NCBI RefSeq assembly: GCF_038396635.1
Contig: NZ_CP121687.1
Coordinates: 1,922,001 to 1,986,000, forward strand
Reading direction: 5' to 3'
Source: Defluviitalea saccharophila
GTDB taxonomy: Bacteria > Bacillota > Clostridia > Lachnospirales > Defluviitaleaceae
Length of the DNA stretch: 64,000 bases
How positions within the stretch are numbered: the stretch's first letter is position 1; every line of letters begins with the position of its first letter. The position numbers and the translations under genes were made by a program. The notes below the pieces were generated by a model. That model made no database searches, was not told where the DNA came from, and was given only the letters and a program-made list of their open reading frames with translations. Shown one piece after another: positions 1-64,000 of this stretch.

Positions 1-1
1 C

Positions 2-904
2 CAAGATCCAATCATCTTTGAAGTTTACCATAAAAATGCCTTCATCAAATCCTTTAAGACAAAGGAAGATGCAATTAATTTTGGTAAGAAGCATAAAGAT
101 GTTTATGTGAAGCATAAAAATAATGATGAATGGATTTGGAATAGCTTTGACCCGTATATTTTATTTGAAAATGATAAATATATTAATGATTATGATTCTT
201 TTTCCGATGCAGTCTTTTTTGCTAAAGAAAAAGAAGGGCGAAAAATATTCTACCTATCCAATCAAAATGTGATTTGGTCTGATTCCGAAACAATTAAAGA
301 AAAGGTTTTATTAGATGCTCCTGTAATCTTACAAAAACCAGAACTTCCAAGAGGTTGTGAGGTTACGAGTCTTGCCATGCTCTTAAATTATGCCGGTATC
401 AAAGTGGATAAGATGGAGCTTGCTAAAAAGATTGATAAAGATACAACCCATTTATCTAAAAAAGGAAGTAGAATTTATTACGGAAATCCTAATGATGGAT
501 TTGTAGGAGATATGTATTCTTTAAAAAATCCGGGCTATGGTGTATATAATGGTCCTATTGAAAGACTCATGAAAGAATATATGCCTAATCAAACAGTCAA
601 TTTAACGGGCTGCGAATTTGAAGATTTATTTCATTTTCTTTCAAAAGGTCAGCCTGTCTGGGCTATAACTAATACAACCTATAAAAAATTAGATAACAGT
701 CAATTTGAGATATGGCTTACCCCCACAGGACCGGTTGAAATCACTTATAAATTACATGCTGTTTTGATCACCGGTTATGATGAAAAGTATGTTTATTTTA
801 ACGATCCTTTTTACTCTAAAAAGAATATAAGAGCAAAGAAAGAAGATTTTAAAGCGGCATGGAATCAAATGGGGAGACAAGCAATTTCCTATGTGAAACA
901 GTAA
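2..904 (+). CDS. C39-like cysteine peptidase domain protein (5' end outside window)
   Basis: The reading frame is open from the first bases of the window, so the gene begins upstream; GTG at 107 is only an internal codon. The visible N-terminal part holds two tandem repeats of about 43 residues (roughly nt 20-145 and 158-287), each ending in a Trp-containing segment (EWIWNS, NVIWSDS). The C-terminal part is a C39-like peptidase domain (Peptidase_C39_2 type): the catalytic Cys is in PRGCEVTSLAML (codon at 356-358), and the His and a downstream Asn/Asp are in KLHAVLITGYDEKYVYFNDPF, with a buried Gln-type oxyanion region upstream. Proteins of this type are usually exported and act in the cell envelope; the signal sequence, if any, lies outside the window. 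Its substrate is unknown. Confidence 0.8.
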   Translation, partial: QDPIIFEVYHKNAFIKSFKTKEDAINFGKKHKDVYVKHKNNDEWIWNSFDPYILFENDKYINDYDSFSDAVFFAKEKEGRKIFYLSNQNVIWSDSETIKEKVLLDAPVILQKPELPRGCEVTSLAMLLNYAGIKVDKMELAKKIDKDTTHLSKKGSRIYYGNPNDGFVGDMYSLKNPGYGVYNGPIERLMKEYMPNQTVNLTGCEFEDLFHFLSKGQPVWAITNTTYKKLDNSQFEIWLTPTGPVEITYKLHAVLITGYDEKYVYFNDPFYSKKNIRAKKEDFKAAWNQMGRQAISYVKQ

Positions 905-1017
905 TTGACTGAAAAATCATTCTATATAAAAAAAGGTGAAAATCCTAATGACAAGAAAGGTAGAATATGTTAATATATCGTTGGTTATTCATTTAAAAAA
1001 TAAAAGGAGGAAATTCT

Positions 1018-2172
1018 ATGATTAAAAAGGTAATGAGCTTATTATTAGTGTTAAGTTTAGTGCTTTCTGTTGCATTGACTGGATGTGGTAAGCAAAATCA
1101 AAACACTACCCCTGAGCAGACTACAGAAGAAACAGGAGAGAAAACAGAAGGTAGTACAGACCAAAAACCAGCAGAAGCAGTTAAAGTGGGTATGGTAACA
1201 GACTCAGGTACTATTGATGACAAGTCCTTTAACCAAGGAACATGGGAAGGCATTGTAAAATATGCTCAAGACAATGCTGGAGTTATTGAAGAAAAATATC
1301 TTCAACCTTCAGGAGAACAACATACAGACTACTTAAATGCTATGAATGACTTAATTGATACAGGACATACCATTATTGTTACTCCTGGATTCAAATTTGA
1401 AACTGCAGTAAATGAAGCTGCTGGAAATAATCCAGACGTATCCTTTATTTTAATTGACGGACAAACTCATAATGGAGACGGAAACTTTGTAAAACATGAT
1501 AATACAGTTTGCGTTTTCTTTAACGAACATGAAGCTGGATTCTTAGCAGGGGTTGCTGCTGCATTATCTACTAAAACCAACAAATTAGGATTTATCGGTG
1601 GAATGGAAATTCCTCCTGTACAAAAGTTTGGTTGGGGTTATCAAGCAGGTGTTGCTTATGCAAACAAAACCTATGGAACCAAAGCTGAAATTGTAGAATC
1701 TATTTTCCAAGGAACATTTAATGATGTTGCTGCAGGACAGACATTAGCTGCCGGAATGTATGATAAAGGAGTAGATATTATATTCCATGCAGCTGGTGGA
1801 GTAGGTGTTGGGGTATTTAATGAAGCAAAAGAAAGAGCTGAAAAAGGCGGAGAAGTATTTGTAATCGGTGTTGACGTAGACCAATATGAAGCTGGTAAGA
1901 TCTCCAGCGGAAAATCTGTTACTTTAACTTCTGCAGTAAAAGGTGTTGATACTGCTGCATACAACTATATCGATGCAAAGATTAAAGGATCTTTCCCAGG
2001 AGGAGAAATTGTTACTCTTGGATTAAAAGATAATGGTGTAGGTATTCCAAAAGAAAATCCAAATTTATCTGAAGACACAGTTAAAAAGGTTGATGAAACA
2101 GTTCAACAAGTTTTAGACGGTAAATTAACTGTTCCCGCAACTCAAGAAGAACTTGATGCTTTCTTAAAATAA
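1018..2172 (+). CDS. BMP-family ABC transporter substrate-binding lipoprotein
   Basis: A 384-residue lipoprotein of the BMP/PnrA/TmpC family, which in characterised members binds purine nucleosides outside the membrane. The N terminus is a type II signal peptide with lipobox LTGC (lipidated Cys23), followed by a Thr/Glu-rich tether to about residue 50. The family start of the mature domain is clear at VGMVTDSGTIDDKSFNQG, and the ligand-site stretch DVSFILIDG and the FIGGMEIPPV segment are present. A strong AGGAGG site lies 7 bases before the ATG. It is followed by a terminator and then by the ATPase and two permeases of the same importer, an arrangement that yields more binding protein than transporter. 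Nucleoside specificity is inferred from the family only. Confidence 0.92.
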   Translation: MIKKVMSLLLVLSLVLSVALTGCGKQNQNTTPEQTTEETGEKTEGSTDQKPAEAVKVGMVTDSGTIDDKSFNQGTWEGIVKYAQDNAGVIEEKYLQPSGEQHTDYLNAMNDLIDTGHTIIVTPGFKFETAVNEAAGNNPDVSFILIDGQTHNGDGNFVKHDNTVCVFFNEHEAGFLAGVAAALSTKTNKLGFIGGMEIPPVQKFGWGYQAGVAYANKTYGTKAEIVESIFQGTFNDVAAGQTLAAGMYDKGVDIIFHAAGGVGVGVFNEAKERAEKGGEVFVIGVDVDQYEAGKISSGKSVTLTSAVKGVDTAAYNYIDAKIKGSFPGGEIVTLGLKDNGVGIPKENPNLSEDTVKKVDETVQQVLDGKLTVPATQEELDAFLK

Positions 2173-2208
2173 TAAATTAAAATATTAAAAAATACATTAA
2201 ATTCATAT

Positions 2209-2236
2209 AAAAAACGCACAAGAATGTGCGTTTTTT
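2209..2236 (+). terminator. Rho-independent terminator after the BMP lipoprotein gene
   Basis: AAAAAACGCACA and TGTGCGTTTTTT form a 12-bp stem around the loop AGAA, ending in a T run. It separates the binding-protein gene from the ATPase gene and may act as a partial terminator within the transport operon. Confidence 0.85.
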
Positions 2237-2270
2237 ATATGACTAATTATAGATAATAAATAAAGTGTTG

Positions 2271-2279
2271 TGATATAAT
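2271..2279 (+). promoter_or_regulatory. Extended -10 promoter before the BMP-type ATPase gene
   Basis: TGA-TATAAT is a perfect extended -10 element 29 bases before the ATPase start codon. No good -35 is seen at 17 bp. It would let the ATPase and permease genes be transcribed independently of the lipoprotein gene. Confidence 0.5.
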
Positions 2280-2308
2280 ATTCTTAAAAATGGGTTGGAG
2301 GAAATACC

Positions 2309-3835
2309 ATGGATTATATTATTGAGATGCTTAATATTCGAAAAGAATTTCCGGGTATAGTAGCGAATGATAATATTACACTACAAGTCATTCCAGGAGA
2401 AATTCATGCCTTACTAGGAGAAAACGGAGCAGGTAAATCTACCTTAATGTCTATTTTATTCGGATTGTATAAGCCGGATAAAGGGATCATCAAAGTCAAA
2501 GGAAAAGAAGTTAACATCACAAATCCTAATGTGGCTACTCAGTTAGGAATCGGAATGGTACATCAACATTTTAAATTAGTACATAATTTTACGGTTACGG
2601 AAAATATCATTCTTGGTATGGAAGAGGTACGGGGAGGAGCAATAGATATAAAGAGTGCTGCCAAACGTATCGAAGAATTATCCAAGCTATATGGTCTTAA
2701 AGTAGACCCTTATGCAAAGATAGAAGACATTTCTGTAGGTATGCAGCAAAGGGTAGAAATTTTAAAGATGCTTTATAGAAATGCGGAAATTCTCATCTTT
2801 GACGAGCCGACAGCGGTTCTTACCCCACAAGAAGTCGGAGAATTAATGAATATTATGAGACGTCTTGTTAAAGAAGGAAAATCTATCATATTGATTACTC
2901 ATAAACTAAAAGAAATCAAAGCAATAGCAGATCGATGTACGGTTATTCGAAAAGGAAAAGGAATTGCCACCGTAGATGTAGCTGAAACGTCAACGGAAAA
3001 AATGGCTGAGCTAATGGTAGGGCGTAAAGTTAGCTTTAGTGTTCAAAAAGCTGAGCCTGTTTTAAAAGATGTTTACTTAAAAGTAGAAAATCTTACTGTA
3101 AAGAATAGCAGAGGCCTTGATGCAGTAAAGAATGTATCTTTTGAAATTCGAGGAGGAGAAATATTAGGACTGGCAGGGGTAGACGGAAATGGACAAACAG
3201 AGCTGGTTGAAGCCATTACAGGATTAAGAAAAGTAGATTCCGGAAAAATAATACTTGACGGACAAGAAATTCAAAATTTAGATATCAGACAAAGAAGCGA
3301 ATCGGGATTAGGCCATATTCCGGAAGACAGACATAAGCATGGACTCGTACTAGACTTTTATCTAGAGGATAATATGATCTTGGAGAATTATTATAAAGAG
3401 CCATTTTCTTCAAAAGGTATCTTAAATAGATCTGAAATAAGAAAGTATTCTGAACGACTGATTAATGAATTTGATGTAAGAAGTGGACAAGGCAGTAAGA
3501 GTATTACAAGAAGTATGTCGGGAGGTAATCAACAGAAGGCAATTATTGCCCGGGAAATCGACAAATCTCCTTTAGTACTTATCGTTGCACAGCCTACTAG
3601 AGGATTAGATGTAGGAGCCATTGAATATATTCATAAAAGGCTTGTAGAGGAAAGAGATAAAGGTAAAGCGATATTGTTATTTTCCTTGGAGCTGGATGAG
3701 ATACTTAATGTATCAGATAGAATAGCCGTAATGTATGAAGGAAATATTGTAGGTATTGTCGATGCTAAACAGACGAATGAAAATGAGCTAGGTCTTATGA
3801 TGGCTGGTTCTAAGGGAGGTAATGAAAGTGAGTAA
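2309..3835 (+). CDS. BMP-type ABC importer, tandem ATP-binding protein (NupO/YufO-like)
   Basis: A 508-residue protein with two fused ABC domains, as in sugar and nucleoside importers of the RbsA/NupO type. The first domain has Walker A GENGAGKST (residues 37-45), signature SVGMQQR and Walker B ILIFDEPTAVL. The second has a degenerate P-loop GVDGNGQTE and signature SGGNQQK, and its Walker B reads LIVAQPTRGLD, so the catalytic Asp-Glu pair is replaced; this is usual for the second half in this subfamily. The ATG has GGAGG 7-8 bases upstream. Its end overlaps the following permease gene, so the two are translationally coupled. It energises import by the two permeases that follow. Confidence 0.93.
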   Translation: MDYIIEMLNIRKEFPGIVANDNITLQVIPGEIHALLGENGAGKSTLMSILFGLYKPDKGIIKVKGKEVNITNPNVATQLGIGMVHQHFKLVHNFTVTENIILGMEEVRGGAIDIKSAAKRIEELSKLYGLKVDPYAKIEDISVGMQQRVEILKMLYRNAEILIFDEPTAVLTPQEVGELMNIMRRLVKEGKSIILITHKLKEIKAIADRCTVIRKGKGIATVDVAETSTEKMAELMVGRKVSFSVQKAEPVLKDVYLKVENLTVKNSRGLDAVKNVSFEIRGGEILGLAGVDGNGQTELVEAITGLRKVDSGKIILDGQEIQNLDIRQRSESGLGHIPEDRHKHGLVLDFYLEDNMILENYYKEPFSSKGILNRSEIRKYSERLINEFDVRSGQGSKSITRSMSGGNQQKAIIAREIDKSPLVLIVAQPTRGLDVGAIEYIHKRLVEERDKGKAILLFSLELDEILNVSDRIAVMYEGNIVGIVDAKQTNENELGLMMAGSKGGNESE

Positions 3836-4925
3836 AATCTCTAACACATTAAAAAATGAAGATTTTCAAAGACGAATAGTTCCTTTTCTTTCTGTATTAT
3901 TAGGATTTATTATAGGAGCTATTGTTATGGCTTTTTCAGGATATGATCCTATACAAGCATATTCTGAATTATTAAAAGGAGCAGGTTTTTATGGCAATAT
4001 AAAGAGATTCGGGGACACCCTTTTAACGATGACAAGTCTTGTACTTACAGGTCTTTCAGTTTCCTTTGCTTTTAAAACAGGCTTATTTAATATAGGTGCT
4101 CCTGGACAAATGTTAATGGGAGGTTTTATAGCAGTATATATTGGTGTTGTGTTTGAGCTGCCAAGAATCATACATCTTCCCTTTGCTGTTATTTCTGCAG
4201 CACTACTTGGTGCTGTATGGGCGTTTTTGCCAGGGCTTTTAAAAGCTAAATTTAGAATTAACGAAGTAGTTACAGCAATTATGATGAACTGGATTGCTTA
4301 TTGGAGTGTGTATTATTTTGTACCTGCAAAAATTCCAGGAAACTTTAATACGGAATCTGCAGTAATCAAAAATACTGCTTCCCTTAGAACAGAATGGTTA
4401 AGTAAATTATTTAAAGGATCTTATGTTAATTTAGGATTTTTTATTGCTATTATTGCAGCCATTCTTGTATGGTGGATTTTAGAAAAGACTACCTTTGGAT
4501 ATGAACTTAAAGCCGTAGGATTTAATGCTCATGCGGCAGAATATGCAGGAATGAAAGTAAATCGTAATATTATACTTTCTATGATGATCTCAGGAGCATT
4601 ATCAGGACTTGCTGGTGCTGTGTATTATCTGGGTTATGGAAATAATATAAAAATTGGAGAACTTCCATCTCAAGGATTTGATGGAATAGCGGTTGCACTT
4701 CTAGGACTTAATAGTCCTATTGGAGTTGTTTTTTCATCATTTTTATTTGGATTTATGAATGCAGGAAAATTATTTATGAATGCAGCTACAGAAGTACCTA
4801 AAGAACTTATTGAAATTATTATTGCCGTTATTATTTTCTTCGCCGCTGCTAATTTAATGATTAAAGGAATTTTATCTAAAATAAACAAAGGTCTTGACAG
4901 AAATGGAGGTGGAAGTAATGCTTAG
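3828..4925 (+). CDS. BMP-type ABC importer permease 1 (NupP/YufP-like)
   Basis: An integral membrane permease of about 365 residues with 8-10 hydrophobic segments, of the branched-chain/ribose permease superfamily used by nucleoside importers. The motif ELKAVGFNAHAAEYAGM is the cytoplasmic coupling loop that meets the ATPase. I choose GTG at 3828: the site GGGAGGT (3814-3820) is 7 bases upstream of it, whereas the ATG at 3822 lies directly against that site. The gene overlaps the end of the ATPase gene by 8 bases and its own end overlaps the next permease, showing tight operon structure. Confidence 0.9.
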   Translation: MSKISNTLKNEDFQRRIVPFLSVLLGFIIGAIVMAFSGYDPIQAYSELLKGAGFYGNIKRFGDTLLTMTSLVLTGLSVSFAFKTGLFNIGAPGQMLMGGFIAVYIGVVFELPRIIHLPFAVISAALLGAVWAFLPGLLKAKFRINEVVTAIMMNWIAYWSVYYFVPAKIPGNFNTESAVIKNTASLRTEWLSKLFKGSYVNLGFFIAIIAAILVWWILEKTTFGYELKAVGFNAHAAEYAGMKVNRNIILSMMISGALSGLAGAVYYLGYGNNIKIGELPSQGFDGIAVALLGLNSPIGVVFSSFLFGFMNAGKLFMNAATEVPKELIEIIIAVIIFFAAANLMIKGILSKINKGLDRNGGGSNA

Positions 4926-5868
4926 TATCCTTTCAAGTATAATTCCATTGGCATTGGCTTATACAGCGCCTCTACTAATCATTGCTCTCGGAGGATTATT
5001 TAGTGAAAGAAGCGGTGTAGTTAACATCGGTTTAGAAGGATTAATGGGTATTGGTGCTTTTACGACTGCATTCTTCATATCAAACACTTATGAGAGTATG
5101 GGAGATACATCCATTTTACTCGGAGTTCTACTAGGGGCATTAATGGGAGGAATTTTTTCACTGATTCATGCTTTTGCGAGCATTACGATGAGAGCAGACC
5201 AAGTTATTAGCGGAACAGCTATTAATATGCTTTCATCTGCTATTACAATCTATCTAGCCAGAGCATTAACTGGTAGTGCTAATATTCAGATTATCAAAGG
5301 ATTTATAAAAAATGATGTAAAAGGGCTTTCCAAAATACCGTTAATTGGTCCGCTCTTTTTTGGAAATGCATATATCACTACATATGCTGTGATATTGATT
5401 GTAATAGTTAGCTGGTATGTATTATATAAACGTCCCTTTGGTCTCCGTTTAAGAGCATGTGGTGAACATCCTCAAGCGGCAGATTCTATGGGTATTAATG
5501 TTATAATGATGAGATATATAGGTGTGGTGATCTCTGGAATCTTGGCAGGATTAGGGGGAGCCATTGTAATCACAACATATTCAGGAGAATTCTCGGGAAA
5601 TATTTACTCAGGTTTGGGATTCTTAGCTTTGGCTGCTCTTATATTTGGTAAATGGAAACCTTTTGGTGTATTAGGAGCTGCAGTATTCTTTGGATTTGCA
5701 AAAACAGTTGCTGATATGTCTCAACTATTTGCAGCTTTAAAAACATTGCCCAATATTTATTTTAATACATTCCCATATGTTGTAACGATCATTGCCTTAG
5801 TTCTATTTTCAAAGAATTCAGCAGGACCAAGAGCAGCAGGTGAGCCTTACGATCCAGGTAAGAGATAA
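4918..5868 (+). CDS. BMP-type ABC importer permease 2 (NupQ/YufQ-like)
   Basis: A 316-residue integral membrane permease, partner of the preceding one. The coupling loop is visible as GLRLRACGEHPQAADSMGIN, and the N terminus has the family pattern ALGGLFSERSGVVNIGLEG. ATG at 4918 is preferred over an earlier in-frame ATG at 4894 because GGAGGT (4905-4910) lies 7 bases before it. It overlaps the upstream gene by 8 bases. A G-U-containing hairpin after the stop closes the operon. Confidence 0.9.
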   Translation: MLSILSSIIPLALAYTAPLLIIALGGLFSERSGVVNIGLEGLMGIGAFTTAFFISNTYESMGDTSILLGVLLGALMGGIFSLIHAFASITMRADQVISGTAINMLSSAITIYLARALTGSANIQIIKGFIKNDVKGLSKIPLIGPLFFGNAYITTYAVILIVIVSWYVLYKRPFGLRLRACGEHPQAADSMGINVIMMRYIGVVISGILAGLGGAIVITTYSGEFSGNIYSGLGFLALAALIFGKWKPFGVLGAAVFFGFAKTVADMSQLFAALKTLPNIYFNTFPYVVTIIALVLFSKNSAGPRAAGEPYDPGKR

Positions 5869-5882
5869 AACTTATATGTTAA

Positions 5883-5915
5883 TAGAGGGTGGGTGGTATC
5901 CATCCTCTAAGTTTT
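5883..5915 (+). terminator. Terminator after the BMP importer operon
   Basis: TAGAGGGTGG and CCATCCTCTA form a 10-bp stem with one G-U pair, followed by AGTTTTA. The T run is short, so strength is uncertain. Confidence 0.6.
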
Positions 5916-5939
5916 ACATTTATTTACATGAAAAATATG

Positions 5940-5968
5940 TTGACATTTAGGATACACTTTAGTATAAT
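5940..5968 (+). promoter_or_regulatory. Promoter of tRNA-Ser
   Basis: TTGACA (5940-5945), a 17-bp spacer and TATAAT (5963-5968), both perfect consensus. The tRNA begins 22 bases after the -10 element. Confidence 0.88.
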
Positions 5969-5990
5969 AACTCTTGCGCTTGTGAAAAAC

Positions 5991-6081
5991 GGAGAAGTAC
6001 TCAAGTGGCTGAAGAGGTGCCCCTGCTAAGGGTATAGGTCGAGCAATCGGCGCGAGGGTTCAAATCCCTCCTTCTCCGCCA
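5991..6081 (+). tRNA. tRNA-Ser (GCT)
   Basis: The acceptor arms GGAGAAG (5991) and CTTCTCC (6071) pair fully; the anticodon loop CTGCTAA gives GCT; there is a long variable arm typical of serine tRNA; the 3' CCA is encoded (6079-6081). Confidence 0.95.
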
Positions 6082-6109
6082 ACTTTTTTAAGAAATTAGT
6101 AAAAAGTTG

Positions 6110-6138
6110 TTGACAAGACGAAGTTAATTTGTTATAGT
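6110..6138 (+). promoter_or_regulatory. rRNA operon promoter
   Basis: TTGACA (6110-6115), a 17-bp spacer and TATAGT (6133-6138), placed between tRNA-Ser and 16S. This is a near-consensus housekeeping promoter for the 16S transcript. Confidence 0.85.
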
Positions 6139-6185
6139 TGTCTTCGTTGCTGTCGATAGACAGAAAAGAAGTAACTTATATCGAT

Positions 6186-6207
6186 CTTTGAAAACTAAAC
6201 AGCACAA
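6186..6207 (+). promoter_or_regulatory. 16S leader: boxA-like element and processing-stem arm
   Basis: The leader contains CTTTGAAAACTAAAC, similar to the antitermination-type leader elements of Firmicute rrn operons. ACTAAACAGCACAA (6194-6207) is exactly complementary to TTGTGCTGTTTAGT at 7815-7828 downstream of 16S, forming a 14-bp stem for RNase III processing of pre-16S. Confidence 0.75.
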
Positions 6208-6276
6208 ACCAAAAACAACCCAATCAATTCCATTGATTGAAGAATTAAAAGATAGCCAGTAAACTGGCAAGGATTA

Positions 6277-7806
<1,530 letters not shown>

Positions 7807-7907
7807 AAACTAGGTTGTGCTGTTTAGTCTTGAGAGATTGATAACAAAGACTGAAGTCTTTGTTATTTAGCAGTTTTGTTTCAAAACTGTACATAAACTC
7901 TATAAAA

Positions 7908-8027
7908 TTTCTGGTGGCGATGCGTCTATGGGAAACACCCATACCCATACCGAACATGATGGTTAAGCCATAGACGGCCGATGGTACTTGGCGGGAGACT
8001 GCCCGGGAGAGTAGGTGGCTGCCAGAA
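7908..8027 (+). rRNA. 5S ribosomal RNA, placed between 16S and 23S
   Basis: About 120 nt. The ends TTTCTGG and GCCAGAA pair; the internal CCATACCGAACATGATGG and GGGAGAGTAGGTGGCTGCC are standard 5S segments. No second 5S is found after 23S, so this is the only 5S copy of the cluster. Confidence 0.93.
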
Positions 8028-8158
8028 TTGAAATTAGAAGATAGAGGTTAGAGGTTGGAAAAATCTTGATTACCTCTTGAATATAAATATAGAAGTTAAA
8101 ACAGAAGAAATGGTAAGTTTTTATCTTACCTCGAACTTCTGGTGTCAAACTTCACTTT
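8028..8158 (+). other. 5S to tRNA-Ile spacer with IVS-like sequence
   Basis: No gene is seen. The spacer opens with AGATAGAGGTTAGAGGTTGG and ends near CTCGAACTTCTGGTGTC. The AGAGGTTAGA-type sequence resembles the inverted ends of the 23S intervening sequence at 10254-10683, so this spacer may be the remains of a similar insertion. Confidence 0.4.
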
Positions 8159-8235
<77 letters not shown>

Positions 8236-8408
8236 TAATAGAAGTAGGAAGCCGGAGGTTGGAGGGTAGAAAAACCAAAAACCCAAAGGCAATACTTTAT
8301 AAATACTGAAAATAATTAATTCAATAATGTGTTAAAGTAAGAGGTGGAAGAAGCAAACTTCCATGCGTTGGTTTAATCCAACTTCGAACCTCTAACATCC
8401 AACCTCAC
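8236..8408 (+). other. Spacer with IVS-like inverted sequences
   Basis: No gene is seen. GGAGGTTGGAGGGTAGAA near the start is mirrored, imperfectly, by CGAACCTCTAACATCCAACC near the end, again resembling the arms of the 23S intervening sequence. Confidence 0.4.
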
Positions 8409-8661
8409 CATGGGGGCGTAGCGCAGTTCTATTCGAACCTCCGAAGGAAGTGAGAGGGAGAGCGTTGAACGCAGCACGTTCAACCGTGCGGAAACATGAG
8501 TTATACTAGAACAACCAATTAAATAAAAAGATACCATGGGGGCGTAGCGCAGTTCTATTCGAACCTCCGAAGGAGGTGAGAGGGAGAGCGTTGAACGCAG
8601 CGCGTTCAACCGTGCGACAATGTGAGTTATACTAAAATAACCAACAAAATAAATCATGACA
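8409..8661 (+). repeat. Two tandem tRNA-Ala-like relic units (126 and 125 bp)
   Basis: Two near-identical units start at 8409-8411 and 8535-8537, and the true tRNA-Ala at 8663 starts as a third unit would. Each unit opens with GGGGGCGTAGCGCAGTT, the 5' end of tRNA-Ala with one change, then carries an insert with a CCTCC/GGAGG hairpin in the D-loop position, then GGGAGAGCG, then a hairpin GTTGAACG/CGTTCAAC in the anticodon-arm position. The T arm and 3' acceptor strand are missing. They cannot be normal tRNAs. The two hairpin loops differ by one base (CAGCA, CAGCG) while the stems are kept. Confidence 0.75.
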
Positions 8662-8662
8662 T

Positions 8663-8738
8663 GGGGGCGTAGCTCAGTTGGGAGAGCACCTGCCTTGCAA
8701 GCAGGGGGTCACGAGTTCGAATCTCGTCGTCTCCACCA
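8663..8738 (+). tRNA. tRNA-Ala (TGC)
   Basis: Acceptor GGGGGCG and CGTCTCC pair with the G3-U70 alanine identity pair; anticodon loop CTTGCAA gives TGC; CCA is encoded (8736-8738). Confidence 0.96.
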
Positions 8739-8754
8739 AGAAACAAAAAACACC

Positions 8755-8783
8755 TTGACATCAGTCATAAAATATGATAAGAT
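8755..8783 (+). promoter_or_regulatory. Probable internal promoter for 23S rRNA
   Basis: TTGACA (8755-8760), a 17-bp spacer and TAAGAT (8778-8783), lying between tRNA-Ala and the 23S leader. The -35 is perfect; the -10 matches 4 of 6. Confidence 0.6.
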
Positions 8784-8810
8784 GTCAAAGCTGTTGTAAC
8801 AAACATCTGC

Positions 8811-9052
8811 ACCTTGAAAACTAAACACTGAAAGAAGCTAAAGTAAACATTCTTGCAAAGGCATGATGAATTTAAGAGCCAAGCTCATGGCTACCATTCG
8901 AACTTTTGAAACGGAAATTTTCAAACTTACTTGTAAGGATTTGAAAATTGATAGTTTCGCAAATACAGCTTTGCTGTATTTGACGTAAGGGTAGGGAGCT
9001 TGTGTATCGAAAAGTTCTCATGACCTAAGCAAAAAATGCAAACATTTTTTAC
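8811..9052 (+). promoter_or_regulatory. Structured 23S leader with processing stem
   Basis: ACCTTGAAAACTAAACACTG (8811-8830) pairs with CAGTGTTTGGTTTTGAGGGT (12385-12404) beyond 23S apart from G-U pairs and one mismatch, giving the pre-23S processing stem. Between this and 23S the leader holds further hairpins: AAGCTC/GAGCTT outer arms, a perfect 10-bp CAAATACAGC/GCTGTATTTG hairpin near 8963-8985, and TGACCTAAG (9021-9029) facing CTTAGGTCA (9052-9060). Confidence 0.7.
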
Positions 9053-10253
9053 TTAGGTCAAGCTAATAAGAGCATAGGGTGGATGCCTTGGCACCAAGAG
9101 CCGAAGAAGGACGCGGTAAGCTGCGAAAAGCTTTGGGTAGGCGCAAACAGCCGTTGATCCAGAGATGTCCGAATGGGGAAACCCGACTTGGCGAACCCAA
9201 GTCGCTATTAGATGAATCCATAGTCTAATAGAGGGAACGCAGGGAACTGAAACATCTAAGTACCTGCAGGAGGAGAAAGAAACATCGATTTCCTGAGTAG
9301 TGGCGAGCGAAAGGGAAAGAGCCCAAACCAGATTGCGTGCAATCTGGGGTTGTGGACTGCAAAAGGTAGTTTTAAGGATAGTCGAAGTGTTTTGGAAAAG
9401 CACACCAAAGAAGGTGAAAGTCCTGTAGACAAAATCCAAGAAACGCCGGCAGTATCCAGAGTACCACGAGACACGAGAAACCTTGTGGGAAGCAGGGGGG
9501 ACCACCCCCCAAGGCTAAATACTCCTTGGTGACCGATAGCGCATAGTACTGTGAAGGAAAGGTGAAAAGAACCCCGGGAGGGGAGTGAAAAAGAACCTGA
9601 AACCCTATGTTTACAAGCAGTGGAAGACCGTTAAAGGTCGACCGCGTACTTTTTGTAGAACGGTCCGGCGAGTTACTGATGCCAGCAAGGTTAAGTGCCA
9701 AAGGCACGAAGCCGAAGGGAAACCAAGTCTTAAAAGGGCGATAATAGTTGGTATTAGTAGACCCGAAACCGGGTGATCTACCCATGGTCAGGATGAAGTC
9801 ACCGTAAAAGGTGATGGAGGTCCGAACTCACACGTGTTGAAAAACGTGGGGATGAACTGTGGGTAGGGGAGAAATTCCAATCGAACCCGGAGATAGCTGG
9901 TTCTCCTCGAAATAGCTTTAGGGCTAGCCTTGATGTGAGCCTAGCGGAGGTAAAGCACTGAATTGCCTAGGGGGCCAACAAGCTTACCGAAGCATATCAA
10001 ACTAAGAATGCCGCATAGGTACCGTCAGGAGTCAGACTATGAGAGATAAGTTTCATGGTCAAAAGGGAAAGAGCCCAGACCATCAGCTAAGGTCCCAAAG
10101 TACGTGTTAAGTGGAAAAGGATGTGGGATTTCAGAGACAACTAGGATGTTGGCTTAGAAGCAGCCATACATTCAAAGAGTGCGTAATAGCTCACTAGTCG
10201 AGAGATCCTGCGCCGAAAATGTCCGGGGCTAAAACACGACACCGAAGCTATGG

Positions 10254-10683
10254 AATTTAGAGGTTAGAAGGGAGAAGTTAGAAGGGTGATAAAATCTTAT
10301 AAAGATTTAGAAGTATATCAGCTTTCTTATAAACTAGCATTAAGTATACACAAAATGACGCAAACATTTCCTAAAGAAGAGACCTATGAGATAAGTAGTC
10401 AAATGAGAAGGGCTGCATTGTCCATACCATTAAATATAGCAGAAGGTTATGGAAAGAAAAGTTCAGCAAAAGATTTTAAGAGATTTCTTAAAATATCTTT
10501 AGGCTCAACAAATGAAATGTTAGTGTTGATAAGTTTTGTAAAAGACTTAGGTTATATAACTGAAGAAGAGTATAAAGAATACTCAGAACGATATAATATG
10601 CTAGGTAGGATGATATACAACTTAGAGAAGAACTGGGAGTAAATAGTTCAAACCTCTAACGTCTGCCTTCTAATCTCTAAATT
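10254..10683 (+). other. 23S rRNA intervening sequence (IVS)
   Basis: An insert of 430 bp with terminal inverted repeats AATTTAGAGGTTAGAAGG (10254-10271) and CCTTCTAATCTCTAAATT (10666-10683), an 18-bp stem with one G-U pair. It interrupts the 23S gene just after ACACGACACCGAAGCTATGG and 23S sequence resumes at GGTAGAGGAGCATTCC. This is the classic RNase III-removed IVS architecture, with a coding region in the loop. Confidence 0.92.
10286..10642 (+). CDS. S23-type four-helix-bundle protein of the 23S intervening sequence
   Basis: A 118-residue protein of the IVP/S23 (four helix bundle) family, read from GTG at 10286 with AGAAGGG just upstream. Family hallmarks are visible: SYKDLEVYQLSYKLALSIHK at the N terminus, the SSQMRRAALSIPLNIAEGYG motif at about residues 37-56, and FKRFLKISLGSTNEMLVLI at about 65-83. 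The frame is intact although it lies wholly inside the 23S gene. Its base composition is much more AT-rich than the rRNA around it. The function of this family is not established. It is in the same strand as the rRNA and has no promoter of its own that I can see. Confidence 0.92.
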   Translation: MIKSYKDLEVYQLSYKLALSIHKMTQTFPKEETYEISSQMRRAALSIPLNIAEGYGKKSSAKDFKRFLKISLGSTNEMLVLISFVKDLGYITEEEYKEYSERYNMLGRMIYNLEKNWE

Positions 10684-11355
10684 GGTAGAGGAGCATTCCT
10701 ATGGCGTAGAAGCTGTACCGAAAGGAGCAGTGGAGTTATAGGAAGAGAGAATGCCGGAATGAGTAGCGAGAAAGAAGTGAGAATCTTCTTGGCCGAATAT
10801 CCAAGGTTTCCAGAGTAAAGCTGATCTGCTCTGGGTAAGTCGGGACCTAAGGTGAGGGCGAAAGCCGTAGCCGATGGACAACAGGTTGAAATTCCTGTAC
10901 TGCTAATAAACAGAACTGTGGGGACGCAGGAGGATAGACAGACCGGGGAATGGAAAGACCCGGTTAAGCACAAAGCCAAGCCTGACAGGCAAATCCGTTA
11001 GGCGATGGTGAAGTGTTATAAGGACCGAAATTAAAGTAGGGAAGCTGTCGAATCCACACTGCCGAGAAAAGCCGCTATAGTTTTATTAGTACCCGTACCG
11101 TAAACCGACACAGGTGGATGAGGAGAGAATCCTAAGGCCGACGGGAGAAGCGTTGTTAAGGAACTCGGCAAAATGACCCCGTAACTTCGGGAGAAGGGGT
11201 GCCTGTAGAAATACAGGCCGCAGAGAATAGGCCCAAGCGACTGTTTAGCAAAAACACAGGTCTCTGCTAAACCGAAAGGTGAAGTATAGGGGCTGACGCC
11301 TGCCCGGTGCTGGAAGGTTAAGGGGAGAGGTTAGGAGAAATCCGAAGCTTTGAAC

Positions 11356-11450
<95 letters not shown>

Positions 11451-11692
11451 TTTGGGCACTGTCTCGACAACGCGCCCGGTGAAATTGTAGTACCGGTGAA
11501 GATGCCGGTTACCCGCGACAGGACGGAAAGACCCCGTGGAGCTTTACTGCAGCTTGATACTGGAATTCGGTATTACATGTACAGGATAGGAGGGAGACTA
11601 AGAAGCCAGGACGCCAGTCTTGGTGGAGTCGCCGGTGGGATACCTCTCTTGTGATACTGGATTTCTAACCTGAATCTGTGAACCAGATTAGG

Positions 11693-11733
<41 letters not shown>

Positions 11734-11890
11734 GAAAGAGTAACGGAGGCGCTCAAAGGTAACCTCAGAATGGTTGGAAACCATTCGCAGAGTGCAAAGG
11801 CAGAAGGTTGCTTAACTGCGACAGCGACGGCTGGAGCAGATACGAAAGTAGGACTTAGTGATCCGGTGGTATGAAAGTGGGATTGCCATC

Positions 11891-11994
<104 letters not shown>

Positions 11995-12008
11995 AGCTGT
12001 AGCAGGTT

Positions 12009-12088
<80 letters not shown>

Positions 12089-12112
12089 TCGTGGGCGCAG
12101 GAAATTTGAGAG

Positions 12113-12151
<39 letters not shown>

Positions 12152-12416
12152 GCTGGTGTATCTGTTGTACTACCAAGTGCATAGCAGAGTAGCCAAGTTT
12201 GGAAGGGATAAACGCTGAAGGCATCTAAGTGTGAAGCCCACCTCAAGATAAGATTTCCCATAGCGTAAGCTAGTAAGACCCCAGGAAGACTACCTGGTAG
12301 ATAGGCTTAAGGTGAAAGCATGGTAACATGTTCAGCTGATAAGTACTAATAGGTCGAGGGCTTGACCTAAATCACTTTAGCAGACAGTGTTTGGTTTTGA
12401 GGGTGTAGAAAAATGT

Positions 12417-12493
<77 letters not shown>

Positions 12494-12511
12494 TTATTAC
12501 TATACTATCAT

Positions 12512-12587
12512 GGGCGCATAGCTCAGCTGGGAGAGCACCTGCCTTACAAGCAGGGGGTCATAGGTTCGAGCCCTATTGCGCCCACCA
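12512..12587 (+). tRNA. tRNA-Val (TAC)
   Basis: Acceptor GGGCGCA pairs with TGCGCCC; anticodon loop CTTACAA; CCA encoded. Confidence 0.96.
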
Positions 12588-12624
12588 TGAATGAAAAAGT
12601 ATTAATTGTATATAATAAGAATAT

Positions 12625-12697
<73 letters not shown>

Positions 12698-12704
12698 TTG
12701 TTAT

Positions 12705-12789
12705 GGAGGGATTCCCGAGTGGCCAAAGGGGGCAGACTGTAAATCTGTTGTCGGAGACTTCGAAGGTTCGAATCCTTCTCCCTCCACCA
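12705..12789 (+). tRNA. tRNA-Tyr (GTA)
   Basis: Acceptor GGAGGGA pairs with TCCCTCC; anticodon loop CTGTAAA; long variable arm as in bacterial tyrosine tRNA; CCA encoded. Confidence 0.96.
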
Positions 12790-12800
12790 TTTATTCATAT

Positions 12801-12877
<77 letters not shown>

Positions 12878-12878
12878 T

Positions 12879-12954
<76 letters not shown>

Positions 12955-12975
12955 TATTTACATAATATACCATGT

Positions 12976-13048
12976 GGGCTACTAGCTCAGTCGGTAGAGC
13001 ACTGGACTTTTAATCCAGGTGTCCCGGGTTCGAGTCCCGGGTAGCTCA
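12976..13048 (+). tRNA. tRNA-Lys (TTT)
   Basis: Acceptor GGGCTAC pairs with GTAGCTC with a G-U at 2-71; anticodon loop CTTTTAA. CCA is not encoded (TCC follows). Confidence 0.94.
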
Positions 13049-13051
13049 TCC

Positions 13052-13083
13052 AAATCGTAAGAAAGTTTCTTACGATTTTTTTT
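13052..13083 (+). terminator. Terminator of the rRNA/tRNA cluster
   Basis: AAATCGTAAGAAA and TTTCTTACGATTT form a 13-bp stem followed by a run of T. It ends the whole rrn transcription unit. Confidence 0.92.
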
Positions 13084-13140
13084 GTGCTCATTTTTAATAA
13101 AATACTGAGTACCAAGGAAAACAATTGATACCTATAGGGC

Positions 13141-13169
13141 TTGGCTAAGATATCTTTTTAAGATATAAT
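13141..13169 (+). promoter_or_regulatory. Promoter of the yaaO-tmk operon
   Basis: TTGGCT (13141-13146), a 17-bp spacer and TATAAT (13164-13169). TGATACC (13126-13132) and GGTATCA (13170-13176) form a 7-base inverted repeat around it, which could bind a regulator. Confidence 0.65.
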
Positions 13170-13202
13170 GGTATCATTAATTTATATATTAGGATTGATC
13201 TT

Positions 13203-14603
13203 ATGGCAGAAGCACCTTTATATGAAAGATTAATGCAATATAATAAGGAAGATATTTATCCTTTCCATATGCCGGGACATAAATTAGGTAAAATTTTACC
13301 TTCTTCTTGTCTACTAAATTTAGATGTTACAGAAGTTAAAGGAATGGATAATTTATACGAACCGGAGGAAGTCATTGCAAAAGCACAAAAATTACTAGCG
13401 AAGACCTTTGGTGCTGAAGAAACGATATTTTTAGTAAATGGATCTACGGCTGGTGTTATAGCATCAATACTTGGCGTATGCGACCCTAAAGATCAACTCA
13501 TTCTTGCACGGAACAGCCATCATTCTGCCCATCATGGAATGATTTTGGGAGATATAACTCCTTGCTATATTAATCCGAAAATAATAGAGCCTTATGGCTT
13601 ATTAGGAGGCATATCTTCAGAGGATGTAGAAGAAACTATTAAAAGGCATCCGAAGGCAAAAGCTGTATTTATTACAAGCCCTACTTACGAAGGATTTACT
13701 TCCAATATTAAAGAGATTGCTCGAATTGCTCATCAATATAATAAAATATTAATTGTAGATGAAGCCCATGGAGCACATTTTAATTTTCATTCTTCTTTTC
13801 CTAAAACTGCTCTTAGTCAAGGAGCCGATATCGTTATCCAAAGTCTTCATAAAACTTTGCCCGCGCTTACCCAATGTGCCCTTATTCATTTTCATGGAAC
13901 TAGAGCAAATAGAGACAGAGTAAAACAAACCCTTAGGATGATTCAAACCAGCAGTCCTTCTTATATTTTTATGGGGATGATGGATTTACTTAGGAAGACA
14001 TTGGATGAACAAAAAGAGAAGTTGTTTGAACCTTATATTGCAAATCTAATGCATTTAAGAAATACATTAAAGGAAATGAATCATATTCTTCTCCTTGGAG
14101 AGGAATTAAATAAACAATACGCTATAGAAGAAATTGATATTTCAAGATTGGTTTTTTATACTGGATATACGAATTTATCAGGAGTGGAGATTGATAGACT
14201 TCTTAGGAATAAATATAAAATTCAAATGGAATTAAGCAGCGAAATTCATTTTATTGGTATTTCAAGCATAGCAGATACCAAAGAAGGTTTTGAGCGTCTT
14301 TTAAATTCAATGAAGGAAATTGATCAGGGATTAATCTTTAATCAAAAAAATGCCGATATAGATAATATATTATATCCTCCTTCAGAAATAATAATTTCTC
14401 CAAGAGAAGCTTTCTATGCGCCAAAAGAAGTGATACCTTTAGAAGATGCGGAAGGAAAAGTTTCATCAAATTTTGTGGTATTTTATCCCCCAGGTATTCC
14501 TTTGTTATCTCCGGGAGAAAAAATCACAAAGTTCCATATTGAACACATAAAAAGACGCAAAAACGAAAAGACAATAGAGGTTATTAGACGGGGTGGACTA
14601 TGA
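13203..14603 (+). CDS. Orn/Lys/Arg decarboxylase-family PLP enzyme (YaaO-like)
   Basis: A 466-residue pyridoxal-phosphate enzyme of the short Orn/Lys/Arg decarboxylase family, the YaaO relative that stands before tmk in many Firmicutes. The N terminus has FHMPGHKLG (residues 21-29), the cofactor aspartate is in VDEAHGAH (about 185-192) and the Schiff-base lysine is Lys217 in QSLHKTLPAL. The C-terminal domain has the family pattern PPGIPLLSPGE. Members decarboxylate basic amino acids, feeding polyamine synthesis, but the exact substrate cannot be read from the sequence. It overlaps tmk by 4 bases and begins the conserved housekeeping operon. Confidence 0.88.
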   Translation: MAEAPLYERLMQYNKEDIYPFHMPGHKLGKILPSSCLLNLDVTEVKGMDNLYEPEEVIAKAQKLLAKTFGAEETIFLVNGSTAGVIASILGVCDPKDQLILARNSHHSAHHGMILGDITPCYINPKIIEPYGLLGGISSEDVEETIKRHPKAKAVFITSPTYEGFTSNIKEIARIAHQYNKILIVDEAHGAHFNFHSSFPKTALSQGADIVIQSLHKTLPALTQCALIHFHGTRANRDRVKQTLRMIQTSSPSYIFMGMMDLLRKTLDEQKEKLFEPYIANLMHLRNTLKEMNHILLLGEELNKQYAIEEIDISRLVFYTGYTNLSGVEIDRLLRNKYKIQMELSSEIHFIGISSIADTKEGFERLLNSMKEIDQGLIFNQKNADIDNILYPPSEIIISPREAFYAPKEVIPLEDAEGKVSSNFVVFYPPGIPLLSPGEKITKFHIEHIKRRKNEKTIEVIRRGGL

Positions 14604-15217
14604 GAGGATTATTTATTTCCATGGAGGGGCCAGACGGTTCTGGAAAAACAACTCAGATTGAAAAATTAAAGGAGTATTTTTCGAATAAGGGTTATGAAGT
14701 GGTTATAACCAGAGAACCCGGAGGAACTCAAATCAGTGAAGAAATTAGAAATATTATTTTAGATGTAAAAAATGAAGCCTTATCAGATATGACAGAAGCC
14801 CTCCTTTATGCAGCATCCAGAGCACAGCATGTGGAAGAAAAAATAAAACCGGCACTGGAAAGCGGAAAGATTGTCATCAGCGATCGATTTGTAGATTCGA
14901 GTATTGTCTATCAAGGCTATGCAAGAGGGATTGGAATAGATACAGTAGAATCTATTAATAGCTTTGCCATACAAGGATATATGCCCGATATTACATTCTT
15001 TTTTGATATTGAACCTGAACTCGCTATGAAAAGAAAAGCCAATCAAAAATCCTTAGATCGACTGGAACAGGAGCATATTTCATTTCATAATAAAGTATAT
15101 GAGGGGTATAAAATACTTTTAAAAAGATATCCAAAGCGAATAAAATCCATTGATGCCAGGCAGAGTATAGACAATATCTACGAGCAAATAATGAAAGAAG
15201 TGACTAATTTATTATAA
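14600..15217 (+). CDS. tmk: Thymidylate kinase
   Basis: A 205-residue cytosolic kinase converting dTMP to dTDP for DNA synthesis. The P-loop is GPDGSGKTT (residues 10-18), the DR motif is in ISDRFVDSSIVYQG and the lid region is RKANQKSLDRLEQ. Length is standard. The start ATG overlaps the previous gene's stop by 4 bases. It sits in the order yaaO-tmk-darA-yaaR-holB, as in Bacillus. Confidence 0.95.
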   Translation: MRGLFISMEGPDGSGKTTQIEKLKEYFSNKGYEVVITREPGGTQISEEIRNIILDVKNEALSDMTEALLYAASRAQHVEEKIKPALESGKIVISDRFVDSSIVYQGYARGIGIDTVESINSFAIQGYMPDITFFFDIEPELAMKRKANQKSLDRLEQEHISFHNKVYEGYKILLKRYPKRIKSIDARQSIDNIYEQIMKEVTNLL

Positions 15218-15228
15218 GGAGGATGCCT

Positions 15229-15558
15229 ATGAAACTCATCGTTGCGATTATTCATGATGAAGATGCCCACGGAGTAATGGATGAATTAAATAGGAAAGGA
15301 TTCGGCGTTACGAAACTTGCCAGTACCGGGGGATTTTTAAAGTCAGGAAATACAACGATTTTTATTGGGGCTGAAGAAGAGAGTGTTGAACAAGTTATTA
15401 AGATTATAGAGAAGAAGTGTAAAAGCAGAAAACAAGTAACAACGGCAAATTTACCTCCAACCAATATAACGGAAGGATATATTCCTTACCCTATAGAAGT
15501 TACTGTAGGAGGAGCGACTATTTTTGTACTGGATGTAGACCGTTTTGAAAAAATCTAA
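15229..15558 (+). CDS. darA: PII-like cyclic-di-AMP receptor protein DarA/PstA
   Basis: A 109-residue protein of the cyclic-di-AMP receptor family (YaaQ, also called DarA or PstA), a PII-like trimer. Characteristic segments are MKLIVAIIHDEDAHGVMDEL at the N terminus, the GVTKLASTGGFLKSGNTT loop and the C-terminal VTVGGATIFVLDVDRFEK. I place the start at the ATG at 15229, 6 bases after AAGGAGG (15216-15222); the ATG at 15223 abuts that site. Its place next to tmk and yaaR matches the Bacillus locus. Its downstream target is not known from the sequence. Confidence 0.93.
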   Translation: MKLIVAIIHDEDAHGVMDELNRKGFGVTKLASTGGFLKSGNTTIFIGAEEESVEQVIKIIEKKCKSRKQVTTANLPPTNITEGYIPYPIEVTVGGATIFVLDVDRFEKI

Positions 15559-15577
15559 GTTTTAAAGGGGAATAACA

Positions 15578-16021
15578 ATGGATATGAAAGTTGGGCCAAT
15601 TCAAACACCTACAATACAAGCGACTAAAGAAGTAAAGGAAAAATCCGTAGAGAAAGATTTTGCCTTCACTCTTTTAAGTAAAATTGATGAATCAGACCTT
15701 CAGCAAAAGCTTGAAAGAATGCTGCAGGATATTACAGTCCAAGGTAAAAAACTAGCGGACCATATGGACGTAAAGGATTTAAAAAAATATAGAACCTTGG
15801 TTTCTGATTTTATGAATGAAGTGGTCTCGAGATCTCATAAGTTTTCCAGAGAGAACTTTTTAGATAAAAGAGGAAGACATAGGGTGTATGGTATTGTAAA
15901 AAAGGTTAATAATAATTTAGACGAACTGGCCCAGGAACTTATAAAAAAGGAAAAAGATCACCTAAGAATCTTAGAAAAAGTTGATGAAATCAGAGGATTA
16001 CTTTTAGATATTATGACTTAA
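15578..16021 (+). CDS. yaaR: YaaR family protein (DUF327)
   Basis: A 147-residue soluble, mainly helical protein of the YaaR/DUF327 family. It contains the conserved stretch [19 protein letters not shown] and the C-terminal [19 protein letters not shown]. Function is not established. It is identified as much by its fixed position between darA and holB as by its sequence. A GGGG site lies before the ATG; a weak terminator follows. Confidence 0.85.
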
Positions 16022-16036
16022 ATAATATATTCATAA

Positions 16037-16071
16037 ACTGCTGTATAGGATACACACAGCGGTATTTTTTT
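16037..16071 (+). terminator. Weak terminator between yaaR and holB
   Basis: ACTGCTGT and ACAGCGGT pair over 8 bp with G-U, and TATTTTTTT follows. It probably only reduces read-through inside the operon. Confidence 0.6.
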
Positions 16072-16093
16072 ATCACGAGATAGGAGATTTTAT

Positions 16094-17104
16094 ATGTATA
16101 CGTTTGAAGAAATTATTGGTCATAAAGGAGTAATTGAAAATCTCCAGCAGACAATCAAGCACAATAAAGTATCTCACAGTTATATATTGGACGGCATTTC
16201 TGGTATCGGTAAGAAAACAATTGCATTAACCTTTGCAAAAACCCTTCAATGTCTTAATAAAGGAATAGCACCCTGTAATGAATGCAGTTCTTGCAGAGCT
16301 TTTGACTCAGGAAATCATCCTGACGTTTTTTTTATCAGTACGGAGAAAAAAAGTTTAGGCGTGGATGAAATTAGGGATAATATTCAAAAAGACATTGAAA
16401 CAAAGCCTTATAAATACAGCTATAAGATTTATATCGTAGATAAGGCGGATAAAATGACCATACAGGCTCAAAATGCCCTTTTAAAAACTATAGAGGAGCC
16501 TCCTTCTTATGGTATTATTATGCTTGTCTCTACGAATTATAAGCAATTTCTTCCTACTATTATATCAAGATGTTCCCTGATAAAACTAAATCCCCTAAAA
16601 CCCGGAGAAATTAAAGATTATTTTAAAACAGGCCCCATAGATCATAATATGATAGATTTGTATATCGCTTTTTCCGGGGGAAGTATCGGTGTTATTAAAA
16701 AAATGATGGAATCAGAACATTTTCTTGAAATCAGAGAAAATGTCATTAGATGGGTTAATGAAATAAACTCAGGGGATTTAATAAAACTGTTTGAAATACA
16801 AAAAGAAATGGAAAACTATAAAGAAGAAATAGATTTTGTATTGGATTTAATGTATGCTTGGTATAGGGATATTTTATTGATCAAACAGATAGGCAACAAT
16901 CCATATATCCTCAATAAAGATAAGATCAACCTGTTGTTGAATACAGGCATGGACTTATCTTATAATAAACTTGGCAGAAGTTTAGATGCCATTGAAGATG
17001 CAAAAAAGCAGCTTAGGCAAAACGCAAATTTTCAACTTGCTTTAGAAATTATGCTACTACATATAAAGGAGAATGCACATGAACGTAATAGGAGTTCGTT
17101 TTAA
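16094..17104 (+). CDS. holB: DNA polymerase III delta-prime subunit
   Basis: A 336-residue clamp-loader subunit that helps place the sliding clamp on primed DNA. The AAA+ domain has a P-loop-like GISGIGKKT (about residues 34-42), a zinc-binding cysteine set C53, C61, C64 and C67 (APCNECSSC), and the sensor motif ISRCSLIKL with the SRC triad. The delta-prime subunit of E. coli does not hydrolyse ATP; here the P-loop looks nearly intact, as in other Firmicutes. Overlaps ricT by about 26 bases. Confidence 0.93.
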   Translation: MYTFEEIIGHKGVIENLQQTIKHNKVSHSYILDGISGIGKKTIALTFAKTLQCLNKGIAPCNECSSCRAFDSGNHPDVFFISTEKKSLGVDEIRDNIQKDIETKPYKYSYKIYIVDKADKMTIQAQNALLKTIEEPPSYGIIMLVSTNYKQFLPTIISRCSLIKLNPLKPGEIKDYFKTGPIDHNMIDLYIAFSGGSIGVIKKMMESEHFLEIRENVIRWVNEINSGDLIKLFEIQKEMENYKEEIDFVLDLMYAWYRDILLIKQIGNNPYILNKDKINLLLNTGMDLSYNKLGRSLDAIEDAKKQLRQNANFQLALEIMLLHIKENAHERNRSSF

Positions 17105-17945
17105 AAGAGCGGGAAAAATTTATTATTTTGATCCCGGCGATTTAGAAATAGAACAGGGAAGCCACGTTATTGTGGAAACTGCAAGGGGTATCGAATATGG
17201 ATCAGTGGTTATAGCCAATAGAGATGTGCCGGAAGAACAATTGGTTCATCCCTTAAAAAAGGTTATAAGGATTGCCACTCCGGAAGATGACGAAATAGAA
17301 TTTGAAAATAAAAGAAAAGAAAAAGAAGCTTTTGCAATATGTAAAGAAAAAATCAAAGAACATAATTTAGAAATGAAATTAATCGATGTAGAATTTACTT
17401 TCGACAATAACAAAATTATGTTTTATTTTACGGCAGAAGGAAGAATAGACTTTAGAGAATTGGTAAAGGATCTGGCAGCTATTTTTAGGACAAGAATTGA
17501 ACTTCGCCAAATAGGGGTTCGGGATGAAACAAAAATGATGGGAAGCATCGGTATTTGCGGCAAATCCCTATGTTGTTCCACTTTCCTTTCAGAGTTCCAA
17601 CCGGTATCTATAAAAATGGCCAAAGAACAAAATCTATCTTTAAATCCTACAAAAATCTCCGGTGTCTGCGGAAGGCTTATGTGCTGCTTAAAATATGAAG
17701 AAGAAACTTATAAAGAAATTAACGAAAAACTTCCTGATGTTGGACAAGAAGTCATGACTCCGGACGGTAAAGGCACTGTATTATCCGTTAATGTTCTTCG
17801 TCAACTCGTAAGGGTGGCAGTTGTTAAAAAAGAAGGGGATACGGAAGCTGGCGTATATTCTGCAGAAGTTCTTCAATTTACTCCTTCTCAGAAGAAAAAA
17901 GATGAAGAGGATAATGAAGCAATCTATGAAGAATTTGAAGAATAA
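17079..17945 (+). CDS. ricT: RicT/YaaT, PSP1-domain protein
   Basis: A 288-residue protein of the PSP1 C-terminal domain family. In Bacillus it is RicT (YaaT), part of the RicA-RicF-RicT complex needed for RNase Y-dependent maturation of operon mRNAs and for sporulation and competence. The conserved cysteine motifs CGKSLCCSTF and CGRLMCCLKYE are present, consistent with iron-sulphur binding in the complex. I choose the ATG at 17079, 7 bases after AAGGAG (17066-17071); the ATG at 17073 is too close to that site. It lies between holB and trmN6 as in Bacillus. Confidence 0.92.
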   Translation: MNVIGVRFKRAGKIYYFDPGDLEIEQGSHVIVETARGIEYGSVVIANRDVPEEQLVHPLKKVIRIATPEDDEIEFENKRKEKEAFAICKEKIKEHNLEMKLIDVEFTFDNNKIMFYFTAEGRIDFRELVKDLAAIFRTRIELRQIGVRDETKMMGSIGICGKSLCCSTFLSEFQPVSIKMAKEQNLSLNPTKISGVCGRLMCCLKYEEETYKEINEKLPDVGQEVMTPDGKGTVLSVNVLRQLVRVAVVKKEGDTEAGVYSAEVLQFTPSQKKKDEEDNEAIYEEFEE

Positions 17946-18678
17946 TGTAGAACTCCTGGAAGGAGAACGACTTGATGATCTTAATTTAAAAGGGTATCAA
18001 ATTATACAAAACCCTAAATTTTTTTGTTTTGGGATGGATGCAGTTTTACTTTCCGCCTTTACAGAAATAAAAGAAGGAGACACGGTACTGGATTTAGGCA
18101 GTGGAAACGGAATCATACCTATACTATTAGAAGCAAAGACAAAAGGAAAGAAATTCACTGGCCTTGAAATTCAAGAACAGAATGTGGATATGGCAAGAAG
18201 AAGCATTTTGCTTAATCATATAGAAGAAAAAGTAGAAATGCATCTTGGCGATGTAAGAAAAATAAAAGAGTATTATACAGCAGAGTCCTTTGATGTTGTA
18301 ACTTCCAATCCCCCTTATATGAATGCAGGAGGGGGACTCATTAATTTACATGAGGCAAAAACCATAGCAAGGCATGAAGTACTTTGCTCTTTAGAAGATA
18401 TTATTTATGCGGCTTCCTATGTATTAAAAAATAAGGGAAACTTTTATATGGTGCATCGTCCCCATAGATTAGTAGATATTATGGTTCTTCTTAGGAAACA
18501 TCGACTTGAACCAAAAACATTACAAATGGTTCATCCTTATATGGACAAAGAACCTAATATGGTACTTATTAAAGCGGTAAAAAATGCAAAAGCCTTGCTT
18601 AAAGTTTCAAAGCCTCTTATTGTTTATAACGAAAAAGGACAGTATAATGACGAAGTAAAGGAACTATACAATGAATAA
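17926..18678 (+). CDS. tRNA1(Val) adenine-37 N6-methyltransferase family protein
   Basis: A SAM-dependent N6-adenine methyltransferase of about 250 residues (TrmN6/YabB family), predicted to methylate A37 of a tRNA. The SAM motif is VLDLGSGNGIIPILL and the catalytic motif is SNPPY, typical of N6-adenine enzymes. The mature family start resembles VELLEGERLDDL. Several in-frame ATGs exist (17902, 17914, 17926) inside the end of ricT; I take 17926, but the exact start is uncertain. Coupled to ricT and rsmI. The GIY-YIG gene yazA that lies here in Bacillus is missing. Confidence 0.88.
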   Translation: MKNLKNNVELLEGERLDDLNLKGYQIIQNPKFFCFGMDAVLLSAFTEIKEGDTVLDLGSGNGIIPILLEAKTKGKKFTGLEIQEQNVDMARRSILLNHIEEKVEMHLGDVRKIKEYYTAESFDVVTSNPPYMNAGGGLINLHEAKTIARHEVLCSLEDIIYAASYVLKNKGNFYMVHRPHRLVDIMVLLRKHRLEPKTLQMVHPYMDKEPNMVLIKAVKNAKALLKVSKPLIVYNEKGQYNDEVKELYNE

Positions 18679-18690
18679 AGGGGTAGCTCA

Positions 18691-19536
18691 ATGCCTGGAA
18701 GATTATATTTATGCGCAACGCCTATTGGAAATTTAGAAGATATTACATATAGAGCGGTAAGAATTCTAAAGGAAGTGGATTTAATTGCAGCAGAAGATAC
18801 AAGACACACTAAAAAACTTCTAAATCATCTGGAGATTAATACGCCTTTAACCAGTTACCATGAGCATAATAAAGCAACCAAAGGTCCCATACTCATTGAA
18901 AAATTAAAAGAAGGCTTAAATATTGCTCTTGTAAGTGATGCAGGAACTCCTGGAATATCGGATCCGGGAGAAGACCTTGTACGTCTTGCCCATGAAAATA
19001 ATATCCTGGTGACGCCTGTACCGGGGGCATCTGCAGTCATTTCGGGACTTATAATATCTGGTCTTTCCACGAGAAGATTTGCATTTGAAGGTTTTTTACC
19101 TGCGGATAACAAAGAACGAAAAGAAAGACTAAAAAAGCTTTCAAAAGAAGACAGAACCATTGTACTTTATGAGGCACCCCATAGGCTTTCTAAAACCTTA
19201 GAAGCCCTTTATGAAGCCTTAGGCAATAGAAAGATATCCATTATAAGAGAACTTACAAAACAATATGAAGAAGTAAAACAATGTACCCTTGAAGAAAGCA
19301 TAATTTATTATCAGGAGGTTTCGCCAAAAGGGGAATTTGTTTTAGTGATTGAAGGGTTATCCGATGAAGAAATGAAAGAAATAGAAATAAAAAAATGGGA
19401 AACCATTAGTATAGATGAGCATTTTAAATTGTACATAGATGAAGGTAAAGACCAAAAGGAAGCCATGAAACTGGTTGCTAAAGACAGGGGCATCAGTAAA
19501 AGAGAAGTTTATCAGATCATTCATCAAATCAAATAA
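18691..19536 (+). CDS. rsmI: 16S rRNA (cytidine-1402 2'-O)-methyltransferase
   Basis: A 281-residue SAM-dependent methyltransferase of the tetrapyrrole-methylase fold (RsmI, formerly YabC), acting on C1402 in the decoding centre of 16S rRNA. The N terminus LYLCATPIGNLEDITYRA and the motif VSDAGTPGISDPGEDLV are diagnostic. The gene follows trmN6 with 12 bases between and ends at a bidirectional terminator shared with abrB. Confidence 0.95.
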   Translation: MPGRLYLCATPIGNLEDITYRAVRILKEVDLIAAEDTRHTKKLLNHLEINTPLTSYHEHNKATKGPILIEKLKEGLNIALVSDAGTPGISDPGEDLVRLAHENNILVTPVPGASAVISGLIISGLSTRRFAFEGFLPADNKERKERLKKLSKEDRTIVLYEAPHRLSKTLEALYEALGNRKISIIRELTKQYEEVKQCTLEESIIYYQEVSPKGEFVLVIEGLSDEEMKEIEIKKWETISIDEHFKLYIDEGKDQKEAMKLVAKDRGISKREVYQIIHQIK

Positions 19537-19542
19537 TGCATA

Positions 19543-19569
19543 AAAAAAAAGCCAATTATGGCTTTTTTT
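19543..19569. terminator. Bidirectional terminator between rsmI and abrB
   Basis: AAAAAAAGCC and GGCTTTTTTT flank a short AATTAT loop, with T runs in both directions, serving both convergent genes. Confidence 0.85.
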
Positions 19570-19834
19570 ATTGTTCTTTAATTTCCATTCCTGCTAATCT
19601 TACAAGTTCAAGAATAGTTTCTCTAGAGATTTTTTTACCTTTATAGTCAATTAGGTCATCCATGCTGCCAGTAAAAATGTCAGCTGGCTCGTATTTCTTT
19701 AAGATGATCTTATCGTTGTCCACAAAAATTTCTAAAGCATCTTTTTCATGAATGTCTAAGTTTCTTCTTAATTCGATTGGAAGAACAACTCTTCCTAATT
19801 CGTCTACTTTTCTTACAACACCTGTTGATTTCAC
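19568..19834 (-). CDS. abrB: AbrB family transition-state regulator
   Basis: An 88-residue DNA-binding protein with an N-terminal SpoVT/AbrB swapped-hairpin domain (STGVVRKVDELGRVVLPIEL) and a C-terminal dimerisation part. AbrB represses genes of stationary phase and sporulation in exponential cells. The start is GTG at 19834 with AGAGGAG upstream on the minus strand. The promoter just upstream carries a perfect Spo0A box after its start point, as expected if Spo0A represses it. Its place next to rsmI matches Bacillus. Confidence 0.93.
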   Translation of the reverse strand: MKSTGVVRKVDELGRVVLPIELRRNLDIHEKDALEIFVDNDKIILKKYEPADIFTGSMDDLIDYKGKKISRETILELVRLAGMEIKEQ

Positions 19835-19863
19835 GCTATATCCACTCCTCTTAATTTTTCTTT

Positions 19864-19914
19864 TTCGACATTATATTACAATTCAAGAATACCATAATTA
19901 ACAATAAAAGTCAA
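19864..19914 (-). promoter_or_regulatory. abrB promoter with Spo0A box
   Basis: On the minus strand: TTGACT (19914-19909), a 17-bp spacer, TATTCT (19891-19886), then TGTCGAA (19870-19864), a perfect match to the Spo0A box TGNCGAA, about 15 bases past the expected start of transcription. Confidence 0.8.
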
Positions 19915-19973
19915 CACTATTTTTAAAATAAAATGAAATATATACAATATTAGTTATATAAGTCATTTAAAGA

Positions 19974-20180
19974 AGTCGAATTATGACGTAAAATGTTAAA
20001 TTATTGACATTATAATTTGCAGAAAAAAGATACATTTCATTTTTTATTAAGTATATCCAAAAATTAACTGGAAAATAGGAATATTTAACTAATCGCTAAA
20101 ATTCGACAAATGAATCATAAGTCCTAAAGGAAAACTATGCATACAGCTTGTTTCATATTTTTATGGTTAGGGCATATATA
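19974..20180 (+). promoter_or_regulatory. spmA upstream region: Spo0A boxes and sigma-E-like promoter
   Basis: The 384-bp gap between abrB and spmA holds no gene. It has AGTCGAA (19974-19980, 6 of 7 to a 0A box), TTCGACA (20102-20108, a perfect 0A box on the minus strand) and a sigma-E-like promoter TCATATT (20153-20159), a 13-bp spacer and CATATATA (20173-20180), 39 bases before the spmA start. Confidence 0.6.
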
Positions 20181-20218
20181 TTAGAGAAGAAGCTACAAGA
20201 TTTGAATGGGGGGAGAAC

Positions 20219-20800
20219 ATGTTAAACTATCTATGGGGGTTTATGATTCTTATTGGTATTATCGTTGCTGCTTTTACAGGGACAATGGGAGCAGTTACTC
20301 AAACTGCGATTAGTTCATCAAAGGAAGCTGTTCAAATTTGTATTACTTTATTAGGGGTGTTGGCTTTTTGGATGGGAATCATGAAAATTGCAGAAAAGTC
20401 AGGACTTATTTCCGGCTTAACAAATAGAATACGGCCCATTTTGCGCTTTTTATTTCCTGATATTCCTGATGGACATGAGGCGCAAAAATATATTGCTACC
20501 AATTTAATTGCCAATGTATTAGGACTGGGATGGGCAGCTACTCCCCCGGGATTATTGGCAATGAAAGCACTGCAAAAATTAAATCTTAAAAAGGATGAAG
20601 CCAGCAATGCCATGTGTATGTTTTTGATTGTAAATATTTCTTCCGTTCAGCTTATTTCAGTCAATATTATTGCCTATAGATCTCAATATGGTTCAGCCAA
20701 TCCGTCGGAGGTTATTGGACCTTCACTGCTTGCTACCTGTGTTTCAACCGTAACGGCTATTGTATTCGGTAAAATCATGGAAAGGAGAAGAAGAAGTTGA
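20219..20800 (+). CDS. spmA: Spore maturation protein A
   Basis: A 193-residue integral membrane protein of the nucleoside-recognition (Gate) family, involved in spore-core dehydration in Bacillus together with SpmB. The conserved NLIANVLGLGWAATPPGLLA segment and several hydrophobic segments are visible. A GGGGGGAG site lies 5 bases before the ATG. It overlaps spmB by 4 bases. Control by sigma-E is suggested by the promoter-like sequence upstream. Confidence 0.93.
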   Translation: MLNYLWGFMILIGIIVAAFTGTMGAVTQTAISSSKEAVQICITLLGVLAFWMGIMKIAEKSGLISGLTNRIRPILRFLFPDIPDGHEAQKYIATNLIANVLGLGWAATPPGLLAMKALQKLNLKKDEASNAMCMFLIVNISSVQLISVNIIAYRSQYGSANPSEVIGPSLLATCVSTVTAIVFGKIMERRRRS

Positions 20801-21330
20801 AATGGGTTTTGTACATATCCGATTTTATGATTCCTCTTATCATATTTGGTATACTGATTTACGGACTTCTTAAGAAAATCAATATATTTGATGTGTTTAT
20901 AGAAGGGGCAAAGGAAAGTGTTAATACTATTTTAACGATTATGCCCACTTTAATCGGGCTTATGGTAGCTGTAGGGATTATTAGGGCTTCCGGGGCCTTA
21001 GATATGATTGAAAAGGGACTTAAGCCCTTGCTTAAGTTTACCTCTTTTCCGTCGGAGCTCATTCCTCTTACAATTTTAAGGAGCATTTCTTCTTCGGCAA
21101 GTTTGGGACTAGTTCTTGATTTGTTTAAGCAGTATGGACCGGATTCCTTTATAGGAAGGCTCATTTCCATCATGATGGGATGTACGGAAACAATTTTTTA
21201 TACCATGTCGGTTTATTTTATGTCTATTGGGATTAAAAAAACAAGGTATACTTTGGCGGGGGCCATTCTTGCAAACCTTGCTGGAGTCATTGCTTCATTT
21301 TATATCACAATATGGGTTTTTGGAAAATAA
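20797..21330 (+). CDS. spmB: Spore maturation protein B
   Basis: A 177-residue membrane protein, partner of SpmA. It has the family motif SSASLGLVLDLFKQYGPDS and ETIFYTMSVYF, and 4-5 hydrophobic segments. The start codon is TTG, with AAGGAGAAG a few bases upstream, and it overlaps the end of spmA. A terminator shared with the opposing pckA gene follows. Confidence 0.93.
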   Translation: MKWVLYISDFMIPLIIFGILIYGLLKKINIFDVFIEGAKESVNTILTIMPTLIGLMVAVGIIRASGALDMIEKGLKPLLKFTSFPSELIPLTILRSISSSASLGLVLDLFKQYGPDSFIGRLISIMMGCTETIFYTMSVYFMSIGIKKTRYTLAGAILANLAGVIASFYITIWVFGK

Positions 21331-21331
21331 G

Positions 21332-21356
21332 AAAAGGAGCCAGTGGCTCCTTTTAT
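21332..21356. terminator. Bidirectional terminator between spmB and pckA
   Basis: AAAAGGAGCC and GGCTCCTTTT form a 10-bp stem with the small loop AGT, usable from both sides. Confidence 0.85.
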
Positions 21357-21360
21357 CTTA

Positions 21361-23016
21361 TTAGTTTAATTCGCTTACAACCTTCTTAAGTGCTTCTAAT
21401 GCTTCATCTGGAAGTTTGTCAAATCCGCCTTTTTCTGTTGCTCTGGATTCAACGAATCTGATTCTGTCTTCCATTCTCTTCTTTAATTGATCTACATATT
21501 CAGCATCGTTTAAGTCAGGGATATAACCTTCAACTTCTAAGATTTCGATATCAGAGAAGTTGCCCCATGGTTTAAATGTAGCAGTTCCTTCGATAATAGC
21601 TTCTAATACGCCTAATGTAACAGAAGGAGTTACTTTCTTATCCATGAAGTGACCTGTATTTAAGATGTAGCAGTCTACATTTCTTTCTTGGAATAAAGCT
21701 TTGAATTTGTTATAGTCATCAGCTAATGGGTATGTTCTAAATGGATTAGCGTAAGGTTCTACAACTAATGCATTTGGATCTACTCCAGGAGCAAGTCTTT
21801 CAGCAGTTGTTCTCTTTGTAGCTAAGGTAGCTCCCATAACAGAAGCAAGTTCTGCTCCTCTTAATTTTACAACTGGAGGAAGAGTTGGGTCTTTCATGAG
21901 CCAGAAGATTGCATTAACTGGTTCATCAAATTTGTCAACACGGTTAGGAGACCATAATTTAGATTTAACCGCACGACCATTTCCGTTACGGATATCTTCA
22001 GTAACAATAACTACTTTGCCGTCTTCATCAACAGTAGCACCGTTGTTTTGTACGGTTAATAAGTATTTATTGTCTTCAGAAGTTAATGGATAGTCTTGAG
22101 TTTTATCAAAGTAAGCAGGCTCTAAAGCAACGGAAGAACCGTCAACTGTAGAAATAACGAAAGCATCATCATGAAGTACTGTGATATCATATTTGTCATT
22201 GTGACGCGCATGTGTAATTGTGGATTTACCGGAACCGGATAATCCAAACACACCAGCAACGAATTTTCTGCCATCAGATAAGTTATAACGTTTTTGACCG
22301 CCATGGCAGGACGCATATCCGTTACGGTTTGCAATAGCCCATGCTAATGTAAGAGTACCTTTTTTATGTTCACCAAAGTATCTCATTCCAAGGATTGCAG
22401 CACAGTTGTGTTGAGGATCAAAGCATGCAAGTCCCATTGGATGATCTGGATGAGACCAGGTTGGATCGGATAAAACGTAAATATCTCCTTCATTCTTTAA
22501 TTCTTTGGATCTCTTATACATATTGAAGTATTCATCGGTTAAGTATTGGAAGTTAAGCATCCAGGAATACATAATGTTTTCTTGGCCTTCTGGAATTAAA
22601 AGATGTGCTTTAACCATGAAGTCTTCATCAAGACCTACATATACTTCAGCATGATACATTTTCTTAAAACGAGTTTGATAAGCTGCTTCACTGATTTTAA
22701 GAGCATATTCTGCTGTGTTTACGCCAGGTTCTCCGATAATTTTTCTAGCAGAAGCAGCACGACCACTAACTGCACCATCGTTGAACAATAATACTTTAGC
22801 ATCTGAATCTAACCCGATTGCTTCAGGATTATAAACAGGCATATCGGTTACGATTGTTCCAGGGGAAGCAGCAGCTAATTTGTATGCTTCTTTTAAAGAT
22901 GTAACTTTAACAACGTTGTTGCCGTAGAATGGAGTTTCAATAGTTGTTCTGATTTGAGAGAAAATAGGATTGTTAGATCCGATTTGATCTCGTGAAAATT
23001 TTGCTTGTGTTGCCAT
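21361..23016 (-). CDS. pckA: Phosphoenolpyruvate carboxykinase (ATP)
   Basis: A 551-residue cytosolic enzyme interconverting oxaloacetate and phosphoenolpyruvate with ATP/ADP. The kinase P-loop is GLSGSGKST (residues 258-266), followed by HDDAFVIS with the metal-binding aspartates; the substrate-binding motif around MRYFGEHKKGTLTLAWAIA is present. It is 10-30 residues longer than typical. In anaerobes it can run in either direction (gluconeogenic, or carboxylating in mixed-acid metabolism); the direction here cannot be read from sequence. AGGAGG precedes the start on the minus strand. It is inserted in the otherwise Bacillus-like abrB-metG interval. Confidence 0.95.
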   Translation of the reverse strand: MATQAKFSRDQIGSNNPIFSQIRTTIETPFYGNNVVKVTSLKEAYKLAAASPGTIVTDMPVYNPEAIGLDSDAKVLLFNDGAVSGRAASARKIIGEPGVNTAEYALKISEAAYQTRFKKMYHAEVYVGLDEDFMVKAHLLIPEGQENIMYSWMLNFQYLTDEYFNMYKRSKELKNEGDIYVLSDPTWSHPDHPMGLACFDPQHNCAAILGMRYFGEHKKGTLTLAWAIANRNGYASCHGGQKRYNLSDGRKFVAGVFGLSGSGKSTITHARHNDKYDITVLHDDAFVISTVDGSSVALEPAYFDKTQDYPLTSEDNKYLLTVQNNGATVDEDGKVVIVTEDIRNGNGRAVKSKLWSPNRVDKFDEPVNAIFWLMKDPTLPPVVKLRGAELASVMGATLATKRTTAERLAPGVDPNALVVEPYANPFRTYPLADDYNKFKALFQERNVDCYILNTGHFMDKKVTPSVTLGVLEAIIEGTATFKPWGNFSDIEILEVEGYIPDLNDAEYVDQLKKRMEDRIRFVESRATEKGGFDKLPDEALEALKKVVSELN

Positions 23017-23096
23017 AAAAAAAGCCTCCTTTATTTATGTAATTTTTAATAGAGAAACCTAAAAAATTAGATAACTCTAAAATTCTCCCCATTATA

Positions 23097-23124
23097 ATAA
23101 TACATCTTTTATAAATTAAGTCAA
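23097..23124 (-). promoter_or_regulatory. pckA promoter
   Basis: On the minus strand: TTGACT (23124-23119), a 16-bp spacer and TATTAT (23102-23097), about 80 bases before the start codon. Confidence 0.6.
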
Positions 23125-23218
23125 GAAATAATAGGAAATTTTAAAAGATAATTATTGGTATATAAATACAGTAAAACACCAATACTTTAAATAAATTTCG
23201 GTATATTTCATAAGTATT

Positions 23219-23247
23219 TTGCATTTTTCACACAAAGGCGATATAAT
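23219..23247 (+). promoter_or_regulatory. metG promoter
   Basis: TTGCAT (23219-23224), a 17-bp spacer and TATAAT (23242-23247), 50 bases before the metG start. No T-box leader is visible. Confidence 0.7.
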
Positions 23248-23297
23248 AATTTTTAGCAAATTCAATTAAACTATACATTAAACAGTGGAGGGTTAGT

Positions 23298-25268
23298 ATG
23301 AATAAAAAAACTTATTATATTACGACGCCTATTTATTATCCCAGTGACAAGCTACATATAGGCCATTCCTATACTACAGTTGCGGCTGATGCGATGGCAA
23401 GGTATAAAAGGCTTCGAGGATATGATGTTAAATTTTTAACAGGAACGGACGAACATGGCCAAAAAATTGAAAGAATTGCCCAACAAAAAGGCATGACACC
23501 AAAAGCATATGTTGATTCTATTGTAACATGGATTAAAGAATTATGGAAGATAATGAACATTAGTTATGATACTTTTATCCGTACAACGGACGATTATCAT
23601 GAAAAAACCGTTCAAAAAATATTTAAGAAATTATATGAAAAGGGAGACATATACAAAAGCTCCTATGAAGGCTGGTACTGTACCCCTTGTGAAACTTTCT
23701 TTACAGAAAGACAATTAAAAGAAGGAAAATGTCCGGATTGCGGCAGAGAAGTAGAAAAAGTAAAAGAAGAAAGCTATTTCTTTAAATTATCAAAGTATCA
23801 AGACAGACTCATTGAGTATATCGAAAGCCATCCAGAATTTATTCAACCTCAAACCCGACAAAATGAAATGATCAATAATTTCTTAAAACCAGGGCTTGAA
23901 GATTTATGCGTTTCCAGAACCTCTTTTAAATGGGGAATACCTGTTGAATTTGACCCAGGTCATGTGGTGTATGTATGGGTGGATGCATTGTCTAACTATA
24001 TTAGTGCCCTCGGCTTTATGTCCGAAAATGATGAAGAATATAAAAAGTATTGGCCGGCAGATGTGCATTTGGTAGGAAAAGAAATTGTACGTTTCCATAC
24101 CATCATATGGCCAGCGCTTTTAATGGCACTGGACGAGCCCCTTCCAAAACAAGTTTTTGGTCACGGCTGGCTTGTTATTGACGGAGGTAAGATGTCAAAG
24201 TCTAAGGGTAATGTAGTTGACCCTAAAGTGTTGGTAGATCACTACGGTGCCGATGCCATAAGATACTTCTTGCTTAGAGAAGTTGCTTTTGGACAGGATG
24301 GAAACTTCACAAACGAAGCATTAATCCAAAGAATTAACTCAGACCTTGCCAATGACTTTGGTAATCTTTTATCAAGAACCGTAGCTATGGTGGATAAATA
24401 TTTTAATGGAACACTGCCACTAGGTAAAAAAGCTACAACATACGATGAAGAACTCAAAACTTTAGCACAGGCGACAGTTTCTAAAGTAGAAGAATACATG
24501 GAAAAGCTGCTCTTTAGCGATGCTTTAACAGAAATTTGGAATCTCATTAGAAGAGCCAATAAATATATTGATGAAACACAACCCTGGGTATTAGCAAAGG
24601 ATGAAGACAAAAAAGACGAACTGGCTAATGTATTATATAACTTAGGAGAAATTCTTCGTATTGTTTCCATTATTATTGAGCCATTTATGCCTACAACTCC
24701 AAGAAAAGTATGGGAACAACTCTCATTGGAGGAAGGAGAAAATACCACCTGGGACAGTGCAAAGGTTTGGGGTAGACTTCCACAAGATTTCACTGTTAAA
24801 AAAGGAGAAATCCTTTTCCCAAGAATTGATATGAAAGTGGAATTAGAAAAATTAGAAGAAGCTCAAAACAAAGCCAGAGAAGAATCCGTAGCAAAAGCAG
24901 AAGAGAAAAAAGAAGAGAAAGCAGAAGAAAAACAAGAAACAGAATTTATATCCATTGAGGATTTTGCGAAGCTTGACCTTAGAATAGGAGAAGTCCTTCA
25001 ATGTGAGAAAGTAGAAAAAGCAGATAAACTCTTAAAATCTCAAATTAAAATAGGAAACGAAGTAAGACAAATTGTGTCGGGTATTGCAAAATACTATACG
25101 CCTGAAGAAATGGTAGGCAAGAAAGTAATCGTAGTATGTAATTTAAAACCTGTAAAATTAAGAGGCATCCTGTCAGAAGGAATGATTTTGGCAGCTTCTG
25201 ACGAAAACGGAAACCTTGTTTTGGCATCAACCGATAAGGACATTGAAAGTGGAGCGAAGGTGAAATAA
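23298..25268 (+). CDS. metG: Methionyl-tRNA synthetase
   Basis: A 656-residue class I aminoacyl-tRNA synthetase charging tRNA-Met. The HIGH motif is HIGH at residues 20-23, the KMSKS motif is in GGKMSKSKGNVVD and the connective-peptide zinc site has four cysteines (WYCTPCETF and KCPDCG). A Lys/Glu-rich linker of about 35 residues leads to a C-terminal EMAP-type tRNA-binding and dimerisation domain (IEDFAKLDLRIGEVLQCEKV). The start has GGAGGG 5 bases upstream. The stop overlaps the ATG of tatD. Confidence 0.96.
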   Translation: MNKKTYYITTPIYYPSDKLHIGHSYTTVAADAMARYKRLRGYDVKFLTGTDEHGQKIERIAQQKGMTPKAYVDSIVTWIKELWKIMNISYDTFIRTTDDYHEKTVQKIFKKLYEKGDIYKSSYEGWYCTPCETFFTERQLKEGKCPDCGREVEKVKEESYFFKLSKYQDRLIEYIESHPEFIQPQTRQNEMINNFLKPGLEDLCVSRTSFKWGIPVEFDPGHVVYVWVDALSNYISALGFMSENDEEYKKYWPADVHLVGKEIVRFHTIIWPALLMALDEPLPKQVFGHGWLVIDGGKMSKSKGNVVDPKVLVDHYGADAIRYFLLREVAFGQDGNFTNEALIQRINSDLANDFGNLLSRTVAMVDKYFNGTLPLGKKATTYDEELKTLAQATVSKVEEYMEKLLFSDALTEIWNLIRRANKYIDETQPWVLAKDEDKKDELANVLYNLGEILRIVSIIIEPFMPTTPRKVWEQLSLEEGENTTWDSAKVWGRLPQDFTVKKGEILFPRIDMKVELEKLEEAQNKAREESVAKAEEKKEEKAEEKQETEFISIEDFAKLDLRIGEVLQCEKVEKADKLLKSQIKIGNEVRQIVSGIAKYYTPEEMVGKKVIVVCNLKPVKLRGILSEGMILAASDENGNLVLASTDKDIESGAKVK

Positions 25269-26026
25269 TGTATTTTGAATCCCATGCCCATTATGATGAC
25301 GAAGCCTATAATGAAGACAGGGACGAGCTCCTTTTAAGCTTAAAAAACTGCGGTGTTGACTATGTTATTCAAAATGCCGCAAGTATCTCTTCTTCTAAAG
25401 AGGGGATAGAGCTTGCAAAAAAATATGATTTTATATACTGTACCATAGGTGTTCATCCCCATGACGCAGAAGAATTAGATGAAGAGAAGTTTAAGGAATT
25501 AAAGAGTCTTTCCACAGAAAAAAAGGTAGTAGCCATCGGGGAAATAGGCCTTGACTATTATTACGATAATTCCCCAAGAGATTTGCAAAAGTATTGGTTT
25601 GAGAGGCAAATGGAATGGTCAAAGGAAGTCAGTTTGCCGATAGTCGTTCACAGCAGAGATGCAAGTCAGGATACTTTTGATTTAATTGAAAAAGTAAATC
25701 CTATAGGGGGAGTGATTCACTGCTACTCCGGCAGTGTCGAAATGGCAAAGGAATATGTTAAAAAAGGTTTCTATATAGGAGTGGGAGGAACAGTTACATT
25801 CAAAAATGCGAAAAAGGTTATAGAAGTAGTCAATGAAATTCCTCTGTCTTCTATTTTGATTGAAACCGATGCCCCTTATTTAAGTCCTGTTCCCCTTAGA
25901 GGAAAAAGGAATGACTCTAGAAATCTAAAGTATATCGTAGAAAAAATAGCAGAGATTAAAGGCATTTCTCCCGAAGAAGTTGCCAGGATCACTATGGAAA
26001 ACGGAAAGAAATTGTTTAAAATTTGA
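25268..26026 (+). CDS. tatD: TatD family metal-dependent hydrolase
   Basis: A 252-residue TIM-barrel hydrolase of the TatD DNase family (YabD). Metal ligands are visible: SHAHYDD (His6, His8), Glu in AIGEIGLDYYY, His in PIVVHSRDA, His in GVIHCYSGS and Asp in ILIETDAPYLSP. The ATG overlaps the metG stop codon (TAATG), so the two are coupled as in Bacillus. Likely a 3'-5' exonuclease or deoxyribonuclease; the cellular role is not certain. Confidence 0.93.
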   Translation: MYFESHAHYDDEAYNEDRDELLLSLKNCGVDYVIQNAASISSSKEGIELAKKYDFIYCTIGVHPHDAEELDEEKFKELKSLSTEKKVVAIGEIGLDYYYDNSPRDLQKYWFERQMEWSKEVSLPIVVHSRDASQDTFDLIEKVNPIGGVIHCYSGSVEMAKEYVKKGFYIGVGGTVTFKNAKKVIEVVNEIPLSSILIETDAPYLSPVPLRGKRNDSRNLKYIVEKIAEIKGISPEEVARITMENGKKLFKI

Positions 26027-26069
26027 GAAATATTAAGTTTTGATTACAGAAAAGAATACAAACAAATAA

Positions 26070-26120
26070 AAACCAGAATATGTAAAGAGCCCTCAAAGCC
26101 TTATATATTCTGGTTTTTTT
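26070..26120 (+). terminator. Terminator after tatD
   Basis: AACCAGAATAT and ATATTCTGGTT form an 11-bp stem with a 23-base loop, followed by TTTTT. Confidence 0.85.
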
Positions 26121-26194
26121 AATATGTTAAGAAAGTGTAAATTAATAATTACAAAATAATAAACTATGTATGAATAAAATGTTAATAATCGGTC

Positions 26195-26288
26195 AACACT
26201 AGTGTTTATAAGGGTTTGAGAGATTTATTAATAATTTATTAATAATCTTTTAAAAAAATTTGACAATCCATAGATTTCCATTTATAAT
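26195..26288 (+). promoter_or_regulatory. yabE promoter region
   Basis: TTGACA (26260-26265), a 17-bp spacer and TATAAT (26283-26288), both perfect. A 12-bp perfect palindrome AACACTAGTGTT (26195-26206) lies 53 bases upstream of the -35 and could be an operator. The promoter overlaps the N-terminal end of the longest open frame, which supports the downstream start at 26323. Confidence 0.8.
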
Positions 26289-26322
26289 ACCAAAGTATTC
26301 ATTTAATACAGGAGGTAAAAAA

Positions 26323-27327
26323 ATGAACCAAAAAACAAGAACCCTATTGCTTATTATAGGTATGTTTTTATTGGGCTCAAGCAGTGTTACAGCATATCAA
26401 CTCATGCTAAAAGAAGTAACAGTTATAGATAATGACAAATTAACGCTATATAAAACACCAAAAACTACGGTAGAAAGTTTTCTGCAGGAACAAAGTATTT
26501 TACTTGGTGAAAACGATGAAATCAATGTAACCATGAATGACAACATCGTAGAAGGAATGACTATTACCATTCATCGGGCAATTCCTGTAGAAGTAAAGCT
26601 GGACGGAAAGGAAAAAGAAGTTTATACTAAAACAAAAACCATTGAAGACTTTTTAGAAGAGCAAAACATTGAATTAGGTAGCAAAGGAAGTATAAACACA
26701 GCTTTAGAAGAAAAAATTCGTCCTTATATGGAACTTGAGATTCAAACCTACAAAGAAGAAGTGATCACTGAACAATCTGAGATTCCATATAAAACCATTA
26801 CAAAAGAAACCCCCAATCTTCCTGTAGGACAAAAGAAAGTTATACAGGAAGGAAAGAAGGGAATTTTAGAGAAAACCACTAAGGTAGAATACCTTGGAGG
26901 AAAAGAACAAAAAAGAGAATTGATTGCAGAAATCGTTCTGGAAGAGCCCCAGGATGAAATCATTGAAGTTGGTGCAGAAAATATAATCATTGGGTTAGAC
27001 GGAAAAACATACAAGTACAAAAAGGTTCTGACCATGAGTGCTACAGCTTACACTGCAAGCTATAAAGATACGGGTAAATCCCCAAGTCATCCAGGTTACG
27101 GGATTACATATACAGGAACCAGAGCAAGAGTTGGAACGGTTGCTGTGGATCCTAGAGTAATTCCTCTGGGAACCAAAATGTATGTTGAAGGATATGGATA
27201 TGCTGTAGCAGAAGATATAGGCGGAGCTATTAAAGGGAATAAAATCGATTTATACTTTAATACTCTAAAAGAGGCCAATAATTTCGGCAGACAACAAAGA
27301 AAAGTATATATACTGGCAGAACAATAA
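26323..27327 (+). CDS. YabE-like DUF348/G5/3D-domain cell wall protein
   Basis: A 334-residue exported protein. An N-terminal hydrophobic segment (about residues 7-25) anchors or secretes it; then come two DUF348 repeats (each ending near TVESFLQEQ or TIEDFLEEQ), a G5 domain (EEVITEQSEIPYKTI to about residue 220) and a C-terminal 3D domain with its three aspartates in VAVDPRVIPLGT, VAEDIGG and NKIDLYF. The 3D domain resembles the lytic transglycosylase MltA active site, so a peptidoglycan-cleaving role (resuscitation-promoting-factor-like) is likely. I take ATG 26323, with AGGAGG 8 bases upstream and the promoter ahead of it, over the upstream in-frame TTG at 26260. In Bacillus yabE sits at the same place. 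Confidence 0.9.
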   Translation: MNQKTRTLLLIIGMFLLGSSSVTAYQLMLKEVTVIDNDKLTLYKTPKTTVESFLQEQSILLGENDEINVTMNDNIVEGMTITIHRAIPVEVKLDGKEKEVYTKTKTIEDFLEEQNIELGSKGSINTALEEKIRPYMELEIQTYKEEVITEQSEIPYKTITKETPNLPVGQKKVIQEGKKGILEKTTKVEYLGGKEQKRELIAEIVLEEPQDEIIEVGAENIIIGLDGKTYKYKKVLTMSATAYTASYKDTGKSPSHPGYGITYTGTRARVGTVAVDPRVIPLGTKMYVEGYGYAVAEDIGGAIKGNKIDLYFNTLKEANNFGRQQRKVYILAEQ

Positions 27328-27366
27328 ACCAAAGAATACGGTTTTAGCATAACAGAGGAGAATCTT

Positions 27367-28236
27367 ATGGAATTAATTGCATCCCCTAGTAAGACAAAAG
27401 AGATTTTAAATAAATACCCATTTGTATTCAGAAAAAAATACGGACAAAACTTTTTAATAGACTCCCATGTTTTAAATAAAATTATAAAGGGAGCACAGAT
27501 TACAGAAGAGGATTGTGTGCTTGAGATTGGCCCCGGTATCGGAAGCTTAACTCAAGTACTATCCCAACATGCTAAAAAGGTTATAGCAGTCGAAATAGAT
27601 GATCAATTGATTCCAATTTTAAAAGATACCCTGGGAGAATACAGTAATATAAAACTTATTCATGGGGATATATTAAAGATTGACTTAAAAAAGCTTATAG
27701 AAGAGGAAAACGACAATAAACCCATTAAAGTCGTAGCCAATCTGCCCTATTATATTACGACTCCTATAATCATGGAACTTTTAGAAAACAAACTGCCTGT
27801 AAGTAGTATTACCATCATGGTTCAAAAGGAAGTTGCTCAAAGACTGGCAGCTTCTCCAGGCAGTAAAGATTATGGGGCTATTTCTGTTGCGGTACAGTAT
27901 TATTCCAAGCCGTGTCTAATAGCCAATGTTCCTCATAATTGTTTTATTCCAAGACCGAATGTAGATTCTGCCGTGATTCATCTGGAAGTATTAAATGAGC
28001 CCACAGTATCGGTTAAAGACGAAGAATTATTCTTTAAAATCATAAAGGCGGCATTTTCCCAAAGACGAAAAACCCTTATCAATTGCCTTTTCAATCAAAA
28101 TACAGTTTCCATTTCAAAAGAAGAAATGGCTGTATTATTAAAAGAAATTGGCTTGGAGGAAAATATTAGAGGTGAAATGCTTTCAATTTATGATTTTGCT
28201 AAACTAACCGATGCTTTAATTGAATCCAATAAATAA
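27367..28236 (+). CDS. rsmA: 16S rRNA adenine-1518/1519 dimethyltransferase
   Basis: A 289-residue SAM-dependent enzyme (KsgA) that dimethylates two adjacent adenines near the 3' end of 16S rRNA. FRKKYGQNFLIDSHVLNKII, the SAM motif LEIGPGIGSLT and the catalytic motif NLPYYITTPI are all present. In Bacillus rnmV, coding for the 5S-processing RNase M5, precedes ksgA; here it is missing and rsmA follows yabE directly. AGAGGAG lies before the ATG. Confidence 0.96.
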   Translation: MELIASPSKTKEILNKYPFVFRKKYGQNFLIDSHVLNKIIKGAQITEEDCVLEIGPGIGSLTQVLSQHAKKVIAVEIDDQLIPILKDTLGEYSNIKLIHGDILKIDLKKLIEEENDNKPIKVVANLPYYITTPIIMELLENKLPVSSITIMVQKEVAQRLAASPGSKDYGAISVAVQYYSKPCLIANVPHNCFIPRPNVDSAVIHLEVLNEPTVSVKDEELFFKIIKAAFSQRRKTLINCLFNQNTVSISKEEMAVLLKEIGLEENIRGEMLSIYDFAKLTDALIESNK

Positions 28237-28264
28237 AAAAATCCTATTTTTATAGGATTTTTTT
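28234..28264 (+). terminator. Terminator after rsmA
   Basis: AAAAAATCCTAT and ATAGGATTTTTT form a 12-bp stem with a short T loop and a T run. Confidence 0.88.
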
Positions 28265-28332
28265 ATTTATAGCATATTTTTTATTCTCCTCCAATATATT
28301 ATAAAGACAAGGTATGGATTGGGGGAGTTAAA

Positions 28333-29511
28333 TTGAGTAGGGAATATTATAGAGCTTACATAATTTTAAAACAAGATACAAGGGGCTACTCTTTTTCAAA
28401 CAAAGAACCTTCCGGGTACTGTAAAATTGATGCTTATGGAGACAAGGCTAAAATACAAGTCTATGTACAGGATTTAAAACCTATTCCTAAAGAAAAAGGC
28501 TATAAACTCTCGCTGCTTGCGAACTTGCCCGCAGGTCCCAGAATAGTGCCTGTTGAGTCTTTTTATGTGGATGAAAAGGGAAAAAGAGATATTAAAATAA
28601 GTACCGAAAGAAATAATATAGGGGGAAGCGGTCTTTCCATAGAACAGTTTGAAGGAGCAGTGATATCAGTAGAAGATCCTGCCTCTTCCCATCATGTTCC
28701 TTTGGTTGGTTTTAAGAAAGAAGCTTTTGCATGGAAACACTTAAGAGATAATATAAAAGAAGATATAAAACATGAATCCAAAGAAAAAGCGAGAATAGAA
28801 GAAAATAGAACGCTAAAAATAGAAGAACCGGTAAAAGAGACTGAAACCATAGAAAGGATACAAGAAGCTAAAAATATAGAACCAGTAGAAGAAATAAAAG
28901 AAGATCAAGTAGTAGAAAAGGTAGAACCAATAGCGCCGGCAGAAACCGTACAAACAGTAGATGCCAATGAGCCCATAGAAACAGCGGAATCGGATTTTGA
29001 AGCCTCCATGGAAGTAGCAGAATCCAACTTTGAAGCATCAGAAGTAGCAGAATTATTACCGTCAGAAGAATCTACAGATTTTTTTTCATATTTTACCCCG
29101 GATACTCATAAAGAATTTCAACGAAACAAACCTAAAAGAGAGAATTTCTTAAATAAAATTCTGCGAGAAAATATGAAAATGAATCCCTTTGAACGGAATA
29201 AAGAATATATGGAGTGGTACAGGATCTCTTATGAAGAACTGCCCATGATTCTAAATTACCCCTGGAGATGGTACAGTAATCCCTATCTTTTAATCGGTGC
29301 CAAGAAGTATAATCATCTTTTATTAGGAAGAAATACACAGCTTAATACCTATTGTTTAGCTGTTCCTGATCTTTATTTCCCCGCTGCGAAAGAAAGAGCC
29401 AAAGTTTATGGGTTTAATTATTTTCTCTGCTGCAGAGACACAAGACCTGCCCCTGGAGAATATGGATACTGGATCATGGACTTACCACCTATTAATTTTG
29501 AACTTGATTAA
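28333..29511 (+). CDS. Conserved protein of unknown function with acidic linker
   Basis: I do not recognise this 392-residue protein with certainty. Three parts can be seen. Residues 1 to about 140 look like a globular beta-rich domain (YYRAYIILKQDTRGYSFS, KLSLLANLPAGPRIVPVESF) with FEGAVISVED near its end. Residues 140-255 are a low-complexity linker of Glu, Val, Ala and Pro with repeats such as VEPIAPAETVQ and VAESNFEAS. Residues 270-392 form an aromatic-rich domain (MEWYRISYEELPMILNYPWR, YNHLLLGRNTQLNTYCLAVP, EYGYWIMDLPPINFELD). There is no signal peptide or membrane segment. The start is TTG with GGGGGAG upstream. Standing alone between two terminators, it may be a spore- or envelope-associated clostridial protein, but this is a guess. 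Confidence 0.75.
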   Translation: MSREYYRAYIILKQDTRGYSFSNKEPSGYCKIDAYGDKAKIQVYVQDLKPIPKEKGYKLSLLANLPAGPRIVPVESFYVDEKGKRDIKISTERNNIGGSGLSIEQFEGAVISVEDPASSHHVPLVGFKKEAFAWKHLRDNIKEDIKHESKEKARIEENRTLKIEEPVKETETIERIQEAKNIEPVEEIKEDQVVEKVEPIAPAETVQTVDANEPIETAESDFEASMEVAESNFEASEVAELLPSEESTDFFSYFTPDTHKEFQRNKPKRENFLNKILRENMKMNPFERNKEYMEWYRISYEELPMILNYPWRWYSNPYLLIGAKKYNHLLLGRNTQLNTYCLAVPDLYFPAAKERAKVYGFNYFLCCRDTRPAPGEYGYWIMDLPPINFELD

Positions 29512-29541
29512 AAACTCTAAATACTGTAAATATAATGGTTT

Positions 29542-29574
29542 AAAAAGAATGTGTTTCATGCACATTCTTTTTTT
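29542..29574 (+). terminator. Terminator after the unknown gene
   Basis: AAAAAGAATGTG and CACATTCTTTTT form a 12-bp stem with a 7-base loop and a run of T. Confidence 0.88.
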
Positions 29575-29617
29575 ATATTACGTAAAAACTATATTAAAAA
29601 ACTAAAGGAGTAGTACA

Positions 29618-30571
29618 ATGCATATTCGACTAGGTTATGTAGCCATTGCTTTAAATCTTCCTAATGTAACTTCTTCAAGTCATGTTACTTTTACAAGATA
29701 TGAAAAATTAATATCCGATGAAGAAAGGATCAATCTTTTAAAAAAAGTTACCCTTTCTAATTTAAATGATTTATATACCATTTTAAAATATAATATTGAA
29801 CACCAAATTCATTTTTATCGCCTTACATCCCGTCTTGTCCCTCTAGCCACCCATCCTAAGGTGAAAGACTGGAGGTACAGAACATTTTTTAAAGAGGATT
29901 TTAGAAGGATAGGGGAGCTTATAAAAAACCACGGTATGCGAGTGGATACCCATCCAGACCAGTTTAATGTGTTAAATAGCGCAAGAGAGGAAGTGGTGGA
30001 GGCTACCATCAGGGACCTTTTGTATCATCATGCTTTATTTGAAGATATGGACTATCCTATGGGAAAGATGGTTCTTCACATTGGCAGTACCCAGGGAGGC
30101 AAAGAAAAGGCAATAGAAAGGTTTATAGAGAATTTTAATAAAGCCCCCAAAGAGATTCGGGATAAACTGATTTTAGAAAATGACGATAAAAGTTTTACGG
30201 CAAAAGAAGTATTATCCATATGTAAAGCCGTTAAAGCGCCCATGGTATTGGACATACACCATCATTTATGCAATAATGATGGAGAAGAGCTTGATTTAGA
30301 AGAAATCTTTTCAACATGGGAAGGTACATCCCTTCCGCCTAAAATCCATATTTCAAGCCCCAAAGATGGCCCAAAGGACAGAAGACATGCGGACTATATC
30401 AATCCCATGGATTTTATTCATTTTATAGAAAAAGCAAAAGAATTGAATACAGACATAGATATTATGCTAGAATCAAAGAAAAAGGATTTATCCCTCTTTG
30501 CTTTAGTAGAAGATATTAAAGCATTAAGGCCTGAGTGGACCTGGGTAGATCAAAGTACATTAGAAATCTAA
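29618..30571 (+). CDS. uvsE: UV damage endonuclease UvsE
   Basis: A 317-residue TIM-barrel DNA repair endonuclease of the UvdE/UvsE family, which nicks DNA 5' to UV photoproducts. The N terminus MHIRLGYVAIALNLPNVTSS and the metal-binding segments VDTHPDQFNVLNS, MVLHIGSTQGGKEKAI, ILENDDKSFT, VLDIHHHLCN and HISSPKDGPKD are all characteristic. In spore formers it protects genomes of dormant cells. AAAGGAG precedes the ATG; trmB follows after 18 bases and is probably cotranscribed. Confidence 0.95.
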   Translation: MHIRLGYVAIALNLPNVTSSSHVTFTRYEKLISDEERINLLKKVTLSNLNDLYTILKYNIEHQIHFYRLTSRLVPLATHPKVKDWRYRTFFKEDFRRIGELIKNHGMRVDTHPDQFNVLNSAREEVVEATIRDLLYHHALFEDMDYPMGKMVLHIGSTQGGKEKAIERFIENFNKAPKEIRDKLILENDDKSFTAKEVLSICKAVKAPMVLDIHHHLCNNDGEELDLEEIFSTWEGTSLPPKIHISSPKDGPKDRRHADYINPMDFIHFIEKAKELNTDIDIMLESKKKDLSLFALVEDIKALRPEWTWVDQSTLEI

Positions 30572-30589
30572 TACAAAAGGAGAAATACT

Positions 30590-31231
30590 ATGCGTCTTAG
30601 AAAGAAAAAAGGGGTGGAGGAATTACTCACCGAATTTCCTAATGTCATTACCAATGCCAATGAATATTTGGGGCGGTGGAAAGAGTTATTTCTTAATGAC
30701 AACCCATTACACTTAGAGATCGGGATGGGAAGAGGAGGGTTTTTAGCGGCTTTATCGAAAAAGAATCCTTCCATTAATTATATTGGAATGGAAAGGGTTG
30801 CGACTTTGGTATACGATGCAGTGATAAAACTGGGGGACTACAACCCGGAACATTTAAAATTCATTTGGAATAATGCTCACAATATAGAAGAAATCTTTGC
30901 AGCTTCAGAAATAGATAGAATTTATTTAAATTTTTCTGATCCTTGGCCAAAGGCGAGACACGCTAAAAAACGGCTTACTCATAGAGGATTTTTAGAAAAA
31001 TACGAGCTCATTTTAAAACCTCAGGGGGAACTTCATTTTAAAACCGACAATGAAGGACTTTTTTTATTCTCCATAGAAGAGCTCAAGGAAAAGAATTGGA
31101 CACTTAAAAACATCAGCTATGATTTGCATAAGGAGAATATGGAGGATAATGTCCTTACGGAGTATGAAAAAAGATTTATAGCCCAAGGGAAAAAGATATT
31201 TCGCTTGGAAGCTATTTCTCCAAAACAATAG
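30590..31231 (+). CDS. trmB: tRNA (guanine-46 N7)-methyltransferase
   Basis: A 213-residue SAM-dependent enzyme. The SAM motif is HLEIGMGRGGFLAAL, and NFSDPWPKARHAKKRLTHRG and FKTDNEGLFLFSIEEL are diagnostic of TrmB. The last codons (Lys-Gln-stop) are part of a long hairpin shared with the opposing gene at 31250. AAAGGAG lies 8 bases before the ATG. Confidence 0.95.
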   Translation: MRLRKKKGVEELLTEFPNVITNANEYLGRWKELFLNDNPLHLEIGMGRGGFLAALSKKNPSINYIGMERVATLVYDAVIKLGDYNPEHLKFIWNNAHNIEEIFAASEIDRIYLNFSDPWPKARHAKKRLTHRGFLEKYELILKPQGELHFKTDNEGLFLFSIEELKEKNWTLKNISYDLHKENMEDNVLTEYEKRFIAQGKKIFRLEAISPKQ

Positions 31232-31260
31232 GAAGCCTTTTATGGCTTCCTATTGTTTTG
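31221..31260. terminator. Bidirectional terminator made of the ends of two convergent genes
   Basis: CAAAACAATAGGAAGCC (31221-31237) and GGCTTCCTATTGTTTTG (31244-31260) form a perfect 17-bp stem around TTTTAT. Each arm includes the last codons and the TAG stop of one of the two convergent genes. Confidence 0.85.
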
Positions 31261-32047
31261 CAATATATGCAGCTGCTTCTTTAACTTTGTCTTGATGGAT
31301 TTTTTGCATCGTGTTGGTACCGTGGGTTCTGCTGTTTAAGAAGTGGATATCCACATGACCATCTATACCGTTATTTTTTACGGCATCAAGATTTTGTCCT
31401 CTGCCGTATCCACCGCTTCTGCCGTCTACAACCTGTACAGCAGGCTTTGAGTCCACTCCGGCATGGGGCATAGCTGTCATAGACCCAGCAATAAGATTAC
31501 CGTCTACTTCAACTACAACCGCCCGTCTTTCCCAGCTGAATCCGCCCCAGATCTCTTTCATAATTTTTGTATCTTCTTTGGTTAAAGTTTCTACATCCGC
31601 ATGATTTGTGCCGAAGGTTCTTTTAATCATAAAAGATTTACCTGTCTTTATGTCAGTTACTTTAGCATTTTTTCCTCTGGGGAATATGTACTGAACCTTT
31701 TTAAACCAATCTAAAGCACCCTTTAAAGGAGCATCTGTTGAAGCAGTCTTTAAAGCAGTACTGGTATTTCCAAATAAAGCACTGTAAGTATTATTGCCAA
31801 CGATTCCGTCTACTGTAAGCCCTTTTGCTTTTTGATATGCTTTAACGGCATCGGTAGTAATAGAGCCATAGTAACCGGTCGCTGTAGGGTAATTAAAATA
31901 TCCTAAATTTTTAAGCTCTGTTTGAACCTTTTTAACTTCCGTTCCGCTCATCCCCTGTTTAAGAAGTAGGGCGGAAGCACTTTGAGGTACTATAAGAACA
32001 GATGCTACTAATAATCCCGCCATCCATTGTTTAATCTTTTTACTCAT
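31250..32047 (-). CDS. Secreted peptidoglycan-binding protein with uncharacterised C-terminal domain
   Basis: A 265-residue exported protein. A signal peptide ends near residue 26 (IVPQSASA). A PG_binding_1 domain follows at about residues 30-90 (LKQGMSGTEVKKVQTELKNL, YGSITTDAVKAYQKAKGL). The C-terminal region of about 150 residues includes KTGKSFMIKRTFGTNHADVE, SWERRAVVVEVDGNLIAGSM, MPHAG and HVDIHFLNSRTHGTN; the paired histidines and aspartates suggest a metal or hydrolase fold, but I do not recognise its name. Probably acts on or in the cell wall. AGGAGG precedes the start on the minus strand; promoter TTTACA-17-TAAAAT lies at 32125-32097. Confidence 0.85.
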   Translation of the reverse strand: MSKKIKQWMAGLLVASVLIVPQSASALLLKQGMSGTEVKKVQTELKNLGYFNYPTATGYYGSITTDAVKAYQKAKGLTVDGIVGNNTYSALFGNTSTALKTASTDAPLKGALDWFKKVQYIFPRGKNAKVTDIKTGKSFMIKRTFGTNHADVETLTKEDTKIMKEIWGGFSWERRAVVVEVDGNLIAGSMTAMPHAGVDSKPAVQVVDGRSGGYGRGQNLDAVKNNGIDGHVDIHFLNSRTHGTNTMQKIHQDKVKEAAAYIAKQ

Positions 32048-32096
32048 TGGTTGCTCCTCCTTGGCTGTCTAGATTACATAATATATTTACATGTTT

Positions 32097-32125
32097 ATTT
32101 TATTACAAAATTATTAATTTGTAAA
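32097..32125 (-). promoter_or_regulatory. Promoter of the peptidoglycan-binding protein gene
   Basis: On the minus strand: TTTACA (32125-32120), a 17-bp spacer and TAAAAT (32102-32097). Confidence 0.6.
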
Positions 32126-32239
32126 CCCTTTTTTAATAGTTTTGTAATAAATGATAAACATTTCACAGGAACAAATTAAAAAGCATATAATATTATGAAT
32201 GGAATGATGTGTGTAGGGATATAGAATTGGGGCGAGAGT

Positions 32240-32422
32240 ATGAAATTACATGAAAAAATTCGATTAAAAGCAAGATTGTATGGCTACGGGCATAAGAATG
32301 CTAAGGCCTTTTCGCGTAAAATTGTTAAAAAAATAGATGAAATGGATAAATACTTAGAAAAGAATATCAATGTACCGGGAAAGAAGAAAAAGAAGAAGAA
32401 AGAAAAAGAGAAAGAAGAATAA
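32240..32422 (+). CDS. Small basic protein, function unknown
   Basis: A 60-residue protein with a helical N-terminal part (KLHEKIRLKARLYGYGHKNA) and a C terminus rich in Lys and Glu from about residue 48. It has a promoter (TTCACA 32162-32167, 18-bp spacer, TATAAT 32186-32191), a GGGGCGAGAG site before the ATG, and its own terminator directly after the stop, so it is probably a real gene. I recognise no family. The basic tail could bind nucleic acid, but this is only inference. Confidence 0.65.
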   Translation: MKLHEKIRLKARLYGYGHKNAKAFSRKIVKKIDEMDKYLEKNINVPGKKKKKKKEKEKEE

Positions 32423-32449
32423 AAAAATCAACCCGGAGGGTTGATTTTT
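32423..32449 (+). terminator. Terminator after the small basic protein gene
   Basis: AAAATCAACCC and GGGTTGATTTT form an 11-bp stem with loop GGA and a T tail. Confidence 0.88.
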
Positions 32450-32466
32450 AAGTGTTTTGGGTTATT

Positions 32467-33471
32467 TTACAGGAGATACTCTAAAACTAAAGTAAATAGC
32501 ATAAAAGCAATATATAGTACGATAGATACCCATACCGGCCAATTAAAGACTTTTTGCCTAGAAGGTTCTAAAAGTCTGATATCATTTTCGTGTTCGTCAG
32601 GTACCGACTCAATAAAGACCTTTTGATCAGTAGTTTCTATAGGTTCTTTAAAATTTTCTTGCTTTAAACTCTTTTTAACATAAAGATCCCTGAGGGCGTA
32701 TATTAAAACGCCGGCAATAGGGGTTATAATCAACGCAACAACAGAAATAGCGCCTAAACTTATAAGTTTTTCAATAAAGCTTGGTTCATGGGTAAGCGCA
32801 GATAGATCCTGATTAAATGTTTTAGTCATAAACATAAGAAGCTTCTGCATAAGAACCTGTGAACCGTTAATCGTAAAGTGGGCAACCATTGAAGGAATAA
32901 TCGAATCCGTAAGTCTAACCATATAGGCAAATAGCGCCCCCAAAGCAAAGGCATATAAAAATTGCTGCAGGTTTAAGTGAAGCATTCCAAAGAATAGTCC
33001 ATTAAGAAGCATTGCTTTTTTAATATCCACCCCATCATATCCAGAGAGCAGAATCCCTCTCATCGTTATTTCCTCACATATGGCAGGGGTAAGGGCAACA
33101 ATCGCCAGCATTAAAAGAGTAGGATAAGCGTCCATTTGATTGATTAAATCGGCAACGTCATTCGTAAAAAACAAGCTGGTAATCGCTGATAAAACCATCA
33201 TTAAAGGTTGAATAAAAATAGCAATAAGAAAGGAAAATAAAACAGTAAGCCAGCCTGGCCAATTAAGTCGAAGAGTCTTTTTAACAGACTCTTTTGTTAT
33301 GATAAAGTATAGAATCGTAGGAATAAGCAGCAGAATAATTTGTCCCAGTAGGAGTATTCCGGGAAGAGGAACATTTAGAAAGGAAAGCACCAAGGATAAA
33401 AACAAACCTCCAAATATCCCGATAACAATTAAGCTTCCTGCAAAAATATTCGATTTAAGGGTTGAATTCAT
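32467..33471 (-). CDS. CPBP family intramembrane glutamic protease
   Basis: A 334-residue multi-pass membrane protein of the CPBP (CAAX protease and bacteriocin-processing) family. The signature EEITMRGILLSGY with the Glu-Glu and Arg, and the second motif FFGMLHLN with its histidine, are present. About eight hydrophobic segments are visible and a charged cytoplasmic stretch (KKSLKQENFKEPIETTDQ) lies before the last one. Substrates are unknown. It is 13 bases downstream of the AI-2E family gene on the same strand and probably cotranscribed. Confidence 0.9.
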   Translation of the reverse strand: MNSTLKSNIFAGSLIVIGIFGGLFLSLVLSFLNVPLPGILLLGQIILLLIPTILYFIITKESVKKTLRLNWPGWLTVLFSFLIAIFIQPLMMVLSAITSLFFTNDVADLINQMDAYPTLLMLAIVALTPAICEEITMRGILLSGYDGVDIKKAMLLNGLFFGMLHLNLQQFLYAFALGALFAYMVRLTDSIIPSMVAHFTINGSQVLMQKLLMFMTKTFNQDLSALTHEPSFIEKLISLGAISVVALIITPIAGVLIYALRDLYVKKSLKQENFKEPIETTDQKVFIESVPDEHENDIRLLEPSRQKVFNWPVWVSIVLYIAFMLFTLVLEYLL

Positions 33472-33484
33472 TCTTACACCTCTT

Positions 33485-34720
33485 TTAAGATAGATCTTTT
33501 ATTAAGCCTTTTTTCTGTAATCGTTTTTCTACCCATCTGTTAAACACTGTACGAATCACTGCAAAAGTAGGCACACCGATTAGCATCCCTAATACGCCTA
33601 AAAGGGCACCTCCGACCATAATGGAGAAAATTACCCAGAAAGGACTTAGCCCTGTGGAGTCTCCTAATATTTTTGGTCCCAGAATAATTCCGTCAAATTG
33701 CTGCAAAATAAAGATAAACAAGCTTACCCAAAGGGCATCTATGGGACTGACCAAAAGGGTAATTAAAATTGCAGGAATGGCACCGATAAAAGGGCCAAAA
33801 TAAGGAATCATATTTGTAATACCAACGATTACTGAAAGAAGTAACGCATAGGGATTTTTTAAAAACAACATACCGATAAAGCATAAAATACCAATGATAA
33901 AGGAGTCAATAAATTTTCCTACAAAAAACCTATTAAACATAATATGGCTTTCTTCTGCAATAGAGAGTATTTTGTTTGCAGTTTCTAGATTAAAAATAGC
34001 ATATATGGTATCTTTGATTTTTTTAATAAATCCTTCTTTTTCATTTAATAAATAGAACCCTATCATAAGACCCAGAAGAATATTTAAGAAACCTGAGGTA
34101 ATTCCTACAGCACTATTAAGAATATATGTGAAAACCTGATTTAATATTAAACTGGATTTTTGAATCAAAGGATCTATATTGCTGTCGATAATGGATTTAA
34201 AATCATAATACTCAATAGAATTGTAATTGATCAAAAGCTGCTCGAGATTTTTTTCCAAAACAGCTAAGTTACTGGGCGCTTTTTGGAATAAGTCTACGAT
34301 GCTTTGATAGATTTGAGGAATGACATAAATAAATACAAGGCTTAAAAAACCAAATACACTTATATAAACAATTAAAATGGATAAAATACGTCTAAGCCTG
34401 GAACGTCCTTTACGCTTATCTAATGTTTGAAGCCATAATTCTACTTTATTGATGGCTGGATTTAAAATATATGCTATAAAAAAACCGTAGATAAAGGGAG
34501 TTAAAATGCGATAGGCCTTTCCTAAAAAATAAGATACATACTGAGCGATGATGTCAATATTACCGATGACCTTTTCAAATAAAACAGTCATTGATAAGAC
34601 TAGAAAAGCGTATAATCCTATTTTAAAATAGTTTGCATCCCAAGGCATTTTTTTCAAGTTGACCACTTCCTCATCTGTTGGTATTATAAATACAGTATCA
34701 TAGGATAATTTTTTGGTCAA
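33485..34720 (-). CDS. AI-2E family transporter-like membrane protein
   Basis: A 411-residue membrane protein of the AI-2E/PerM family (UPF0118). Seven to eight hydrophobic segments are visible, with the family's central soluble region of about residues 150-220 (YQSIVDLFQKAPSNLAVLEK), and the conserved motif VVGITNMIPYFGPFIGAIPA followed by ILGDSTGLSPFWVIFSIMVG. Members transport small solutes or ions; the substrate is not predictable. The second member of the family in this window is ytvI at 47086. Confidence 0.88.
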   Translation of the reverse strand: MTKKLSYDTVFIIPTDEEVVNLKKMPWDANYFKIGLYAFLVLSMTVLFEKVIGNIDIIAQYVSYFLGKAYRILTPFIYGFFIAYILNPAINKVELWLQTLDKRKGRSRLRRILSILIVYISVFGFLSLVFIYVIPQIYQSIVDLFQKAPSNLAVLEKNLEQLLINYNSIEYYDFKSIIDSNIDPLIQKSSLILNQVFTYILNSAVGITSGFLNILLGLMIGFYLLNEKEGFIKKIKDTIYAIFNLETANKILSIAEESHIMFNRFFVGKFIDSFIIGILCFIGMLFLKNPYALLLSVIVGITNMIPYFGPFIGAIPAILITLLVSPIDALWVSLFIFILQQFDGIILGPKILGDSTGLSPFWVIFSIMVGGALLGVLGMLIGVPTFAVIRTVFNRWVEKRLQKKGLIKDLS

Positions 34721-34746
34721 TGGAACATTTTTTTATAAATTAGGTA

Positions 34747-34775
34747 TTGCAAAATGTAATTATACATGCTATAAT
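34747..34775 (+). promoter_or_regulatory. Promoter of tRNA-Lys/tRNA-Leu
   Basis: TTGCAA (34747-34752), a 17-bp spacer and TATAAT (34770-34775), 28 bases before tRNA-Lys. Confidence 0.75.
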
Positions 34776-34803
34776 GTTCTTCGCTTGGTAAATTTAATCG
34801 TTT

Positions 34804-34876
34804 GCGCTATTAGCTCAGTTGGTAGAGCACCTGACTCTTAATCAGGGTGTCCGGGGTTCGAGCCCCCGATGGCGTA
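34804..34876 (+). tRNA. tRNA-Lys (CTT)
   Basis: Acceptor GCGCTAT pairs with ATGGCGT using two G-U pairs; anticodon loop CTCTTAA gives CTT. CCA is not encoded. Confidence 0.9.
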
Positions 34877-34880
34877 CTTT

Positions 34881-34963
34881 GCGATTGTGGCGGAATTGGC
34901 ATACGCGCTAGACTAAGGATCTAGTGGTCCTAGACCTTGGGGGTTCGAGTCCCCCCAATCGCA
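34881..34963 (+). tRNA. tRNA-Leu (AAG)
   Basis: Acceptor GCGATTG pairs with CAATCGC; anticodon loop CTAAGGA gives AAG; long variable arm as in leucine tRNA. CCA is not encoded (CTA follows). Confidence 0.93.
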
Positions 34964-34971
34964 CTAATATA

Positions 34972-35004
34972 AAAAGATATCTCGTTTTATGAGATATCTT
35001 TTTT
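34972..35004 (+). terminator. Terminator after tRNA-Leu
   Basis: AAAAGATATCTC and GAGATATCTTTT form a 12-bp stem with a 7-base loop and a T run. Confidence 0.88.
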
Positions 35005-35005
35005 G

Positions 35006-35197
35006 TTTTAATACTTTACATTTCCTACATCATTTGATTTATAATGTTATAAGTTTTTTAGATTCAAAAGTCGTCGACCCCCGGTGATGCAAAAAGACTA
35101 GGGGGTCGACGACTTTTTATTGCATTTGTGAGGGATAATTGATAAAATTAATATCATAAAGCAGAAACAACAGATAAAAAATGTTGATTTTACTGCT
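35006..35197 (+). promoter_or_regulatory. CRISPR leader with a 17-bp perfect hairpin
   Basis: AT-rich region of about 190 bp directly before the first repeat. It includes AAAAGTCGTCGACCCCC (35066-35082) and GGGGGTCGACGACTTTT (35101-35117), a perfect 17-bp stem around an 18-base loop. The remaining leader (35118-35197) is AT-rich with no gene. Position before the intact-repeat end supports its role as leader. Confidence 0.75.
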
Positions 35198-38068
35198 GAT
35201 TTAATCGGACTATTGTAGAATTGAAACTTTTATTTTGTTTATGATTTTGCAATATTTACTCCTGATTTAATCGGACTATTGTAGAATTGAAACTTACTAT
35301 TATGTTCAACATTAGTAACTACCCCATCTTGATTTAATCGGACTATTGTAGAATTGAAACAACTTCGATTGCCCTATTTCGTATTCTTTTGGTGCCTGGA
35401 TTTAATCGGACTATTGTAGAATTGAAACGGATTTAATTTTTTTGATATTATGTATTCAAAATGTGATTTAATCGGACTATTGTAGAATTGAAACTTGGAA
35501 TCCAATTCTTGATAGGTATTATTTATGTACGATTTAATCGGACTATTGTAGAATTGAAACTTCACTTACTCCTGTAGTATTTACGAAATCAATCTCGGAT
35601 TTAATCGGACTATTGTAGAATTGAAACGTACACTATAAATATAATAGTGTACTGTATGGAGTGGATTTAATCGGACTATTGTAGAATTGAAACTTTTTCT
35701 CAACAGTTCTGAAAGTATACCTAAAGCGAGATTTAATCGGACTATTGTAGAATTGAAACAAGTATGTTGTTGGATTATATTAATAATGAATTAGAGATTT
35801 AATCGGACTATTGTAGAATTGAAACGTCTTTCATCTTCATACCGGATCATTTGCCGGTTAAGATTTAATCGGACTATTGTAGAATTGAAACCATTTACTG
35901 AGTTATATCTGATGATGGCGGAATTGTGATTTAATCGGACTATTGTAGAATTGAAACGAGCTGATGCAGGATCAAATTGAATAGAATATACATTGATTTA
36001 ATCGGACTATTGTAGAATTGAAACTCAGTTTCTTTATTTGAGTCTACTCTTATGGTGCAGATTTAATCGGACTATTGTAGAATTGAAACAAGTGCAAGAA
36101 TTGTAAGCAGTATTATGTACCGCGATTTAATCGGACTATTGTAGAATTGAAACGAGAAAATATGGATTGGAATGATATTCGAGTGGAACGGATTTAATCG
36201 GACTATTGTAGAATTGAAACTTCTTCGGAAGCGGAGCAGTATTTTTCAATAAATTAGATTTAATCGGACTATTGTAGAATTGAAACTGTTGTTTTTAGCG
36301 TTGACGTTAGTCTATTTTCAATGATTTAATCGGACTATTGTAGAATTGAAACTTGTACTTAAATAGCAATCCAACACTCGCAAAGTCGATTTAATCGGAC
36401 TATTGTAGAATTGAAACCTCTTTCAATGAACTGCTTTTGTTTTGTTGTAATCGGATTTAATCGGACTATTGTAGAATTGAAACAAACTACAATCAAACAA
36501 ACTGGAGATGATCTCAATAGATTTAATCGGACTATTGTAGAATTGAAACATACTAAAATATTCTAATTAAAAATAGAGTATATCTGATTTAATCGGACTA
36601 TTGTAGAATTGAAACATATATAGACGAGTTCCAAGTATATTCAAACCCTGGGATTTAATCGGACTATTGTAGAATTGAAACAAAAGCTTCGTTCCTTCCT
36701 TGTAAGTCTGTATTATGGATTTAATCGGACTATTGTAGAATTGAAACGAAGGTGAAATATTCGCAAAAGGAACATACGCTTTTGATTTAATCGGACTATT
36801 GTAGAATTGAAACTATTATAAAAAATGTTATTGAGCAAAAATATGTGGAGATTTAATCGGACTATTGTAGAATTGAAACTTATGCAGTTGTGCAGAAGGC
36901 GAATATAAAAATTAGATTTAATCGGACTATTGTAGAATTGAAACAACTAAGTCAATAGTTGTAACATAATCTGTGTTTTCAGATTTAATCGGACTATTGT
37001 AGAATTGAAACCTCTATTAATGCATAGTGGTGTAGATATTCAAGCTAGATTTAATCGGACTATTGTAGAATTGAAACGTAGACACTTTTAAATAATTTGC
37101 CAGTTCCTTAACTGGATTTAATCGGACTATTGTAGAATTGAAACGCTGCTGTTGTAAGATCATGTTTTGTATTTATCATGGATTTAATCGGACTATTGTA
37201 GAATTGAAACTTTATTGTTGTACTTTTAGAAATACTGTTTATCTTTGATTTAATCGGACTATTGTAGAATTGAAACCTGATATATTGTCAACATTAACAT
37301 TAAACTTAATTAGATTTAATCGGACTATTGTAGAATTGAAACGTTAATAATTTGGTCAAATAATTCAGGGTTTTTGGAGATTTAATCGGACTATTGTAGA
37401 ATTGAAACCTGTATAAGTAAGTGTGGATTCATCTTTAGGGATATCGATTTAATCGGACTATTGTAGAATTGAAACTTTGGAAGTTTATATTGCACCACTG
37501 CATTTTCCTCGATTTAATCGGACTATTGTAGAATTGAAACGCCGAATCACCCGATTAGGGTTTACTGAATACGAATGATTTAATCGGACTATTGTAGAAT
37601 TGAAACTTTCTAACTCATTAGGTTCATGACAACTCTCGAATGGATTTAATCGGACTATTGTAGAATTGAAACTAAGAAAAGTAGTAAAGGTAAGTATAAA
37701 AGATATAGGATTTAATCGGACTATTGTAGAATTGAAACAGTAAAGAACTAGAATTACTATTACAAACAAATGGTGATTTAATCGGACTATTGTAGAATTG
37801 AAACACAATCCCTTGAAGTTCTGTTTGGAAATCAGCTTGAGATTTAATCGGACTATTGTAGAATTGAAACTGTAAACTTCATATAAATTCCCCTTTCTCT
37901 CATATAGATTTAATCGGACTATTGTAGAATTGAAACTGAGGTCTTCTTTTCATCTTTCTACCGCACACACCGGATTTAATCGGACTATTGTAGAATTGAA
38001 ACAATTATGGCTAGGGAGGGACAAGCATGGATAAAAAAGATTTAATCGGACTATTGTAGAATTCGCAT
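35198..38068 (+). CRISPR. CRISPR array, 44 repeats of 30 nt and 43 spacers
   Basis: I located repeat starts from 35198 to 38039. The 30-nt repeat begins GATTTAATCGGACTATTGTA and ends GAATTGAAAC; all 43 internal copies appear identical. Spacers are 34-38 nt, mostly 36. The last repeat at 38039 keeps its first 25 bases and ends CGCAT instead of GAAAC, marking the distal end, so the leader is on the left and transcription is rightward. The ATTGAAAC end is typical of type I-B arrays in Clostridia; this assignment is inference. No cas genes are in the window. Confidence 0.98.
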
Positions 38069-38091
38069 ATGAACATTCCTTTTATTAAATC

Positions 38092-38133
38092 AACCGGCAG
38101 AATGATTAATAAATCTCATTCTGCTGGTTTTTT
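38092..38133 (+). terminator. Terminator after the CRISPR array
   Basis: AACCGGCAGAATG and CATTCTGCTGGTT form a 13-bp stem with one G-U pair and a 12-base loop, followed by TTTT. It probably ends the pre-crRNA transcript, and it also shows that the open frame beginning at 38069 is not the real gene start. Confidence 0.85.
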
Positions 38134-38209
38134 ATATGAACTGTTTATTGAAGGAATTGTTATATGGTATGGAGAAATATACACTAAGCTAGAAAATGGG
38201 GGTAGCAGT

Positions 38210-39235
38210 ATGATTACAATCAAGGAAATCGCTGAGATGGCAGGGGTCAGTACAACGACCGTCTGGAATGTGATTCATGGAAAAACCAAAAAAGTGTCTC
38301 CTCAGAATGTGGAGCGGATTCAAAAGATTTTAGAGGAACAAAAATATGTCACCCCTATGGGACTTCGGGCTTTGAAAAACGGAAAATCCAATATGATCGG
38401 TGTTGTCCTTCACGTTACAAAGCACTTTGACTTAAGCCTTGTATCAGACCCTTTTTACAGCAGATTGATTGGTGAGTTGGAAAGGGTACTGAATGCCGCA
38501 GGGCATTATATGCTTTTATATTCTTCAAAAAGTATAGAGAGCATTTTTCAAATGGCTATGGCATGGAATGTAGAAGGTTTAATATGCCTTAACTTTTCCG
38601 AAAACGACTATCAAAAGCTATCTATTCTTGTAGATATCCCCATTGTTTCTGTAGACTTATTTAATATTGGAAACAGTAATCATAAATACTACAATGTAGG
38701 CCTTCAGGACGAAGAAGGGGGCTATTTAATGACCAAATATTTGATTTCCCAAGGCTTCAGGGAAATCTTGATTTTGGCTATCAGAGACTTAGGTATTGAG
38801 CATGAAAGAATTCTCGGTTACCGCCGCGCTTTAGAAGAAGCAGGCATTAAATTTAAGGACAAGTATTTTATCAAAATTTATAGCGATGCAGTGAACAGGC
38901 AAAAAAACTATCAGGATTTATGTAAATTCATGAAAAGAGGAATGGCTTTATTTTTCCTTGCAGACTTATATGCTGTGGAGGCCATGGCCTATTTTCAAAA
39001 AAGAGGTTATAAAATACCGGAGGATATATCCGTTGCCGGATTTGATAATCTAAGCTATGCCCATCTTTGCACCCCGGGGCTTACGACGGTTAATCAGGAT
39101 ATAGAGCAAAAAGCAAGGAAAGCGGCGGAGATGCTCCTTAAGCTGATTCAGAAGGAACCTATTAAAGAGCATAATGTTTTATTACCGGTGAATTTGGTGA
39201 TTAGAGAATCGGTGGGGCAAAATAGAAAACCATAA
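38210..39235 (+). CDS. LacI family transcriptional regulator
   Basis: A 341-residue regulator with an N-terminal LacI helix-turn-helix (TIKEIAEMAGVSTTTVWNVI, residues 2-21) and a periplasmic-binding-protein-like effector domain (IGVVLHVTKHFDLSLVSDPF, VAGFDNLSYAHLCTPGLTTV). I start it at ATG 38210, with GGGGGT upstream, because the conserved helix-turn-helix starts there and a terminator lies within the longer frame. It stands next to a carbohydrate ABC operon and probably controls it in response to a sugar. The helix-turn-helix lacks the usual VSRVLN hinge pattern (VWNVIHGKTKKVS), so its operator may differ from the classical one. Confidence 0.9.
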   Translation: MITIKEIAEMAGVSTTTVWNVIHGKTKKVSPQNVERIQKILEEQKYVTPMGLRALKNGKSNMIGVVLHVTKHFDLSLVSDPFYSRLIGELERVLNAAGHYMLLYSSKSIESIFQMAMAWNVEGLICLNFSENDYQKLSILVDIPIVSVDLFNIGNSNHKYYNVGLQDEEGGYLMTKYLISQGFREILILAIRDLGIEHERILGYRRALEEAGIKFKDKYFIKIYSDAVNRQKNYQDLCKFMKRGMALFFLADLYAVEAMAYFQKRGYKIPEDISVAGFDNLSYAHLCTPGLTTVNQDIEQKARKAAEMLLKLIQKEPIKEHNVLLPVNLVIRESVGQNRKP

Positions 39236-39237
39236 AG

Positions 39238-39269
39238 CAGGTGTGGAGTTCATTTTCGCACCTGTTTTT
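39238..39269 (+). terminator. Terminator after the LacI regulator gene
   Basis: CAGGTG and CACCTG flank a 15-base loop, followed by TTTTTA. The stem is only 6 bp, extended by weaker pairs. Confidence 0.65.
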
Positions 39270-39312
39270 ATTATGGGTCGTGACTCTGTTGAGCACGCAA
39301 AGCGTGAGAAAT

Positions 39313-39460
39313 AAAAAGCCCTCCGGGTAGAATGATAGGATACCTCTTAAGTAGACAAGGGAAATAACTAAAATCTACTTAGGAGGTATTTTTATGCCCA
39401 AATCACCACATACTCCTGAATTTCGTGCGAGAGTTTTGCAAGGGAAACTCTTTCTTAGAA
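39313..39460 (+). repeat. Dispersed repeat copy A, interrupted by an IS fragment
   Basis: AAAAAGCCCTCCGGGTAGAATG (39313-39334) matches the cores of copies at 49121 and 62987. After an insert that includes a transposase fragment, GCGAGAGTTTTGCAAGGGAA (from 39427) matches copy B at 49190 in 27 of 31 bases. Confidence 0.65.
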
Positions 39461-39468
39461 ATAAGTAA
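39394..39468 (+). pseudogene. Transposase N-terminal fragment (IS3/IS150-like OrfA)
   Basis: An AGGAGG site followed by ATG gives 24 codons (MPKSPHTPEFRARVLQ...) that resemble the start of an IS3-type OrfA transposase and then run into the dispersed repeat and stop. Upstream, CCTCTTAAGTAGA (39342) and TCTACTTAGGAGG form an inverted repeat. The rest of the element is absent. Confidence 0.6.
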
Positions 39469-39621
39469 GTTTGCCTTGCTTGTAAGATCAAACGCTCTTA
39501 ATTCACAAGCGTGCAGAACTTCCTTCTTATAGGCAAATTGCCATATATTAAAAAATTTACTTATTATACTTTGGTTATACAAAGTGTACAAAACTACCCC
39601 GAAAAATTATAGTTAATTTAG
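39469..39621 (+). other. AT-rich intergenic stretch
   Basis: I see no convincing gene here. Short opposite-strand open frames run into the repeat and transposase fragment and look accidental. Confidence 0.5.
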
Positions 39622-39669
39622 AGGTTAATTAATTAACCTATTGTCCCAGGGGGGATATGGTGCTATATT
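39622..39669 (+). promoter_or_regulatory. Palindromic operator and promoter of the glucoside ABC operon
   Basis: AGGTTAATTAATTAACCT (39622-39639) is a perfect 18-bp palindrome directly upstream of TTGTCC (39641-39646), a 17-bp spacer and an extended -10 TGC-TATATT (39661-39669). It is a good candidate binding site for the adjacent LacI-type regulator. Confidence 0.65.
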
Positions 39670-39732
39670 TTAATTATTGAAAGGACAAAAACTTTCAACA
39701 ATTTTATTAATTCATATTAAGGGGGAAGATTC

Positions 39733-41088
39733 ATGAAGAGAAAAAGTTTAGTTTTGCTACTGGTGATGATGTTAATGAGTACTTTCACGTTATATGGCTG
39801 TGGAGGAGCAGGAAACACCACACAAAGCAGCACACAGGAAACTTCACAAGAAACCGCTCAACAAGGAGAAAAAAAGGCTCCTGCTAAAGTTGACATTTTC
39901 CAAAACAAATCTGAATTTGCAGAGCAACTTGAAGCAGCAGCAAAACTTTATATGGAAGAAAACCCAGAAGTACAAATCAATATCGAAACTGTACAGGGTG
40001 CAGACTATGCAACAGCTTTAAAAGCTAAAATGTTAAACGATGACAAACCAGAAATTTTCGGTATTGCAATGGTTGGGGTTAAAGAAGATTATGGCGATTA
40101 CCAGGAAGATTTATCTGATCAACCTTGGGTAGAACACTTATATCCGGACATCAAGGAAACTGTAACAGTAGATGGTAAAGTACTTGGGCTTCCTGTAAGT
40201 ATCGAAGGATACGGACTTGCTTATAACAGAGAAGTTTTTGAAGCAGCAGGTATTGATTGTTCTACTTTAACTTCTTATGATGCAATCGACAAAGCATTCG
40301 CTACATTACAACAAAAGATTGATAACGGCGAATTAAAAGACAAATATCCTCAACTGGAAGCTGTAGTAGAATATGCAGCAAAAGAAGCATTTATCTCAGG
40401 ACTTCACTTAATGAATATTCCGCTTCAGGCAGAATTAAAAACAGCAAAAGCAGCCTTTGAAGCACAGGAAATCGAGCTTACTCATGCAGATTCCTTAAAA
40501 GCTTTAATTGACTTACAAACCAATTATACACCTGCAAGAAACAATAAATCCTTATTAAACTCCGTAGACTACTCTACTCAGGTTGGTGGAGGTCTTGCAA
40601 TTGAACGTGTAGCAGTAATCCAACAAGGGAACTGGATTGCACCAGAATTAGCTAACGTTGCACCAGATGTTTTAGAAAAAATTGACGTTATGCCTATTCC
40701 ATTAAAAGGAGTAGTAGAAGACAGTATCGCAGTTGGCGTTTCCTTCAACTGGTGTGTAAACAATCAAGCTTCTGATGCAGATAAAGCAGCGGCAAAAGAT
40801 TTCTTAAATTGGTTATTCCAATCTGAAAAAGGAAAGCAAATCGTTATAGAAGAGTTAAAATGCATCCCAGCATTTGATAACTACGAAGATTTAGACAGAC
40901 TTGATCCATATTCAAAACGCGTTGCAGAATACATGGGACAAGGAAAAACAATGCCATGGGTATTCAGTGGCTATCCAAAAGGATTTGAACCACAAGCAGC
41001 AGCAGATATTCAAGGATATTTCGCTGGAGATATGACATGGGAAGAATGTGTACAAAAATTAAAAGAGGATTGGAAGACATTACGTTAA
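39733..41088 (+). CDS. Carbohydrate ABC transporter substrate-binding lipoprotein
   Basis: A 451-residue lipoprotein of the family 1 extracellular solute-binding proteins (maltose/multiple-sugar type). The lipobox is LYGC (Cys23), with a Ser/Thr/Gln/Glu-rich tether to about residue 55. LGLPVSIEGYGLAYNREVFE in the centre is typical of sugar binders, and the C terminus ends in GDMTWEECVQKLKEDWKTLR. It is the first gene of an operon with two permeases and an intracellular glucosidase, so its ligand is probably an alpha-glucoside or isomalto-oligosaccharide. Confidence 0.92.
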   Translation: MKRKSLVLLLVMMLMSTFTLYGCGGAGNTTQSSTQETSQETAQQGEKKAPAKVDIFQNKSEFAEQLEAAAKLYMEENPEVQINIETVQGADYATALKAKMLNDDKPEIFGIAMVGVKEDYGDYQEDLSDQPWVEHLYPDIKETVTVDGKVLGLPVSIEGYGLAYNREVFEAAGIDCSTLTSYDAIDKAFATLQQKIDNGELKDKYPQLEAVVEYAAKEAFISGLHLMNIPLQAELKTAKAAFEAQEIELTHADSLKALIDLQTNYTPARNNKSLLNSVDYSTQVGGGLAIERVAVIQQGNWIAPELANVAPDVLEKIDVMPIPLKGVVEDSIAVGVSFNWCVNNQASDADKAAAKDFLNWLFQSEKGKQIVIEELKCIPAFDNYEDLDRLDPYSKRVAEYMGQGKTMPWVFSGYPKGFEPQAAADIQGYFAGDMTWEECVQKLKEDWKTLR

Positions 41089-41106
41089 TAATTGGGGGCA
41101 GACAGC

Positions 41107-41973
41107 ATGAAGAGATCGAGAATTGGATATTGGCTATTTTTGGCACCTGTTCTCATCGCATTTAGCATGGTACAAATTTTTCCGGCTATCAAAGGAATCT
41201 ATTACTCATTTACAGACTGGATTGGCGTAGGCGCAGATAAAAACTTTGTGGGTCTTGAGAATTATAAATATATCCTTACCAAAGACCCCCAGTTTATCCA
41301 TGCCTTTGGCTTCACCTTTCTATTCGCAATGTGTGCCGTTATATTAGTAAATTTGGTGGGGTTTTTCTTATCATTACTGGTTACACAAAAAATCAAATGT
41401 GCGAATCTTTTTAGAGGCATATTCTTTATGCCGAACTTAATTGGGGGGATATTGCTCGGATTTACCTGGCAGTTTATCTTTGTGCAAGTATTTGATGCAT
41501 TAGGAAAGGCATTGAATATGCCAGGTTTACAAGGATGGCTGTCTAATAAACAAACTGGTTTTTTTGGATTACTGATTGTAGTGGTATGGCAGCTTTCAGG
41601 ATATATGATGCTTATTTACATTGCCCAGATTCAAAATATTCCTGATTCAGTATTGGAAGCAGCAGCGATTGACGGGGCAAGTGGCTTTTCAAAGCTAAAA
41701 AGCATTATTTTGCCTTTAATGGTACCGGCTTTTACGATTGGATTGTTCTTAAGCATTTCCACCTCCTTTAAGCTCTTTGACCAGAACGTCGCTTTAACCA
41801 ATGGAGGTCCAAATAACAGCACCCAAATGCTGGCGTTAAATATCTATAATACCGCCTTTGCTGAAAATGATTTTGGGATCGCTCAAGCTAAAGCCATGCT
41901 CTTCTTAATCGTTGTTGCAGGTATTTCCCTTATTCAATTATGGTTTACAAAGAGGAAGGAGGTCGAAATGTAA
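41107..41973 (+). CDS. Sugar ABC transporter permease (MalF/UgpA type)
   Basis: A permease of 288 residues with six hydrophobic segments. The coupling EAA loop reads SVLEAAAIDGASGFSKLKSI. The start at ATG 41107 follows GGGGGCAGACAGC; an earlier TTG at 41092 is in frame but has no site. The stop overlaps the ATG of the next permease (TAATG). It forms the membrane channel with the next gene product. Confidence 0.92.
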   Translation: MKRSRIGYWLFLAPVLIAFSMVQIFPAIKGIYYSFTDWIGVGADKNFVGLENYKYILTKDPQFIHAFGFTFLFAMCAVILVNLVGFFLSLLVTQKIKCANLFRGIFFMPNLIGGILLGFTWQFIFVQVFDALGKALNMPGLQGWLSNKQTGFFGLLIVVVWQLSGYMMLIYIAQIQNIPDSVLEAAAIDGASGFSKLKSIILPLMVPAFTIGLFLSISTSFKLFDQNVALTNGGPNNSTQMLALNIYNTAFAENDFGIAQAKAMLFLIVVAGISLIQLWFTKRKEVEM

Positions 41974-42794
41974 TGGTACAGAAAAAAGCAGGATTAGCAG
42001 GATTGACTGTACTTGGTGCGGTTCTTGCGATTATTTTCGTTTCACCGATTTTCATTCTGCTCAATAATTCCTTTAAACCATTAAGAGATATTTATATTGA
42101 CATTTTGGCCCTGCCTTCTGGTTTGTATCTGGAGAATTATACTAAAGCCTTTAAAGCCTTAGACTTTGTTAAATCCTTTATGAATTCCTTAGGCATTACC
42201 ATAGCCGCCACCTTAGCCATTATTATCACTTCATCCATGGCTGCGTGGGTACTGGTACGCTATAAAACAAAAACCAGCAGTATTTTATTCTCAATATTTG
42301 CCTGTGCTCAGCTCATTCCCTTTCAGTGCGTTATGCTGCCTCTGGTAGAAAACATGAGCAATATGGGCTTTATGAACAGGGCAGGATTAGTCTTTATGTA
42401 TGTTGGATTTGGGTGCAGCATGTCCATAGTTCTTTTCCACGGATTTATTAAAAACATTCCGCTGGAATTAGAAGAAGCCGCAAGAATAGATGGCTGTACC
42501 ATGGTGCACACATTTTTCCTCATTGTGCTGCCTTTATTAAAAACCATTATGGTAACGGTAGCCATTATCAATGTGATGTGGATTTGGAATGACTTCCTTC
42601 TTCCACAACTTATTATCAATAAGCCCGGCTGGCAGACCATACCCCTTAAGACATATATGTTCTTTGGGCAGTTTACGAAAAAATGGGATTTGGCAACGGC
42701 AGGTCTGGTACTGGGTATGATTCCGATCATTGTTTTCTACCTTACTTGCCAGAAATATATCGTTAAAGGCGTTACAGACGGAGCAGTAAAATAA
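41973..42794 (+). CDS. Sugar ABC transporter permease (MalG/UgpE type)
   Basis: A permease of 273 residues with six hydrophobic segments and the coupling loop LELEEAARIDGCTMVHTFFL. ATG 41973 is chosen because AGGAGGT (41957-41963) lies 9 bases upstream and the ATG overlaps the previous stop codon; the earlier in-frame GTG at 41940 has no site. No ATP-binding gene follows, so the importer must borrow a shared ATPase (MsmX/MsmK type) encoded elsewhere. Confidence 0.92.
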   Translation: MVQKKAGLAGLTVLGAVLAIIFVSPIFILLNNSFKPLRDIYIDILALPSGLYLENYTKAFKALDFVKSFMNSLGITIAATLAIIITSSMAAWVLVRYKTKTSSILFSIFACAQLIPFQCVMLPLVENMSNMGFMNRAGLVFMYVGFGCSMSIVLFHGFIKNIPLELEEAARIDGCTMVHTFFLIVLPLLKTIMVTVAIINVMWIWNDFLLPQLIINKPGWQTIPLKTYMFFGQFTKKWDLATAGLVLGMIPIIVFYLTCQKYIVKGVTDGAVK

Positions 42795-42809
42795 CAGGAG
42801 GAAATTGAC

Positions 42810-44480
42810 TTGGAAAAGAAAGCATGGTGGAAAGAAAGTGTTGTTTATCAAATCTATCCCAGAAGCTTTAATGACAGCAATGGAGATGGAATCGGTGATT
42901 TAAAGGGTATTATAGAAAAATTAGACTATGTAAAAGACTTAGGTGTTGATGTGATCTGGCTGTGTCCGATATATCAGTCTCCAAACGACGATAATGGATA
43001 TGACATCAGTGATTATCAAGGGATTATGAAAGAATTCGGTACAATGAAAGATTTTGATACATTGTTAGAAGAAGCCCATAATCGCGGTTTAAAAATTTTG
43101 ATGGATCTGGTAGTCAACCATACATCGGATGAACATGCCTGGTTCATAGAAAGCAGAAAAGGAGAAGACCCTTTTTATCGGGATTTTTATATCTGGTCAA
43201 AGGAGAAGCCAAACAACTGGGAATCGTATTTTGGAGGTTTTGCATGGGAATATGACGAAACGAGAAAGGAATATTACCTGCATTTATTTTCTAAAAAACA
43301 ACCGGACTTGAACTGGAAGAATCCGAATGTCAGGGAAAAAGTCTATGAAATGATGACATGGTGGCTGGAAAAAGGTATTGATGGCTTCCGAATGGATGTC
43401 ATTAACTTGATTTCTAAAATGGACGGTTTCCCGGAAGGAGAACCGATACCCCATACGCCCTATACGGAAAAAAATCCCTATGTCGTATGTGGCCCTCATC
43501 TCCATGAATACCTTAAAGAAATGAATCAAAAAGTACTATCAAAATACGATATCATGACTGTAGGAGAAGCCCTCAATATTACTCTGGAAGAGGGTAAGAA
43601 AATTACCGATGAGAGAGAGCATGAACTGCAGATGATATTCCATTTTGAACATATGAATGTAGAGTACCCCGGTAAAGAAAAATGGACAGATAAGCGTTTT
43701 AAGCTGGTGGATTTAAAGAAGATCTTGGCAAAGTGGCAGGATGGGCTAAAGGATCATGGATGGAACAGCTTATACTGGAATAACCATGACCAGCCCAGAG
43801 TAGTATCCAGATTCGGAGATGATGGAGAGTACTGGGAGCCCTCTGCTAAAATGCTTGCCACTTGTTTGCACCTGATGAAAGGAACCCCTTATATTTATCA
43901 GGGAGAAGAAATCGGAATGACCAATGTTAAGTTCCCGTCTATTTCTGATTATAGGGACATTGAAATTCTGGCGGCCTATGATAAATATACAAAGATGTTA
44001 GGTTATACCCATGAACAAATGATGAAATGCATTTATTCCTTTGGAAGGGATAATGGAAGAACTCCAATGCAATGGAACGATTCTAAGAATGCAGGGTTTA
44101 CACAGGGCACCCCTTGGATTGGTGTAAACCCCAATTATACAAAAATTAATGTAGAAAAACAGCTGCGTGATAAAAACTCTATCCTTCACTATTATAAAAA
44201 ATTGATTAAGCTGCGAAAGTCCCATGAAATCATTGTATATGGTGATTTCAAAATGTTATATGAAGAAGACCCGAACCTATTTGTATATGAACGTATATTA
44301 GAAGGAGAAAAAATATTAGTCGTTTTGAATTTTACAAAGGAAGAACAAACCTTTAACCCTCCTGAAGAATGGCTAGGCAAAGAAGCCGAAGTATTAATCT
44401 CAAATTATGAGAATGAAGGAAAAATTACAGAAAAAACTTTAAAGCCCTACGAAGCAGTAGCGTATTTATTAAAGAACTAA
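42810..44480 (+). CDS. GH13 alpha-glucosidase, oligo-1,6-glucosidase type
   Basis: A 556-residue cytoplasmic glycoside hydrolase of family 13 (GH13_31-like), hydrolysing alpha-glucosides brought in by the preceding importer. The nucleophile is Asp196 in GFRMDVINL, the acid/base is Glu253 in TVGEALN and the third acidic residue is Asp327 in WNNHDQPR. The calcium-type loop NDSNGDGIGDLKG is present. The residue after the nucleophile is Val197; Val here is known in members that prefer alpha-1,6 links, while Ala or Thr goes with alpha-1,4 preference. The start is TTG with CAGGAGG upstream. No signal peptide, so it acts inside the cell. Confidence 0.92.
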   Translation: MEKKAWWKESVVYQIYPRSFNDSNGDGIGDLKGIIEKLDYVKDLGVDVIWLCPIYQSPNDDNGYDISDYQGIMKEFGTMKDFDTLLEEAHNRGLKILMDLVVNHTSDEHAWFIESRKGEDPFYRDFYIWSKEKPNNWESYFGGFAWEYDETRKEYYLHLFSKKQPDLNWKNPNVREKVYEMMTWWLEKGIDGFRMDVINLISKMDGFPEGEPIPHTPYTEKNPYVVCGPHLHEYLKEMNQKVLSKYDIMTVGEALNITLEEGKKITDEREHELQMIFHFEHMNVEYPGKEKWTDKRFKLVDLKKILAKWQDGLKDHGWNSLYWNNHDQPRVVSRFGDDGEYWEPSAKMLATCLHLMKGTPYIYQGEEIGMTNVKFPSISDYRDIEILAAYDKYTKMLGYTHEQMMKCIYSFGRDNGRTPMQWNDSKNAGFTQGTPWIGVNPNYTKINVEKQLRDKNSILHYYKKLIKLRKSHEIIVYGDFKMLYEEDPNLFVYERILEGEKILVVLNFTKEEQTFNPPEEWLGKEAEVLISNYENEGKITEKTLKPYEAVAYLLKN

Positions 44481-44489
44481 GCATCCCTG

Positions 44490-44525
44490 GGAACTGTCGC
44501 CGAAGTTTATTTTGGCGGGAGTTCC
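44490..44525 (+). terminator. Hairpin at the end of the glucoside operon
   Basis: GGAACT and AGTTCC, extended by TCGCC/GGCGG pairs, form a stem with an 11-12 base loop and are followed by TAAAAACTTTT. T run is short, so it may be a weak terminator. Confidence 0.55.
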
Positions 44526-44616
44526 TAAAAACTTTTCATAAAAATGAAGCTTACTTAGAGACTATTGTGTATAGAGTATTCTATCTTAAAATGAATATGA
44601 TAGAGCAGGGGATATC

Positions 44617-46710
44617 GTGAAGAAAAAAGATAAAAATACAAATTCAAAAAAATTATATAAGAAGCCAAATACTAAAGACAAACAGGCTTATTTTGGCCTG
44701 AAATTTAAAAACAATATAGGTATCGCACAAAAGTTGATTATAACCTTTATTATTTTAAGCATTTTGCCTTTAAGTGTTGTTGGGATATTTTCATATCTTA
44801 ATGCAGAACAAACCGTAAAAAACAAAGTAGGATCTTATTCCGGGAAAATGGTTGAACAAATTGCCATGAATATAGATTCTAAAATAGAAGAGTTTGAAAG
44901 AATCCATACAATGGTTAATACCAATATGAAATTAATGAACAACTTAGAATATCTGGACACAGTAAGCAGTGCCCATAAACTACAAACCGTTAAAGAAATT
45001 GACAATGATATAGTTTCTATAATAGCTTCAAACAATCATATCAGGGCAGCCAATATCATCAACAATAAAGGGGAACACTTCGGCTCCGGCTTCATAGCGA
45101 TTTCAGCCGAAGGAAAGACAATCAATAAAAGTGAGCAGATTGAGCAATTAAAGAATCTGATAGATACTTCCGATGGAAAAGCCCTGTGGGTGACGGGATT
45201 ATTTGATTCCTATGAATACATTTATTTGATTGCACAAATACGCAGTCTGGATACAGGTGAGCCCATTGGCGGTATAGTGATTAGCATTAACAGCAAAGGC
45301 ATCCATTCAGTCCTTGAGAAAGCCAATCTAGGCAGCGGAGAGATTTTCTTAATCAATGAAAACAAAGAGATTATCTCAGGCATTGATGAAGAAAAATTAG
45401 GTATGGTGCCAGAAGATGAAATATTAAATAAAATTTATACTGAAAATCCGTCAGGCTACTTTACAGACTCTGATTATGTCATAAGCTATGCAACGACGAA
45501 TAATGGCTGGAAGATCGTAACCAAGGAATCCGTTTCGGCTTTAATGAAGGAAATGGAAGCTGTAAAGAGTGGGACAATGCTGGTAGTTGTTTTATGCATC
45601 ATTATTGCTATTGTTGTAGGGATGACGATTTCCTTTAGTATCTCAAATCCCTTAAAAGTGATTATGGATTTAATGGGAAAGGTCGAACAGGGAAATCTTA
45701 TTATCAGCTCTCCTATTACAGGAAAAAATGAAATTGGGAGACTATCCAGCAGCTTTAATAAGATGATTGAAAACATCAGAAACTTAATTTTAGAGACAGA
45801 TACCGTAGTAAAAAGAGTAGAGCAGGATACAGATATTATTAGAACGGCTTCAGAACGATCGGCAACCGCAGCTATGGAGGTTTCTACTGCGATTAATGAA
45901 CTGGCAGAAGGCTCCATGGAACAAGCAAAAGAAACAGAACATACCAATATGTTAATGGAGAAATTAGCCAAGAATATCAATCATATTATTAAAGAAATAC
46001 AAGATGTTATGGATATCATTGAGGAAACGGAATGTTCAAGGGATTACGCATCCCATACGATGGATCAGCTTAATGAAAAAACAAGAACTGCGCTTGCGTC
46101 TTCCCATACCATACATGGAGAAATCCAAGAACTAAGCGAAGAAACAAAAGAAGTGATTAAAGTTGTTAACGTGATAGAAGGCATCAGTGAGCAGACCAAT
46201 CTTCTTGCCCTTAATGCAGCCATAGAAGCGGCCAGAGCAGGAGAAACAGGAAAAGGCTTTGCAGTGGTTGCAGAGGAAATCCGAAAGTTAGCCATGGGAA
46301 CTAAGGAAGCCACAAGGATGATCAATGCCATTCTTACCAATATCCAAGACAAAACGAGACGATCCGTATCGGTTGTTACAGAATCCGATAAGATTTTTGA
46401 AGAACAAAAAGCTATTGTTTTCGAGACAAATAATGCTTTTAATAAAATGGCAGCATGTATGCAAAATATGATTCAGCGGATTGAAGATGTCATGAAAAAG
46501 ATTAATGATATCGAACTCCAAAAAAATCAATCGGTGGAGGCGATTGTCCATATTGCTGCTATCGTAGAGGAAGGAGCGGCAGCCATTGAAGAAGTGACTG
46601 CCACCAGCCAGGAACAAGCAAGTTCCGCAGAACAATTATCCGTCTTGGCAAATAATCTTATGTCGGTGGTAGAAAGCTTAAATCATACCTTATCTCAATT
46701 TAAGATTTAG
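44617..46710 (+). CDS. Methyl-accepting chemotaxis protein with extracytoplasmic sensor
   Basis: A 697-residue chemoreceptor. A basic cytoplasmic N terminus of about 36 residues (unusually long) is followed by a membrane segment (about 37-60), a large extracytoplasmic sensor of the Cache type (about 61-305), a second membrane segment (about 308-333), a HAMP domain (about 334-390) and the MCP signalling domain with the conserved hairpin [20 protein letters not shown]. The start is GTG. It follows the glucoside uptake operon and may sense a related sugar, which is only suggested by position. A shared terminator separates it from the gene on the other strand. Confidence 0.93.
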
Positions 46711-46716
46711 ATATGG

Positions 46717-46751
46717 AAGATATTCCGTTTTACGGGATATCTTTTTTTTAC
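46717..46751. terminator. Bidirectional terminator after the chemoreceptor gene
   Basis: AAGATATTCCG and CGGGATATCTT form an 11-bp stem with one G-U pair and a T run. Confidence 0.85.
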
Positions 46752-46755
46752 AAGT

Positions 46756-46947
46756 TTATTCTAAGGTTTTTTCTAATCTCTCCAATTCTTCTTTAGCTCT
46801 TTCAATTACATTGATGGAGTCTTTTATAAGCTCCTGCTGATTTTCTAAGGTTTCTTTATTCAAAGTTCTTTGATTATATTGAAGCTCGTCTTCAATTTCT
46901 TCCAATCGAATGCGTGCATTTTCAATGGCACGAAATTTAGATTCCAT
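46756..46947 (-). CDS. Small coiled-coil protein, function unknown
   Basis: A 63-residue, highly charged protein predicted to be a single alpha-helical coiled coil (IENARIRLEEIEDELQYNQR, VIERAKEELERLEKTLE). AAAGGAG lies 8 bases before the start on the minus strand and a terminator follows, so it is likely real. I recognise no family. Confidence 0.65.
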   Translation of the reverse strand: MESKFRAIENARIRLEEIEDELQYNQRTLNKETLENQQELIKDSINVIERAKEELERLEKTLE

Positions 46948-47028
46948 AGGTATTCTCCTTTCAAAAATATCATAGAATAAACATAGTATGTACTAAAATC
47001 GTAATTATAATTAGGGAATAGATTGAAG

Positions 47029-47056
47029 TAATATGTTAAATTTTGTATCATATAAA
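47029..47056 (+). promoter_or_regulatory. Sigma-E-like promoter before ytvI
   Basis: TAATATG (47029-47035), a 13-bp spacer and CATATAAA (47049-47056) resemble the sporulation sigma-E promoter, with the same spacing as the sequence before spmA. Located 30 bases before the ytvI start. Confidence 0.45.
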
Positions 47057-47085
47057 TAGAATACTAATGTATAAAGGAGAAATAT

Positions 47086-48153
47086 ATGGCAGATTTTTAC
47101 CAAAAACATAAGCCTGTAATACATAGGATTTTAATCTTACTTATGGTTATATTAGGAGGATATTTATTCTTCCAATATGTTTTTTCTTATATTGCACCTT
47201 TTGTGGTTGCCTGGATTCTGTCTTCGTTAATAGAGCCTATGGTAAGGTGGTTTCATAAAAAACTTAAATTCTCAAGAGGCATCTCCAGTATGCTGTCCAT
47301 TATTATTATGCTTGTTTTTATAGGAACCATAGTTACAGGCATCTTCATGCGCTTCAGTGAGCAGGCGCAGGAGTTTGCCAAAGCGCTTCCCAGTTATTAT
47401 GACAGCTTTGCCTACACGATAGACAATCTGAGGTGGAAAACAGAGAGCTTATTTTTTGGACTACCTATCAATATCCAATCTCTTTTAATGGATAATGTAG
47501 ATGAGATGATCAGAGGATTTTCAAATAAATTAGCGCCGGGAGTGGGAAAAGGCTCTATAAGTTTTGTGGCAGCCCTTCCAAATGCTTTATTTTTTACTAT
47601 CGTAACTTTGATTTCAACCTTCTTCATGAGTAAAGATAGAGAAAAAATACGTGCCTTCATTGAAAGACAAATGCCTAAATCATGGGTTATAAAGATGGAC
47701 ATCATTCGGAGGGATTTATTCGGAGCGCTCCTTGGATATGTAAAGACTCAACTTATTCTCATGATCTTTACATCAACGATTTGTATGATTGGTCTTATGA
47801 TTCTTAGATTTGAATATGCCTTTTTAATAGGTATTATCATTGGTATTGTAGATGCCTTTCCCGTCCTTGGAAGTGGTACAATTTTGATTCCTTGGGCGGC
47901 TTATCATAGTTTAACCGGTGATTTATATGGAGCAATAGGACTTTTAATCATTTACGGCGTCGTGGTACTCTTTAGACAGACCTTTGAGCCAAAGGTCCTG
48001 GGAAGCCAAATAGGGGTTTATCCTCTTTTTACTTTAATGGCGATGTATATAGGTATTAAATTATTTGGTTTCTTAGGCATTATTATAGGTCCTATCTTTG
48101 TCATTTTCCTAAAAACCATGCAGAAAATAGGTATCCTTCCTAAATGGAAATAA
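47086..48153 (+). CDS. ytvI: Sporulation integral membrane protein YtvI (AI-2E family)
   Basis: A 355-residue membrane protein of the AI-2E/PerM superfamily, in the sporulation YtvI subgroup. Seven or eight hydrophobic segments are visible, and the family features QYVFSYIAPFVVAWILSSLI near the N terminus, VDAFPVLGSGTILIPWAAYH and LGSQIGVYPLFTLMAMYIGI near the end are clear. An AAGGAG site precedes the ATG. The sigma-E-like promoter supports expression in the mother cell. Role in sporulation is known only from the family name. Confidence 0.88.
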   Translation: MADFYQKHKPVIHRILILLMVILGGYLFFQYVFSYIAPFVVAWILSSLIEPMVRWFHKKLKFSRGISSMLSIIIMLVFIGTIVTGIFMRFSEQAQEFAKALPSYYDSFAYTIDNLRWKTESLFFGLPINIQSLLMDNVDEMIRGFSNKLAPGVGKGSISFVAALPNALFFTIVTLISTFFMSKDREKIRAFIERQMPKSWVIKMDIIRRDLFGALLGYVKTQLILMIFTSTICMIGLMILRFEYAFLIGIIIGIVDAFPVLGSGTILIPWAAYHSLTGDLYGAIGLLIIYGVVVLFRQTFEPKVLGSQIGVYPLFTLMAMYIGIKLFGFLGIIIGPIFVIFLKTMQKIGILPKWK

Positions 48154-48155
48154 TC

Positions 48156-48184
48156 TTGTATAATATTCCGAATTCATTTATAAT
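48156..48184 (+). promoter_or_regulatory. Promoter of the fumarase alpha gene
   Basis: TTGTAT (48156-48161), a 17-bp spacer and TATAAT (48179-48184), 28 bases before the start. Confidence 0.7.
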
Positions 48185-48211
48185 AATCAAAAATGTAATG
48201 AGGTGTCTAAT

Positions 48212-49054
48212 TTGAAAGAAATACATACCAGTCAAATACAAGATGCAGTTGCGAAACTTTGTATGGATTCAAATTATTATTTATCAGAAGATATAAAAGA
48301 GGGGTTACTAAACTCTAAAGCCGAAGAAATAAGCCCATTAGGTCAAAGTATTCTTCAGGATATTATTGAAAATGCGGAAGTTGCAGAAAAAAGGGCGATT
48401 CCCATATGTCAGGATACAGGAACGGCAGTGGTCTTTGTTGAAATAGGACAAGATGTTCATATCACAGGCGAGCCTCTGGAAGAAGCCATTCAAAACGGCA
48501 TACGAAAAGGCTATCAAGAAGGATTTTTAAGAAAATCCATGGTAGAAGATCCTCTCCTTCGGGTAAATACCAAAGACAATACCCCGGCGATCATTCATTA
48601 TTCCATCGTTAAAGGAGAACATATAAAAATCACTCTTGCCCCTAAAGGCGGCGGCAGTGAAAACATGAGTGCCCTCAAAATGTTAAAACCTTCTGATGGT
48701 ATGGAAGGGGTAGAAGAATTCGTATTAAAAACGGTAGACGAAGCAGGACCGAATGCCTGCCCTCCATTAATTATCGGAGTTGGTATTGGAGGAAATTTCG
48801 AGATGGCGCCTCTTCTTGCCAAAAAGGCACTTCTTAGGCCCATCAATCAATCCAATCCTAAAAAGCATATCAAGGAGATGGAAGATAGACTGCTTTTAAA
48901 AATTAATGCTTTGGGCATCGGGCCCCAGGGATTAGGAGGCAGAACAACAGCTCTTGGAGTCAATATAGAAGTATTTCCGACCCATATAGCAAGTTTACCT
49001 GTAGCAGTCAATATAGGATGCCATGTCACCAGACATAGAACAGTTATTTTGTAG
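48212..49054 (+). CDS. Class I fumarate hydratase, alpha subunit
   Basis: A 280-residue iron-sulphur hydratase subunit (class I, oxygen-sensitive), interconverting fumarate and malate with the beta subunit. The conserved cysteines for the [4Fe-4S] cluster are in PICQDTGTAVVF, DEAGPNACPPLI and NIGCHVTRH, and GGGSENMSALKMLKPSDG is diagnostic. I choose TTG at 48212, 6-7 bases after GAGGTG; the GTG at 48203 lies inside that site. A terminator-like hairpin follows and then a dispersed repeat before the beta subunit. Confidence 0.93.
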   Translation: MKEIHTSQIQDAVAKLCMDSNYYLSEDIKEGLLNSKAEEISPLGQSILQDIIENAEVAEKRAIPICQDTGTAVVFVEIGQDVHITGEPLEEAIQNGIRKGYQEGFLRKSMVEDPLLRVNTKDNTPAIIHYSIVKGEHIKITLAPKGGGSENMSALKMLKPSDGMEGVEEFVLKTVDEAGPNACPPLIIGVGIGGNFEMAPLLAKKALLRPINQSNPKKHIKEMEDRLLLKINALGIGPQGLGGRTTALGVNIEVFPTHIASLPVAVNIGCHVTRHRTVIL

Positions 49055-49063
49055 TTTATCGAT

Positions 49064-49086
49064 ACGTGCAATTTTTGCACGTTTTC
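49064..49086 (+). terminator. Terminator-like hairpin after the fumarase alpha gene
   Basis: ACGTGCAA and TTGCACGT form a perfect 8-bp stem with loop TTT, followed by TTTT. Confidence 0.7.
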
Positions 49087-49222
49087 TATTACATAGGAAA
49101 TTCCTCTGAATTTCCTATGTAAAAAGCCCTTCGGGCAAAATGCACACTCGCGCGTATTGTATTTGTCAGCTTTGTAGACCGCGCTCGGCGCGAGAGTTTC
49201 GCAAACGAAACTCTTACTTACT
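49085..49222 (+). repeat. Dispersed palindromic repeat, copy B
   Basis: It contains ACATAGGAAATTC/GAATTTCCTATGT (49091-49120, perfect 13-bp stem), the core AAAAAGCCCTTCGGGC (49121-49136), a GCGCG-rich middle and GAGTTTCG/CGAAACTC (49194-49213, perfect 8-bp stem). Parts match copies at 39313-39460 and 62960-63045. It lies between the two fumarase subunit genes. Confidence 0.75.
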
Positions 49223-49234
49223 AGGAGGGAAAAT

Positions 49235-49798
49235 ATGAAAAAGAAAATAACTCTACCTTTACAGGATGAAATCATTTCAACATTAGAAGCAGGGGATGAA
49301 GTATTGCTTTCCGGCATAATATATACTGGTAGGGATGCAGCCCACAAAAGAATGGTCGAAACTCTAAAAGAGAATCAACCTCTTCCTATAGAGCTTAAGA
49401 ATCAAATTATCTATTATGTAGGTCCTTGTCCTGCAAAACCGGGAGAAATTATCGGAAGCTGCGGGCCTACCACCAGCGGAAGAATGGATGCCTATACTCC
49501 CATCATACTGGAGCAGGGGTTAAAAGGCATGATTGGAAAAGGAGAAAGAAATCAGGCTGTTATTGATGGGATTATAAAAAATGGGGCAATTTATTTTACA
49601 GCCATTGGAGGCGCCGGAGCCCTTCTTGCCGACAGGGTAAAGGAGGCTGAAGTTGTTGCCTATGAAGATTTGGGGGCTGAGGCGATTTATAAGCTTGTAG
49701 TAGAAGATTTTCCTGTTGTTGTGACGATTGATGCTAAAGGCAATAACTTATATGATACACAAAAAGAAAAATATAAAAAATTACTAAATAAAAATTGA
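49235..49798 (+). CDS. Class I fumarate hydratase, beta subunit
   Basis: A 187-residue subunit partner of the preceding gene. Diagnostic parts are [16 protein letters not shown] near the N terminus, [20 protein letters not shown] and the C-terminal [26 protein letters not shown] lies 7 bases before the ATG. Although separated from the alpha gene by about 180 bp of repeat DNA, both are needed for activity. It ends 12 bases or so before the CoA-ligase gene start. Confidence 0.93.
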
Positions 49799-49812
49799 GG
49801 GTGGGGATGATT

Positions 49813-51111
49813 ATGATTTGGAACGAGCATATCGAATGTATGGGAAGGGAGGAGATGCGAGAGCTTCAAGGAAAAAGACTTCGTCAAACCGTAGAAAGGG
49901 TCTATTACAATGTACCTTTCTATAGAAAAAAGATGCAGGAACTGGGCCTTGAACCGGGGGATATAAAAGGTATTGAGGATTTAGAAAAACTGCCCTTTAC
50001 GACAAAGCAGGATTTACGGGACAATTATCCCTATGATTTATTTGCAGTACCTATGAGCGAAGTCGTAAGAGTGCATGCTTCTTCAGGGACCACCGGAAGG
50101 CCTACTGTAGTAGGTTATACAAGAAAGGACCTTACAACCTGGTCGGAAGTGGTGGCAAGATGCCTTTATGCTTCCGGGGTTAAGAAAAACGATATCATTC
50201 AGATTGCTTATGGATACGGTTTATTTACAGGAGGATTAGGACTTCATTATGGCAGTGAAATGATAGGTGCAACGGTTATTCCTATTTCCGGAGGCAATAC
50301 ACAAAAACAAATTCAGCTCATGAAGGATTTTGGAAGTACAGTTCTTGCTTGTACCCCTTCTTATGCACTATATCTTGCAGAAGCCATGGAAGAAATGGGG
50401 GTTGATCCTAAGGAATTATCCCTGAGGGTTGGGATTTTTGGGGCAGAGCCCTGGACAGAGGAAATGAGAAAAGAAATTGAAACCAAATTACACATAAAAG
50501 CTATTGACATCTTTGGTTTAAGTGAAATTATAGGTCCTGGAGTTTCTTGTGAATGTCATATGCAGAATGGACTACATATTAATGAGGATCATTTTATTCC
50601 TGAAACGGTAGATCCTAATACTCTAAAACCCGTTCCCAAAGGAGAAGTTGGGGAGCTGGTATTTACAGCCATCACCAAGGAAGCCCTTCCTCTTCTTAGA
50701 TACAGAACAAGAGACTTAACAGCTCTTCATGAAGAACAATGTGAATGCGGAAGAACACTAACCCGTATGGAAAAATGTAAAGGCCGAAGCGATGATATGC
50801 TCATTATCAGAGGGGTTAATGTATTCCCGTCACAAATCGAAAGCGTACTGCTTAATATGGGAGAAACCAAGCCTCATTATCTCCTTATCGTAGATCGTGT
50901 GAATAATCTTGATATTTTAGAAGTATGGGTAGAGGTAGAAGGAAGCTTTTTCTCGGATGAAATCAGAAAATTAGAAGCACTGACAGCAAAAATTAAACAT
51001 CAAATAGAAAGCACCCTTGGCATCAGTGTAAAAGTAAAACTCGTAGAGCCAAAGACGATTGAGCGAACAGAAGGAAAAGCTAAAAGAGTAATTGATAGAA
51101 GAAAAATCTAA
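49813..51111 (+). CDS. Phenylacetate-CoA ligase family enzyme
   Basis: A 432-residue adenylate-forming enzyme of the PaaK family (AMP-binding plus AMP-binding_C_2), converting an aryl acid, ATP and CoA into the acyl-CoA. The phosphate loop is [16 protein letters not shown] and the C-terminal hinge is [24 protein letters not shown] at 49813 is chosen because GGTGGGG is 6 bases upstream and the family start is [10 protein letters not shown]. With the ACT-domain gene that follows it forms a pair seen in many anaerobes near indolepyruvate ferredoxin oxidoreductase genes, so aryl-acid or aromatic amino acid catabolism is likely; no such oxidoreductase is in the window. Confidence 0.9.
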
Positions 51112-51123
51112 GGAGGAGATACT

Positions 51124-51549
51124 ATGATTATTAAGCAGTTATCGGTTTTCTTAGAAAACAAATCCGGCAGACTCACAGAAGTTACCAAAACCTTAGGAGA
51201 TTTAGATATCAATATTTCTGCCCTAAGCATTGCAGATACCGCAGAATACGGTATTCTTAGAATGATCGTAACAGACCCTGATAAAGCTTTCGCGGCATTA
51301 AAGGAAAGAGATTTTTCTGTAAGTTTAACTGAAGTACTTTGTCTTGCAACCCCTCATACCCCCGGTGCTCTGGCAAGGGCTTTGGAGATTCTTTCCAAGG
51401 ACGGAATCAGTGTTGAATATATGTATGCCTTTGAAGTAGGACAAAAGGCATTGGTAATCATTAAAGCTGATGATATTCATAAGGCAATTGATACCATTAC
51501 GGCGCATAAAATGGAGCTTATTGAAGCCAGCGATATTTATCAAATTTAA
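51124..51549 (+). CDS. Tandem ACT-domain protein
   Basis: A 141-residue protein made of two ACT domains (about residues 1-65 and 70-141), starting IIKQLSVFLENKSGRLTEVT and LATPHTPGALARALEILSKD. ACT domains bind amino acids. It follows the phenylacetate-CoA ligase gene by 12 bases with GGAGGAG before the ATG. Probably a small-molecule sensor for that pathway; no catalytic or DNA-binding domain is present. Confidence 0.88.
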   Translation: MIIKQLSVFLENKSGRLTEVTKTLGDLDINISALSIADTAEYGILRMIVTDPDKAFAALKERDFSVSLTEVLCLATPHTPGALARALEILSKDGISVEYMYAFEVGQKALVIIKADDIHKAIDTITAHKMELIEASDIYQI

Positions 51550-51575
51550 TAGATGGATTATATTTTAACTGATTG

Positions 51576-51610
51576 ACTCCCCTGTAAATTTTGTTACAGT
51601 GGAGTTTTAT
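51576..51610 (+). terminator. Terminator after the ACT gene
   Basis: ACTCCCCTGTAA and TTACAGTGGAGT pair over 12 bp with one mismatch, followed by TTTAT. Confidence 0.75.
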
Positions 51611-51738
51611 TTTGAAATAAAAGTACTCTTTTCCTGTGAGTTTAGTAAATATATTGAAAAGTTTGGGGTTTAAGTATACAATTATAGTTAGGTTGTACAA
51701 TAGACAATGGCATAATGTAAGAGTAAAGAGGATGAAAT

Positions 51739-52746
51739 ATGAAGAATAAATACTTTGCAACTTTTGTTTTGCTTTTAGTCATTTTAATTTTAACCGTGAC
51801 GGGACTCATTTTTTACCGAATTAGAAGCACCCTTAGCAATGTGCAGCAAAATACGGGAATCATCGTTCCCAATCAAATTCCGGTATATCATTTTGCGATG
51901 ATCTATAAAGATGACGATGCACCGGCCTGGCTTTCCATCAAAAAAGGTGTAGAGAGAGCATCTAAGGAATTTAATGTAGCTGTAGAATTTAATGGTGTTG
52001 GTACATCTGATGAAGATGATTTATATAAATACTTAGATATTGCCATAGCTTCCAAAGTAGACGGAATAGTGACTTATGTCTGGGATGATGTTCAAACCGG
52101 TCTTCTAATTGACAATGCTATGGAAGAGGGAATACCGGTTGTCACCATAGGGACGGATGCGAAAGAAAGTAAGCGTATTGCCTTTGTGGGAGAAAATAAG
52201 TATGCTTCCGGCATTCAGTTGGGCAGAATGATGATTGCAGCCACAGGGGAGCAAGGAGAAGCAGTTATTTTAGACCGCAATAAACAAGGCAACGAATTAA
52301 TGGCACAAAACCTGATGATCATGGGTATCCGAGACAGCCTAAAACAGTACTCCGATATTCATATCACAAAGGTTGAATACGATGATTCCAACTTTCTTGG
52401 CATTGAAGATGCAGTCAGCTCTTTGATTAAAAACAATTCAAAGCTAAGTACCATAGTATGTACCTCTGAAGAAGACACCCTGGCAGTGGCAGATATATTA
52501 GTGGATTTAAACAAGGTAGGCTATAATATTATTGGATATGGAGATTCTCCTGAGCTATTACGGTATATAGAACGAGGCGTTGTCTTTGGTACAGTGGATG
52601 TGGACCATGAACAGATGGGCTATGACACGATTCGCGCCTTGGTGGATATTAAACAACAGGGCAGAACATCTGCTTATTTTAAAGTGAATTCATTTCCAAT
52701 CACAAGAAAAAATGTTTCTGAATATTTAAAGTCTGGAGAAGAGTAA
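51739..52746 (+). CDS. Membrane-tethered sugar-binding sensor protein
   Basis: A 335-residue periplasmic-binding-protein type 1 domain with an uncleaved N-terminal membrane segment (about residues 5-26) and no lipobox. The ribose/galactose-binding fold is visible from FAMIYKDDDAPAWLSIKKGV through ASKVDGIVTYVWDD, IPVVTIGTDA, DTIRALVDIK. It sits directly before the kinase gene (0-1 base between stop and ATG), so its likely role is to present a sugar to the kinase, as known for XylFII with the LytS-type kinase in Clostridium beijerinckii. Its ligand is not predictable and its sequence differs from the second tethered protein at 55888. Confidence 0.85.
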   Translation: MKNKYFATFVLLLVILILTVTGLIFYRIRSTLSNVQQNTGIIVPNQIPVYHFAMIYKDDDAPAWLSIKKGVERASKEFNVAVEFNGVGTSDEDDLYKYLDIAIASKVDGIVTYVWDDVQTGLLIDNAMEEGIPVVTIGTDAKESKRIAFVGENKYASGIQLGRMMIAATGEQGEAVILDRNKQGNELMAQNLMIMGIRDSLKQYSDIHITKVEYDDSNFLGIEDAVSSLIKNNSKLSTIVCTSEEDTLAVADILVDLNKVGYNIIGYGDSPELLRYIERGVVFGTVDVDHEQMGYDTIRALVDIKQQGRTSAYFKVNSFPITRKNVSEYLKSGEE

Positions 52747-54270
52747 ATGAAGTTATTAAGAGAATTAAGAACCTTTTGGGGAAAACATACATTTAAAAAG
52801 CGATTAATCATTTATTTTACGGCGATGATTCTTTTAATGAGTGTCACCAGCATATTTCCGTTTTATACCATTAGCGTATTGATGGAGGAAATGAGTAATA
52901 CCTTTGAAATGAACGTAAAGCTCAATGATCTTCATAAAACCCTTGGAGACTTAAACAATGTATATGAAGAATACTTAAACTTAAAATATTCAAGAAGCCT
53001 TGATGACTATTATAAATACTGCAATAAATTAAAAAAAGACGCCGATTCTATCAAAATCGATTATAGCAATATTGAAAATGCCCTGATGATTAAGGACATT
53101 AAAAATATGATTACAACGTATTTGGAAGAAACCGATGCTGCCGTTATGGCCCGAAGAGGAAGGGCAGTGGATGAATATTATTTATATTATACAAAGAGCA
53201 ATAAGATATTTGGTTATATTAATGAATACATTCAAAAGCTTAATAACTCTTTGTTTTTACAAAATACAGACAGATATTTATCAGTAAATAAGAGAGTATA
53301 TCTTGTAGAGACCTTAAATATAGGCGTTATAATTTCTGTTGTTTTACTCAATATAATACTAATGATTTGGTTTACCTATAACATTACACAGCCGATTTCT
53401 GAGCTTTCAAAGGCTGCAGACGAAATCACCCATGGAAATTATGATGTTCCCCATATAAAAGTGGATTATGAGGATGAAATAGGGGTTATGGCCCGAGCGT
53501 TTAATCGTATGACCCAAAGTATCAGGGAGTATGTCAGTGAAATAAAGGAAAAAGCAGAATTAGAAAGCAGATTAAAAGAACAGGAAATGGAGAACCTCCG
53601 TATAAAGAGCGATCTTAAGGAGGCTGAGCTCCATGCCCTGCAAGCTCAAATCAATCCTCATTTTTTATTTAACACCCTTAATACAGGGGCGCAGCTTGCC
53701 ATGCTTGAAGGAGCGGACAGGGCTTGTACCTTTATCGAGCGTACTGCAGATTTACTGCGATACAATCTTAGGAACTTAGATAAGCCCGTTACCATTGGAG
53801 ACGAAATTAAAAATATAGACAACTATATGCATTTATTAAAGGAGCGTTTTGCAGACAGAATAGAATTCATATTAGAAATAGACGAAAGCATTCTTGATGT
53901 GAAGATACCCAGTATGATCTTACAGCCCATCGTTGAAAATGCATTGATGCATGGACTAGGGGATATGGAGAATACAGGTACGATATGGGTTAAGACCTAT
54001 CGTACCGATTCCTTCGCGGAAATTTCGATTAAAGATAACGGCAAAGGTATTACAGAGGAAAGAATACAGGAAATATTATCTGGTCAAACAAGAGAAAATA
54101 ATACGAATAATAGATCCAACGGTATAGCCATTAATAATATTTTAAGCAGGTTAAGGATTTTTTATAATCAAGACAATATCATGAGCATCTATAGTGAGAT
54201 AGATGGTGGCACAGAAGTAGTTCTGCGTATACCTCTTAATTATGAAGATAGGAGGGATAGCAATGGTTAG
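52747..54270 (+). CDS. Sensor histidine kinase, LytS/YesM type
   Basis: A 507-residue membrane kinase. It has two hydrophobic segments (about 19-42 and 190-210) around an extracytoplasmic helical region of about 150 residues, a HAMP domain (211-264), a coiled coil, the His_kinase motif with His305 in QINPHFLFNTLN and a C-terminal ATPase domain (NALMHGLGD, DNGKGI). The phosphoacceptor motif is of the LytS/YesM family. Gene neighbours on both sides code for tethered sugar-binding proteins, so it is likely the receiver of that signal. Coupled to the response-regulator gene by overlap. Confidence 0.93.
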   Translation: MKLLRELRTFWGKHTFKKRLIIYFTAMILLMSVTSIFPFYTISVLMEEMSNTFEMNVKLNDLHKTLGDLNNVYEEYLNLKYSRSLDDYYKYCNKLKKDADSIKIDYSNIENALMIKDIKNMITTYLEETDAAVMARRGRAVDEYYLYYTKSNKIFGYINEYIQKLNNSLFLQNTDRYLSVNKRVYLVETLNIGVIISVVLLNIILMIWFTYNITQPISELSKAADEITHGNYDVPHIKVDYEDEIGVMARAFNRMTQSIREYVSEIKEKAELESRLKEQEMENLRIKSDLKEAELHALQAQINPHFLFNTLNTGAQLAMLEGADRACTFIERTADLLRYNLRNLDKPVTIGDEIKNIDNYMHLLKERFADRIEFILEIDESILDVKIPSMILQPIVENALMHGLGDMENTGTIWVKTYRTDSFAEISIKDNGKGITEERIQEILSGQTRENNTNNRSNGIAINNILSRLRIFYNQDNIMSIYSEIDGGTEVVLRIPLNYEDRRDSNG

Positions 54271-55846
54271 AGTCATGCTCGTAGACGATGAGAAGATCGT
54301 AATAGATTCTTTACAATTTATTATAGAAAAGAATTTTGACAATGTGGAAATCGTTGAAATTGCCAGATCCGGCCGGGAAGCCATTGAGAAAATAGAATAT
54401 GTCGTACCGGATATTGTGTTCATGGATATAAGGATGCCAGGGATTAATGGTATTGAAGCCATTAGAGAAATCAAAAAGAGGCATAAGTCGATTATCTTTA
54501 TTGTACTGACTGCCTTTGATCAGTTCGAATTTGCAAAAGAAGCCATCAAATTGGGGGTCTTTGAATATCTGTTAAAGCCTGTTAATCGTGCAAAAGTAGT
54601 AGAGGTTATTGAAAAGGCGATAGAAACCATTAAGGTAGAAAGAGAAAAGAGAAAAGTAGAATTGGAGTTAAAGGAAAAGTTGGAAACGGTTCTTCCCATA
54701 CTTGAACACGGCTTTATTTATTCTATGATATTATTTGAAGACAATTACAAAGAACTTTTAAATTATAAAGATCTTTTTGATATAGAAGAAAACGGTGGAT
54801 ATGTCATGACGGTCGAGTTCGGGGAAGAAGAAAACGGAACCTTAGAAAATAAAATAGGTTACAGCGTTCGCAGCCAAGGCTTTTATCCCTTTTTTAGAGA
54901 TACAATCAATATGCTTCGAAAATGCATTGTTGGCCCAGTCATGTTAAATCGTATCGTTGTATTTGTTCCCTGTGAAGCCCAGGCAGACGAATTTACATCC
55001 CGACTGGAAGCAGTGTCCTTTGCAGACAAGCTTTTTCAAAAGCTGTCGGAACGATTAAACTGCGGCTTAAAGATCGGTGTAGGAAGAACCTATGAAGGGT
55101 TTGACTCCCTTAGCAATTCCTATGAAGAATCCTTAGAAGCCTTAAGAAGTCTTACTGCTGTAGGGGTTATGCATTATATGGATATGCCTAATGTAGTCCA
55201 TCGCAGCCAAGGCTATCCTCTCCATAGAGAAAAACTTTTGCTGCAGAAGGTATCTGCGGGAGATGTGGAAGAGAGCTTAGAGGAACTTAATCATCTATTT
55301 GAATGGCTGGTAAGAGAATATGGAGACCAGATTTTAAAAATCAAGAATAAGCTGCTTGAAATTATTTTTTTGGTATATCGTATTGCCTGGGAATCCGGCA
55401 TGGAGGAAGATACCAATGAAGTCTTTTTCCTCGAAAAAATGCTTTCCATGAAAGACATGAGCGAAGTGAGACTTTGGTGTAAAAAAAGGGTTGAACATGT
55501 GGCGGAGCAAATCCGCGCAAGCCGTGAAAACAGAGCAGGAACTCTAACAAAGAAAGCAAAAGAATATATCGACGCAAACTATGCAAAATCCATTACCTTA
55601 GAAGATGTTTCAAGAGAAATCAACGTAAGTCCCCAATATTTCAGTAAACTTTTTAAAGAAGAAACTGGTAAAAACTTTATTGACTATTTGACAAACATTC
55701 GTATTTCAGCTGCAAAAGAGTTATTATCCCGAGGCAATTTAAGCATCAAAGAAATTTGCTACCACATAGGATACAGCGATCCCAACTATTTCAGCAGAAT
55801 ATTTAAGAAGGTTGTGGGCGTAACTCCGACAGAGTATAAGGAATAG
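54263..55846 (+). CDS. Response regulator, YesN/AraC type
   Basis: A 527-residue regulator. The N-terminal receiver has acidic pocket VDDEK, phosphoacceptor Asp55 in FMDIRMPG and conserved Lys in YLLKPV; a long middle region (about 130-420) is of the YesN type; the C terminus has two AraC helix-turn-helix motifs (LEDVSREINVSPQYFSKLFK and IKEICYHIGYSDPNYFSRIF). ATG 54263 is selected, with AGGAGGG (54250-54256) 7 bases upstream, over an earlier in-frame ATG; it overlaps the kinase stop by 8 bases. Likely activates xylFGH, whose promoter has a good extended -10 but a poor -35. Confidence 0.93.
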   Translation: MVRVMLVDDEKIVIDSLQFIIEKNFDNVEIVEIARSGREAIEKIEYVVPDIVFMDIRMPGINGIEAIREIKKRHKSIIFIVLTAFDQFEFAKEAIKLGVFEYLLKPVNRAKVVEVIEKAIETIKVEREKRKVELELKEKLETVLPILEHGFIYSMILFEDNYKELLNYKDLFDIEENGGYVMTVEFGEEENGTLENKIGYSVRSQGFYPFFRDTINMLRKCIVGPVMLNRIVVFVPCEAQADEFTSRLEAVSFADKLFQKLSERLNCGLKIGVGRTYEGFDSLSNSYEESLEALRSLTAVGVMHYMDMPNVVHRSQGYPLHREKLLLQKVSAGDVEESLEELNHLFEWLVREYGDQILKIKNKLLEIIFLVYRIAWESGMEEDTNEVFFLEKMLSMKDMSEVRLWCKKRVEHVAEQIRASRENRAGTLTKKAKEYIDANYAKSITLEDVSREINVSPQYFSKLFKEETGKNFIDYLTNIRISAAKELLSRGNLSIKEICYHIGYSDPNYFSRIFKKVVGVTPTEYKE

Positions 55847-55887
55847 TTATAATGCATTAAAAGAACCATTTAAATAGGGGGGGTAAC

Positions 55888-56964
55888 ATGCATTATTTTA
55901 AAAAGGTATTCATATTGCTTTGCCTAGTTGTAATTTTTTTTGCTGTGCTTAAAGTATACTTTAAAAAAGACATCGTAGGAAAAGCTCAGGAAGACACAAA
56001 GGAAGACAAAATCATCATTGGCTTTGCAATGGATACCCTGGTTCATGAAAGATGGCTTAGAGATCGGGATATCTTAGTTTCCAGAGCCAATGAACTGGGG
56101 GCGGAAGTCATTGTACAGACTGCCAATAGCGATGGAGAAGAGCAAAAGAAACAAGTACAGTACCTCTTAGATCAAAACATCGATGTCCTGGTATTGGTAC
56201 CTCATGATGCAGAAAGTGCAGCCAGTATCGTAAAAGCTGCCAAAAACAAAGGTGTAAAAGTGATTTCCTATGACAGATTAGTAAAGAAGGCCAATGTAGA
56301 TTTATACATATCCTTCGATAATATTAAAGTAGGAGAATTGATGGGGCAGGCTGCCATGGAAGCTGTTCCAGAAGGAAATTATCTAATATTAAACGGCTCA
56401 GAATCGGATAACAATTCTTTTATGTTTAACGAAGGCTATAAAAATGTGCTGGGTGATAGTATTAGGAGCGGAAAGATTAATATTGTCAGCGAAACCTGGG
56501 TTAAAGATTGGCTCTATGAAGACGCTTTCAAATTCGTAGATGAAGTTTTGCACACAGATACCGAAATTAATGCCATTATTGCAGCCAACGATACCTTAGC
56601 TTCAGCAGCAGTCAATGCCTTGGCAGAAAGAAGGCTTGCCGGGAAAGTGGCGGTTATAGGGCATGATGCAGATCTGGATGCATGCCAGAGAATTGTTGAA
56701 GGAATACAAGTTGCAACGATTTATAAACCTATTGATAAAATTGCTAAGATTGCCGTAGAATATGCTATCAATATGGCAAAAGGCGGCTTGGTACAGACCG
56801 ATGAGAAAATTTATGACGGAAAGTATTATATTCCTTATTACAGAATAGAGCCTGTACTGGTCACAAAAGAAAATATGGTAGACGTTATTATAGAAGATAA
56901 ATTTCATGCGTTGGAAGACGTATATATGAATATACCTAAATCCCAGCGCCCTCAGGTGGATTAA
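55888..56964 (+). CDS. Second membrane-tethered xylose-binding-like sensor (XylFII-like)
   Basis: A 358-residue protein closely related in outline to the xylose-binding lipoprotein encoded at 57144 (for example IKVGELMGQAAMEAV compared with VAVGKAQGQYLID, and VKVISYDRLV compared with VTVISYDRLI) but with an uncleaved N-terminal membrane segment (about 5-24) and no lipobox. HERWLRDRD corresponds to EPRWVQDET, a ligand-contact segment. This is the organisation of XylFII, the xylose sensor of the LytS-type kinase. A G-rich site (GGGGGGG) precedes the ATG, and a terminator separates it from xylF. It is the second tethered sensor in this cluster. Confidence 0.88.
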   Translation: MHYFKKVFILLCLVVIFFAVLKVYFKKDIVGKAQEDTKEDKIIIGFAMDTLVHERWLRDRDILVSRANELGAEVIVQTANSDGEEQKKQVQYLLDQNIDVLVLVPHDAESAASIVKAAKNKGVKVISYDRLVKKANVDLYISFDNIKVGELMGQAAMEAVPEGNYLILNGSESDNNSFMFNEGYKNVLGDSIRSGKINIVSETWVKDWLYEDAFKFVDEVLHTDTEINAIIAANDTLASAAVNALAERRLAGKVAVIGHDADLDACQRIVEGIQVATIYKPIDKIAKIAVEYAINMAKGGLVQTDEKIYDGKYYIPYYRIEPVLVTKENMVDVIIEDKFHALEDVYMNIPKSQRPQVD

Positions 56965-57001
56965 AAGTAAGCTGTTCGTTATAGGACAGCTTACTTTTTT
57001 T
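56965..57001 (+). terminator. Terminator after the XylFII-like gene
   Basis: AAGTAAGCTGT and ACAGCTTACTT form an 11-bp stem with a 10-base loop and a T run. Confidence 0.88.
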
Positions 57002-57090
57002 AATGATAAAAAAATCCTATTTAGGTATAAAGTAATATAAAAATAGTGAAAAATATACAGAAGGGCATTAAGTATGTCTAGTTAGAGTTG

Positions 57091-57099
57091 TGCTATAAT
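57091..57099 (+). promoter_or_regulatory. xylF promoter, extended -10
   Basis: TGC-TATAAT is a perfect extended -10 element 44 bases before the xylF start; the -35 region is poor, consistent with activator dependence. AGCGGAAACGCT (57110-57121) after the start point is a short inverted repeat. Confidence 0.6.
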
Positions 57100-57143
57100 T
57101 ACATCATCAAGCGGAAACGCTATAAAAAAGAGGAGGGTATTAC

Positions 57144-58319
57144 ATGAAAAAACTATTCACAAAATTAGCAGCTCTTGCAGTTGCGGGAATAATGACAGTT
57201 GGAATGTTTACTGGATGTTCTTCTCAACAAACTACTGAACAACCTGCTGGAGAACAACCAGCACAAGAACAACCAGCAGCACAAGCACCAAGTTCCGGTG
57301 GCAGTGTAGACATCGGTATCGTACTTCCAACAAAGGACGAACCAAGATGGGTGCAAGACGAAACTAGATTTATTGACGCTTTAAAAGATACTGATTACTC
57401 TGTAGAAATTTTATTCAGCCAAGGATCTTCTGCAAAGGAAAAAGAAAATGTTGAAGCATTACTTGCTAAAGGAATCAAAGTTTTAATTATCTGCCCACAT
57501 GACGGTGCAGCAGCAGCAGCGGCAGCAGAAGCAGCTAAAGCTGAAGGTGTAACAGTAATTTCTTATGACAGATTGATCACAGATACAGATGCAGTTGATT
57601 ACTATGTAACATTCGATAGCGTTGCAGTTGGTAAAGCACAAGGACAATACTTAATCGACAAAGCAAGCGGAACAGGCAACCCACTTTACTTATATGCTGG
57701 TGCAGCTTCCGACAACAATGCATTCTTATTCTTCGAAGGTGCATGGTCTGTATTACAACCAAAAGTTGCTGATGGTACTTTCGTAATCAAAAACTCTTCC
57801 GAAGCTGTAGCACTTCAAGACAAAGCTACATTAACTCGTGAAGAAATGAGTAAAATTATTTCCCAAGTAACAACAAACTGGGATTTCAACGAAGCTAAGA
57901 ACAAAGCAGAAGCTCACTTAACAGTGGCTAAAGCAGAAGATAAAGGTGACGTATTTATTCTTGCTCCAAACGATGGAACAGCTCGTTCAATCGCAGACGT
58001 ATTTGCATCTGATAAAGATGTAACAAGCTATGTAGTAACAGGACAAGACGCTGAAAAAGCTTCTATCCAATACATTATCGATGGAAAACAATCCATGACA
58101 GTATTCAAAGACGTACGTACACTTGTTAAAGATTCCATCGCAATGGCAGTTTCCTTATTACAAGGAACAACACCAGAAACAACTGGTTCTTACAACAACG
58201 GTAAAACTGATGTTAAAGCAAAACAAACAGAAGTTATCGTAGTTGACCAACAAAACGTAAAAGCTGCATTGATTGATTCTGAATACTATAGTGCAGACGA
58301 ATTCACAGGTCTTCAATAA
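57144..58319 (+). CDS. xylF: D-xylose ABC transporter substrate-binding lipoprotein
   Basis: A 391-residue lipoprotein of the XylF type. The lipobox is FTGC (Cys25), followed by a Gln/Pro/Ala-rich tether to about residue 52. The mature domain starts DIGIVLPTKDEPRWVQDETR and contains VLIICPHDGAAAAAAAEAAK, VISYDRLITDTDAVDYYVTF and SDNNAFLFFEGA. Xylose is the most likely ligand. RBS is GAGGAGG. A strong hairpin lies between it and xylG, presumably giving more binding protein than transporter. Confidence 0.92.
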   Translation: MKKLFTKLAALAVAGIMTVGMFTGCSSQQTTEQPAGEQPAQEQPAAQAPSSGGSVDIGIVLPTKDEPRWVQDETRFIDALKDTDYSVEILFSQGSSAKEKENVEALLAKGIKVLIICPHDGAAAAAAAEAAKAEGVTVISYDRLITDTDAVDYYVTFDSVAVGKAQGQYLIDKASGTGNPLYLYAGAASDNNAFLFFEGAWSVLQPKVADGTFVIKNSSEAVALQDKATLTREEMSKIISQVTTNWDFNEAKNKAEAHLTVAKAEDKGDVFILAPNDGTARSIADVFASDKDVTSYVVTGQDAEKASIQYIIDGKQSMTVFKDVRTLVKDSIAMAVSLLQGTTPETTGSYNNGKTDVKAKQTEVIVVDQQNVKAALIDSEYYSADEFTGLQ

Positions 58320-58327
58320 TTAGTTAG

Positions 58328-58362
58328 AGAATAGTCAGGAGGGTATACTTCCTGACTATTCT
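58328..58362 (+). terminator. Perfect 13-bp hairpin between xylF and xylG
   Basis: AGAATAGTCAGGA (58328-58340) and TCCTGACTATTCT (58350-58362) pair perfectly around a 9-base loop. There is no T run, so it is more likely a 3'-end stabiliser or partial terminator for the xylF mRNA. Confidence 0.75.
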
Positions 58363-58394
58363 AAAATGTGTGAATAAAGGAGCGAAAGGCAGCT

Positions 58395-59927
58395 ATGGGA
58401 AATCAAAATTATATCTTAGAAATGAGAAACATTACAAAAGAGTTCCCGGGAGTAAAGGCTTTAAGTAATGTAAATTTCAAAGTTAAACAGGGTGAAATAC
58501 ACTGCCTTGTAGGTGAAAATGGAGCCGGGAAATCCACACTTATGAAAGTTTTAAGTGGTGTATATAAATATGGTGAGTACAGCGGGGATATTGTTTATAA
58601 CGGACAGGTTCAAAAGTTTACAACGGTAAGAGACAGTGAAAATGTAGGAATCGCAATCATATATCAAGAATTAGCACTTGTTCCTGAATTAACAGTATAT
58701 GAAAATATTTATTTAGGCCATGAAATTAAAAATGGCTCTATCATTGACTGGAATGCTACCATCGTAAAAGCTACTGAAATGTTAAAGAAAGTTGGATTAA
58801 ACATTAATCCTGAAACAAAGATCAAAGACTTAGGTGTTGGTAAACAGCAGCTCGTAGAAATTGCAAAGGCGTTAAGTAAAAACGTAAAATTATTGATTTT
58901 GGACGAGCCTACAGCAGCACTTAATGAAGACGATAGTGAAAACTTGCTGAAATTATTAAAAGAATTACAAAAACAGGGAATTACATCTATAATGATTTCT
59001 CATAAATTAAAAGAAGTTTTAGCAATTGCAGATACAATTACAGTATTAAGAGACGGACAAACAATTTGTTCTATGGATAAAGAGAAAGATGAAATTACCG
59101 AAAATCTAATCATTAAAAACATGGTTGGTCGTGAACTCACCAATATCTATCCGCCAAAAGATTTTAAACACGGAGAAGAAGTTGTATTAGAACTTAAAAA
59201 CTGGAGTGCCCATGATACAAGTCTTGGAAGAGACGTTCTAAAGAATGTTAACATCAAGGTTAAAAAAGGTGAAATCGTAGGATTAGCTGGATTGATGGGT
59301 GCCGGAAGAACAGAACTTGCTCAAAGTATTTTTGGAAACGCGAAGGATTACAAATTACAAGGAGAATTATTTGTTAACGGAGAAAAGAAAGTCTTCAAGC
59401 AACCCAGCGACGCTATCAAAGCAGGTATTGCATACGTAACAGAAGACAGAAAAGGTGACGGACTAATACTTATTCAAAATATTAAACAAAACATTTCTAT
59501 TTCCAATTTACAATCTATAGCATCCAATAGTGTGATCGACGAAAATGAAGAAATTATGATTGCCAATGGATATAAAGAAAGTTTAAATATTAAAGCACCA
59601 AGCATTGAACAGATCGTTGGAAACTTAAGTGGTGGAAATCAGCAAAAAGTTTCTTTGGCAAAATGGTTATTTGCAAAGCCAAATATTCTAATACTGGATG
59701 AACCAACCCGAGGTATTGACGTAGGGGCTAAATATGAAATTTATACTTTCATGAACCAGTTAGTAAAACAAGGCATGAGCATTATCATGATATCTTCTGA
59801 GTTACCGGAAGTATTGGGTATGAGTGACAGAATCTATGTTATATCCGAAGGTAGAGTTACTGGTGAATTACCAATAGAAGAAGCTACCCAGGAAAGAATC
59901 ATGGAAATGGCGACCAAGGGGGATTAA
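58395..59927 (+). CDS. xylG: D-xylose ABC transporter ATP-binding protein
   Basis: A 510-residue tandem ABC protein. The first domain has Walker A GENGAGKST (residues 40-48) and Walker B LLILDEPTAALNE; the second has GLMGAGRTE, signature LSGGNQQKVSLAKW and LILDEPTRGIDVGAKYEIY. Sequence and position fit XylG. Unlike the second domain of the BMP-type ATPase at 2309, the second Walker B here keeps Asp-Glu. A GGAG site lies before the ATG. Followed by xylH after 3 bases. Confidence 0.93.
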   Translation: MGNQNYILEMRNITKEFPGVKALSNVNFKVKQGEIHCLVGENGAGKSTLMKVLSGVYKYGEYSGDIVYNGQVQKFTTVRDSENVGIAIIYQELALVPELTVYENIYLGHEIKNGSIIDWNATIVKATEMLKKVGLNINPETKIKDLGVGKQQLVEIAKALSKNVKLLILDEPTAALNEDDSENLLKLLKELQKQGITSIMISHKLKEVLAIADTITVLRDGQTICSMDKEKDEITENLIIKNMVGRELTNIYPPKDFKHGEEVVLELKNWSAHDTSLGRDVLKNVNIKVKKGEIVGLAGLMGAGRTELAQSIFGNAKDYKLQGELFVNGEKKVFKQPSDAIKAGIAYVTEDRKGDGLILIQNIKQNISISNLQSIASNSVIDENEEIMIANGYKESLNIKAPSIEQIVGNLSGGNQQKVSLAKWLFAKPNILILDEPTRGIDVGAKYEIYTFMNQLVKQGMSIIMISSELPEVLGMSDRIYVISEGRVTGELPIEEATQERIMEMATKGD

Positions 59928-59930
59928 AAT

Positions 59931-61160
59931 ATGAGTCAGGTGGTAAAAAGTCAAAGTAATACAAATCCAGTTGACAACCAAGGAGGAGCGACTATGAGCT
60001 TTTTTCAAGAATTAAGAGTGTTATTAAAAAAGAATATTCGTGAATACGGAATGTATATCGCACTCGTTGTGATTATGGCAATCTTTTCTTTTACAACGAA
60101 TGGGCTTTTTATGTCTTCAAGAAATATCAGTAACTTAATTAACCAAACAGGTTATATTGCAGTATTAGCAGTTGGTATGACATTGGTGCTTATTATCAGA
60201 CAGATTGACTTATCCGTTGGTTATGTAGCAGGATTTTTAGGCGCTATAGCAGCAATTATGCTTACCAAAATGGGATTGCCTGTAATCGTTACATTACCAG
60301 TTATTCTTGTTTTAGGAATAATAATTGGTTTATATCAAGGATTTTTAGTTGCTAAACTTAGTATTCCTTCTTTCGTAGTAACCCTTGCAGGAATGTTAAT
60401 CTTCAGAGGTGCATTGCTTCGTGTTACAGAAGGAAGCGGTACAATCATCATCGATAACAAAGCATTCAATGCTATAGGAAATGGATTCATCCCTGATATC
60501 ACTAATGGAAGAATTCATATCTTAACACTTATTTTAGGAGCAGTAGCAGTTGCATTATTTATCTGGACTGAACTTAAAGCAAGAAGAAATAAGCTAAAAT
60601 ATAATTTCGAAGTAATTTCTCCAGCTATGTTAGGTGCTAAAATCGTACTTGTATCCGCAGTTATTGGATACATCACATGGATCCTTGCAAACTACAACGG
60701 ATTATCCTGGACAGTAGTTATCGTAATTATAGTAGTTGCTATCTATCATTTTATTACAACCAAAACTGTTGTAGGACGATATGTATATGCAGTAGGTGGA
60801 AATCCTGAAGCAGCAAAATTAAGTGGTATTAATGTAAATAAAATCATATTTATAGTATATGCATCTATGAGTATGTTAGCGGCATTATCCGGTATTCTTT
60901 ATACTTCCAGATTACAATCTGCAACCACAACAGCAGGTACAGCATTCGAGCTTGATGCGATTGCATCTGCATATGTAGGCGGTGTATCCGCAGCCGGTGG
61001 AGTTGGTAAAGTAACTGGATCCATTGTTGGTGCATTGGTTATGACTGCATTAACCAGCGGTATGAACCTTATGGGAGTAGGTATTTCTTACCAATACATC
61101 ATCAAAGGTATCGTACTTGTAGGGGCAGTAGTATTTGACGTAATGACTAGAAAAAAATAA
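59931..61160 (+). CDS. xylH: D-xylose ABC transporter permease
   Basis: A 409-residue permease of the RbsC/XylH family with ten or so hydrophobic segments. The coupling loop is AVGGNPEAAKLSGINVNKI; the C terminus has DAIASAYVGGVSAAGGVGKV. Two starts are plausible: ATG 59931 and ATG 59994. The latter has a very strong AAGGAGGAG 7 bases upstream and would remove 21 polar residues. The last segment of the protein ends VVFDVMTRKK, as usual for XylH. It completes the importer. Confidence 0.92.
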   Translation: MSQVVKSQSNTNPVDNQGGATMSFFQELRVLLKKNIREYGMYIALVVIMAIFSFTTNGLFMSSRNISNLINQTGYIAVLAVGMTLVLIIRQIDLSVGYVAGFLGAIAAIMLTKMGLPVIVTLPVILVLGIIIGLYQGFLVAKLSIPSFVVTLAGMLIFRGALLRVTEGSGTIIIDNKAFNAIGNGFIPDITNGRIHILTLILGAVAVALFIWTELKARRNKLKYNFEVISPAMLGAKIVLVSAVIGYITWILANYNGLSWTVVIVIIVVAIYHFITTKTVVGRYVYAVGGNPEAAKLSGINVNKIIFIVYASMSMLAALSGILYTSRLQSATTTAGTAFELDAIASAYVGGVSAAGGVGKVTGSIVGALVMTALTSGMNLMGVGISYQYIIKGIVLVGAVVFDVMTRKK

Positions 61161-61231
61161 CAGTGAGTCAAGGTATTTATAATAACCAACGTCTGTTGTA
61201 TAATTAATATAGACAGATGGGGGGGGGATAT

Positions 61232-62908
61232 ATGAAGAAAGTCAGCGATAAGATGGTACTTACCACACTGCTCATCATTATAGTTACTGCGTTAGGGATA
61301 GGCATTCCAAGTTACCATACAACTGTTACCCAAAGCGATCAAATACTATATACCCAAATGGACCAGCAAACAGCCAGTCTTTTTGGAATTGTGGAAGGCT
61401 TTAGGGCGGTAGCACCATCGGAAGAAGCGGCTAAAAAACAATTTACAAAATATCTTTCAAATCGCGTTATAGGTAAAACCGGGTACGGTTTTATAATTAG
61501 TGGAGATGGTAAATTCGTTCTTCATCCCAAGGAAGAGTTAATCGGTACCGATGCACTGCAGCATCAATTTGCTCAAATCATGCTGGCAAATAAAGACAAC
61601 GTTAATAATAACGGATATGGTCGTGCAAAGGTAAAAATGGTTTCTTATTTTTGGGAAGGAAAAGAAAAGTTTGCATACTACACATACCATCAAGACTGGG
61701 ATATGTTCATTGCCCTATCCGGTGTTTATGATGAATTTATCGCTGCACAAAAATCTGCATTGTGGACGTTACTAATTTTCGGAACAGTCGTTTTGATTTC
61801 CGCAGCAATTCTTGTGTATGTGATTATGACTCAGCAGATGAAGCCAATAGTATTGCTGTCTAAGGCAATGAAAGAAGTAGAGAAAGGAAATCTCAACGTA
61901 AACATGATCACAGTAAAGCGTAAAGATGAGATAGGTGTTCTCGCTAATGGCTTTAATGGAATGATTAATACTTTAAGAGAATTAACATCCAATATTAAAA
62001 ATACTACAGAAATTCTTCATACAGCAATACAAGATACAAAACAGGGGATCGATCAAACCGTAAGCAGTTCAAGAGAAGTTGCAAGAGCAATCAATGAAAT
62101 TGCCGGTTCCAATCAAGCCCTGGCATTGGACGTAGAAAAAGGTACGTCGGCAATGCAAGTTATCTCCAAATCTGCCCAACATACAAGGGATACCATAACC
62201 CATATGAATAAAATTACGGACGAAGTAGAAATTGCTGTAGAACAAGGAAGCATGGCAACAGAAGATTTGACGGCTAAGTCCAATGAAACCATGAAGACTT
62301 TCAACTGGTTAAATGAGCAGATTAAATTACTTGAAGAAAAATCGAAAGAAATTTCTTCAGTTACGGGGGTTATACGTTCCATTTCGGAACAAACAAACTT
62401 ATTATCCTTAAATGCGGCTATAGAGTCGGCTAGAGCAGGGGAAGCCGGAAAAGGTTTTGCCGTAGTAGCCGATGAAATCAGAAAGCTGGCTATAAAATCT
62501 GCAGAGCAGACTACTTCTATCAATAATTTTATAGGAGAAATCCAGCAGCAGATTAAAGGTGTAGTGGAATATATGATCAAAGGTCAAGAGACTGTGGAAG
62601 AGCAGGATCAGACCGTTAAAAAAACAAATTTAGCGTTATTAGAAGTTCGCAATAAGATGCAAGACATGTCTGAGTATATCAACATGATTACAAAGCAAGT
62701 TATTGAAGTAGCTAAAAATACGGAAAGCAGTGTAGCGATGGTAGAAAGCATATTAGCTACTTCCGAGCAAACCTGTGCGAATTCTCAAGAAGTAACAGCA
62801 TTAACAGAACAGCAATTAGCGAGCGTACAGACCATAGAAATTACGGTCAATAAGCTCAATGATTTATCAAATAATCTCTCTCAAATGGTGAATAAGTTTA
62901 CCTTATAA
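61232..62908 (+). CDS. Methyl-accepting chemotaxis protein, Cache sensor
   Basis: A 558-residue chemoreceptor. A membrane segment (about 8-27), a single Cache-type extracytoplasmic domain (about 28-175, including [20 protein letters not shown]), a second membrane segment (about 178-202), HAMP (about 203-256) and the signalling domain with [23 protein letters not shown] 61232 is selected because a G-rich site lies directly upstream; the ATG at 61217 begins in that G tract. It follows xylH and may direct movement towards pentoses, which is only a suggestion from position. Confidence 0.92.
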
Positions 62909-62916
62909 TCACCTGG

Positions 62917-62955
62917 AAAGGACAAAGGTCATAAATTTGACTTTTGTCCTTTTTT
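62917..62955 (+). terminator. Terminator after the chemoreceptor gene
   Basis: AAAGGACAAAGGTC and GACTTTTGTCCTTT form a 14-bp stem with one G-U pair, then a T run. Confidence 0.9.
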
Positions 62956-62959
62956 CATT

Positions 62960-63045
62960 GCATAGGAAATTCATCCGAATTATAATAAAAAGCCCTGTAG
63001 GCAGAATGCATATTTGCGTATATTGTATTTTGTCGGAATTGCGAC
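62960..63045 (+). repeat. Dispersed palindromic repeat, copy C
   Basis: GCATAGGAAATTC (62960) followed by AAAAAGCCCTGTAGGC, GAATGCATATTTGCG and TATTGTATTTTGTCGG match the same order of blocks in copy B at 49091-49170, with the second half of the first palindrome decayed. Confidence 0.7.
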
Positions 63046-63209
63046 CGTGTTGGGAGTTTAGGATTTTCAAAAAATAGAAGGTATTGATATTTTTAAATAA
63101 AAGAGATAACATTAAAGCCAGTATAAGTATAAAATATTTTATAATATTATGTTTAGGAAGCACCCTATTTTTTATCCTTTACTTAAAGCCAATTTGAGGG
63201 GGAAATAGA

Positions 63210-64000
63210 ATGGCAGAAGCATTATTGGTAGGAAGACAGGTTTTACTCATATTTTTATATGTTTTGATAGGGATATTCTGTGTTAAAAAGAAAATCATTA
63301 CTTCGGAGTCAGGGAAAGAATTTTCTAAGTTTATAGTAACGGTTATCATGGTTTGCCTTATCATCAAAAGCTATATTCGCCCAATGGAAACAGAGCATTT
63401 ATTAGGTATAGTTTTGGCAATTGCACTTGCGGCGCTGTTCCATATTATAGCGATTATTGCTTCAACTTTTCTTATAAAAGAAAGAGAAGACGTAAGGTAT
63501 CGGATTGAAAGAATGGGTATCGTATATTCAAACTGTGGTTTTATGGGGATTCCTTTAATCTATGCAGCAGTTGGGGATATAGGGATATTTTATGCAGTGG
63601 CTTATATCAGTATCTTTAATATCGTACTATGGTCCCATGGTGTGATGATGCTTAGTGGTGAGAAAAAATTTAATATTAAATCAGTTCTCATCAATCCGGC
63701 TCTTATTGCTTTTACGATAGGGTTTATTATTTATACTACACAAATTCCTATTCCTAATATGATTGTAGATACTTTAGGAAGTATTGCGGATATGAATACG
63801 CCCTTAGCCATGATTACAACAGGAGTTTTTCTGGCAAACATCGATTTAAAATCTACATTTGCCAATAAGCGTATATATTATGTTACAGCCTTGCGATTAA
63901 TTATTCTTCCAATGATTATGTTAACCCTTATTAAAGTACTGGGTGTTTCAAGCTGGATGTCCGGAGCAAGTAATGTGGTGATGGCAAATGTCATAGGCTG
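63210..64000 (+). CDS. AEC family transporter (3' end outside window)
   Basis: An open frame from ATG 63210 to the window edge codes for 263 residues of a membrane protein of the auxin-efflux-carrier family (Mem_trans). The start has GAGGGGG 6-7 bases upstream. Hydrophobic segments alternate with short loops, and the conserved motif YSNCGFMGIPLIYAAVGD lies at about residues 107-124; later DMNTPLAMITTGVFLAN is typical of the second half. Members export or import organic acids or similar solutes; the substrate cannot be predicted. It stands downstream of a dispersed repeat and its operon is not seen. Confidence 0.9.
   Translation, partial: MAEALLVGRQVLLIFLYVLIGIFCVKKKIITSESGKEFSKFIVTVIMVCLIIKSYIRPMETEHLLGIVLAIALAALFHIIAIIASTFLIKEREDVRYRIERMGIVYSNCGFMGIPLIYAAVGDIGIFYAVAYISIFNIVLWSHGVMMLSGEKKFNIKSVLINPALIAFTIGFIIYTTQIPIPNMIVDTLGSIADMNTPLAMITTGVFLANIDLKSTFANKRIYYVTALRLIILPMIMLTLIKVLGVSSWMSGASNVVMANVIG

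Follow-up and report, generated by a model that had tools for sequence, protein, structure and literature searches.

The closest described relative of the locus analysed here is XylFII-LytS-YesN, reportedly a sugar-sensing system of Clostridium beijerinckii (Sun 2015; Li 2017; PDB 5xsj, 5xss, 5xsd), in which a TM-anchored XylFII-like binding protein (SBP), the kinase LytS and the regulator YesN are encoded in the same order as here, near a CUT2 transporter. In Geobacillus, GanP and AraP (PDB 6gq0, 6sw4) are sugar-binding proteins of the same fold and are linked to sensor kinases. XylFII binds the four-helix bundle of LytS, and the resulting complex is 2:2 (PMC9769921, PMC10384115).

The window, that is the whole stretch of 64,000 nucleotides of Defluviitalea saccharophila DNA that was analysed, belongs to a genome consisting of a single contig of 3.01 Mb. 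Four tightly packed genes at 51739-56964 encode SBP1, a kinase, a regulator and SBP2, and are followed on the 3' side by those for SBP3, the transporter proteins (GguA-like and GguB-like) and a chemoreceptor (Table 1). An earlier note on this DNA had placed the kinase and regulator between two tethered binding proteins and had related the locus to XylFII-LytS-YesN, but with two such proteins in place of one; both claims hold, down to coordinates and gene order. As in that system, the gene of a TM-anchored XylFII-type protein lies directly 5' of those for a LytS kinase and a YesN regulator. SBP1 and SBP2 are both Peripla_BP_4 proteins, each with an N-terminal hydrophobic helix that looks uncleaved and has no lipobox. 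We propose that the locus is quite probably a four-component, split-receptor version of XylFII-LytS-YesN, in which SBP1 would be the ligand-blind partner of the kinase and SBP2 the sugar-binding input.

Table 1. Features of the locus, with positions in the window.
Feature	Positions	Strand	Description	Basis
Promoter-like site 5' of signalling operon	51654..51682	+	TTGAAA-17-TACAAT, 10/12 matches	consensus scan only
SBP1	51739..52746	+	XylFII homologue, TM-anchored, sugar pocket lost	PDB phmmer, pocket alignment
LytS-type histidine kinase	52747..54270	+	TM, ~150-aa extracytoplasmic helical region, TM, HAMP, His_kinase, HATPase_c	Pfam
YesN-type response regulator	54263..55846	+	receiver, GGDEF-like, AraC HTH	Pfam; RBS and ATG at 54263
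SBP2	55888..56964	+	XylF-like, TM-anchored, nine XylF contacts retained	NCBIfam, PDB matches
Intrinsic terminator 3' of SBP2	56966..57001	+	12-bp stem, T-run; boundary between sensor and transporter operons	fold -19.3 kcal/mol
Conserved element CATTAAGTATGTCTAG (57066-57081), then TATAAT (57094-57099)	57066..57099	+	candidate promoter with regulator site, transporter operon	
SBP3	57144..58319	+	ChvE-like lipoprotein, transport binding protein	NCBIfam ChvE 253 bits (below cut-off); lipobox FTGC
GguA-like ABC ATPase	58395..59927	+		NCBIfam GguA 773 bits, just below cut-off 810
GguB-like permease	59931..61160	+		NCBIfam GguB 428 bits, just below cut-off 450

The sample comprised 393 genomes of the order. 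A profile search for SBP1 separated about 100 true places, scoring at least 204 bits, from other binding proteins, scoring at most 153 bits, and assigned SBP1 to 97 genomes, about a quarter of the sample. In an independent search SBP2 exceeded its cut-off in 94 genomes, all of them with SBP1, and none of the 393 had SBP2 only; three had SBP1 with no SBP2 above the cut-off, among them G134, where SBP2 scores just below it. Among 93 loci that were read, with a six-frame profile search for SBP2, 88 have the order SBP1-kinase-regulator-SBP2, SBP2 is missing from two (L063 and L154), and the remaining three run into a contig border. That the gene order recurs far beyond chance is thus borne out by 88 of the 90 fully readable loci, and in these SBP2 stands beside SBP1, whereas XylFII-LytS-YesN has exactly one sensing binding protein. 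Dual loci also occur outside the order, within the same class (L231-L239, L241). The carriers appear to be gut and digester bacteria in which a sugar, probably xylose, is sensed by two anchored proteins beside one kinase. One genome of the order holds four consecutive genes for CUT2-type binding proteins that are weakly SBP1-like (L190:6249-10633).

By sequence, SBP1 is a homologue of XylFII. Its best PDB matches (phmmer) are the XylFII structures 5xsd, 5xsj and 5xss, with E ~1e-36, and GanP comes next; the earlier note's description of this protein as ribose/galactose-like has to be corrected accordingly. The AF2 model of SBP1 is weak (pLDDT 57, from four closely related sequences), and in a fold comparison with it 5xsd, entitled 'XylFII-LytSN complex mutant - D103A', ranks first. 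The pocket was compared at the equivalents of RbsB positions 13, 15, 16, 89, 90, 141, 164, 190, 214, 215 and 235, which we take to be the sugar contacts; the mapping rests on an alignment at ~30% identity and on contact lists from the RbsB and XylF literature. At these positions XylFII has NYWDSRASFDQ and the SBP1 of the window AAWGTMSSYGV, with A61, A63, G138, M193, G268 and V288 among its pocket residues. The equivalent of XylFII D103 is G138, and R, D and Q are replaced by M193, G268 and V288. D103 is also the only position at which the two deposited XylFII constructs differ (the D103A mutant). Of the key polar contacts D89, R141, D215 and Q235 (RbsB numbering), none is kept in 88 of the 93 loci of the order and one in the other five, so that, judged from sequence, the intact xylose pocket of XylFII is degenerate in all 93. 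In other clostridia, nine XylFII loci with a single sensor (L222-L230) keep the polar set, one of them with Q changed to P, and pocket residues are mostly kept in the other kinase-adjacent binding proteins of the genome of the window; GanP, whose set is intact, and RbsB hold sugar with the residues that SBP1 has lost.

The absence of the canonical sugar-coordinating residues suggests that SBP1 likely has no sugar site of its own. A pseudogene was considered and is ruled out by near-universal retention and by a dN/dS of 0.11-0.14, which signifies purifying selection and shows that SBP1 is still needed. Outside the order the decay is partial, two of the four key contacts being retained in L234 and L236, and given such pockets some SBP1 proteins might bind another ligand. 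A non-sugar or hydrophobic ligand of SBP1, integrated by the kinase with the signal of a sugar-loaded SBP2, would fit a changed cleft that keeps its aromatic residues (W at the W64 equivalent in 69 of 93 loci, Y at the Y267 equivalent in 67 of 93). Across the 93 loci, however, the pocket positions are only averagely conserved and their replacement follows no consistent pattern, which makes such a ligand very improbable.

SBP2 presents the opposite picture. The claim that the second sensor, at 55888, is close to XylF is confirmed by its best NCBIfam match, xylF (298 bits, below the equivalog cut-off of 390), and by its PDB matches 4ywh/3m9w, E. coli XylF being the closest protein. The nine XylF residues R16, D90, R91, D135, N137, W169, N196, D222 and K242, presumably the xylose contacts of the XylF structure, are kept in 88 of 88 SBP2 proteins; in the window they are R55, D129, R130, D174, N176, W208, N234, D260 and K280. 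The ligand is probably an aldopyranose, most likely D-xylose, with glucose, galactose and arabinose as further candidates. Xylose is made plausible by the presence of xylA and xylB in the genome. The contact set is largely common to XylF and ChvE, so that it defines the ligand as far as an aldopyranose. A scan of genome contigs with SBP2 matched only three near relatives, and an SBP2 100% identical to that of the window is found in a MAG labelled Candidatus Epulonipiscium. In a congeneric genome (L069, G001:C14:8000-26000) the entire dual module is present a second time in diverged form (kinase identity 44%); in the SBP2 of this copy a lipobox-like Cys (CSC) takes the place of the plain TM anchor.

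The earlier note had proposed two sugar inputs to the kinase, or competition between the sensors. Two functional sensors binding different sugars would agree with the anchoring, conservation and kinase-adjacent position of both proteins, with the purifying selection on SBP1 and with the only partly changed pockets in other orders. Yet the lost SBP1 residues have been replaced mostly by apolar ones that differ among relatives, unlike a pocket for a single ligand. As the residues are lost in 93 of 93 loci in SBP1 and kept in 88 of 88 in SBP2, dual input and competition are both unsupported; we consider them rather unlikely, and the two-sugar model was rejected as the main reading on the grounds of the SBP1 pocket.

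SBP2 might instead be a second transport protein for the GguAB-like importer, with no role in signalling. XylF is a transport binding protein elsewhere, single-sensor loci employ an XylF for transport, and SBP2 is a lipoprotein, like transport binding proteins, in roughly 70 of 88 relatives. In the clade of the window and several others, however, SBP2 has acquired a TM anchor, and its gene is tightly coupled to that of the regulator, with a median gap of 11 bp (60 bp or less in 82 of 88 loci), as against 201 bp between SBP2 and SBP3 (60 bp or less in 0 of 81). A terminator hairpin precedes SBP3 in 55 of 79 of these longer gaps, versus 2-4 in dinucleotide shuffles; the opposite strand yields 19 hairpins, so such gaps are hairpin-rich in general. 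The consensus scan did not list the SBP2 terminator of the window, probably because the stem extends into the T-run, and folding shows it. Moreover, SBP2 is co-inherited with the kinase rather than with SBP3: SBP2 distances correlate with those of the kinase and SBP1 at rho 0.82 and 0.81, SBP3 distances at 0.63 and 0.63 (difference 0.19, interval 0.10-0.27). SBP2 also persists without a transporter, in about 14 loci where the 2.4-5.1 kb of sequence covered downstream of SBP1-kinase-regulator-SBP2 contain no CUT2 transporter and the neighbouring genes are unrelated, for instance those of a starch synthase and a LysR regulator. Gap sizes, terminator, co-inheritance and transporter-less loci together disfavour membership of SBP2 in the transporter operon, and a pure transport role is unlikely. 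Operon boundary and co-inheritance point to SBP2 as a part of signalling.

SBP3 is the binding protein that serves the GguAB-like transporter. ChvE, GguA and GguB are the best profile matches of the three CUT2 proteins, but none scores above its equivalog cut-off, and the proteins are therefore named '-like' only. The element CATTAAGTATGTCTAG is conserved in five relatives and has its sole exact copy in the genome here; together with the following TATAAT it is a candidate promoter and regulator site of the transporter operon, as judged from this conservation. In the consensus scan the count of promoter-like sites in the region was not above that in shuffles. A cre-like palindrome, AGCGGAAACGCT, lies at 57109-57121 between the -10 box and the SBP3 start and is common to most near relatives. 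A Cache-domain chemoreceptor gene is found 3' of the transporter in the window (61217-62908) and in near relatives (L052:1466-3175; L055:16050-17726), which suggests that chemotaxis is coupled to the same sugar system.

The possibility, raised in the earlier note, that one sensor belongs to a different kinase is unlikely, since SBP1 and SBP2 are each single-copy in the genome and co-occur almost perfectly. It is weakened further by the other three SBP-associated LytS-type kinases of this genome whose domains were read, all of which have dCache sensor domains. In the AF2 model of the kinase, residues 45-175 are helical (pLDDT ~65-86) and the rest is weak, with an overall value of 52 from four closely related sequences; LytSN was absent among the sequence or fold matches listed. 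Elsewhere, a dCache kinase and a regulator are directly followed by a gene (L077:14024-15910; G000:C1:2148023-2149909) whose 628-aa product has an N-terminal helix and a fusion of two Peripla_BP_4 domains, both of which retain the key pocket residues D89, R90, R141 and D215.

In the preferred split-receptor reading, the membrane-tethered, XylF-derived SBP2 would bind the sugar, while SBP1, the old XylFII sensor, would stay anchored beside the kinase as a structural partner, or adaptor, without a sugar site. Once loaded with sugar, SBP2 would dock on the assembly of SBP1 and kinase, where it might stand in for one of the XylFII copies in the 2:2 complex, and docking would switch the kinase; the phosphorylated regulator would then activate the separate SBP3-GguA-GguB promoter. 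Counter to this reading, L063 and L154, two related loci, have no SBP2 although their SBP1 is degenerate; there the input to the kinase may come from SBP3 or from elsewhere.

It is somewhat favoured that, in several families of the order and in other clostridial orders, the kinase-bound protein gave up its ligand and instead senses whether a second tethered binding protein is occupied by sugar. All SBP2 proteins fall in one clade, apart from transporter XylF, while SBP3 has been exchanged between families. The SBP1 proteins of dual loci form one supported clade versus single-sensor XylFII; the loss of the pocket may therefore be a single event, and its correlation with SBP2 does not represent many independent ones. 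The simplest story is that the sensor operon captured a copy of XylF, the SBP1 site decayed and another binding protein took over transport, and the partial decay outside the order fits such a gradual process.

If this is true, ligand recognition in a sensory complex can pass to a new subunit, with the old sensor staying on as a scaffold, a parallel to pseudo-enzymes and co-receptors elsewhere. XylFII homologues of this order could then not be assigned to xylose sensing by similarity alone, and SBP2 is the protein to assay. No description of the dual-sensor arrangement was found in the open-access literature, and an earlier one is possible.

Among the described systems, XylFII-LytS-YesN has a single sensor with an intact xylose site, whereas the window has an XylFII homologue without the site and a second, XylF-like anchored protein. 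GanP, which SBP1 matches best after XylFII, retains its sugar residues and, like AraP, acts as a single sensor. E. coli XylF and Agrobacterium ChvE are closest to SBP2 and SBP3, respectively; SBP2 carries the XylF contact residues but goes with the kinase operon rather than with the transporter. CuaDSR of Ruminiclostridium cellulolyticum likewise has separate sensing and transport proteins around a kinase and regulator, but its single high-affinity sensing protein comes from another SBP family and has no ligand-blind partner (PMC10384115).
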